Of a stretch of 34,538 nt of DNA, positions 1 through 34,538 are shown one piece after another; the stretch's first letter is position 1; the number at the start of each line of letters is the position of its first letter. A program made the position numbers and the translations under genes. This DNA is from an uncultured Chloroflexota bacterium (GTDB lineage: Bacteria > Chloroflexota > Anaerolineae > Anaerolineales > Villigracilaceae). The stretch covers positions 1 through 34,538 of the forward strand of contig CAIWRB010000058.1 in assembly GCA_903914955.1 (NCBI GenBank), read 5' to 3'. The notes below the pieces were generated by a model, which was given only the letters and a program-made list of their open reading frames with translations, did no database searches and was not told where the DNA came from.

Positions 1-180
1 GATGCTCTGGCTGTGGTTGGGTTGTTCAAAAAGATTTGTCAGTTCGTGTCCATGATTGTCCTTCGTGCGGTTTGGTTCTTGATCGTGATTTGAACGCTTC
101 GCTAAACATAGAAGCTCTCGGACTAGAGAGCCTGGGCTTTGCCCTGGAAGCCCCCGCCTTTTGGCGGGGGGAGTAGTCAC
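1..180 (+). mobile_element. Right (3') end of an IS200/IS605-type element
   Basis: The window opens inside the 3' end of a tnpB-like gene whose stop is at 174-176. The tail of the gene contains a perfect 8-bp hairpin, CCCCCGCC (151-158), TTTT, GGCGGGGG (163-170), followed by GAGTAGTCAC. A subterminal hairpin next to a short cleavage motif is typical of IS200/IS605 right ends. The element probably ends at or near TCAC (177-180). The left end and any tnpA lie outside the window, so the exact boundary is inferred. Confidence 0.7.
3..176 (+). CDS. tnpB: TnpB (OrfB) transposon-encoded nuclease, C-terminal fragment
   Basis: Only the last 57 codons are inside the window, reading from base 3. They encode the zinc ribbon of TnpB: CSGCGW, then CPSCGLVLDRDLNASLNI, which gives the two CxxC pairs and the conserved DRDxNAxxNI block that carries the last RuvC acidic residue. 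TnpB is the RNA-guided nuclease of IS200/IS605 elements and the ancestor of Cas12. The final codons run through the right-end hairpin, as is usual where the omega-RNA overlaps the 3' end of the gene. The upstream catalytic residues cannot be seen, so activity cannot be judged. Confidence 0.88.
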   Translation, partial: CSGCGWVVQKDLSVRVHDCPSCGLVLDRDLNASLNIEALGLESLGFALEAPAFWRGE

Positions 181-201
181 AAGCAGGGCAATAAATTATT
201 T

Positions 202-1869
202 ATGAAAAAAATCTTTATTTACATGTTTTGCATTGTAATCCTTGCTACATCCGCGCCTCGTATCAGCTTGCCGATAGCGGCAATTACTGCCTCCACGCCA
301 ACTCCGCCCTCAATATCGGTCTCAACAACTCCCATGCCGGAAGCGCTATGGATAAGCCCGGCTGTTCCACCCGAACTCGCTGACTTAGCGCGGACCTGGC
401 CGATCGCAACCACAAACAACCCCGTGCTTGCGACACATAAATTAGATGTGACGGAGACTGCAACAGGAGCTTTATGGATTTACGCCCTGGCTGCACCATT
501 TCCTACTGTGACGGATGATGTTACTTTTCAGGATCTCCTTGCTACCTGGAAGGGCGTTCCTACGGGACCTTTTAGCGGGCATGGCTTTCTAATGGCAGAA
601 TCCACTCTGAAGGCGTTCACCGCACTTTGGGGTGAACCAGTTTCAGGCGCGGTAACGATCGCTCCATCTGAGGAGTTATTGGATCTTGCTTGGAATACAT
701 CCGCGTGGGCGATCATCCCATTTGAAGACATTCAACCAAAATGGAAAGTTCTGGCTATGAACGGCCAATCCCCGATCCATAAAAATTTTGACGCTGGTAT
801 GTATCCTCTAAAAATAAATTTTGGATTATCAAACCCGATAGCGCCTGCCTTGCCTGAGTCAAACCGCGATGCCTCCAAACTTACAACAGTAATTTTGACC
901 GGGGTGACAGCACTTGTACGCGCCACTGCCGTCACCATGGAAATAAAAGGGATGACATATCCAGGTACCCTCATTGGCGATTGGCTGCGGGAAGCTGATG
1001 TGACGCACATCAGCAATGAAGTAACGTTGGATAAAAATTGCCCGGCGCCAAGCGCAAGTTATACGAATTTTATTTTGTGCAGCGAACCAAAATACCTTGA
1101 ACTATTTTTGAGCGTTGGCGCAGATGTTATTGAATTGTCAGGAGATCACTTAATGGATCGTGGGGCAAACGCCCTGCTGGACACACTTGGTATATATAAA
1201 AAAAACAACCTATTATTTTATGGGGGCGGCATAAACGCAAATGACGCAAAGCGACCCCTATTAATGGAAGTGAATGGCAACAAGATCGCATTAATGGGTT
1301 GCAACGGGAAAAAAAATTACCCAAAAGCCTCCGACACGAGCCCCGGCCCAGCCAATTGTGATTATGATTTTTTTGTAAAGCAAATAAAAGAAGTGAAGGC
1401 ACAGGGATATATGGTCATTTTTACATTCCAACATGAGGAATGTTATTTTTCGGGACCATGCTACTCACAAGAAGAAGGGTTCCGCAAAGTGGCTGATGCG
1501 GGCGCGATCATTGTCAGCGGCAGTCAGGCGCATTTTCCGCATATTATGGAATTCAGCGGCGATTCTTTTATTCATTACGGACTGGGGAATTTATTCTTCG
1601 ACCAGATGACCTACATTCTTCCAGACGGTAAAGTCATTGATGGCACGCGCCGTGAATTTTTAGACCGCCATGTTTTTTATGATGGCCGTTACCTGGGCAC
1701 TGAATTGTTGACCGCGATGCTGGAAGATTACTCGCGTCCGCGCCCGATGACAAAACCCGAGCGCACATCCTTTTTGACTGAATACTTCTATCTCAGCGGC
1801 TGGACTCCTTTTACATCCCCGCCCATTCCCCAGCCAACTGTTACACTCACGCCGATCGCTTTACCGTAA
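202..1869 (+). CDS. CapA-like secreted metallophosphatase-fold protein with extra N-terminal domain
   Basis: A protein of 555 aa. I chose ATG 202 because it begins a clear signal peptide (MKKIFIYMFCIVILATSA), while an upstream in-frame start at 139 would lie inside the IS end. After a Thr/Pro-rich linker (about residues 28-45), residues 60-215 look like a lobe of a periplasmic substrate-binding protein (for example WAIIPFEDIQPKW and FDAGMYPL). Residues about 228-490 match the CapA/PgsA family of poly-gamma-glutamate capsule synthesis proteins: SNE, SGDHLMDRG, QHEE, GSQAHFPH and GLGNLFF. The first metal-ligand motif of the family (GD) reads GVTA here, so the metal site may be altered. A short Pro/Thr tail ends the protein. 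A substrate is not predictable. The gene starts 21 nt after the transposon end and may have lost its native promoter. CapA-family assignment is firm; the N-terminal domain is tentative. Confidence 0.8.
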   Translation: MKKIFIYMFCIVILATSAPRISLPIAAITASTPTPPSISVSTTPMPEALWISPAVPPELADLARTWPIATTNNPVLATHKLDVTETATGALWIYALAAPFPTVTDDVTFQDLLATWKGVPTGPFSGHGFLMAESTLKAFTALWGEPVSGAVTIAPSEELLDLAWNTSAWAIIPFEDIQPKWKVLAMNGQSPIHKNFDAGMYPLKINFGLSNPIAPALPESNRDASKLTTVILTGVTALVRATAVTMEIKGMTYPGTLIGDWLREADVTHISNEVTLDKNCPAPSASYTNFILCSEPKYLELFLSVGADVIELSGDHLMDRGANALLDTLGIYKKNNLLFYGGGINANDAKRPLLMEVNGNKIALMGCNGKKNYPKASDTSPGPANCDYDFFVKQIKEVKAQGYMVIFTFQHEECYFSGPCYSQEEGFRKVADAGAIIVSGSQAHFPHIMEFSGDSFIHYGLGNLFFDQMTYILPDGKVIDGTRREFLDRHVFYDGRYLGTELLTAMLEDYSRPRPMTKPERTSFLTEYFYLSGWTPFTSPPIPQPTVTLTPIALP

Positions 1870-1889
1870 TATAATCTTGATTTTATATG

Positions 1890-1930
1890 AAAGTCCCGCA
1901 GGTTTGGAAAAACCAAACCTGCGGGACTTT
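1890..1930. terminator. Bidirectional terminator hairpin
   Basis: A perfect 18-bp inverted repeat (AAAGTCCCGCAGGTTTGG at 1890-1907 and its complement at 1913-1930) has a 5-nt A loop. T-rich flanks lie on the plus side (GTTTAATTTT) and an A-rich/T-rich context on the other. It sits between the convergent capA-like and DUF6174 genes and can serve both. Confidence 0.85.
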
Positions 1931-1945
1931 GTTTAATTTTATGGT

Positions 1946-2395
1946 CTACTTCAACACCTGAAAATCGGAAACCGAAAGCGTGAGTTCATCATCTGCGGCA
2001 GCTTTGATAAAGTCAAAAAAGATCTCGCTGGGAAATCCGAGAGTGGAGTCGTATGTTACCGTGACCTCGTCTGCGCCGCCTGATTGGCCAGATTCCAGTT
2101 CAGTAAAGAGGCGTTCGATCGTGGCGTGTTGGGAGAATATCTCGTAGTTTGGATCCGTCAGAGCGGCGAGAGTCCCGTCAGGGTAGGTCATCGAAATAAT
2201 TTCGCCGTTCTGCACTTCAACTATGAGCGGCATCTTATCGCGAAATACGCAGAAGCATCCGACGTTTAGCGAGAAACGATAATGTGCAACGCCAGAGTCC
2301 TGCCATATTTGGCGATTGCGATCAAGTTCGGATGACGCTCCAAAAGAACAAGCCGTGAGGATAAAGATAAAGGTGAGTAGAATTATTTTTTTCAT
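1946..2395 (-). CDS. DUF6174-like lipoprotein
   Basis: A protein of 149 aa. The start at 2395 is set by a strong AAGGAG ribosome site 6 nt upstream and by an immediate lipoprotein signal: MKKIILLTFIFILTAC, with the lipobox cysteine at residue 16. The mature part contains YRFSLNVGCFCVFRD followed by a short beta-rich region (IVEVQNGEIISMTYPDG), the pattern of the DUF6174 family, whose function is unknown. It is predicted to be anchored on the outer face of the membrane. It lies 84 nt after the glycosyltransferase gene on the same strand and could be cotranscribed, although its own good ribosome site allows independent expression. The DUF assignment rests on recognising the CFC motif and general layout. 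Confidence 0.75.
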   Translation of the reverse strand: MKKIILLTFIFILTACSFGASSELDRNRQIWQDSGVAHYRFSLNVGCFCVFRDKMPLIVEVQNGEIISMTYPDGTLAALTDPNYEIFSQHATIERLFTELESGQSGGADEVTVTYDSTLGFPSEIFFDFIKAAADDELTLSVSDFQVLK

Positions 2396-2479
2396 TTTTG
2401 CTCCTTGTATAAATAACGACACAATTGAGCATTAAGTTCCCGCTGATTTCGCCCATGAACGGAGAGAGGGTTATAAAAA

Positions 2480-3646
2480 TTATTTCGGTTTGTACAACCT
2501 GCCCTTCCAACTGACCCCTGTCCCTGAAATTACCTTCCATGCGGATGCGAGCATCATCGCAGCGAATATGGCAGCGCCTAATGGGGTTGTCCATGCGTAC
2601 CATGCAGAGATCTTCATTATGCGCGCAACTCTTGCACGCATAATCATTAATATTCCAAAAACCGTGAGCGCCTGCGCAATAATTCCCAATGAAAATAAGT
2701 CTTCAGTTTTGATGTACAAAAGCAGACCGAGCACAGGCCAGACAGGCAGAAATAATGCCGCAATTAACGCGATCATTGCGCCAAAAGCGCCAAGCAATAA
2801 CATGGATGGATGGCCGCGCAATCCGAGATAGATATTCTTCGTCCAGCCTTCCCATATGGTGGATAAGGATGTGTACATGCGCGTATTGATGAACTGCATA
2901 CCATCCGCCACCACGAGACGATGCCCATTCCACTTCACTTGTTCTGAGATGGCTTTATCTTCCACGATCTGATCTTTGACACTTTCATGTCCCCCGATGG
3001 AATCGTAGACAGCGCGTTTTATCATAATGAATTGACCGTTCGCGATCGCATCGCGCGTGTGAGGATCATTGACTTTGCGCGGTGAAAATCCCACCGAGAG
3101 CGCGGTCATCACAAGTGGCATGACAACTTTCTCCCAGAAGGAACCCAATATCTGTTGATTCATCGTGGTAAATAGATCTGCTTTTGTTTCGACGGCTTTG
3201 GTATAACAAGATGAGAGCGCTTGAGGGCTGAGGAATGTATCCGCGTCTACAAAGCATAACCACTCGCCACGTGCCGCTGCCGAGGCTTGAAATAATGCAT
3301 AAGGTTTTCCAGCCCAGCCTTCAGGTAAGTCTGATCCGCTGATCGGGAGCAGGCGAGAATCACGAATTGCGATCTCTTTTAATTGAGTCAGAGTCGCATC
3401 AGTGGAGCGGTCATCCAAAACAATTATTTCGATGTTTGGATAATCCTGCGCGAGCGCGGCTTCGACAGATCGGCGGATATTATTTTCTTCGTTGCGGGCA
3501 GGGATGCAAATTGAAATCAGCGGAGCATTTGCGGCGGGAGGGGATGCCGTCGTGACAATAATGTCGAGATGATATTGATCGTGGATCCAAAAAATAATGA
3601 TCAGCGCCGCGATAAATAGAATAGTGGATGTTATAAAATATGACAT
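2480..3646 (-). CDS. Membrane-anchored GT2 family glycosyltransferase (CrtQ/HpnB-like)
   Basis: A protein of 388 aa with an N-terminal membrane anchor (about 5-22), a GT-A domain from about residue 43 (ISICIPARNEENNI, IEIIVLDDRSTDAT), the nucleotide-sugar/metal-binding DxD as DAD at 134-136 (CFVDADT), and C-terminal hydrophobic segments from about residue 280. The stretch DLPEGWAGKPYALFQASAAA resembles carotenoid- or hopanoid-associated family 2 glycosyltransferases such as CrtQ and HpnB, which transfer sugars to lipid acceptors at the membrane. The real acceptor is unknown. No strong ribosome site precedes ATG 3646, and the gene begins 21 nt after the SbcC-like stop, which suggests translational coupling within one transcript. 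Confidence 0.85.
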   Translation of the reverse strand: MSYFITSTILFIAALIIIFWIHDQYHLDIIVTTASPPAANAPLISICIPARNEENNIRRSVEAALAQDYPNIEIIVLDDRSTDATLTQLKEIAIRDSRLLPISGSDLPEGWAGKPYALFQASAAARGEWLCFVDADTFLSPQALSSCYTKAVETKADLFTTMNQQILGSFWEKVVMPLVMTALSVGFSPRKVNDPHTRDAIANGQFIMIKRAVYDSIGGHESVKDQIVEDKAISEQVKWNGHRLVVADGMQFINTRMYTSLSTIWEGWTKNIYLGLRGHPSMLLLGAFGAMIALIAALFLPVWPVLGLLLYIKTEDLFSLGIIAQALTVFGILMIMRARVARIMKISAWYAWTTPLGAAIFAAMMLASAWKVISGTGVSWKGRLYKPK

Positions 3647-3667
3647 GCGAGTTAATATTTCAAAGAT

Positions 3668-6229
3668 CTAAATAACTTTGACTGTACTTCCCCGCTCGGT
3701 CTTTTCAATTTCAATGCGATTCGGGAACGCATCCTTAAGTTCATCAAGATGCGTGATAACAAGGATTTTTGCGAAATCATGTTTGACAAGGTTAATGGCT
3801 TCGATCAGTCTCTGACGCCCCTGAGCGTCCTGCGAACCAAAGCCTTCGTCAATGACAAGTGTTTGCAGGCGTGCGCCTTTGCGCTGCGCGAGAATTTCGG
3901 AGAGCGCGAGACGAATTGCAAAATTAACTCTGAATGCCTCACCGCCTGAATACATTTCATAATCACGCAGTCCTGATGAATCGCTGATTTGAATGTCCAG
4001 CGTTTCTTTCAGGTCGTCACGTTTTTTATCCTTGTATTCGGCTTGCGTTACAAATCGAATGGACATCTGGCCGCCGCTTAATCGTTCAAGCAGTTCGTTG
4101 GCTTTATCTTCTATTTGCGGAAGTGCCTGTTCAATTAGCAAAGCTGGCACGCCATCTTTGCCAAACGCACGCTCCAATATTTTATGACGCGTGATCTGCT
4201 GGTTGAGTTCTTCGCGTTGACCATCAAATTCTTTTTTCCGTATGGTTTGCGTGGCAAGCACATCCACTTTTTGGCGAGCCGCACCGACTCGGTCACGGGT
4301 GCTGTTTTCATCCTCGCGCAATGTGTACAGTTCGCGTTCCACTTTATTGAGATCGGGAGACGAGGCTTCTGCAGATTGAAGGGCGGTATTTGCGATTTGA
4401 TATTCTATGTCCAGATTTTCGATCTGAGATTTGCGGCTTGCGATCTCAGAACCTAGATTGGCAATCTCGCTTTCGATCTGCCTATTCACTACGTGGGCTG
4501 ATTTCAAGCTATTGAATTCTTCCTCTGCGATTTGCCCGTCTGTCACTGTGCGTCTAGCAATTTCGTGCGCGGAAGTGTCATAACCAAGTTTGGCGAGTTC
4601 TTTATCTAATTTGGATAATTGTTTGCGGGCTTCGGCCGCGAAAGATTCTTTATCCACTATCTTGGTAACTTCAGCCAAACGCTTTTTGCCAAATTTATCC
4701 CACTCTTTTTCAGCGGATTGAATGCCATTAATTTTTTCGGTAAGTTGCGCTATGGTGCTTGAGTGTTTAACCCGCTCGTTTTCCACATTAACAAGTTTTG
4801 CGACTTGTGTTTCGAAATCTGCTATTTGCCCTTCTATTTCATCCAGTATTCTTTTATTTGCGCGGAATTGATCGCCTTTGTCTTTTCCGTCTTTATTCAA
4901 TTCCTTCAGCGTGGACTCGCGATGAGCCTTGCTTAATTCCTGTCCACAAACAGGGCAGTTGGCGCCGTGCGCTTCTTCGAGCGAATCACGTTGTTTTTCT
5001 ATTTCCTTCATTTCCTTGCGAAGTGATTCGTTTTCAACCTTCAGCGCGGAATATTTTTCACGCGCCTCATTGCGCTGGCCTTCCAATTCTGCGCGTTCCT
5101 TGATCTTTGATTCCACTTCTTTCAATAATTGATTCACGTCTGCGATCTGTACAGTCAATTCATCTTTCACTGAAACCTGATCACTGATCACCGACAACTG
5201 CTTACTCAGCCCGCCAAGTTCCTGTTCAAGTTTTGCCTTTTCCACTTCGATCTCGCGTAATAACGGCTGTCTGTGTTCATCATGTTCACGGAATTCCAGC
5301 ACCGCTTGATCGAATGCTTCCAATTCCTTGCACGCTTTTTGCCAGACTTGATACGCGGATTCGATTTCCAGTTCGCGGCTGATCAGATTCGTGTACCTAG
5401 CTCGGTCTGATTCTTTTTCTGCAAGGCGCACCTCCAGCCCTGAAAGCGAGGAACTCTCACGCGCATGTGAAGCGGCTAAAGTTTCCACGAGTTTTTGTTG
5501 CCCGATAAGAAATGCGGCGTTCTTCTTAATATTCTCAAGTACAGATTCCTGCACAGCGCGCGTGGACGAGATCTGCTTCAAAGTATTCTCAAGTTCGGCA
5601 AGGTTTGCCCTGCGGACGGCTTCCTGTGATAATTCAGAATCAATTTCCGCCAGGCGGCCGTCAACATCATCCACTTCACGTTCGATAAGTTTTCTTCTTT
5701 CAGCTGTGCGTTCCTTGTAATCATCCCAAATTTCCAAGCCGAGGATCGTACCAAGTATGTCTTTGCGCTCGCTGGCTTTCTTCTGTGTGAACTGGTCAGC
5801 CTTGCCCTGTAAAAAGAAGGATGCGTTGATAAAGGTTTCATAATCGAGCCGAAGAGTCTGCTCGATGCGTGCCTGAGTATCGCGGGTCGTCTTTTCGGTA
5901 AGTGGTTTCCATTGATCATTGGCTAAAATCTGAAATTCAAGCACTGTACTTTTATTGCGCGGCAAAGTTCTTTGCACACGGAACACATTGCCTTCATAAT
6001 CAAATGTCAAGGCAACTTCTGCGGCTTTTACATCTGGATTCAAGTTGATAACGTCAGTGCCTTTTCCGCGAGCCTCGCCGAACAAAACCCACGTTAGCGC
6101 ATCCAGCAGGGACGACTTGCCCGCGCCGTTATGACCTGAAATACACGCAAGATCGAAAGAGTTGAAATCCAATTCAACAGGATCGAGATACGAAAGAAAA
6201 CCTGAAATACGAAGATGGCGGGGAATCAT
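3668..6229 (-). CDS. sbcC: SbcC/Rad50-like SMC-family ATPase
   Basis: A protein of 853 aa. The N-terminal half of the ABC-type ATPase has Walker A GHNGAGKSS (32-40). Long heptad-rich coiled coils (about 175-420 and 440-690) flank a zinc hook, CPVCGQEL, with cysteines at 425 and 428. The C-terminal half has the signature YSGGE (760-764) and Walker B with catalytic acid, VIDEGFGSQD (792-801). This is the layout of SbcC/Rad50, which works with the nuclease SbcD/Mre11 to process double-strand ends and hairpins. No SbcD gene is beside it: the upstream neighbour is a divergent Thr/Pro-rich gene. At 853 aa it is shorter than E. coli SbcC and nearer archaeal Rad50 in size. Confidence 0.93.
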   Translation of the reverse strand: MIPRHLRISGFLSYLDPVELDFNSFDLACISGHNGAGKSSLLDALTWVLFGEARGKGTDVINLNPDVKAAEVALTFDYEGNVFRVQRTLPRNKSTVLEFQILANDQWKPLTEKTTRDTQARIEQTLRLDYETFINASFFLQGKADQFTQKKASERKDILGTILGLEIWDDYKERTAERRKLIEREVDDVDGRLAEIDSELSQEAVRRANLAELENTLKQISSTRAVQESVLENIKKNAAFLIGQQKLVETLAASHARESSSLSGLEVRLAEKESDRARYTNLISRELEIESAYQVWQKACKELEAFDQAVLEFREHDEHRQPLLREIEVEKAKLEQELGGLSKQLSVISDQVSVKDELTVQIADVNQLLKEVESKIKERAELEGQRNEAREKYSALKVENESLRKEMKEIEKQRDSLEEAHGANCPVCGQELSKAHRESTLKELNKDGKDKGDQFRANKRILDEIEGQIADFETQVAKLVNVENERVKHSSTIAQLTEKINGIQSAEKEWDKFGKKRLAEVTKIVDKESFAAEARKQLSKLDKELAKLGYDTSAHEIARRTVTDGQIAEEEFNSLKSAHVVNRQIESEIANLGSEIASRKSQIENLDIEYQIANTALQSAEASSPDLNKVERELYTLREDENSTRDRVGAARQKVDVLATQTIRKKEFDGQREELNQQITRHKILERAFGKDGVPALLIEQALPQIEDKANELLERLSGGQMSIRFVTQAEYKDKKRDDLKETLDIQISDSSGLRDYEMYSGGEAFRVNFAIRLALSEILAQRKGARLQTLVIDEGFGSQDAQGRQRLIEAINLVKHDFAKILVITHLDELKDAFPNRIEIEKTERGSTVKVI

Positions 6230-6301
6230 GTTGAAGCATTTCCTTGGAAGTAAGAACGGTATCCTGCGAACGCAAAAAACAGCTTATGGATGATGTTGGA
6301 T

Positions 6302-6307
6302 TATAAT
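6302..6307 (+). promoter_or_regulatory. Perfect TATAAT box 9 nt before a start codon
   Basis: TATAAT at 6302-6307 is followed by 9 nt and then ATG 6317. No ribosome site fits between them. If this is the -10, transcription would begin within a few bases of the start codon, giving a leaderless mRNA. No convincing -35 was seen. Confidence 0.5.
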
Positions 6308-6316
6308 CGACGCGAT

Positions 6317-6760
6317 ATGTCAGAAGACGAAGCACCCCACTCCCGACGCCGTATGACCATTCTGGCGGTCATTATTGCAACCATTCCGTGCTACTGTCTT
6401 GGATTTATCGCTCTTTCACTCGCCCCGGATGGCGGCCAAACGACCCCCACTCCCACAGTCACTTTGACAGAAACTGGCACACCTCTCACCCCTACGATTA
6501 GTGTCACTCCACTTATCGCGACAGGCACCATCACGCCCACCAATACCGCCACCAACACTCCCACAGCAACCGCAACCATTCCCTCATCCACTCCCTTCCA
6601 ACCCAACACGAGCACATCAACTCCAACGAATATCCCCACATTCACCCCAACATTTACGGCTACAGCCACTTCAACAAGCACAGATCTGCCGACCAATACG
6701 CCGACATCAATTCCAACCAATACAATAGCCCCCTCACCAACTTCATTTGGCAACCCATAA
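6317..6760 (+). CDS. Thr/Pro-rich membrane-anchored protein
   Basis: A protein of 147 aa starting at ATG 6317 ([12 protein letters not shown]). A short basic N-terminus is followed by one hydrophobic helix (about 14-35, [20 protein letters not shown]), and the remaining ~110 residues are almost only Thr, Pro, Ser, Ala, Asn and Ile in irregular TPT/TNT units. It is predicted to be anchored in the membrane with an extended, possibly glycosylated, outer stalk. Such low-complexity tails are common in Anaerolineae. It has no enzymatic motif. The following peptidase gene starts 3 nt after its stop, so they are probably cotranscribed. An alternative upstream start at 6290 would place the TATAAT box inside the gene. 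Confidence 0.65.
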
Positions 6761-6763
6761 AAC

Positions 6764-7834
6764 ATGACTGACATTCTTCCTTTCCTTAAATCAATTATTT
6801 CTGTCGCTGGCCTTTCTGGATATGAAACGCCCGTTGCGAATCTCATCGAAGAAAAATGGACTCCGCTGGTGGATGAGATCAGCCGCAGCAGACTTGGTTC
6901 AATTCATGGATTGAAGAAGGGTTCTGTTTCTGGTAAAGCATCCCGCCCTTCAGTTTTGATCGCCACGCACATGGACGCCATCGGACTCATGGTCACCCGC
7001 ATCGTGGACGGATTCATCTACGTCACGAACATCGGCGGCGTGGATGCGCGCGTTTTGCCTGGTACACCTGTATTGGTTCACGCCACAAAGAGCGCCAAAG
7101 AACTCTATGGCGTCGTCGCCATGCCGCCCGCGAATTTACTCCCCGAAGGACAAAGCGCAGGCGCGATCGGCTTGAAATATCTGATGATAGATACAGGCCT
7201 CACGCCGCGCGAAGTCTCAAAGCGGGTTCACATCGGGGATAGAGTCTCTTTTAACACGGAACCGGTTGAAATGTCAGGTGGATGCATAAGCGGGCATACG
7301 CTTGATAACCGCGCATCCGTCGCGGCGCTTACGATCTGTCTCGAAGAATTACAAGCCAAGTCGCATATTTGGGATGTATGGGCGTTGGCGTCCATTCAAG
7401 AAGAAGTCACATTCGGCGGCTCGTACACATCCACTTATCAATTACGACCAACCATCGCGATCGCGCTGGATATGACTTTTGGAAATGGCACAGGTTCAAA
7501 TGATCACACAGCTTTTCCGATCGGCAAAGGCGTGACGCTTGGTATTGGGCCGAGCGTTCATCCATTTTTGCATAAGCGATTCAAGGAAGTAGCAGAACGG
7601 GTTGAGATCCCCGTCAAAGATGAAGCGTTACCCGACCATTCGTCAACAGACGCGGATGCGATGCAGTTGACCGCCGAAGGCATCCCGACGATGGTGGTAA
7701 GTATCCCGCAAAGATACATGCACACGCCCGTGGAGCTGGTGGCATTAAAAGACATTCAGCGTGCGGGGCGTTTACTGGCAGAGTTCGTCGCATCACTCGA
7801 AGCGGATTTTATTAACAAGATCGCCTGGGATTAA
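6764..7834 (+). CDS. M42 family metallopeptidase (paralogue 1)
   Basis: A protein of 356 aa of the M42 glutamyl aminopeptidase/tetrahedral aminopeptidase family (FrvX, YsdC, PepA-like). These are cytosolic di-metal exopeptidases that form dodecamers and trim short peptides. Visible metal and catalytic residues are H69 (ATHMD), D181 (TLDNR), E213 and E214 (IQEEV), D236 (ALDMT) and H320 (YMHTP). It is the most divergent of three M42 proteins in this operon: TLDNR replaces the SxDDR of the other two. It has no signal peptide. It begins 3 nt after the preceding stop without a clear ribosome site, so translation is probably coupled. Confidence 0.93.
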   Translation: MTDILPFLKSIISVAGLSGYETPVANLIEEKWTPLVDEISRSRLGSIHGLKKGSVSGKASRPSVLIATHMDAIGLMVTRIVDGFIYVTNIGGVDARVLPGTPVLVHATKSAKELYGVVAMPPANLLPEGQSAGAIGLKYLMIDTGLTPREVSKRVHIGDRVSFNTEPVEMSGGCISGHTLDNRASVAALTICLEELQAKSHIWDVWALASIQEEVTFGGSYTSTYQLRPTIAIALDMTFGNGTGSNDHTAFPIGKGVTLGIGPSVHPFLHKRFKEVAERVEIPVKDEALPDHSSTDADAMQLTAEGIPTMVVSIPQRYMHTPVELVALKDIQRAGRLLAEFVASLEADFINKIAWD

Positions 7835-7838
7835 AAAT

Positions 7839-7880
7839 GCCCCTCACCCTATCCCTCACCTTCAGGCGAGGAGAAGGGAG
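7839..7880. repeat. GC-rich imperfect inverted repeat, possibly a dispersed intergenic element
   Basis: This 42-nt stretch between two M42 genes reads CCCTCACCCTATCCCTCACC, then TTCAGGCGAGGAGAAGGGAG. The CCCTC and GAGGAG/GGGAG parts can pair around CCTTCAGG. It resembles the C-rich intergenic repeats found scattered in many genomes. Only one copy is visible here, so repeat status is inferred. Its right part also supplies the GGAG upstream of the next gene. Confidence 0.4.
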
Positions 7881-7894
7881 CGTAATTTTGCAAA

Positions 7895-8953
7895 GTGAGA
7901 AACTATATGCTTTCAATTGGCACAACACAATTCAAATTGCTCGAAAAATTATGTAACGCAATGTCCGTCTCTGGTGACGAGGGCGAAGTGCGGCGTATTG
8001 TTTTGGAAGAAGTCAAACCTTACGCCGACGAAGTCAAAGTGGATGCGCTCGGAAGCGTAATGGTAAGAAAACACGGCACAGGTAAAAAACCATTAAAGGT
8101 TTTAATTGACGCGCACATGGACGAAGTCGGTTTCATGATCGTACATGATGATGACGATGGTTTTTATAATTTCGAAGCAGTCGGCGGCATTGACCCGCGC
8201 CATTTAGTCGGCAAGCAGGTCATCGTCGGCAAGGATTATACAGTCGGCGTGATCGGCGCGAAACCCATTCATTTGACGACAGCCGATGAACGGAAACACA
8301 CCATCAATCTCGATTCCATGCGCATTGACCTGGGTCCCGAAGGTAAAGCAAAGGTCGGCGACCGTGCGACTTTTGCCACCAAATTCAAACACGTTGGGCC
8401 GTCCATCATGTCCAAGTCCATTGATGACCGAATTGGCGTGGCGATCCTGATCGAATTACTTAAATATGCGCCGAAGAATATTGAATTGTGTTTATCATTC
8501 AGCGTGCAGGAAGAAGTAGGTTTACGCGGCGCAACCGTTGCGGGATATTACTTTGAGCCTGACCTCGCCATCGCGGTTGATTCCACACCGGCGCGCGACC
8601 TGCCCGATTACGATGGCAGTGAGAATATCACCTATAACACAAAACTTGGATTCGGCCCCGCAATCTATGTGGCGAATTCATCCACAATTGACGATCCGCG
8701 CCTAGTGCGATTTCTCGAAGAGACAGCCATCAGCGAAAAGATTCCCTATCAATTCCGCCAGCCTGGTGGAGGCGGGACGAACGCTGGCGCTATCCAACGC
8801 TCGCGCGCGGGTGTGCCGGTCGTTTCGGTATCGGTGCCGCATCGCTACACACACTCCCCCATCAGCGTTTCGCGCGTGGATGATTGGAAGAATACCCTCA
8901 ATCTTTTATATGCAGCGCTAAAACGCATGACGCCAGATATTTTAAAAAGGTAA
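7895..8953 (+). CDS. M42 family metallopeptidase (paralogue 2)
   Basis: A protein of 352 aa starting at GTG 7895; ATG 7907 is an equally possible start that would remove four residues. M42 family motifs are H74 (DAHMDEVG), DD177-178 (SIDDR), E206/E207 (VQEEVGL), D229 (AVDST) and H320 (YTHSP). It should be a cytosolic, cobalt- or zinc-dependent aminopeptidase acting on oligopeptides. The N-terminus (DEVKVDALGSVMVRK) is close to that of the third M42 copy (DEVRVDALGNLIVRK), pointing to a duplication. It is followed after 3 nt by the S51-type gene, so both are in one operon. Confidence 0.94.
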   Translation: MRNYMLSIGTTQFKLLEKLCNAMSVSGDEGEVRRIVLEEVKPYADEVKVDALGSVMVRKHGTGKKPLKVLIDAHMDEVGFMIVHDDDDGFYNFEAVGGIDPRHLVGKQVIVGKDYTVGVIGAKPIHLTTADERKHTINLDSMRIDLGPEGKAKVGDRATFATKFKHVGPSIMSKSIDDRIGVAILIELLKYAPKNIELCLSFSVQEEVGLRGATVAGYYFEPDLAIAVDSTPARDLPDYDGSENITYNTKLGFGPAIYVANSSTIDDPRLVRFLEETAISEKIPYQFRQPGGGGTNAGAIQRSRAGVPVVSVSVPHRYTHSPISVSRVDDWKNTLNLLYAALKRMTPDILKR

Positions 8954-8956
8954 CGT

Positions 8957-9682
8957 ATGAATGGAATGATCGCATTACTCGGTTCTGGAGAATATCTTCC
9001 CATTATGGATGACGTCGATCGTTATCTGCTTGCCAATTGTGGAGTGGACACGCAAGCACGCAAGCCGCGCGTTGTCTGTCTGCCGACTGCCGCTGGACGC
9101 GAAGGCGATGCGAGCGTAGCCCGCTGGTCAACCATGGGAGTTGAACATTTCTCCCGTCTCGGCGCTGACGTTCAAGCAGTCCCTGTCGTCGACGCAGAAT
9201 CAGCCAATGATCTGAATCATGCGTCAGCCGTGGAAGATGCAGACCTGATCTACTTCTCCGGCGGTGACCCGGGTTATTTATATCGCACCATGAAAGATAG
9301 TTTAGTCTGGCAAGCTGCGCAAAAAGCATGGGCACGCGGCGCGACGTACGCAGGCTGTTCGGCAGGCGCGATGATCCTGGGCAGAGAAATCCCTGATTTT
9401 CGTACAATGGGTCTGCGCTCTACTCCCGCATTTGGAATTGTGCCGATCGCATTCGTCATGCCGCATTTTGACGCGATACCTTTATTTGCAAAACCACTTG
9501 CTTCTGCTTTGCGCAATCGCTTGAAGGAAGGCGAGATCATGATCGGTGTGGATGAAAATACAGCCATCGTTGGCAAATTAAAGGAAGAGTGGATAGTGTT
9601 GGGAAAAGCAAAGGCGCACGTCTTCACAAAAAATAACAACATGAGTTACGCCGCGGGCGAAAAATTTTCACTAGGAAAATAA
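8957..9682 (+). CDS. Peptidase S51-like / type 1 glutamine amidotransferase-like protein
   Basis: A protein of 241 aa with the fold signature of the S51 family (dipeptidase E, cyanophycinase): an N-terminal strand ending in LLGSGEY, then IYFSGGDPGYL (98-108), and the nucleophile elbow AGCSAGAM with S135. Family members are serine peptidases cutting after Asp or releasing beta-Asp-Arg. The exact substrate here cannot be told. It lies between two M42 genes with 3-nt gaps on both sides, which suggests a joint role in complete breakdown of peptides, including Asp-containing ones that resist ordinary aminopeptidases. No signal peptide is seen, so the protein is likely cytosolic. Confidence 0.85.
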   Translation: MNGMIALLGSGEYLPIMDDVDRYLLANCGVDTQARKPRVVCLPTAAGREGDASVARWSTMGVEHFSRLGADVQAVPVVDAESANDLNHASAVEDADLIYFSGGDPGYLYRTMKDSLVWQAAQKAWARGATYAGCSAGAMILGREIPDFRTMGLRSTPAFGIVPIAFVMPHFDAIPLFAKPLASALRNRLKEGEIMIGVDENTAIVGKLKEEWIVLGKAKAHVFTKNNNMSYAAGEKFSLGK

Positions 9683-9685
9683 GCG

Positions 9686-10687
9686 ATGAAACAATTACTC
9701 AAAACTCTCACAGAAACATTCAGCCCTTCCGGTTATGAAGATGAAATTCGCAAGGTGATATTGAATGAAGTCAAGTCACTCGCGGATGAAGTCCGCGTGG
9801 ATGCGCTCGGTAATTTGATCGTGCGCAAGAAACCGATCAAAGGAACCAAATCCCCGAAAAAGATCATGATCGCCGCACATATGGATGAGATTGGTTTGAT
9901 GGTGACCCATGTGGACGATAACGGGTTCGTCCGCTTTACCGGAATCGGCGGCGTTTATCCACGCAACCTGGTGGGCGGACATGTGCGCTTCGCAAATGGC
10001 GTCAGCGGCGTGATCGGTTTGGAACCGACTAGCTCCCCGAGTGATGTTCCAGCGCTCAACAAAATGTTCGTTGACGTGGGCGCAACCAGCAAAAAGAATT
10101 GTCCGGTCAAGACCGGTGACGTAGCCGGGTTTGAGCGTTCCTTCCTTGATCTTGGTGATCGCCTGGTTGCCAAATCGATGGATGACCGCATCGGATGTTT
10201 GGTAGCGATCGAAGCGCTGCGCGCGTTGAAATCCACACCGCACGATGTTTATTTTGTATTCACCACCCAAGAGGAAGTTGGGACACACGGCGCACAGACT
10301 TCCGCCTACGGTATTGATCCTGATCTCGGTTTTTCGATTGATGTTACCAGCTGGGGCGATACTCCCGGCCAAAAAGATTTTGAGGTGGCACTCGGAAAAG
10401 GTCCGGCCATCAAGATCCGTGACGGTGGAATGTTATCCGACCCGCGCATTGTAGATTGGATGATCCGCACCGCTGAAAAAGCGAAAATCCCCTATCAACG
10501 CGAAGTTCTTTTAGGCGGTACGACAGATGCGCGCGCGATGCAGCTTGTCCGCGGCGGTGTTCCAGTCGGTTGCGTTTCCATCCCCTGCCGTTACGTCCAC
10601 ACCCCAGCTGAGATGGTGGATTTCAATGATGTTAAGAATGCAGTGAAATTGATCGGGTTAATGTTGAAAAATTCGGTTTCAATTTAG
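9686..10687 (+). CDS. M42 family metallopeptidase (paralogue 3)
   Basis: A protein of 333 aa, the third M42 member of the operon. Metal and catalytic residues are H65 (AAHMDEIG), DD166-167 (SMDDRIG), E196/E197 (TQEEVGTHG), D219 (SIDVT) and H305 (YVHTP). It is closest to paralogue 2 in its N-terminal block and at the DDR motif. Expected activity is removal of N-terminal residues from short peptides in the cytosol, probably in a large self-compartmentalised oligomer as in known M42 enzymes. Different copies in one genome often differ in side-chain preference, or assemble together. It starts 3 nt after the S51 stop. The operon ends here at a hairpin (10744-10779). Confidence 0.94.
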   Translation: MKQLLKTLTETFSPSGYEDEIRKVILNEVKSLADEVRVDALGNLIVRKKPIKGTKSPKKIMIAAHMDEIGLMVTHVDDNGFVRFTGIGGVYPRNLVGGHVRFANGVSGVIGLEPTSSPSDVPALNKMFVDVGATSKKNCPVKTGDVAGFERSFLDLGDRLVAKSMDDRIGCLVAIEALRALKSTPHDVYFVFTTQEEVGTHGAQTSAYGIDPDLGFSIDVTSWGDTPGQKDFEVALGKGPAIKIRDGGMLSDPRIVDWMIRTAEKAKIPYQREVLLGGTTDARAMQLVRGGVPVGCVSIPCRYVHTPAEMVDFNDVKNAVKLIGLMLKNSVSI

Positions 10688-10743
10688 ATAAACAGCGATT
10701 ACATAAAACCTGTACTTCAGTAAGTTGATGCATCCGAAAAAAT

Positions 10744-10779
10744 AAAAGGGTTTGGCATATCACGTGCCAAACCCCTTTT
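10744..10779. terminator. Terminator hairpin between convergent genes
   Basis: The left arm AAAAGGGTTTGGCA (10744-10757) pairs with TGCCAAACCC(C)TTTT (10765-10779) across a 7-nt loop, with one bulged C. A-rich and T-rich ends make it work in both directions. It separates the peptidase operon from the minus-strand membrane genes. Confidence 0.8.
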
Positions 10780-10783
10780 GTGG

Positions 10784-11065
10784 CTATGACACTTTGTCAT
10801 CCATTTCTTCCTTCTTTGGCATGCCCGAGAGAATGATTGCCACACCCGCGCTTATGGCAAACATGCCCATGGAACCTGCGCTGGCATAATTTGTTAATCC
10901 AACCAGCAGACCAAAGAAACCAAGGGCCAGCGCGATCTGCACCTGCCATACAGCTTTTTTATAGGCATCCATCGTAAACCGCCCAACGCCAAAGCCGAGT
11001 ACGATAAAACCTAATGCGCGAATAAGATAACCTAAAATCGAAAGAACCTCTGCGAACTGACTCAT
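10784..11065 (-). CDS. Small membrane protein, three predicted helices
   Basis: A protein of 93 aa with three hydrophobic segments (about 8-28, 40-60 and 66-83: LSILGYLIRALGFIVLGFG, IALALGFFGLLVGLT, GMFAISAGVAIILSGM) and a charged C-terminus (PKKEEMDDKVS). The start is supported by AAGGAG 6 nt upstream of ATG 11065. I do not recognise a family. It lies 22 nt downstream of the DUF456 gene and is probably cotranscribed with it and serS. Confidence 0.7.
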   Translation of the reverse strand: MSQFAEVLSILGYLIRALGFIVLGFGVGRFTMDAYKKAVWQVQIALALGFFGLLVGLTNYASAGSMGMFAISAGVAIILSGMPKKEEMDDKVS

Positions 11066-11087
11066 TTTGAACTCCTTATGATATGTT

Positions 11088-11594
11088 TTACAACCACGCC
11101 CACAATCCCCAAAACAGGATCATGACAATACCAATTCCAAATCTTGCCGCAACGGCCCAGCCCCAGCCTGTCATCCACGCTTTTGTATTAGCCAAAGCTA
11201 TATCACGTTCTTTCAAACGATTCCACTCTGCGAGGAAAAGCCCTGCCGGTGATGCGACCATGCCGGCCAGTGGCGTAAAGAACAAACTGACAATAATCCC
11301 CGCCGCGAAAGCAAGTAGGATCGAACTCCACGGCACATTTTTTTCGCGCACATGTTTGGCGATGATAATGTTATCTATGATATTTCCGCCGACCATAAAC
11401 AGGGTGATAAACGTGAAAAACATCCAATCCACCCAGGTCATCTTACCTTTGGATGCTTCAACGACCGCATAAAATAACGTGCTCAACCACATGATGGTCA
11501 GCCCCGGGAAAATCGGAATAAGTAGCCCCGCCAAACCAGCCAGCAGAATAAACAGTGTAAATGATTCGATCACGATCTGCCCAAATTCAGCCAT
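11088..11594 (-). CDS. DUF456 family membrane protein
   Basis: A protein of 168 aa, hydrophobic, with the features of the DUF456 family: an early GLLIPIFPGLTIMW segment, a middle GNIIDNIIIAKHVRE segment, and the glycine-rich FFTPLAGMVASPAGLFLAEW block after the third helix. Four or five membrane helices are predicted. Function is unknown. AGGAG lies 5 nt before ATG 11594. It begins 26 nt after the serS stop, on the same strand, so it may be read from the T-box-controlled serS transcript. Confidence 0.82.
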   Translation of the reverse strand: MAEFGQIVIESFTLFILLAGLAGLLIPIFPGLTIMWLSTLFYAVVEASKGKMTWVDWMFFTFITLFMVGGNIIDNIIIAKHVREKNVPWSSILLAFAAGIIVSLFFTPLAGMVASPAGLFLAEWNRLKERDIALANTKAWMTGWGWAVAARFGIGIVMILFWGLWAWL

Positions 11595-11620
11595 GAATTC
11601 TCCTGGTATTTATTTTTTTA

Positions 11621-12889
11621 TTATTCAATCACATCAATCCCGCCCATCCACGGGCGCAGAACATCCGGCACAATGATCGAACCGTCAGCCTGTTGATAAT
11701 TTTCCATGACAGCGATCAACGTGCGCGGCATGCCCAACCCTGAACCATTCAAGGTGTGCAGGAATTTTGCCTTGCCGCCATCCGTGGGACGGTATTTGAT
11801 GTTTGCGCGGCGCGCCTGAAAATCAGTCACATTTGAGATCGATGAAACTTCCAGCCATTCATCACAGCCCGGCGCCCACAGTTCGAGATCGTATGTTAAG
11901 GATGCGCCGAATCCCAAATCACCACTGCACAGGCGTTTCACTCGATATGGAATACCCAGCAATGCGCAGGTCTCTTCCGCATCTTTGACCATCTTCTCGT
12001 GCTGCGTTTCTGATTCTTCAGGCTTGCAATAAGTGTACATTTCAACTTTATCGAATTGATGCCCGCGCTTGATTCCGCGCACATCACGCCCCGCGCTCAT
12101 CTTCTCGCGACGGAAGCATGGAGTATAAGCAGTGTAAAGTTTTGGCAGTGACGCTTCATCAAGGATCTCGTCCATGTGCAGCCCTGTCAACGGGACTTCG
12201 GCAGTTGGCACAAAATAATAATCTTCCTCATGATCCTTGTATAAATTATCCGCAAATTTCGGCAACTGACCCGCGCCATAAACCACCGCGCTCTTCACCA
12301 TGAACGGCAAGTATTCTTCCTGATAGCCCTGTCGAATATGCAGGTCAAGCATCCATGCAATTAGAGCACGTTGCAAGCGTGCTCCAGCTTTTTGCAATAC
12401 GTAAAAACGTGAACCAGTTAATTTCGTGCCGCGTTCAAAATCCAGAATACCGAGTGCGGGCCCGAGGTCCCAGTGCGGCTTCGGCGTGAATTCAAATTTG
12501 CGCGGTTCGCCAATCGTCTTGGTGACCACATTCTCGCTGTCGTCTTTTCCATAAGGAACACGCGCATCGGGAATATTTGGCAGCGCAGATGTGAGTGCAA
12601 TTAATTCAGTTTCGACTTGAGCGACTTGCTTATCGAACTCTGCGATCTTATCTCCAACCAGACGCATCGCTTCGATCTTCGACTTTCGGGCTGATTCCTC
12701 TTTCAGTTGCCCGATCTCTTTTGAGACAGTGTTCCGCTCCGCTTTGAGGACTTCCACCTGCGAGAGCAGAGCGCGGCGCTTTTCATCCAACTGTAGAATT
12801 GAATCCACAGGTGATTCGTCCATTTGGCGGTCTTTCAATGCCTTCCGAACGACCTCAGGTGTTTCGCGAATGAGATTGATATCCAACAT
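11621..12889 (-). CDS. serS: Seryl-tRNA synthetase
   Basis: A protein of 422 aa, the normal bacterial length. It charges tRNA-Ser with serine in the cytosol. The N-terminal domain (about 1-105) is the tRNA-binding antiparallel coiled coil ([20 protein letters not shown], then long charged helices). The class II catalytic domain follows, with motif 2 around [14 protein letters not shown] and motif 3 near [20 protein letters not shown]. The GGAGG ribosome site is 6 nt before ATG 12889. A T-box leader upstream shows regulation by uncharged tRNA-Ser. Assignment is secure. Confidence 0.97.
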
Positions 12890-12904
12890 GTTGCACCTCC
12901 GTGT

Positions 12905-13212
12905 GCATTTAACAGAATACGCCCCAGTCCATTGCAGGACGAGGGGCGTCTCGTGGTGCCACCTGCTTTACCCTAGCCTCATCAGCTCCCGCATCATTGG
13001 AAAAAATGGGAGAGGTGTCCCAGAGGGACAGTGTGGGGGTGGGTCTCTTGGCTTGCACTGTAACGGGCGCAGCCCGATTCTCTTATGGCTGTTTGCCTCT
13101 GCAAGAATAACACTGACGAAGTGGATTTCATCCTCTGGCTGATCGTCTCACACTACCCGACGACTCACTGAACAGTTACATGATTACTTGTCTTCGCGCT
13201 GGTTTTATTATT
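12905..13212 (-). promoter_or_regulatory. T-box leader controlling serS
   Basis: The ~300-nt untranslated leader of serS contains the T-box sequence GGTGGCACCACGAG (minus strand, 13-14 nt at 12950-12963), preceded by AGGGTAAAGC, the antiterminator side that binds the CCA end of uncharged tRNA. Upstream, the region from about 13200 to 13080 can fold into a long stem I, and CTCCC/GGGAG (around 12985-13015) forms a stem III-like hairpin. A T-box binds uncharged tRNA and so turns on the synthetase when serine charging is low. I could not place the serine specifier codon with certainty. Start and end are approximate. Confidence 0.82.
12919..12949 (-). terminator. T-box expression-platform hairpin
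   Basis: Just after the T-box sequence on the minus strand, ACGCCCC..GTCC pairs with GGAC.GGGGCGT around a 6-nt loop (11 bp, small asymmetric bulge). It is the terminator alternative to the antiterminator. The following tract (ATTCTGTT) is only weakly U-rich, so efficiency is uncertain. Confidence 0.65.
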
Positions 13213-13218
13213 GGGTCA

Positions 13219-13246
13219 ATTATATGCGAGGCGAAATATATGTCAA
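13219..13246 (-). promoter_or_regulatory. Consensus sigma-70-type promoter of the serS T-box transcript
   Basis: On the minus strand, TTGACA (13246-13241), a 16-nt spacer, then TATAAT (13224-13219). Both hexamers are perfect. Transcription should start near 13212 and read the T-box leader into serS. A 15-bp palindrome, ACTGT-TTCAT-ACAGT (13246-13260), touches the upstream edge of the -35. Confidence 0.85.
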
Positions 13247-13310
13247 CTGTTTCATACAGTACAATATACACACTTGACTCTTTATCAAACCAAAACCTTT
13301 AGGAGAATTG

Positions 13311-13574
13311 ATGGCCAGACTCATCCCAGCCGCCGAGCGGATCATCCGAGCAAGGGCTTTGATCCAACAAGCACGCGAGCTGTCCGTTTCACCAGACATT
13401 GAAGGCGGGCGCAATAATTTTTCTTATATAGCGAACGTAAAGGATCATCTGAGACAAGCACGTGATCTGGTCAAGTTCATACCTATGACCGCCGGCGTTA
13501 GCGTTGAAATGAAGGAGGAAGTCAAAAGAATTTTTCAGGAGGCAGATCAAGCCGATCAGGATATACTACGATAA
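13311..13574 (+). CDS. Small helical hypothetical protein
   Basis: A protein of 87 aa. ATG 13311 is preferred because AGGAG (13301-13305) is 5 nt upstream. The sequence is predicted mostly alpha-helical and charged (ARLIPAAERIIRARALIQQA near the start, VEMKEEVKRIFQEADQADQD near the end), with no membrane segment or cysteine motif. I do not recognise a family. The gene diverges from the serS T-box promoter and is followed 103 nt later by the DUF4404 gene on the same strand. Confidence 0.65.
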   Translation: MARLIPAAERIIRARALIQQARELSVSPDIEGGRNNFSYIANVKDHLRQARDLVKFIPMTAGVSVEMKEEVKRIFQEADQADQDILR

Positions 13575-13677
13575 CTTCCCCAATCTGGAATGGGAGCAAA
13601 GAAAGAAAAAAAGTTGTAAAATAAAGGTAGAGACAACCACCAATTGCCCAATCCTTCATATCAGAGAGAGGTACACC

Positions 13678-13944
13678 ATGAACAATCAGGAACTTGACGA
13701 TTTGCTCGCAAAACTGCATAAAGAGATAGAAGGAATCCAAAGTGTGGATGAAAAAGGTCAGGATCTTCTGCGCGACCTCTCCTCAGATATTCAGGAATTA
13801 CTTGGGCGTACAGAAGAAAAGAAAGCCGCACCATCCATGTTGGAACGCATCGAAACATCTATTGATCATTTCGAGGTTACACACCCCGAACTTACCTCGG
13901 CACTTTCCAGCTTGTTCACGATCCTAAGCAACGCAGGGATATAA
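13678..13944 (+). CDS. DUF4404 family protein
   Basis: A protein of 88 aa. The pattern LDDLLAKLHKEIEGIQSVDE, LLRDLSSDIQELL, then LERIETSIDHFEVTHPELT and the ending LSNAGI is that of DUF4404, a small, soluble, helical family of unknown function found in many bacteria. It is almost entirely amphipathic helix. A weak purine-rich ribosome site (GAGAGAGG) lies about 6 nt before the ATG. A strong hairpin at 13990-14040 closes the transcript. Confidence 0.85.
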   Translation: MNNQELDDLLAKLHKEIEGIQSVDEKGQDLLRDLSSDIQELLGRTEEKKAAPSMLERIETSIDHFEVTHPELTSALSSLFTILSNAGI

Positions 13945-13989
13945 GAAACTACATCTGAATACTTGTATTTCAAACGTTATTTTAAAATG

Positions 13990-14040
13990 AGAAGTCCTTT
14001 GAGTTGGTTTAGCAACTATAAACCAACTCAAAGGACTTCT
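13990..14040. terminator. Long bidirectional terminator hairpin
   Basis: A perfect 22-bp inverted repeat (13990-14011 with 14019-14040; core AAGTCCTTTGAGTTGG) has a 7-nt loop. It lies between the convergent DUF4404 and Crp/Fnr genes. Confidence 0.85.
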
Positions 14041-14081
14041 TGCTATAGATTAAAACTTCCGCAATATTCAAGAGGGGAAAT

Positions 14082-14765
14082 TTACAGGTGCACCCACTGC
14101 CGAAAGATTTCCTTATCAGCAATTTGAATACGGCGATCCTCGATCTTGATCGCCCCGCTTCTCTCCAATTCCTTCAATGAACGTGCCACTACCTCGCGCA
14201 CAGTACCCAGTCGCGCTGCGAGTTGTTCCTGAGTCCATTGAGGGATATTTTTTTCCAGAGGCAAATCTTCCTGGATCATGCGTGCCAGGCGATGAGTTAC
14301 CTGATAGAACGCCATCTCGCTCACCATTCGCACCATGCCGCGCAGCATTTTCCCAAAATTATCCAGAACCTTTTGCGAAAACTCCGGATGTGCCAATACC
14401 AAACCGCGTAACATTTCACTATTGATCACCCAAACACGGCAAACTTCAAGAGCTTCCACGTTAACAGGGCTTTTTCCGCCATCAAATGCGGGTACTTCTG
14501 CAAAAGTGTCTCCCTCCTGAAGAATACGGACAATATATTGGCGTCCCTGGGGCGAAAGGCGGAAAATTTTCGCGCTCCCCTGCTCCAGGATACATAACCC
14601 CTCGCATGCCTCACCTTCCCAAAGGAGCACTTCGCCCCGCTGATATATATACAAAGACATTCGTTCTGATATTTCTCTTAAAAGGTTATCAGGAAGGTCA
14701 TCAAAATATTGATTTGATTTCAAAATCTGGATATGTTTTTCAGAATCTACCGGTATAGTTTTCAT
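14082..14765 (-). CDS. Crp/Fnr family transcription regulator
   Basis: A protein of 227 aa. Residues about 20-130 form a cyclic-nucleotide-binding beta-roll (QRGEVLLWEGEACEGLCILE, GRQYIVRILQEGDTFAE). A dimerisation helix follows, then a Crp-type helix-turn-helix (about 175-220: WTQEQLAARLGTVREVVARS). The N-terminal cysteine cluster of FNR oxygen sensors is absent, so it is not an iron-sulfur FNR; the ligand is unknown. It starts 8 nt after the phosphoribosyltransferase gene, but a TATAAT box lies inside the end of that gene, so it may have a promoter of its own giving a leaderless message. Confidence 0.92.
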   Translation of the reverse strand: MKTIPVDSEKHIQILKSNQYFDDLPDNLLREISERMSLYIYQRGEVLLWEGEACEGLCILEQGSAKIFRLSPQGRQYIVRILQEGDTFAEVPAFDGGKSPVNVEALEVCRVWVINSEMLRGLVLAHPEFSQKVLDNFGKMLRGMVRMVSEMAFYQVTHRLARMIQEDLPLEKNIPQWTQEQLAARLGTVREVVARSLKELERSGAIKIEDRRIQIADKEIFRQWVHL

Positions 14766-14772
14766 AGAATAA

Positions 14773-14778
14773 ATTATA
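14773..14778 (-). promoter_or_regulatory. TATAAT box 7 nt before the Crp/Fnr gene
   Basis: On the minus strand a perfect TATAAT (14778-14773) is followed by 7 nt (TTATTCT) and ATG 14765. No ribosome site fits, so a leaderless transcript is likely. The box overlaps the stop of the preceding phosphoribosyltransferase gene. The -35 region is weak. Confidence 0.55.
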
Positions 14779-15283
14779 TCTCACCAAGCAAAACCTGATC
14801 TGTTCCGCGATCCACTTCCCATGGATACACAATGAACGAGTCTGTTATTGCTGCGTAATAATCAGGGCGTACGCTTCCAAACAAATTACGGTACGGATTA
14901 AAATGCAGAACGCAGGTCTCAGGAAATCCACCGGCTGCGGAAACACGATTCTTAACGGCTGTGATCGTGCGTCCCGCCGCCCAAACATCGTCTACGATCA
15001 AGGTTGGGCGTCCGCGCACTTTATCGTCAGCGGGGAATTGAATAAACTCGGGCCACATCATCAGCGAAGATCGCTGGTTTTCCATTTGCGCAGGGAAATC
15101 CACGGCGGCGGTTAGGATGTGCGTAATGTTCATCGCTTCAGCCAGCATCCCGCCTGGGATAATTCCGCCGCGCGTGATCATTACCATCGCGGTAAATTCG
15201 CGATGAAATTGGGGAAGCAGATAATCAATGAGTCGGTCTATCTCATCCCATGTGATCATTTCACGACGCGGTTCAGATTCCAT
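14774..15283 (-). CDS. Type I phosphoribosyltransferase (xanthine/guanine type-like)
   Basis: A protein of 169 aa. It has the PRPP-binding motif of type I phosphoribosyltransferases, PTLIVDDVWAAGRTI (about 93-107), and an early RGGIIPGGMLAEAM loop (38-51). Its size and layout resemble Gpt-like xanthine or hypoxanthine phosphoribosyltransferases, which salvage purine bases using PRPP in the cytosol. The base specificity cannot be assigned from sequence alone, and some members act as regulators. ATG 15283 has a modest AGGA upstream. It is followed after 8 nt by the Crp/Fnr gene. Confidence 0.83.
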   Translation of the reverse strand: MESEPRREMITWDEIDRLIDYLLPQFHREFTAMVMITRGGIIPGGMLAEAMNITHILTAAVDFPAQMENQRSSLMMWPEFIQFPADDKVRGRPTLIVDDVWAAGRTITAVKNRVSAAGGFPETCVLHFNPYRNLFGSVRPDYYAAITDSFIVYPWEVDRGTDQVLLGEI

Positions 15284-15295
15284 AAATATCCTGTA

Positions 15296-15310
15296 AGACC
15301 TGTCAGGTCT
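15296..15310. repeat. Short perfect palindrome between genes
   Basis: AGACCTG-T-CAGGTCT forms a 7-bp perfect inverted repeat with a 1-nt centre, in the 35-nt gap between the DUF6159 stop and the phosphoribosyltransferase start. Flanking TAAGA/TCTTA allow an alternative larger hairpin. It could be an operator, an RNA hairpin or a small dispersed repeat. Confidence 0.5.
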
Positions 15311-15318
15311 GATAGATC

Positions 15319-16215
15319 TTAAGCCAAGGCGGCCGCTAATGGAGCAGGAGCCAGCACTTGAACAGAACTGCCTTGCGCTTTGGCCGTTTCAACCTCACGC
15401 GCCCAGATATACAGGCAAGTGTGATAAGCGGTATTGGTGTAGGAGCTGAAAATACTTGCCACCATCGCGAACGCGAAAAAAATAAACGCGCCGATGATAA
15501 TCCCAACTAATGAGATTGCTGTGCTGCCGCCGGAGATAAAGGACAAACCACCGCCGATCACAAATCCAATGGCAAGCCCGATTGCGCTAAATAAAAAGCT
15601 GATCAATCCAGTCACCCAGCGCACGCCAACCGTGCTAATACCAACCAGTAGAAGATTTTCTTTTGTGATCTTCCAAATACGCTGCATGCTATCTTTAAGA
15701 TTTAGATCATCGATCACCATGGCGGGCAAGATCAGATATGCGGCTTCTGTCCATAAGGTTTCGAGTAAACCGGTCGCCGAGCGCATTAGCCCTGAAATAA
15801 TACTATTTTTTCGATTACGCTGTGCTGCGCTCTTCAACATATTGACCACGGTCGAAACCGCCGCCAGCGTTAGAATATCAAAGAAATCACGTTTTACGAT
15901 CGCCCAGGCTTTGTCCATGCGGCCATCGCCTTCAGAGAGATAACCGTAGATCAAATAAACGGTCATTCCAGAAAACATATAAGTCACCACGAATTGGACA
16001 AATATCAATATTCCACCCATTATCGCGAGAGCGAAATTTCCGATGCTGCTGCCGCTAAAAACAAAATATGCGATGGCCAGTGGAATGATACCGATCACAG
16101 AAACGATCATCCCGACGACCAGAGCATAGACTGACGGCTTGAGCAAATCTTTATCCTTGAAAGCCATACCCCAAGCTTGTTTCAAGAACGACCAACCCCG
16201 CGAAAAACTTTGCAT
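15319..16215 (-). CDS. DUF6159-like integral membrane protein
   Basis: A protein of 298 aa. The soluble start MQSFSRGWSFLKQAWGMAFK followed by DKDLLKPSVYALVVGM is characteristic of DUF6159 proteins. Six or so hydrophobic segments follow (about 30-55, 60-92, 110-125, 150-170, 195-225 and 235-260), with glycine-rich helices (GFVIGGGLSFISGG). The C-terminus is a cytosolic Ala-rich tail. Function is unknown. AAAGGAG lies 9 nt before the start. It begins 30 nt after the priA stop, so it is probably in the priA transcript. Confidence 0.75.
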   Translation of the reverse strand: MQSFSRGWSFLKQAWGMAFKDKDLLKPSVYALVVGMIVSVIGIIPLAIAYFVFSGSSIGNFALAIMGGILIFVQFVVTYMFSGMTVYLIYGYLSEGDGRMDKAWAIVKRDFFDILTLAAVSTVVNMLKSAAQRNRKNSIISGLMRSATGLLETLWTEAAYLILPAMVIDDLNLKDSMQRIWKITKENLLLVGISTVGVRWVTGLISFLFSAIGLAIGFVIGGGLSFISGGSTAISLVGIIIGAFIFFAFAMVASIFSSYTNTAYHTCLYIWAREVETAKAQGSSVQVLAPAPLAAALA

Positions 16216-16245
16216 AGCACACGCTCCTTTAGAAAGATAAATTGA

Positions 16246-18687
16246 TTATAGCAAACTTATCGGGTCAATTTCAATTCGCCAATCAGTTAGTTTTATATCG
16301 CGTAACAAAGTGGCGGGATCAGGTCCACGCACGATGATCTGCCAGCGATATACATCATCCATTTTTGAGAAGAATGCTGGGACCGGGCCAATCAATTCGG
16401 TTTGATGACGACCCTCCGCTTCCATCTTGAGCTTGAGCCTGCCCGCAGTTTTCTGTGACTCTTCTTCCGCTTTGAGAGGATCCGCGTGACGATATTCCAG
16501 CCGCGCAAGTTTTGCGTATGGCGGATATCCCAGCTGTTTGCGATACTCCAACTCGCGCAGATAAAATCCACTGACATCATGCTGTGACGCGAATTGAATT
16601 GCATAGTGTTCAGGCATGAAGGTTTGCAAAACTACTTTGCCTCCCAGTGCAGAACGGCCCGCTCGGCCCGCAACCTGAGTCAGTGTTTGAAATACTCTTT
16701 CGTTCGCGAACGGATCTGGCAGGGTCAGTCCTACATCTGCAAGAACGATGCCAACCAGAGTGACCAGCGGCAGATCGAGTCCTTTGGCGAGCATCTGAGT
16801 TCCCACCAACACATCCGCCTGATGATTGGAAAAATGCGTCAGGATAATTTCATGTGAATCTTTTTTGCGCGTGGTTTCCCAATCCCAGCGCAAAGTTCGC
16901 GCCTGCGGAAACATAGCTTGCACTTCAGCTTCCACTTTTTCACTACCCAACCCATAAGCACGGATCTGTGCGCTGTTGCAATTGGGACAAGTCTTGGGTA
17001 CCTGACGTGTGTAATTACAGCGATGACACAATAACGTTTGAGCATTAGAACGTTCCAGCGTTTCAACATGCAAAGTCAGCGGCGTTTCGCACTTCGGACA
17101 TTTCATCACATGTCCACAATCTCTGCAAAAGACATATGTTGCTGTTCCGCGGCGGTTGAGAAAGAGGATGGCTTGTTCGCCGCGTGAAATAGTTTCAGCC
17201 AAAGACTCAGCCAGCACACGCGAAAATATTCCGCGATGGCCTGTCTTAAGTTCTTCGCGCATATCCACAACCTGCACGGGCGGAAGAATTCGTTCCACTA
17301 CACGGCGCGGTAATTCTAATTTTGTAGTTTGTTTAATTTCTGCTTTATATCTTTGTTCGATCGTTGGAGTGGCGGAACCCATCACGCAAACCGCGCCGCA
17401 CAAACTCGCGTACTCTTGCGCGGCAGTGACCGCGTGATAAAACGGCGGCTCAGATTGATAGTAGGAACCATCGTGACATTCATCCACGACGATCAAGCCA
17501 ATATTTGGGAGCGGAGCAAACAATGCAGAGCGCGCGCCAATGATGATCTTAAGTTTCCCCATGCGCGCCCGGCGCCAGGTATCGTATCTTTCGCCTTCAG
17601 ATAATTTTGAATGAACCAGCCCCACCTGCCCTGGAAAACGCGCCAGGAATCTACGAACCGTTTGCGGGGTCAGCGCAATTTCTGGAATTAATATAATCAC
17701 TTGTTTGCCACGCCTGATCGCCTCTTCAGCAGCGCGTAAATAAATTTCAGTTTTGCCTGAACCAGTGACCCCGTTCAAAAGAAAGGCTGAAGGCTGAATG
17801 TCAAACCTCATTGCGCGATTAATTTCTTCAAGCGCATATATTTGTTCAGGCGTTAGTTCAAGTACCTGATTACCTGTTTCCTTGTTTACCTGCCTGCCTA
17901 TTCCTTCCAGAGAATCTCTAAAAATCTCACTCTCAAACAAGCGGATCAATCCGCGCTCTTCGAGTTCCTGCAGGTCTGCGAGGATGCAGCCGGTTTCGGC
18001 ATAGACCCATGAAAGATTGATGGCTTGAGGTTGATCAATGAGAAAGGTCAACGCGGATTGGCGGCGCGCCAGAGTCTGTTTGGTGCCGAGATTTGGCATT
18101 TGCTCCAGCGCTTCTTCAGGCGGGACTGCAAGCTGAGCAACACGAATATATTTTGGTCTGACCCTCGGCGGAGGAAGAACATGCTTCGTTGAAAGAATTC
18201 CTTTTTTTACAAGCACCTGCGCGGATTTGTGCCAATCAATTTTTGCGAAGTGGGAATCAATTTGGCGGCCGCGCAAAACACCGCGTTCTTTTAATAAATT
18301 TAGCAGACGTGTCGTGATCGCGAACGCCTTATCTTCGTAATTTGGATCGCGTAATTCGTAAGTTATATCTGCTTGTTGTGATAAGCCTGTCGGAAGCATG
18401 AGACTGACGATTGAGGCGAGGGGATTCAGCGTAGTGTTTGCCAAAAGCATCGCAAGCGCAAGCTGGGGTTGAGTCAGAACGGGTGCAGGATCGAGCAGAT
18501 CAATGATCGATTTGGGATTCTCCACCGAGGGAGAATCCAGCAATTCCAGGATCACGCCCTGCACGATCTGATTCCCAAATGGCGCGGTGACGAGACAACC
18601 CGTTTTAAGGTGCGCAAGTCCAGCGGGGATTGAATAGTCGTATAAGTTTGTAATACTGGGAACGTTTACGGAGAGGCGGGCAAACAT
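16246..18687 (-). CDS. priA: Primosomal protein N' (PriA helicase)
   Basis: A protein of 813 aa that restarts stalled replication forks by unwinding the lagging strand and loading DnaB. The N-terminal 3'-end-binding domain is at about 1-100. The helicase core has Walker A GVTGSGKTE (306-314) and Walker B DECH (402-405), where many family members have DEEH. Paired zinc-binding cysteines are inserted between helicase motifs (CRDCGHVMKCPKCETPL, then CHRCNY and CPNCNS). Motifs V/VI appear as VGTQMLAKGLDLP and QVAGRAGRS. The gene begins 30 nt after the MEMO1-type gene stop but has its own TATAAT box and no ribosome site. Confidence 0.96.
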   Translation of the reverse strand: MFARLSVNVPSITNLYDYSIPAGLAHLKTGCLVTAPFGNQIVQGVILELLDSPSVENPKSIIDLLDPAPVLTQPQLALAMLLANTTLNPLASIVSLMLPTGLSQQADITYELRDPNYEDKAFAITTRLLNLLKERGVLRGRQIDSHFAKIDWHKSAQVLVKKGILSTKHVLPPPRVRPKYIRVAQLAVPPEEALEQMPNLGTKQTLARRQSALTFLIDQPQAINLSWVYAETGCILADLQELEERGLIRLFESEIFRDSLEGIGRQVNKETGNQVLELTPEQIYALEEINRAMRFDIQPSAFLLNGVTGSGKTEIYLRAAEEAIRRGKQVIILIPEIALTPQTVRRFLARFPGQVGLVHSKLSEGERYDTWRRARMGKLKIIIGARSALFAPLPNIGLIVVDECHDGSYYQSEPPFYHAVTAAQEYASLCGAVCVMGSATPTIEQRYKAEIKQTTKLELPRRVVERILPPVQVVDMREELKTGHRGIFSRVLAESLAETISRGEQAILFLNRRGTATYVFCRDCGHVMKCPKCETPLTLHVETLERSNAQTLLCHRCNYTRQVPKTCPNCNSAQIRAYGLGSEKVEAEVQAMFPQARTLRWDWETTRKKDSHEIILTHFSNHQADVLVGTQMLAKGLDLPLVTLVGIVLADVGLTLPDPFANERVFQTLTQVAGRAGRSALGGKVVLQTFMPEHYAIQFASQHDVSGFYLRELEYRKQLGYPPYAKLARLEYRHADPLKAEEESQKTAGRLKLKMEAEGRHQTELIGPVPAFFSKMDDVYRWQIIVRGPDPATLLRDIKLTDWRIEIDPISLL

Positions 18688-18693
18688 GGGATG

Positions 18694-18721
18694 ATTATAA
18701 ATGCTTCACATCCAAAGTCAC
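18694..18721 (-). promoter_or_regulatory. Promoter of priA, leaderless type
   Basis: On the minus strand, GTGACT (18721-18716), a 16-nt spacer and a perfect TATAAT (18699-18694) are followed by only 6 nt and ATG 18687. The -35 overlaps the end of the upstream gene. No Shine-Dalgarno sequence is possible in the 6 nt. Confidence 0.65.
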
Positions 18722-19554
18722 GAAACTTTGAACTCCCCAGTTACCACTGCCGCCCCATAACCAACAACAGATTTGTGATCACCTGTGATCTCGCCAGAGG
18801 TGGCGTATTTTAGCGTTTGCACTTTGTCAGCGCCGAGTGACTTTGCCGCCCACAACATGGACGCGACTGCGGCGTGACCGCAGGCAAAACCCTTTTCAGA
18901 ATATTCCGCTTCAAAAATTGAATCTGGGTCAAAGGATTCAAATCGCTTCAACATTTCATGATCGAGATTGTTTGCAGTTGTAGAATCGTAAAAATGGGAG
19001 AGATCTGTGGATGCGACCAAGAGCGCTTTTTTATTCTTGAGTATCTTTGCAAGCGCGTCTCCCAGTTTTTTTGCCGCAACTGATCTCTGTACGCGTACCA
19101 TGATGGGTAGAATTTTGAATTTATTTTTTAGCACACGCTGCAAAAATGGAAGCTCGATCTCGAGCGAGTGTTCCCTGTCGTTAGCGATGGGGATGATAGG
19201 AAGGTCAAGTTCGGCTTGTAATTCTGCAAGCGCACTTTGATCTACAATAACCTTACCAAGCGGAGTCTCATAAGCTTGGTGCGCTGTGACGAGTAATTGA
19301 TGAGGCGAGTAGTCGTGATAGGGCGATAGGATGACAACCAAATTTGGACTTAATCCAGCGAGTGTTTTAAATGCATATCCAGCCACATGCCCCGAGTAGC
19401 GGTGCCCCGCGTGCGGAGCGATGATAGCAATAACATCTGCGCTGCGTTCGGGGAGCTGCGCGTTATTAAGATACCAATCAATGTTTGCGGCGAGGATTTT
19501 TGGATCAGCTTCGTACCATGTGCCAGCGATAGGTGAAGGACGAATGTCAAGCAT
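18718..19554 (-). CDS. amrB: MEMO1 family protein (AmmeMemoRadiSam system protein B type)
   Basis: A protein of 278 aa covering the whole MEMO1 family domain: RPSPIAGTWYEADPKILAAN at the start, IIAPHAGHRYSGHVAGYAF, VILSPYHDYS, the middle STDLSHFYD, and GFACGHAAVASM near the end. In the family, conserved His, Asp and Cys residues line a metal site resembling that of extradiol dioxygenases. Bacterial copies are often clustered with AMMECR1 and a radical SAM enzyme, but neither is in this window. The role is unknown; an oxidative or redox modification has been proposed for the wider system. A good promoter lies directly before the ATG, again with no leader. Confidence 0.9.
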   Translation of the reverse strand: MLDIRPSPIAGTWYEADPKILAANIDWYLNNAQLPERSADVIAIIAPHAGHRYSGHVAGYAFKTLAGLSPNLVVILSPYHDYSPHQLLVTAHQAYETPLGKVIVDQSALAELQAELDLPIIPIANDREHSLEIELPFLQRVLKNKFKILPIMVRVQRSVAAKKLGDALAKILKNKKALLVASTDLSHFYDSTTANNLDHEMLKRFESFDPDSIFEAEYSEKGFACGHAAVASMLWAAKSLGADKVQTLKYATSGEITGDHKSVVGYGAAVVTGEFKVS

Positions 19555-19560
19555 AAAAAT

Positions 19561-19588
19561 ATTGTAGCATAAACGACATTACTGTAAA
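19561..19588 (-). promoter_or_regulatory. Promoter of the MEMO1-type gene, leaderless type
   Basis: On the minus strand, TTTACA (19588-19583), a 16-nt spacer and TACAAT (19566-19561) are followed by 6 nt (ATTTTT) and ATG 19554. There is no room for a ribosome site. Confidence 0.65.
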
Positions 19589-19616
19589 AACATAAACAAA
19601 GAAAAGGCGGCGTTGC

Positions 19617-20111
19617 TCAGGAAATCCGCGCTAATATTTTTTGAGTTGCCTTGAAAGCCAGCGGAGGCAGATCAATCCGGGCAAACCACTCTGCAGCATC
19701 AGCATCATCGGCGGCGGACAACTCACCACCGGTCACCTCTGCGAGGTAGACGATGATGAAGTCTGCGCCGCGATTGTGCTCGCGCCCGGCGATCACATCC
19801 AGCACCCGTATAATATATACGCTCAAGCCTGTCTCTTCCAAACATTCACGCGAGGCGGCTTCGGCAGGGTCTTCACCCCCGTTCACAAAACCTGCGGGCA
19901 AAGTCCACAAACCGCGAAAAGGTTCATTCGCGCGCCGAACAAGCAGAACGCGGCCATCCTGTTCAACAAGGACAGCCGCGGCAACTTTCGGGTCAACGAA
20001 ATAGATCCATCCGCATTGCGGGCAAACCGGGCGCACCATTCCAAACTTATCTTCGTGCACCATATCCGCCCCACAACGCGGACAAAATTTTACATCAACA
20101 TCTCTTGCCAT
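19617..20111 (-). CDS. Nudix hydrolase with N-terminal zinc ribbon
   Basis: A protein of 164 aa. A small zinc ribbon at the N-terminus (FCPRCGADM, then CPQCGWIYFVDP) precedes a Nudix domain with the full Nudix box (GFVNGGEDPAEAAS then RECLEETGL, about residues 71-93). Family members hydrolyse nucleoside diphosphates linked to another group, such as NADH, ADP-ribose or damaged nucleotides. The zinc ribbon resembles that of NudC-like NADH pyrophosphatases, but the protein is shorter and the substrate is not assignable. It starts 13 nt after the anti-sigma gene stop and is likely the third gene of the sigma operon. Confidence 0.9.
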   Translation of the reverse strand: MARDVDVKFCPRCGADMVHEDKFGMVRPVCPQCGWIYFVDPKVAAAVLVEQDGRVLLVRRANEPFRGLWTLPAGFVNGGEDPAEAASRECLEETGLSVYIIRVLDVIAGREHNRGADFIIVYLAEVTGGELSAADDADAAEWFARIDLPPLAFKATQKILARIS

Positions 20112-20124
20112 TTTTTTTCTGGGA

Positions 20125-20787
20125 TTATTTCCACTTTCGAAGCGCAGATTGACGCAACGCGAACATAAGCACCGCGCTAAGCAATCCGATGATCAATAAA
20201 CCGATCTGCCATGATGAAGGGATGATCGCTTCGCTCTGAACTTGGGGCTGATCTTGCGCTGCTGATAAATTCCCAGCCTCTTTGGCTGTTGGCGGTTCTG
20301 CAACACGGGCAGTATCTTCACTAGTCTCTGTGGGCGCGGCAGCTAATTCCATGGAAGACACGAGAGGAGCTTCGGTCGCAGCCGCCATAGCGGACGGGGA
20401 ACACGGCTCATCACATCCGCTGATGCCATATGCTTCCTGAGCCACCATAGGTGCGCCTCCGCCAAAACTCATACGAGGCAATACTGAATTTACCGCGAAG
20501 GATAGCATTAAAAGAAATGCTGCGAATGCGGTTGAAAAACGGAAGAATGAAAAGGTGCGCGGCAATGGCGGCTTGAGGCCGACCATCCTGCGAGTCAATG
20601 TGAAGTTGCGAGGCGCTTTGCGCGCGGGCAATTTTCGGAGAATCCCCCGGGCTAAGCGAAGATCACTTAAAACAGAATCAAGCTCGGGGTCGGTAGAGAT
20701 GCGTAACTCGAGACGCACAGAATCAGATGGACTGAGTTGTCCATCCAAATAAGCGGAGAGTTGTTCGATGTCGCGGAATTTTTTCAT
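20125..20787 (-). CDS. Transmembrane anti-sigma factor
   Basis: A protein of 220 aa. I chose ATG 20787 because it overlaps the sigma gene stop as ATGA and has GAGGAAGG upstream. The cytosolic N-terminus (about 1-60: IEQLSAYLDGQLSPSDSVRL then TDPELDSVLSDLRLARGILR) resembles anti-sigma domains, without the HxxxCxxC zinc motif. A first membrane helix lies at about 85-105 (FSTAFAAFLLMLSFAVNSVL), followed by an extracytoplasmic Ala/Glu/Pro-rich region with two cysteines, and a second helix near the C-terminus (QIGLLIIGLLSAVLMFAL). It should hold the adjacent ECF sigma factor inactive at the membrane until an envelope signal arrives. Confidence 0.85.
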   Translation of the reverse strand: MKKFRDIEQLSAYLDGQLSPSDSVRLELRISTDPELDSVLSDLRLARGILRKLPARKAPRNFTLTRRMVGLKPPLPRTFSFFRFSTAFAAFLLMLSFAVNSVLPRMSFGGGAPMVAQEAYGISGCDEPCSPSAMAAATEAPLVSSMELAAAPTETSEDTARVAEPPTAKEAGNLSAAQDQPQVQSEAIIPSSWQIGLLIIGLLSAVLMFALRQSALRKWK

Positions 20788-21398
20788 GAATTGCCTTCCT
20801 CTTGCAGACGAAAGGATGAAGGCAAAAGTTCCTCGAAGCCGCGCAAACATTCACGTAATCGCAAACGCGCGCGCGCAAGCCGGCTTTTGATGGTGCCAAG
20901 CGGAACTTTCGAAGCAGCTGCCACTTCGCTGTAATCCATACCTTGAATATCAGCCAGCACAACAACTGTGCGGAAATCAGTTGGCAGGGTATCGAGGCAA
21001 TGTTGAATGGCGTGTTCCAACTCATCGGCCTCGGATCTTTCGGCGGGAGTCATGTTTGGGTCTGCCAGCCAGCGTGGAGATTCCATTTCTTCGCCGTCTG
21101 CTTGCTTCGCATCAGGTTCAAGCGGAGTCGTCGGACGGCGCTTCTGCCGTCGGAATTCATCATAGCAGGCATTCGTCACCATGCGCATCAGCCAGGCTTT
21201 GAATGATCCGCCGCGAAAAGCAGAAATATTTCTAAACGCAGAGATGAAAGCTTCCTGCGCCGCATCCTGAGCGAGGTCTTCATCTCCGATGACACGAAGT
21301 GCGGTATGAAAAACAGAATCTTGATAATGCAAGATCAGTGTATTGAAAGCGTCAAGATCGCCATTTTGTGCAGAATGTATGAGCGCAGTTTCATCCAT
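20784..21398 (-). CDS. ECF RNA polymerase sigma factor
   Basis: A protein of 204 aa of the RpoE/SigW-like extracytoplasmic function group. Region 2 (about 10-85) includes LAQDAAQEAFISAFRNISAF and FKAWLMRMVTNACYDEFRRQ. A charged linker follows, and region 4 (about 125-190) has LPTDFRTVVVLADIQGMDYS and then VPLGTIKSRLARARLRLREC. It directs RNA polymerase to stress genes and is controlled by the anti-sigma factor encoded directly downstream with a 4-nt overlap. A TAAAAT box lies 8 nt before ATG 21398. Confidence 0.95.
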   Translation of the reverse strand: MDETALIHSAQNGDLDAFNTLILHYQDSVFHTALRVIGDEDLAQDAAQEAFISAFRNISAFRGGSFKAWLMRMVTNACYDEFRRQKRRPTTPLEPDAKQADGEEMESPRWLADPNMTPAERSEADELEHAIQHCLDTLPTDFRTVVVLADIQGMDYSEVAAASKVPLGTIKSRLARARLRLRECLRGFEELLPSSFRLQEEGNS

Positions 21399-21406
21399 AG
21401 AAGTCT

Positions 21407-21412
21407 ATTTTA
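21407..21412 (-). promoter_or_regulatory. -10-like box close to the sigma gene start
   Basis: On the minus strand, TAAAAT (21412-21407) lies 8 nt before ATG 21398, with an ATGACA 15 nt further upstream as a possible -35. A leaderless or very short leader transcript is likely. It resembles a housekeeping rather than an ECF promoter. Confidence 0.45.
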
Positions 21413-21589
21413 CCCGTTTTATTAAATTGTCATCCGTTCAAGTAGGTCACGGTACCTTGTGATTCTGGGTCACGAAAGTCTTAACGCGAAGTAAATGAAT
21501 TTTCGCGAACGCTATTAAATTATTCGCGTCATTCGCCTTGTTGCGGAGCACCTGCCTTGCAAAAGCCATGTGACAATTCCCACAAAACC

Positions 21590-21618
21590 TGAAACTAAAA
21601 ATGATTAAGGTTTATACT
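21590..21618 (+). promoter_or_regulatory. Possible promoter of the two-component genes
   Basis: TGAAAC (21590-21595), a 17-nt spacer and TATACT (21613-21618) lie 30 nt before the response regulator ATG. A second TATATT at 21625-21630 is an alternative. The rest of the 235-nt divergent gap showed no other clear site. Confidence 0.4.
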
Positions 21619-21648
21619 CTATGGTATATTTTAACCAGGAGCACAGCC

Positions 21649-22326
21649 ATGAACGAGCGAATCCTAATTATCGAAGATGACCAGGCCATTCTCAAGTTAT
21701 TACAGCGAGGTTTGGTTTATGAAGGCTATACCGTAGATACCGCAATAGACGGCCGCATGGGTTTGATCGCCGCCCGCGACCACACTCCCGATCTGGTTGT
21801 TCTGGATTGGATGTTACCCGGCATGGATGGTCTGGAAGTATGCCATCGCCTACGAACCGGTGGATCGATCCCGATCATGATGTTGACCGCGAAGGACACC
21901 GTGCAAGACCGCATTCAAGGATTGGATGCCGGCGCAGATGATTACATGGTCAAGCCGTTCAATCTGGATGAATTGCTGGCGCGCGTGCGCGCCCTGCTGC
22001 GCCGTACACAACCAGAGCGAATCCCCATATTAAAATTTGCAGACCTGTCTCTGGATACAGGTTCACGTCAAGCCGCACGCGGAACTAGAATGGTGTCGCT
22101 GACAGCCAAGGAATATGAATTGCTCGAATTATTTCTCCGCCACCCGAAACAAGTGTTGACCCGCGAAGTGATCTTTGACCGCGTCTGGGGCTATGATTTC
22201 GGCGGCGAGAGCAACGTTCTCGAAGTCTACATTCGCTATCTGCGCCAAAAACTTGAGGGCGAAGGCGAGATCAGGCTGATCCATACCGTGCGTGGTGTTG
22301 GATATGTCATGCGGGAAAATCCGTAG
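21649..22326 (+). CDS. OmpR/PhoB-type response regulator
   Basis: A protein of 225 aa. ATG 21649 has AGGAG 8 nt upstream and begins directly with the receiver domain; an in-frame ATG at 21601 would add 16 unlikely residues. The receiver (1-118) has the acidic pair (EDD at 9-11), phospho-acceptor D53 ([11 protein letters not shown]), T80 and K102 (MVKPF). The winged-helix DNA-binding domain spans about 125-222 ([40 protein letters not shown]). It is paired with the histidine kinase 49 nt downstream. The signal is unknown; the divergent sigma operon may be a related stress circuit. Confidence 0.95.
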
Positions 22327-22375
22327 AAATGATGAAGGAAGATTCACAAATCTAAAATAAAAAAATGTAACTCGA

Positions 22376-23749
22376 ATGTCATTACGCCTGCGCTTTACTT
22401 TATTGTATTCAACTTTCATGGGCGGAATTCTGCTCATCTTCGGCGCGGCGGTGTATATTCTCGTCAATGTTATTTTACTCAACCAAGTCGATACCATGCT
22501 GGATGTCGTTTGGCGTGATATTGCTCAAGTGACCACAGTCGACTCGATGGGCGAGTTGAACTTGATCAGCCTGCCTCAGTTGGACATGACATCAAATGCT
22601 TTTGTGCAGGTATGGGGACAAAACGGAAAACTAATTGCGACATCTCCAAGTATTGCAGCGCTAACCAAATCCCTCGATCCTGCGGGATTGGAAGCTGGCC
22701 TGTCCATTTATAAAGATTCCTACCTCAACGGAGCGCACCTGCGGGTGTTGAGCGTTCCGTTGCAGGTAAACTTGCGGCCCATAGGCACACTGCAGGTTGG
22801 AGCAAGCCTAAGCGTAGTGGATGCTACTCGCGGAAACCTGCTTTCGATGATGACGATCATTGCGGTGATCGCAGTTTTATTAGCCGGACTTGGCTCCTGG
22901 ATAATCCTTGGTCGCGCCCTTTCGCCGCTTGAAGCCATAACCGAAACAGTAGATCAGATCAACCGAGCAGATGACCTCTCACGCAGAATCCCCTATCAAG
23001 AACGGGCAGAAAAAGATGACGAAATCGGCGATCTGATCGTCTCATTCAACCAAACGCTTGAGCGCTTGGAATCCCTCTTTACTTCACAACAACGTTTTCT
23101 GGCTGATGTGAGTCACGAACTGCGCACGCCGCTGACTGTTATCAAAGGCAATGTGGATCTCATTCGCCGCATGAAAATAGCTGACGAGGAATCCTTAAGC
23201 AGTATTGATCAAGAGGCGGGCCGTCTCACACGATTGGTAGGCGGCTTGCTAATGCTCGCTCAAGCTGAATCAGGCAAGTTGACACTTGTGCTCGCACCCG
23301 TTGAATTAGACCTTCTATTAACTGAAGTCTTCACCGAAATGCGCGTTCTCGCCGGCAGTAAAATCCATGTGCACTTAAATGATATTGATCAGGTCTTGGT
23401 CAACGGAGATCGCGACCGATTGAAACAAGTGATATTGAATTTGGCGTCCAATGCGATCCAATACACTCCGCAAAATGGAGATGTATATTTAAGCCTGGCA
23501 AAGATCGGCGACCAGGCGCGCATCATTATCCGGGACACAGGCCCGGGCATTCCTGCCGAAGATCTGCCCCACATCTTTGACCGTTTTTATCGAGCAGAGA
23601 AATCGCGTACCCGTTCAACCGCCAGCGGATTTGGCCTGGGTTTATCCATAGCACATTGGATCGTTGAACATCATAACGGGCAGATCAAAGTTGAATCAAA
23701 AGAGGGAAAAGGAACAACCTTCGTCATCTGGCTGGCGATAGTCAAGTAG
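22376..23749 (+). CDS. Membrane sensor histidine kinase
   Basis: A protein of 457 aa. TM1 is at about 13-36, an extracytoplasmic sensor region of ~115 residues at 37-153, and TM2 at 155-179. A HAMP domain follows (about 179-232). HisKA carries the phosphorylated H247 (FLADVSHELRTPL). HATPase_c has the N box NLASNAIQYTP (355-365), G1 DTGPGIP (387-393) and G2 GFGLGLS (418-424). It phosphorylates the response regulator encoded upstream. The sensor region has no recognised ligand motif. The start codon lacks a good ribosome site. Confidence 0.95.
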   Translation: MSLRLRFTLLYSTFMGGILLIFGAAVYILVNVILLNQVDTMLDVVWRDIAQVTTVDSMGELNLISLPQLDMTSNAFVQVWGQNGKLIATSPSIAALTKSLDPAGLEAGLSIYKDSYLNGAHLRVLSVPLQVNLRPIGTLQVGASLSVVDATRGNLLSMMTIIAVIAVLLAGLGSWIILGRALSPLEAITETVDQINRADDLSRRIPYQERAEKDDEIGDLIVSFNQTLERLESLFTSQQRFLADVSHELRTPLTVIKGNVDLIRRMKIADEESLSSIDQEAGRLTRLVGGLLMLAQAESGKLTLVLAPVELDLLLTEVFTEMRVLAGSKIHVHLNDIDQVLVNGDRDRLKQVILNLASNAIQYTPQNGDVYLSLAKIGDQARIIIRDTGPGIPAEDLPHIFDRFYRAEKSRTRSTASGFGLGLSIAHWIVEHHNGQIKVESKEGKGTTFVIWLAIVK

Positions 23750-23780
23750 AAAAGACTTCGTGCTTTTATGTTTATTGAAA

Positions 23781-24479
23781 CTACGGCAAACCCAGGCGTT
23801 GACTTGCCTGACGGCATAAACTTACCCCATAACTTTCATACCAATCATTCAAGGCTGTACTGGAATTACTTCCATTTTGTGCGTCTTTATAGATAGGCGC
23901 GCCATATTGAACATATCTCTTCGTTTGAGCAGACCAACTCCATTCTGAGCGGCCAATGATGCCGATGCCGCCGTTATAACCAGCCATTGCCAGCCGCGCA
24001 TTTCCTCCACCGGTTGCTAGTGATTTGGTAAGATAGGCAAGTCCGCGCTCGGCGTTAGTATCTGGATTGTATGGATCATCCACCGCGTAAAAATGAAAAG
24101 GCATTACCTGGAAGAGTCCCATGGCGCCGGCACTTGACCTGGCACGCGGATCCCCACAGGATTCGATCTGCATAATGGTCGCAACCAGATTTGGGTCAAG
24201 TTGCGAAGCGGCCGCCCATCTTAAGATAGAGTCAGCCCAATAGTGTATTTCAATTCTAAAGATGGGAGAAATACTTGTCGACGCGGCAGGCTGCACATCT
24301 GCAAAAGATGGGATTACGGATGGACTTATATTCCAGGCAAATGACCCAAGAATTGCGCTGATGAAAATTACCGCGAGCGGCACGACCGTAAAACCAGACA
24401 AACAGCCGCTCGCCTGTTCCTGCGAGGTCGCGGCTGGTTGCTGGTAATTTTTTATTCGGCGAGCGCGGGGCATTTCCAT
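23781..24479 (-). CDS. Lytic transglycosylase (SLT domain), membrane-anchored
   Basis: A protein of 232 aa. A cytosolic N-terminus is followed by one membrane helix (about 29-50, FTVVPLAVIFISAILGSFAW). The SLT domain occupies about 85-185: the catalytic Glu is in IMQIESCGDPRA, followed by AGAMGLFQVMPFH and the AGYNGG motif. Such enzymes cleave peptidoglycan between MurNAc and GlcNAc, forming 1,6-anhydro ends. It lies 41 nt downstream of the membrane-protein gene on the same strand, so both are probably driven by the promoter at 25378-25406 that contains an SOS-box-like palindrome. The start is not supported by a strong ribosome site. Confidence 0.9.
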   Translation of the reverse strand: MEMPRARRIKNYQQPAATSQEQASGCLSGFTVVPLAVIFISAILGSFAWNISPSVIPSFADVQPAASTSISPIFRIEIHYWADSILRWAAASQLDPNLVATIMQIESCGDPRARSSAGAMGLFQVMPFHFYAVDDPYNPDTNAERGLAYLTKSLATGGGNARLAMAGYNGGIGIIGRSEWSWSAQTKRYVQYGAPIYKDAQNGSNSSTALNDWYESYGVSLCRQASQRLGLP

Positions 24480-24520
24480 ACTCTCTATTTTGGGTCATTC
24501 GAACCCGGCTCGAAATGATC

Positions 24521-25348
24521 TCAGGCGTCGTAGTGACTGGTGCTTTCAGTAGCACGTGCGTTGTAAGCGACAGCGTGATAAGTTGGTTCAGACGAAACAA
24601 ATGAACTTTGCTGAGAAGTTGTGGCTGGCTTAGGCGCAGGCCGAAACCCCGCGTTACTGGCAGCGTTTACAGGACGATTGATCTGGGATGCCGGACGCAA
24701 GATGGGCTGGTTGACAGGCTGATTGACCGAGCTTTGACCTTGATATGTAGCTGTAGCTTGACGCGGCTGCGGATTATTATTGTACGAACGTAGTGCCTGG
24801 TTTTGAGTAGCAGCAGGCGCAGTGGTAAATAAACGGTCACCTGCGAGTGAGAAGGTTCCAATGATCAGAAGACGTATAAGCCAAACCATTGCGGCTATAA
24901 AGATCGGCACCACTTTGGTGAGAGTTGTGGCACTCATCACCGGGCTGCTTTGCAGATTAGCGTTATTTGAAATAGCAACTGCTACTCCCCACCAAGTGAG
25001 CGTGGCATTGAATCCGGCGGCCAACAGCCACGCGCCAAAGAGATAATATACTTCGGCGGGTTCGTCGCGGCCTTGTTCGGGAGTGAAGATGCGGGCGATG
25101 CCCGCGAAGTCTATTCCGCAAAAGGCGATCGCAAGAACTGTCGCCCAACGCATACCAGCGAAAGTCAGGTCACCGAGCATATCGTGCAAGGCAAACTGTG
25201 TTGTGCTAAAGTTGAAAATCTCGAAAGACAATAAGGCGCCAATGATCATCACTCCCCAGGCAGCGCCACGATTAAATTTTAGGTTGTGTGTTATTTTATA
25301 CCAGATCATTTTCAAACCATCGATCAGAGGATTACGTAAATTAGCCAT
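24521..25348 (-). CDS. Membrane protein with Gln/Asn/Pro-rich cytosolic or exported tail
   Basis: A protein of 275 aa. Residues 1-170 carry four or so hydrophobic segments (about 28-50, 63-82, 103-127 and 145-168: GAAWGVMIIGALLSFEIFNF, GMRWATVLAIAFCGIDFAGI, LFGAWLLAAGFNATLTWWGV, VVPIFIAAMVWLIRLLIIGT). Residues ~175-275 form a low-complexity tail rich in Gln, Asn, Ser, Pro and Ala. I do not recognise a family. AAGGAG lies 7 nt before ATG 25348. Its neighbour is a peptidoglycan-cleaving enzyme, and its promoter contains a LexA-like operator, which suggests a role in a DNA-damage or envelope response or in DNA transfer. This last point is inference. Confidence 0.75.
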   Translation of the reverse strand: MANLRNPLIDGLKMIWYKITHNLKFNRGAAWGVMIIGALLSFEIFNFSTTQFALHDMLGDLTFAGMRWATVLAIAFCGIDFAGIARIFTPEQGRDEPAEVYYLFGAWLLAAGFNATLTWWGVAVAISNNANLQSSPVMSATTLTKVVPIFIAAMVWLIRLLIIGTFSLAGDRLFTTAPAATQNQALRSYNNNPQPRQATATYQGQSSVNQPVNQPILRPASQINRPVNAASNAGFRPAPKPATTSQQSSFVSSEPTYHAVAYNARATESTSHYDA

Positions 25349-25374
25349 TTTGATCTCCTTGTTTATTGAGTTGC

Positions 25375-25406
25375 GACATTTTAGAACATGTGTTCTAAAA
25401 TGTCAA
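25375..25406 (-). promoter_or_regulatory. Promoter with embedded LexA/SOS-box-like palindrome
   Basis: On the minus strand the promoter is TTGACA (25406-25401), a 17-nt spacer and TAAAAT (25383-25378), 29 nt before ATG 25348. The spacer is part of a perfect inverted repeat: arms GACATTTTAGAACA (25375-25388) and TGTTCTAAAATGTC (25391-25404) around a 2-nt centre. The core GAACATGTGTTC fits the GAACnnnnGTTC pattern known for LexA boxes of Gram-positive bacteria and relatives. Placement between -35 and -10 is that of a repressor operator. Confidence 0.75.
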
Positions 25407-25596
25407 GGATTTTAGATAACCAAAATAATAAGTGGAATCAACGCTTCGTTATTTATTGACTCATCCTCCCATTCCCAATTACACTTACAAAAAATTATAC
25501 ACCGATGCCACCTCCCTCAAATACGACATGTAAACCATTATGCTTTCAGTTCTCGTATTTGGGGGAAGACCGGTGGATGCCGAAAATGGAGACCCA

Positions 25597-27012
25597 ATGA
25601 TTTTCTCAAATACGCCGCGCCCTGAAACTTTGAAATCTCTGGCAGATGTAAAACTCATGCCTTTCTGGTTGGACGACCCGACCAAGCCCGAGCCTGCTTC
25701 TGCGTTAACTGAAAATATCAAAGCGGATTTAGTTGTCATCGGCGCAGGCTTTACTGGTTTATGGACAGCACTGACAGCTAAACAGGCTGACCCTGCGCGG
25801 GATGTGGTTCTGCTCGAAGCGGGCGAAACGGGTTGCGGCGCAAGCGGGCGCAATGGCGGATTCGTTGCATCGTCGCTGACCCATTCATTTCAAAATGGAT
25901 TGAACCGCTGGCCGAAGGAACTCAAGAAACTTGTCGAGTTGGGCCATAAGAATTTAGATGGCATCGAAGAAACGATCAAGCAATTTAACATTGACTGCGA
26001 CTTCATCCGCTCAGGCGAGATCAATGTGGCCAATGAAGAATATCAAATTGAGGAATTACGCGAAGAAGCTGAACACTCCGCTCAATACGGGGAGCATATT
26101 CAATTTCTAGATAGACACCAAATGCGGACAATAGCCAACTCGCCCACTTACCTTGCGGGGATTATCGATCATTCAGTAGCGATGGTCAATCCAGCCCAGC
26201 TGGCATGGGGATTAAGAAGAGCATGCCTTGAAGTTGGCGTCCGCTTGTTTGAGGGCACGGCGGTCACAGCATTGGAAGAGAAGCGAGATTCCGTCGTTGT
26301 CAAAACGAGTTATGGGCAAGTTGAATCCAAAAAAGTTGCACTCGCTACAAATGCTTTCCGACCTTTGCTAAAACATCTTTCGTTTTATGTCGTGCCCGTT
26401 TATGATTACGTCTTGATGACCGAGCCGCTTTCCATAAACCAGCGCACCGCGATCGGCTGGGATGGGCGGGAGGGATTGAGCGACAACGGGAATCAATTCC
26501 ACTACTATCGCACTTCTGCGGATGGACGGATTCTATGGGGCGGATTCGACGCCATCTATTATCGAAATAATAAAGTGGCTCCGCATCTGGAGAATCGCCC
26601 CGAATCCTTCGCCCGATTGGCTGAGCACTTCTTCCAAACATTTCCCCAGCTGACGGGACTGCGCTTCACGCACGCCTGGGGCGGCGTGATCGATACCTGC
26701 TCACGTTACACCGCCTTTTGGGGCAAAGGCTATCATGGCAAAGTTGTGTATGTTATGGGATACACTGGTCTCGGCGTCGGCGCATCGCGTTTCGGCGCAC
26801 AAGTGATGCTGGATTTACTTGACGATAAAAAGACCGAATGCACCGAATTGCAAATGGTGAAATCAAAACCATTCCCATTCCCGCCTGAACCATTTCGCTC
26901 GCCAATTGTCAACTTCACAAGATGGTCCCTCAACCGCGCGGATGATAATGGGGGAAAGCGAAATTTATGGTTGAAGATTTTGGATGCGCTGGGTTTAGGA
27001 TTTGATTCTTAA
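25597..27012 (+). CDS. FAD-dependent oxidoreductase (DAO family)
   Basis: A protein of 471 aa. ATG 25597 is preferred because GGAG lies about 6 nt upstream; an in-frame ATG at 25540 would add 19 residues. The FAD-binding Rossmann motif is VVIGAGFTGLWTAL (about 45-58), followed by LLEAGETGCGASGRNGGFV, the pattern of D-amino-acid oxidase-type enzymes such as PuuB, OrdL and glycine or gamma-glutamylputrescine oxidases. The C-terminal part has HAWGGVIDTCSRYTAFWG and the flavin-closing GYTGLGVGASRFGAQ. It probably oxidises an amine or amino acid; the substrate is unknown. No ring-fission or transport partner is beside it, and a hairpin starts right after the stop. Confidence 0.88.
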   Translation: MIFSNTPRPETLKSLADVKLMPFWLDDPTKPEPASALTENIKADLVVIGAGFTGLWTALTAKQADPARDVVLLEAGETGCGASGRNGGFVASSLTHSFQNGLNRWPKELKKLVELGHKNLDGIEETIKQFNIDCDFIRSGEINVANEEYQIEELREEAEHSAQYGEHIQFLDRHQMRTIANSPTYLAGIIDHSVAMVNPAQLAWGLRRACLEVGVRLFEGTAVTALEEKRDSVVVKTSYGQVESKKVALATNAFRPLLKHLSFYVVPVYDYVLMTEPLSINQRTAIGWDGREGLSDNGNQFHYYRTSADGRILWGGFDAIYYRNNKVAPHLENRPESFARLAEHFFQTFPQLTGLRFTHAWGGVIDTCSRYTAFWGKGYHGKVVYVMGYTGLGVGASRFGAQVMLDLLDDKKTECTELQMVKSKPFPFPPEPFRSPIVNFTRWSLNRADDNGGKRNLWLKILDALGLGFDS

Positions 27013-27057
27013 GTAAAGAGGCCTCCGAGTTGTTGAAGAACTCGGAGGCCTCTTTAC
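27013..27057. terminator. Bidirectional terminator hairpin
   Basis: A perfect 19-bp inverted repeat starts at the base after the oxidoreductase stop: GTAAAGAGGCCTCCGAGTT (27013-27031), a 7-nt loop, and its complement (27039-27057). It ends 2 nt before the convergent chelatase stop, so it serves both genes. Confidence 0.88.
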
Positions 27058-27059
27058 AT

Positions 27060-28028
27060 TTACTTCTTCACGGGCTTCGACATCTCATCTCTAACCGTGT
27101 TATACAAACTTTCCGCTTTCAGATCACTCAGCGAATAGCACGGTGCTTTGAGATGGTCGGCGAGTTGCTGCGCGAGTCCCTGATCAAAGGCGGCGTGTTC
27201 CATGTTTATCACCACGGAACGGGTCTTTTCCTGCGCGATCATCTCCGCAAATTTGAAACCCTCTTCCTGAGGCGGTAATGTTCCAATGGACACATTGCCT
27301 GCGCCGTCAGTTAGCACGATCAGGAGCGGCTCCACATCAGGATGAATATGTTTTTCATGCGTCAGCACATCATGCGCCATGAACAACCCCGCCGAGAGCG
27401 GAGTCTTGCCACCGACGGGAATATCCATCAATGCGCGTTGTGCAAGTTGAATTGAGTTGGTGGGGGATAATACTAAAGTGGCGCGATCTTTCTGGAAGAC
27501 AATCAGTCCCACGCGGTCACGGCGTTGATAGGCATCCGTCAACAATGAGAGTATCGCGCCCTTCGTGGCATTCATTCGTTCGGCAACTGCCATAGACCAT
27601 GAAGCATCCACAAGGAACAACACCAAATTCGCAACACGTTTCACGCGGATCTTGCGCTGCAAATCACTTCTCTTGATCGAGAAAGCGAGTTTCTTACGTT
27701 CCTCCACGCGTTGAATTTGAAAAGGCGCGGCGGCACGAAATGAGGCGTCGAAAGCAATGTCCGTCAAGTTATCCCCTGCAGGACGCGACTTAATATAGCG
27801 GCCATGTTTGCGATCCGTTTTTGTGAGTGAACGTCGCCCTGATTTTTGGCGGGTTAATTTATCGAGCGGGGTGTTGAGTTTACGCGGCTGGAAGGTCTCG
27901 CCTGCTTTTACTTTTTGTCCGCCGTCCCACCAATTCGCATTGGAGCTTGCGAAAACTTCCTGCTGCTGCATCGGCTCGGGGTTGCCCTGCTGCGGACCTT
28001 CCTGCTGTTCATCTTCGAGTTTTAAGTT
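27060..28028 (-). CDS. VWA-domain half of a BchD/ChlD-like chelatase subunit
   Basis: From the frameshift point this frame encodes 322 aa. An ATG at 27971 exists but has no ribosome site, while the frame is open back to the A9 tract (28027-28035). The first ~20 codons are acidic and Gln/Pro-rich, continuing the linker of the upstream ATPase. Then come a basic segment and a von Willebrand A domain with the MIDAS motif DASWSMA (D122, S124, S126 counted from 27971) and later GGKTPLSAG and LTDGAGN. In magnesium and cobalt chelatases the D subunit has exactly AAA+, acidic linker, VWA. It binds the AAA+ ring and the large catalytic subunit, which is not in this window. The metal and tetrapyrrole substrate are unknown. 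Confidence 0.85.
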   Translation of the reverse strand, partial: NLKLEDEQQEGPQQGNPEPMQQQEVFASSNANWWDGGQKVKAGETFQPRKLNTPLDKLTRQKSGRRSLTKTDRKHGRYIKSRPAGDNLTDIAFDASFRAAAPFQIQRVEERKKLAFSIKRSDLQRKIRVKRVANLVLFLVDASWSMAVAERMNATKGAILSLLTDAYQRRDRVGLIVFQKDRATLVLSPTNSIQLAQRALMDIPVGGKTPLSAGLFMAHDVLTHEKHIHPDVEPLLIVLTDGAGNVSIGTLPPQEEGFKFAEMIAQEKTRSVVINMEHAAFDQGLAQQLADHLKAPCYSLSDLKAESLYNTVRDEMSKPVKK

Positions 28029-29122
28029 TTTTTTTCCTCGCCTTCGCCATCCTGCTTGCTTTCAGATTCATCATCCGATTCGCTTGGCATGGATTGACCA
28101 GCCAACTGCTCGATGCGTTCCTGCAACTGTTCGGTGGTCATCTCGGCTTGCTGGAAGGGCGTGCGTTTGATACGGTGCGGAAGCGCCAACTCTGCGGCCA
28201 GCGCGATATCGTGATCGTTGATCTTGGTGCGTCCTTCGAAGGCAGCTTCAGCGCGAGCGGCTTTTAGGATAACCAGATCTGCGCGGTGACCGTCTACATT
28301 AAGTGACGAAGTCAACGCTGCTATGGAGAGCAAGTCACGAGTGGTGTGTGTGACCTGGTCTACCAGTTCACGTCCACGCGCGATCTGCTGCGAAAGTTCA
28401 TCTTCTTTGACAAGCCAGAGTTTACGAAAGGCTTCAGAGTCGCGTTCATATAAAAGGTTGCGCTCCATTATGGTCACGCGCTGGCGCGCATCACGGATGC
28501 CGACAATGTCCACAGATAACGCGAAGCGATCCAGCAATTGGGGGCGGAGATCTCCTTCTTCAGGATTCATCGTCCCAACGAGAATGAAGCGGGCCGGGTG
28601 GGCAAACGAAATCCCCTCGCGTTCGACCGTGTTGACTCCCATCGCCGCTGAGTCGAGCAAAATATCCACAACGTGATCGTCGAGCAGATTCACTTCGTCA
28701 ATGTAAAGCAATCCGCGATTGGCGCTGGCGAGCACGCCAGGCTCAAAATGACGTTCGCCTTTTTGAATGGCTTTTTCAATATCGAGCGTACCGACCACGC
28801 GGTCTTCAGTTGCAGAGACAGGCAGATTAATGAACGGCGTTGCGCGTTCTGCGATGGGAAGATTCTTTGCGGCCGCAAAGCGTTCTTTGCATTCGGTACA
28901 CCACGTACCTGATTTATCCGGATCGCATCCGAAGCGGCAATCCTGAACGATCTTGACGTGAGGAAGCAGCGCGGCCAATGAACGGGCGGCTGTTGATTTT
29001 GCTGTACCGCGTTCGCCGCGGATCAATACGCCGCCGATACGGGTATCAACGGCATTGAGAATGAGTGCGCGTTTCATGCGCTCTTGTCCAACGATGGCTG
29101 TAAAGGGAAATATGGCAGGCAT
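28022..29122 (-). CDS. AAA+ ATPase half of a BchD/ChlD-like (or BchI-like) chelatase
   Basis: A protein of 366 aa. Walker A is GERGTAKST (36-44) and Walker B GLLYIDEVNLLD (137-148). Four cysteines between them (C62, C66, C75, C78) match the cysteine insertion of cobaltochelatase-type AAA+ subunits. Sensor-1 is VGTMNPEEGDLRPQLLDRF. The protein ends in an acidic linker (SESDDESESKQDGEGEEKK) and stops just after an A9 tract, whereas the VWA partner continues in the -1 frame. Read through a -1 shift, the product would be ~687 aa, the normal size of a full D subunit. A GGAG site lies 5-6 nt before ATG 29122. Insertion of metal into a tetrapyrrole, probably cobalt in corrin synthesis, is the family role. 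Confidence 0.88.
   Translation of the reverse strand: MPAIFPFTAIVGQERMKRALILNAVDTRIGGVLIRGERGTAKSTAARSLAALLPHVKIVQDCRFGCDPDKSGTWCTECKERFAAAKNLPIAERATPFINLPVSATEDRVVGTLDIEKAIQKGERHFEPGVLASANRGLLYIDEVNLLDDHVVDILLDSAAMGVNTVEREGISFAHPARFILVGTMNPEEGDLRPQLLDRFALSVDIVGIRDARQRVTIMERNLLYERDSEAFRKLWLVKEDELSQQIARGRELVDQVTHTTRDLLSIAALTSSLNVDGHRADLVILKAARAEAAFEGRTKINDHDIALAAELALPHRIKRTPFQQAEMTTEQLQERIEQLAGQSMPSESDDESESKQDGEGEEKKT
28026..28035 (-). other. A9-C frameshift site in the chelatase linker
   Basis: On the minus strand nine A residues followed by C span 28035-28026. In the ATPase frame the codons are GAA AAA AAA ACT TAA. Slipping back one base on AAA AAA gives AAC TTA AAA CTC GAA GAT GAA, which is the VWA frame, open without a stop. 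A purine-rich GGCGAGG precedes the tract. The alternative explanations are polymerase slippage, a real indel, or a read error. Confidence 0.7.
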
Positions 29123-29141
29123 TTGGTTACTCCAAGCCGTG

Positions 29142-29169
29142 ATTATACCGCCTGTTGCATAATTTACAA
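29142..29169 (-). promoter_or_regulatory. Promoter of the chelatase genes
   Basis: On the minus strand, TTGTAA (29169-29164), a 16-nt spacer and a perfect TATAAT (29147-29142) lie 19 nt before ATG 29122, with a GGAG ribosome site between. Confidence 0.65.
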
Positions 29170-29237
29170 ATCTGGTTAGGCACGTTTGAAGAAGGCCGCT
29201 TCATTGTCAATCAATAAAAAGTGCTTTAGTATCAGGG

Positions 29238-29266
29238 TTGTCAACTTTAGCATTCACTTGTATAAT
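29238..29266 (+). promoter_or_regulatory. Promoter of the S1-domain protein gene
   Basis: TTGTCA (29238-29243), a 17-nt spacer and a perfect TATAAT (29261-29266) lie 32 nt before the GTG start at 29299. It diverges from the chelatase promoter. Confidence 0.75.
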
Positions 29267-29298
29267 CCCGCTTACATTTCTGTAATTTGGAGTCACGC

Positions 29299-30591
29299 GT
29301 GATAGATGAAAATGAAACCCTTAGCGGGCAAGAGGCTGAGAATACCCAGGGAGAACACCCTAACAATCAAACAATGGAATCACTGCTTGAATCAGAATCT
29401 TTAAGCGTTGAATTGCCGCAGGTCGGCGAGATTCGCAAAGGTATGATCGCAAGTATTGGCGCAAGTCAGATTCTGATCAGTGTCGGCGCGAAGTCTGAAG
29501 GCGTTGTTGCTGGCCGTGAGTTGGAACAACTCACAGCCGAGGAACGTGCCGAGCTTAAAGTTGGGCAGGAAGTTAGTGTTTTTGTGCTAAATCCTGAAGA
29601 TCAAAACGGCAATGTCGTTTTGTCTTTCAAACGCGCGCAGGAAGAAATGTCGTGGGAAAACGTTGAGAAGATGATCACCGAAGAGACTGTGATCGATACA
29701 AAGATCATCGGTTTCAACAAAGGTGGTTTGATCGTCGCCGTAGGAAATCTACGCGGCTTCGTTCCTTCATCTCAGATCAGCGCAACACGCCGCGCACAAT
29801 CTTCAGGCGACACACCTGAGCAGCGCTGGCAAAAAATGGTTGGGCAGGCGATCTCCGTTCGCATTATTGAAGTGGACCGTGAACGCCGCCGACTCATTCT
29901 TTCTGAGCGTTCCACCAACACAGAGTCCCGTTCTTCCATGAAAGACCGCGTCATTAGTGAATTAGAAGAAGGCAAGACCTATACTGGTAAAGTCACGAGC
30001 CTGGCTGAGTTTGGCGCTTTCGTAAACATCAACGGCGCAGATGGTCTCGTTCATCTTTCCGAACTTTCATGGGATCGCCTCGCTCATCCCAAGGATTTGC
30101 TTGAAGTGGGTCAGGAAGTCAAAGTCAAAGTCATCAATATAGACCGCGAGAAAAAACGCATCGGCCTTTCCATGCGCGCTTTGCAGGATGATCCCTGGAA
30201 GAATCGCGTAGAGAAATTTAGCGTTGGTCAACTCGTCGAAGGTACGATCACCCGCCTGACAAAGTTTGGCGCGTTTGCCCGTCTTGAAGGCGATATCGAA
30301 GGTCTCATCCACATCTCTGAGTTAAGCGAGAATCGGGTTGAACATCCGAAAGAAGTTCTCAGAGAAGGCGAAACCAAAACATTGCGCGTCATCCGCATTG
30401 ACGGCGAACAACACCGCATCGGCCTCAGCCTTCGCAAAGTGGATTCAGCCGCCTTCGCCGACAAAGACTTCAAAATGCTCACTCAGGAATTTGGAGAGCA
30501 GGATGAAGAAATTGCAGACAATCCAGTACTCCCAGCCGATCCAGAAATCCCATCAGTCCCAGACTCTGAAGAGGAGAAGAAAGCAGAATAA
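29299..30591 (+). CDS. Four-domain S1 RNA-binding protein (ribosomal protein S1-like)
   Basis: A protein of 430 aa. GTG 29299 is chosen because GGAG lies 6 nt upstream; TTG 29287 is in frame but lacks a site. Four S1 OB-fold repeats lie at about 43-112, 130-205, 223-292 and 308-380. The last two are canonical (YTGKVTSLAEFGAFVNINGA then DGLVHLSELSW; EGTITRLTKFGAFARLEGDI then EGLIHISELS). The N- and C-termini are acidic and disordered. Four-domain forms are usual outside the Proteobacteria, where S1 has six. It should bind mRNA and help the 30S subunit start translation. This is notable here because several genes lack ribosome sites. It could also be a non-ribosomal S1-like regulator. Confidence 0.9.
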   Translation: MIDENETLSGQEAENTQGEHPNNQTMESLLESESLSVELPQVGEIRKGMIASIGASQILISVGAKSEGVVAGRELEQLTAEERAELKVGQEVSVFVLNPEDQNGNVVLSFKRAQEEMSWENVEKMITEETVIDTKIIGFNKGGLIVAVGNLRGFVPSSQISATRRAQSSGDTPEQRWQKMVGQAISVRIIEVDRERRRLILSERSTNTESRSSMKDRVISELEEGKTYTGKVTSLAEFGAFVNINGADGLVHLSELSWDRLAHPKDLLEVGQEVKVKVINIDREKKRIGLSMRALQDDPWKNRVEKFSVGQLVEGTITRLTKFGAFARLEGDIEGLIHISELSENRVEHPKEVLREGETKTLRVIRIDGEQHRIGLSLRKVDSAAFADKDFKMLTQEFGEQDEEIADNPVLPADPEIPSVPDSEEEKKAE

Positions 30592-30600
30592 AATCAACCA

Positions 30601-30622
30601 GAGCGCACCTTTCGGTGCGCTC
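30601..30622 (+). terminator. Terminator hairpin after the S1-type gene
   Basis: GAGCGCACC-TTTC-GGTGCGCTC forms a 9-bp perfect stem with a 4-nt loop, 9 nt after the stop and followed by TTCAATAAT. The short T tract makes termination partial at best, and the next gene starts 14 nt later. Confidence 0.7.
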
Positions 30623-30635
30623 TTCAATAATCCCT

Positions 30636-31733
30636 ATGCCAATCCTAGTTGACGGTCACGCAGACATTGCCTATAACATGCTGAAATACGGGCGCGATTA
30701 CACGCGTTCCGCCGCAGAAACACGCAAGCTCGAAATCGGTAGCGCAACCGTGTTAGATAATGAAGATGCGCTCCTCGGCTGGCCTGATTACCAGCGCGGT
30801 CAAGTGGCGGTGATCTTCTCAACCATTTACGCCACTCCCGCGCGCTGGAGCTCCAGCAAAAATAAATCACAAGTTTATAAAACATTTGACGAAGCCCATC
30901 AGTTGTACATGGAACAATTGATGACGTATCATCGCATGACTGATTACACACCGGATAAATTTCGATTGATCTCATCTTCCCGCGACTTAAACCTGATCCT
31001 CGAACATTGGAATTCTTCCAACTCTGACGGAAGCGGACATCCCGTCGGCATGGTGGTGCTCATGGAAGGCGCAGAGTGCATCCGCCACCCATCCGAATTG
31101 GAAGAGTGGCATGAACTTGGCGTACGATTGATCGGTCCCGCCTGGGTCGGTACCCGCTATTGTGGGGGCTGGAAAGAACCTGGCCCGCTCACAAAAGAGG
31201 GGCGTGAACTCTTATCTGCAATGGCCGATTACAATTTTACGCTTGACCTCAGTCACATGGATGAACAAGCCGCCGTGGAGGCACTCGATATTTATCGCGG
31301 ACCAATTGTCGGTACACATGCTAATTGCCTCGCCCTAATGCCGAACTCAAATTCAAATCGTCATTTTTCCGATCGCATTATTGAAGGCATAATAAAGCGC
31401 GATGGAGTTGTGGGCGTGGTTCCGTTTAACAGTTATCTAAAAGTGGGTTGGACGGTCGGCAAGAATGAACGGACTGAAGTACCGCTAGGCTTTGTTGCAG
31501 ATCACATTGACCACATCTGCCAGATCGCAGGGGATGCGCTTCACGCAGGTATTGGCTCAGATTTCGACGGTGGTTTTGGCGTACAGTCCATTCCGCCGGA
31601 AATTGATACAGTTGCAGACCTGCAAAATCTAGGCTCCTTATTCCAAACGCGCGGTTATTCTGAAACAGATATCGCGAATATATTCAGTGGGAATTGGCTG
31701 ACACGCCTTCAGAGGGATCTACCTTCCTCATGA
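30636..31733 (+). CDS. Membrane (renal-type) dipeptidase, peptidase family M19
   Basis: A protein of 365 aa starting at ATG 30636 (MPILVDGHADIAYNM); an in-frame GTG at 30615 lies inside the terminator hairpin. M19 zinc ligands are visible: HxD in DGHAD (residues 8 and 10), the bridging Glu in LMEGAECI, His in LDLSHMD and in GTHANC, and Asp in GIGSDFDGGFG. Family enzymes hydrolyse a wide range of dipeptides, including those with D-residues. The bacterial copies are usually cytosolic; no signal peptide is seen here. No clear ribosome site was found. The next gene overlaps the stop as ATGA. Confidence 0.92.
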   Translation: MPILVDGHADIAYNMLKYGRDYTRSAAETRKLEIGSATVLDNEDALLGWPDYQRGQVAVIFSTIYATPARWSSSKNKSQVYKTFDEAHQLYMEQLMTYHRMTDYTPDKFRLISSSRDLNLILEHWNSSNSDGSGHPVGMVVLMEGAECIRHPSELEEWHELGVRLIGPAWVGTRYCGGWKEPGPLTKEGRELLSAMADYNFTLDLSHMDEQAAVEALDIYRGPIVGTHANCLALMPNSNSNRHFSDRIIEGIIKRDGVVGVVPFNSYLKVGWTVGKNERTEVPLGFVADHIDHICQIAGDALHAGIGSDFDGGFGVQSIPPEIDTVADLQNLGSLFQTRGYSETDIANIFSGNWLTRLQRDLPSS

Positions 31734-32221
31734 AAACCACTCCGTCTATTCCCGCATCTACACCCCTGGAAACTTCACCCCGCATTGCAGGTTCAGAAAC
31801 ACCGCGCATCCGTCTGAGTCTCGCGATCACCCTTTTAGGTCTATTGATTTTTGCGATCGGGGCCAAACCAGATTGGTTCAATTTGGACCGCAGCCCTGTG
31901 GTTGGATTTGTGCAGATCGCAGTTTTTCTCCTTGGCCTTGCGATCATTTGTATGGGCGGATATATTGGTCTGCTCACCTTGTGGTGGGGCTATGAACGCA
32001 CGATCATTTCTGATATCGGCGCAAGGTTGATCGGCACAGGATATGTCTTTGCAGTTTTTTCTGGGATGGCAGATATTTTTGGGATGGGCTCACAACCCCC
32101 ACCACAGGTCCCCTATTTTGGGCCGTGGCAGGCTTCAGGAGTATTGATCGGTCAGGGCGTCATCGCGCTGGGATTTCTGCTATTAATTCCATTTCATGCC
32201 CATAGAAGTTCGCGAAAATAA
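31730..32221 (+). CDS. Small membrane protein downstream of the dipeptidase
   Basis: A protein of 163 aa. ATG 31730 overlaps the dipeptidase stop (ATGA), giving translational coupling; an earlier TTG at 31694 is less likely. A Thr/Pro/Ser-rich N-terminus (about 1-35) is followed by hydrophobic segments at about 38-54, 62-84, 104-122 and 136-156 (LSLAITLLGLLIFAIG, FVQIAVFLLGLAIICMGGYI, LIGTGYVFAVFSGMADIFGM, SGVLIGQGVIALGFLLLIPF) and a basic end (HAHRSSRK). I do not recognise a family. Confidence 0.7.
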   Translation: MKTTPSIPASTPLETSPRIAGSETPRIRLSLAITLLGLLIFAIGAKPDWFNLDRSPVVGFVQIAVFLLGLAIICMGGYIGLLTLWWGYERTIISDIGARLIGTGYVFAVFSGMADIFGMGSQPPPQVPYFGPWQASGVLIGQGVIALGFLLLIPFHAHRSSRK

Positions 32222-32245
32222 AATCTTTTCCCCAGATTAAAATAA

Positions 32246-32271
32246 AAAGACCCACTAGCAAGTGGATCTTT
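32246..32271. terminator. Weak hairpin between convergent genes
   Basis: AAAGA-C-CCACT pairs with AGTGG-A-TCTTT around AGCA. It is a 10-bp stem with one mismatch, preceded by AATAA and followed by TCACT. It sits between the membrane-protein stop and the recombinase remnant and overlaps the end of the latter. Confidence 0.55.
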
Positions 32272-32812
32272 CACTCAGTGCCCCCACGTGTGTCGAAACG
32301 GTCGAGGTGTGCATCAACGTCTGAATTGGATATTTATATTTGATTGTAACATTTGCATGATCGATTTCAACCCGTTCAACGAAATAGGACACCAAGACTC
32401 TTACCGATGCAATGTCATTGCTTTGGGTTGCTTGAATGATCTGATCTCTCCAATAAGTTTGGACTAACGCGAGGGCTTCGGGAGTGATATCCAGCGTGAG
32501 CGTTTCACGTTGCGATTCGATGTCTCTGATTTCCTGCTTTGTGTTCATGCGCTCAAGTTCTTTTTCCCTCAGCCGCTTTGTAGCGGACTCGTTCACGCCA
32601 AAGGACTCAATCAGTTCCAACAGATTCGAGATTGCCCGCTCTGCATATGAAAGGTCATTTCGCTTTTGTTTGACCTTTGCGTCAATGGTTTCAGTATCCA
32701 CATATTGCTTTTTTGTCTCAGCAAGCAGAGCTTCAAAATAAGATGGTGTTAGGACTCGACTTTTGCACCTTAAAAACCAATACTCCAGACGGCCAATTTT
32801 TACATGAATAGG
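32255..32812 (-). pseudogene. C-terminal remnant of a large serine recombinase
   Basis: The frame is open for ~185 codons upstream of the stop, but only from 32812, where an in-frame TAG occurs, and no recombinase catalytic domain follows. The visible part is the coiled-coil C-terminus of large serine recombinases: SYFEALLAETKKQYV, charged helices (YAERAISNLLELIESFG then REKELERMNTKQEIRDIESQ), and the typical VRVLVSYFVERVEIDHANVT with IKYKYP. The N-terminal resolvase domain with the catalytic Ser and most of the recombinase DNA-binding domain are missing. It is probably the 3' scar of an integrated element cut by later insertions. A GTG at 32701 could give a 148-aa product, but this is unlikely to be functional. 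Confidence 0.75.
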
Positions 32813-32912
32813 CTATTAATTCGCTAGGCTGGGACAATACCTAATCTGTCCGCAATCTTTAGAAATGCAAAACAACAACTGCTTGCGCATTGGATGTTGT
32901 CTAATTGTTCGT

Positions 32913-33209
32913 TCAGGTCGGGGAGATGGCATGCAAGAGCGGCGCCATCAGTTCGCGCAATTTATTACCTTGCGTTAATCCAGCCTGGATAAACAAAGCC
33001 AATTTCCATAGGCTTTGCGCTTGGGTAACCCGTTGCCAGAAAGCTACGCTGCCATCAAGTTCAATCTTGAGTTCACGTTGAAGTTTGTTTCGGAAGGCGT
33101 GGTCATGTTGGGCGGCACGCAGTAAACTGTAGACCACGGCAACTAAGGGTTTGTTCAAAAATAACTTGAACACTTTCAATTTGTGATAATCTTGTTCTAA
33201 ACAATGCAA
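32913..33209 (-). pseudogene. Unrecognised fragment, possibly a transposase C-terminus
   Basis: An open frame of 98 codons with only a TTG start (33209) immediately after an in-frame TGA, and no ribosome site. The sequence is rich in Leu, Gln, Arg and Ala (LVAVVYSLLRAAQHDHAFRN, ELDGSVAFWQRVTQAQSLWK) and protein-like. It lies between a broken recombinase and an intact IS, and its upstream part runs through what should be the IS left end, so it is likely a gene fragment truncated by that insertion. I could not assign a family. The preceding gap (32813-32912) holds nothing I recognise. Confidence 0.35.
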
Positions 33210-33223
33210 TCAGGACAAGCAGA

Positions 33224-33553
33224 ATGCCGAACAAATCAAAATCAAAGAAAACGCTTCATAACTGTAGCTGTGAAATCTGTAAACTGCATCCGTATAGCAG
33301 GATCGCCAAAGAACACAAAGCGATCAATCGTGTCTTGATAGGCTTGGATGAAAGAAACAAACGGCGTTTCGTGGGTGTGCTCGCAAATCAACAAAGAAAT
33401 ATTTTGCAATTGTCGCAGATCACAGGCTTGAGCCGAAATACGATTTATCGAGGAAAAAGTGAAGTTGAGTATCCGAGGCAAAATTCAGCATCAGGAATAC
33501 GGCAATCAGGAGCAGGGCGATTACTGGTTGAAAAAAACAGCCCGGAGTTCTGA
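33224..33553 (+). CDS. ISAzo13 family transposase, N-terminal reading frame
   Basis: 109 codons up to TGA 33551-33553. It encodes the helical DNA-binding N-terminus of ISAzo13-type transposases: ERNKRRFVGVLANQQ, then a helix-turn-helix-like stretch (LQLSQITGLSRNTIYRGKSE) and the basic GRLLVEKNSPEF end. The family sequence continues in the -1 frame (QPGVLKALEKLLQDATAGDP) starting at the A7-C tract 33531-33538, well before the stop. So this frame is either the short product of a programmed shift or half of a broken gene. Confidence 0.8.
   Translation: MPNKSKSKKTLHNCSCEICKLHPYSRIAKEHKAINRVLIGLDERNKRRFVGVLANQQRNILQLSQITGLSRNTIYRGKSEVEYPRQNSASGIRQSGAGRLLVEKNSPEF
33532..33538 (+). other. Slippery heptamer A AAA AAC in the transposase gene
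   Basis: In the upstream frame the codons are GAA AAA AAC AGC, so A AAA AAC is in exactly the X XXY YYZ register. A -1 shift gives AAA AAA CAG CCC and enters the downstream frame, whose upstream stop is TGA 33529-33531. The frames overlap by 22 nt, and the fused product would be 401 aa. Confidence 0.7.
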
Positions 33554-34428
33554 AGGCACTGGAAAAACTGTTACAAGATGCAACCGCAGGTGATCCCGTC
33601 ACAGGGTTGAAGTGGACGCGAAAAACATCTCGCAGTCTGGCCCGCGAACTGAGACGGAAAGGTTTCCGAGTTGGATACAACACTATTTCGCGGTTGGCTC
33701 GGCATTTGAAATACACGCTGCGGAGCAACAAAAAGCGTCTCAGCCGAAAACAAGATGTGGGTCGTGACAGCCAGATGCGGTATCTGTCACGCCAGCGAAA
33801 TCGGTGTATACGGCAAAATCTACCGGTAATCAGCGTCGATTGCAAGAAAAAAGAGAAAATTGGGCTGTTTAAAAATCCCGGGCGTACTTTGCGACGAAAA
33901 GCTCTGGAAGTGTTGGCAACTGATTTTCCCAGCGATGCCAAAGGAAAAGCAATCCCCTATGGCATCTATGATATCCACCACAATGAAGGATACATGGTGA
34001 TAGGGGTCTCGCATGAGACTGCCGAGTTTGTGATTGCTGCTATTCGTCGCTGGTGGCTGGAAATTGGATCTGTCCGTTACAAAGGATGCCGTCAATTGCT
34101 TATTCAAGCAGATTCTGGCGGAGCCAATGCTTGTGATAGTTGGTTGTGGAAAGTTGAACTGCAAAGACTGGCAGATGAGTTTCAACTTGCGATCACCGTT
34201 ACGCATTATCCTGCAGGTGCATCGAAGTGGAATATGATTGAACATCGCATGTTTAGCGTGATTAGCACTAACTGGGCTGGAATACCGTTAGTAAGTTATG
34301 AAACGATGTTAAAGTTCATTCGCACAAGCAAAACTGAAACAGGTTTTTATTGCTTGACGCATTTCGACAGAAAAAAGTATCAAACGAACTGTAAGAGACT
34401 GTTTAATAACTCGATAAAAGCTTGGTAA
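33532..34428 (+). CDS. ISAzo13 family transposase, catalytic reading frame
   Basis: The frame runs from the frameshift site to TAA 34426-34428 (the first ATG is at 33607). It carries the DDE catalytic core of ISAzo13: the first Asp in ISVDCKKKEKIGLFKNPG, the second in LLIQADSGGANACDS, and the Glu in GASKWNMIEHRMFSVI. PYGIYDIHHNEGYMVIGVSH and AAIRRWWLEIGSVRYKGC also match family blocks. The region just before the first ATG (LKALEKLLQDATAGDPVTGL) is conserved in the family and needs the -1 shift to be made. All catalytic residues are present, so the element may be active. Confidence 0.88.
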   Translation, partial: KKQPGVLKALEKLLQDATAGDPVTGLKWTRKTSRSLARELRRKGFRVGYNTISRLARHLKYTLRSNKKRLSRKQDVGRDSQMRYLSRQRNRCIRQNLPVISVDCKKKEKIGLFKNPGRTLRRKALEVLATDFPSDAKGKAIPYGIYDIHHNEGYMVIGVSHETAEFVIAAIRRWWLEIGSVRYKGCRQLLIQADSGGANACDSWLWKVELQRLADEFQLAITVTHYPAGASKWNMIEHRMFSVISTNWAGIPLVSYETMLKFIRTSKTETGFYCLTHFDRKKYQTNCKRLFNNSIKAW

Positions 34429-34453
34429 AAGCGAGAAAATCGGGCAAAATTGG

Positions 34454-34538
34454 ATGATGATCAAATCAAACCAAACTTACCCGACTGACTTGAATGATAC
34501 CGAATGGAAGCAAATTGCGCCATACCTACCAGAACCAA
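34454..34538 (+). CDS. IS5-type transposase, N-terminal fragment cut by the window end
   Basis: The first 28 codons from ATG 34454 (ATG 34457 is equally possible). SNQTYPTDLNDTEWKQIAPY followed by LPEP is the typical start of IS5-family (IS5/ISL2/IS427-like) transposases, whose N-terminal domain reads YPTDLTDxxWxxIxPLLP. It begins only 25 nt after the ISAzo13-type stop, so the two insertion sequences are adjacent. Confidence 0.8.
   Translation, partial: MMIKSNQTYPTDLNDTEWKQIAPYLPEP

Follow-up and report, generated by a model that had tools for sequence, protein, structure and literature searches.

A two-gene unit in this Chloroflexota contig, encoding a 275-aa membrane protein (here called M) and an SLT lytic transglycosylase, is preceded by a promoter that is overlapped by a perfect 30-bp palindrome, which very probably serves as operator for LexA (SOS box), judging from its position and conservation. 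That LexA controls the M-SLT unit is predicted with high confidence, and the best explanation overall, which we consider likely, is a LexA operator inside the consensus-like promoter of a two-gene operon serving as SOS envelope effector. The box, the promoter layout, the co-conservation and the presence of the same core in front of lexA are all well supported. In the following, the window means the whole 34,538-nt stretch of DNA that was analysed; it is contig 58 of the 4.4-Mb, 470-contig assembly in which all scans of the own genome were performed.

Results and Discussion

The palindrome and its promoter

The arms of the inverted repeat at 25375–25388 and 25391–25404 are complementary at 14 of 14 positions around a 2-nt centre, as seen both in the sequence and by a repeat search. 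On the minus strand the repeat overlaps a TTGACA and a TAAAAT element and fills the whole 17-nt spacer between them, confirming the promoter and the 30-bp repeat that had been described in an earlier note on this DNA, and the two reading frames named there also have the coordinates given below.

25375–25404, no strand: 30-bp palindromic operator, candidate SOS box (repeat; conserved upstream of orthologues; core also before lexA)
25401–25406, minus strand: -35 element TTGACA (read from the sequence)
25378–25383, minus strand: -10 element TAAAAT, 17-nt spacer (read from the sequence)
25355–25360, minus strand: probable ribosome-binding site AAGGAG (from reading the sequence)
24521–25348, minus strand: M, 275-aa membrane protein (list of open reading frames, AlphaFold2, hydropathy, alignment)
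24492–24506, minus strand: possible small hairpin GGGUU...GACCC between M and SLT, before the SLT ribosome-binding region (alignment of relatives)
23781–24479, minus strand: SLT lytic transglycosylase, 232 aa (PF01464, E 1.6e-20)

Between the palindrome and the start codon of M are 26 nt that include AAGGAG, and by a simple 4^-14 estimate 34.5 kb should contain arms of 14 bp around a fixed centre about 1e-4 times by chance. Its core at 25384–25395 reads GAACATGTGTTC and corresponds to the palindrome GAACnnnnGTTC of LexA/SOS boxes of the GAAC-N4-GTTC type, and like such boxes it overlaps the promoter-like site of the gene that it would control. The extended form AGAACNNNNGTTCT has one exact match in the window and eight further matches with two mismatches each, the total of nine being at chance level (mean of 12.6 in shuffled sequences).

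Conservation of the box upstream of M relatives

We compiled 91 loci with M relatives (all matches minus three fragmentary ones), 89 of which have at least 120 nt of upstream DNA, and searched the 200 nt in front of each gene. A perfect box is present in 78 of the 89 loci and a box with at most one mismatch in 88, counts that are not independent of each other because the lineages are related. The reversed core, used as control in the same regions, gave 0 perfect matches and 3 within one mismatch among the 89, and none of 83 control regions 700–930 nt upstream of M had a perfect box, while nine had one with at most one mismatch. In 83 of the 89 loci TTGAC is located at most 13 nt 5' of a box with no more than one mismatch. 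Loci of the window type (A) have a perfect box in 28 of 31 cases and one with at most one mismatch in all 31, the loci of a second type (B) have a perfect box throughout (33/33), and outside the genus, in other families, the box is perfect in 17 and within one mismatch in 24 of 25 loci.

A second set, consisting of the best 80 public genome loci and overlapping with the first, contains 73 loci with enough upstream DNA: here the box is perfect in 64 and within one mismatch in all 73 (reversed core: 0 and 7 of 73), the far regions gave three perfect boxes and one more among 67, and 22 of the 73 loci have more than one box within 130 nt when one mismatch is allowed. From 84 boxes the consensus in front of M is TTAGAACAnnTGTTCTA, and the commonest -10 hexamers at the 67 boxes with TTGAC are TATATT (33) and TAAAAT (15). 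Thus, the comparison of the regions upstream of the orthologues, which the earlier note had proposed, finds the box conserved.

The box in front of lexA, recA and other genes

The LexA protein of the own genome passes the NCBIfam model TIGR00498 with 146 bits, the cut-off being 111, and the promoter of its gene (L022) carries the core in ttgacacaGAACAGGCGTTCgagtattat with the layout TTGACA-17-TATTAT. Exact GAACnnnnGTTC occurs in 27 of 29 lexA upstream regions, own genome included, and all 29 have it with at most one mismatch, compared to 0 perfect matches and 4 of 29 within one mismatch for the reversed core; L289 and L301, which have the one-mismatch form, are unconvincing in position or layout, and the exact core of L286 is without a clear -35 element. 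The recA promoter of the own genome shows ttgacgtccaGAACATCTGTGCtatact, which is one mismatch away from the core. Among 27 recA regions (30 loci, three of which were dropped for a missing locating motif) the core is never perfect and within one mismatch in 22, the reversed core giving 0 and 4 of 27, and GAACnnnnGTGC adjoining TTGAC is found in 20 of the 27. The palindrome that the earlier note expected in front of both genes of this genome is therefore present as core before lexA, whereas before recA the one-mismatch form was found and the perfect core was not. Together with a perfect core in front of uvrB in the own genome (uvrB identified by Pfam) and the boxes of the M orthologues, these sites support the SOS-box reading of the palindrome put forward in that note, as far as can be judged from sequence comparison. 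The outcome that the note gave as refuting this reading, a palindrome missing before recA/lexA and unconserved before orthologues, did not occur.

The core alone is not enriched in the genome as its 44 sites stay below the 94 of the reversed pattern, and its significance thus rests on position and conservation. We followed 11 other core sites of the own genome, mainly intergenic ones, and six of them have telling neighbours, namely lexA, uvrB, two cassettes headed by a LuxR-type regulator, an AAA/FtsK-like ATPase and a paralogue of M, whereas no SOS-like neighbour was recognised for the five sites in L002, L013, L019, L028 and L046. The extended box AGAACNNNNGTTCT occurs 6–10 times in each of five genomes of the same genus (42 in total vs 24 for the reversed control) and once in a sixth genome from another family (vs 3 for the control), with some of the sites in the searched genomes falling inside genes. 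The M promoters hold some of these few extended boxes, the genome-wide count of which is just modestly above the control.

Several other genes were found behind such boxes. In five of six genomes searched, AGAACnnnnGTTCT precedes the start of an AAA/FtsK-EccC-like ATPase of 261–266 aa by 3–25 nt (L012:711–1496 on the minus strand, and also L243, L249, L255 and L264); its FtsK/EccC matches are weak, an EF-Tu-like gene was seen by eye near it in some of the loci, and from its sequence it appears to be a third uncharacterised SOS-type target. The boxed cassettes in L034, L240 and L245 encode a LuxR-type regulator, a 171–176-aa protein, a small open reading frame and a DNA polymerase of family B, identified in L240 by NCBIfam (type B polymerase, E 1.7e-82) and in L034 and L245 by eye, with just the first genes of such a cassette being present in L010, and judged by their gene content they resemble a mutagenesis cassette. 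At L248:3012–3987 and L261:3054–4009 the SOS box is followed by a LuxR-type regulator gene, in L248 an open frame, and then by a small TIR-domain protein, identified by PADLOC matches in L261 and by eye in L248.

The membrane protein M

In the AlphaFold2 model M forms long helices at residues 27–58, 68–87, 99–128 and 140–174, mostly with pLDDT 70–90, and the tail after the fourth helix is rich in Pro, Gln and Asn and of low confidence (mean 66, pTM 0.50). Among 65 sequences the invariant residues include E43, N46, D80 and R159, and the motif EPTYH (E254–H258) near the end of the tail is nearly invariant. The charges of the two ends suggest that both are in the cytoplasm; the modelled inner loop 88–101 is net negative, contrary to the positive-inside rule.

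M of the window has no match in Pfam, NCBIfam, PHROG or PADLOC, a family profile found nothing among PDB sequences at E 1 and a PDB fold search with the model nothing at E 0.001. In the VIA rows its fold reached Z scores up to 6.4 (rmsd 5.5, 130 aligned residues), a level common for helical bundles. A Pfam scan of 37 relatives gave weak matches only, each to at most four members and the best with E 0.0016 to DUF4834, tblastn in PLSDB plasmids and INPHARED phages gave none at E 0.01, and no sequence relation of M to any known division inhibitor was found. The Foldseek search against viral proteins matched a DUF2637 protein of Gordonia phage Jace (E 8.5e-4), which is outranked in the same list by two unnamed phage proteins. 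Kinship to DUF2637 (PF10935) was examined and rejected, as the cut-off was reached in 0 of 21 genomes with the weak PF10935 matches not located at M, a profile comparison with nine DUF2637 proteins gave 0.4%, and a single-sequence comparison was also unsupportive. The evidence for a shared fold comes from one phage member by Foldseek, and four-helix bundles match widely.

The transglycosylase partner and the neighbourhood

The SLT protein has a single N-terminal membrane anchor at about residues 22–53 (hydropathy), it also matches the PHROG endolysin and phage transglycosylase families, and Glu106 in QIESCG, which we take to be the catalytic Glu, is invariant in 24 of 24 aligned SLT proteins. 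Its gene follows M on the same strand in all 30 same-genus A-type loci with room for it, whereas none of the 32 B-type loci has it there; the second, public set shows it in 74 of 76 loci, and the other families show it in 15 of 22 (16 of 23 when the same-genus locus L080 is counted in). The pairing of the 275-aa protein with an SLT enzyme pointed out before is thus a conserved one, and the short gap between both genes (median 84 nt in 72 loci) suggests cotranscription. A small extra reading frame lies in this gap in L160, L171 and L201, and six loci (L145, L150, L166, L180, L188 and L193) have a gap of more than 130 nt in which no plausible gene was seen. The hairpin listed above has a 5-bp consensus stem with changes on both sides at two of five pairs and a covariation term of about zero in 45 relatives (aligned without the window, 29 of 74 regions being omitted as near-duplicates or for a missing motif), and it is a possible control or processing element; Rfam gave no match for 23700–25500.

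Response regulator and histidine kinase genes at 21601–23749 converge on the M-SLT operon. Among 78 loci the converging histidine kinase is present in 66 and the response regulator gene in 61, and the box is not located in front of either of them. The recurrent neighbours within 6 kb are this two-component system and housekeeping-looking genes, mostly named by eye, and judged by them the operon does not sit in a prophage or prophage remnant.

Distribution, paralogues and viral relatives of M

M was found in 56 of 61 genomes (own genome included), in 36 of 37 of the same genus, and in 26 of 301 sampled genomes of the phylum, all of them from the class of the window genome. In a tree of 86 rows the A and B paralogues each have a clade of their own (A 100/100, B 100/98), and the two clades group to the exclusion of every other row (98/87). 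The B paralogue sits elsewhere in the genome and, as described above, always has the perfect box and never the SLT gene. Genomes with one SLT-paired and one SLT-less copy of M also occur in the families f8 (G056) and f12 (G047, G060). M therefore probably functions without an adjoining SLT gene, and the SLT-less copies usually retain the box.

Four predicted viral contigs encode M relatives and since two have the same sequence, three different ones remain:

L219:7923–8621: viral M relative
L220:5314–5814: viral M relative
L221:7959–8528: viral M relative

The M relative of L220 is separated by 21 nt from the Holin_LLH gene that precedes it and has a portal gene downstream; that of L219 lies upstream of a portal gene and of a terminase-like gene, the latter with a weak PHROG match. 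Neither a box nor an SLT gene adjoins any of the viral M relatives, and their place in the M tree is unsure because of long branches.

Proposed mechanism and alternative explanations

We propose that in the undamaged cell LexA would be bound to the near-perfect box that lies between the -35 and -10 elements and would silence the operon, and that DNA damage would release it through RecA-driven cleavage of LexA. LexA binding, induction and cotranscription, as well as the topology and the target of M, are what we infer here from the conserved features. A near-consensus box at this position would mean tight repression and late induction, which is typical of effector genes in other SOS regulons. 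The products would be the four-helix protein M with its long flexible tail and an SLT enzyme with a one-helix anchor and its catalytic domain outside. The most plausible role of M is that of a main effector which would target the division or wall-synthesis machinery and hold the cell during DNA repair, a role that fits the paralogues of M without SLT that have an SOS box of their own, and the transglycosylase would trim glycan strands at the same place. We give arrest of division or wall synthesis as the function of M-SLT slightly less than an even chance. Held more tentatively still is the idea of an undescribed SOS cell-fate module, in which a new membrane family and a dedicated anchored transglycosylase would choose between division arrest and wall opening after damage; this idea takes in a LexA box that is among the few near-consensus ones in the genome, boxed SLT-less duplicates, phage-borne relatives and an occurrence that is near-universal in the genus and widespread in the order.

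The main rival reading is that the same operon encodes an SOS-induced lysis pair, in which M would make or control a holin-like membrane lesion and the anchored SLT would act as lysin; damaged cells would then burst and set free DNA or vesicles. A membrane gene and a wall hydrolase under a single SOS box, the matches of SLT to PHROG endolysin and phage transglycosylase families, and the viral M copies, one placed directly behind a holin gene and upstream of a portal gene, another preceding terminase-like and portal genes, all fit this idea, the copy beside the holin gene in particular pointing rather to lysis. In Pseudomonas aeruginosa, Lys from the SOS-induced pyocin cluster is needed for explosive lysis (PMC4834629). 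We nevertheless consider a lysis pair unlikely, as M of the window has no holin profile match (one of 37 relatives reached E 0.063 to Phage_holin_3_1), the invariant charges E43, D80 and R159 lie inside modelled helices, which we judge unusual for a holin, and M is present in 36 of 37 same-genus genomes with extra SLT-less copies and neighbours that look chromosomal (mostly named by eye). The viral relatives, and the TIR-domain proteins encoded at other SOS-boxed loci of the genus, would also suit a phage-related conflict gene, in which M blocks a phage step or is an adopted phage takeover protein and is SOS-controlled as infection damages DNA, but neither M nor SLT has a PADLOC match, the SLT partner is constant and the distribution within the genus is not patchy, all of which makes this reading improbable.

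Slightly less probable again is a machine for DNA transfer or handling, in which M would resemble DUF2637/Spd-type proteins and work with the SOS-boxed FtsK/EccC-like ATPase while SLT opens the wall. DUF2637 has been linked to actinobacterial Spd-type membrane proteins, and the Foldseek match to the protein of phage Jace and the ATPase with its own box in five of six genomes agree with such a role, but the PF10935 and profile comparisons described above do not, M has no plasmid match, and the ATPase gene does not adjoin M. We regard it as very improbable that the palindrome belongs to another regulator of TetR or MarR type, or to the nearby response regulator, and happens to contain GAACnnnnGTTC. 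The perfect 30-bp symmetry in the window does exceed the LexA core and the two-component genes adjoin the operon in most loci, but the conserved symmetry stops at TAGAACAnnTGTTCTA with non-complementary letters at the next positions (T51/T54, A57/A69 of 84), and the same core takes the same promoter position before lexA (27/29) and before the B paralogue elsewhere in the genome.

Comparison with known systems

Known SOS regulons often hold an envelope effector that ties DNA damage to division or lysis, and these effectors are mostly unrelated to each other. M-SLT, which is widely conserved, has a fixed enzyme partner and offers a promoter ready to be assayed, would be a Chloroflexota candidate for such an effector, which suggests that these Chloroflexota rebuild, arrest or open their envelope upon DNA damage. 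The LexA regulon of this order would become directly testable, and with M an unannotated membrane family is now named for testing. Full-text searches of an open-access library listed no paper describing an M-SLT module or treating the order's LexA regulon, which does not imply absence elsewhere.

GAAC-N4-GTTC is given as the LexA motif of Bacillus and Mycobacterium in PMC3323433, where the Chloroflexi family Sphaerobacteraceae is named among the groups set for analysis. The window box shares with this Gram-positive box the core, the overlap with -35 and -10 and the occurrence before lexA, and differs from it by the extension to TTAGAACAnnTGTTCTA in front of M. To the DUF2637 (PF10935) proteins of actinophages and actinobacterial plasmids M may bear a resemblance in its four-helix fold, as indicated by the Foldseek match to one phage member, but it has neither a sequence nor a profile match to them.

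The Gram-positive SOS division inhibitors are described as envelope proteins, with wall-hydrolase activity reported for ChiZ, and the layout of YneA, ChiZ and SosA as a single membrane span with an extracellular C-terminus and usually a LysM domain (PMC6851548). Like YneA, ChiZ, SosA and DivS, M is an envelope protein, its SOS control being predicted here from the conserved box, but in contrast to YneA, ChiZ and SosA its model has four long helices followed by a long tail, with neither LysM nor any Pfam domain, and while ChiZ itself is reported to hydrolyse the wall, the hydrolase beside M is a separate SLT protein. The combination of a membrane protein with a wall-cutting enzyme under SOS control, again predicted in our case, recalls the pyocin Hol/Lys of Pseudomonas aeruginosa. 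In contrast to this pair, M-SLT does not lie in a prophage-like cluster and M is no recognised holin, and its enzyme is anchored in the membrane and encoded at a fixed place next to M.
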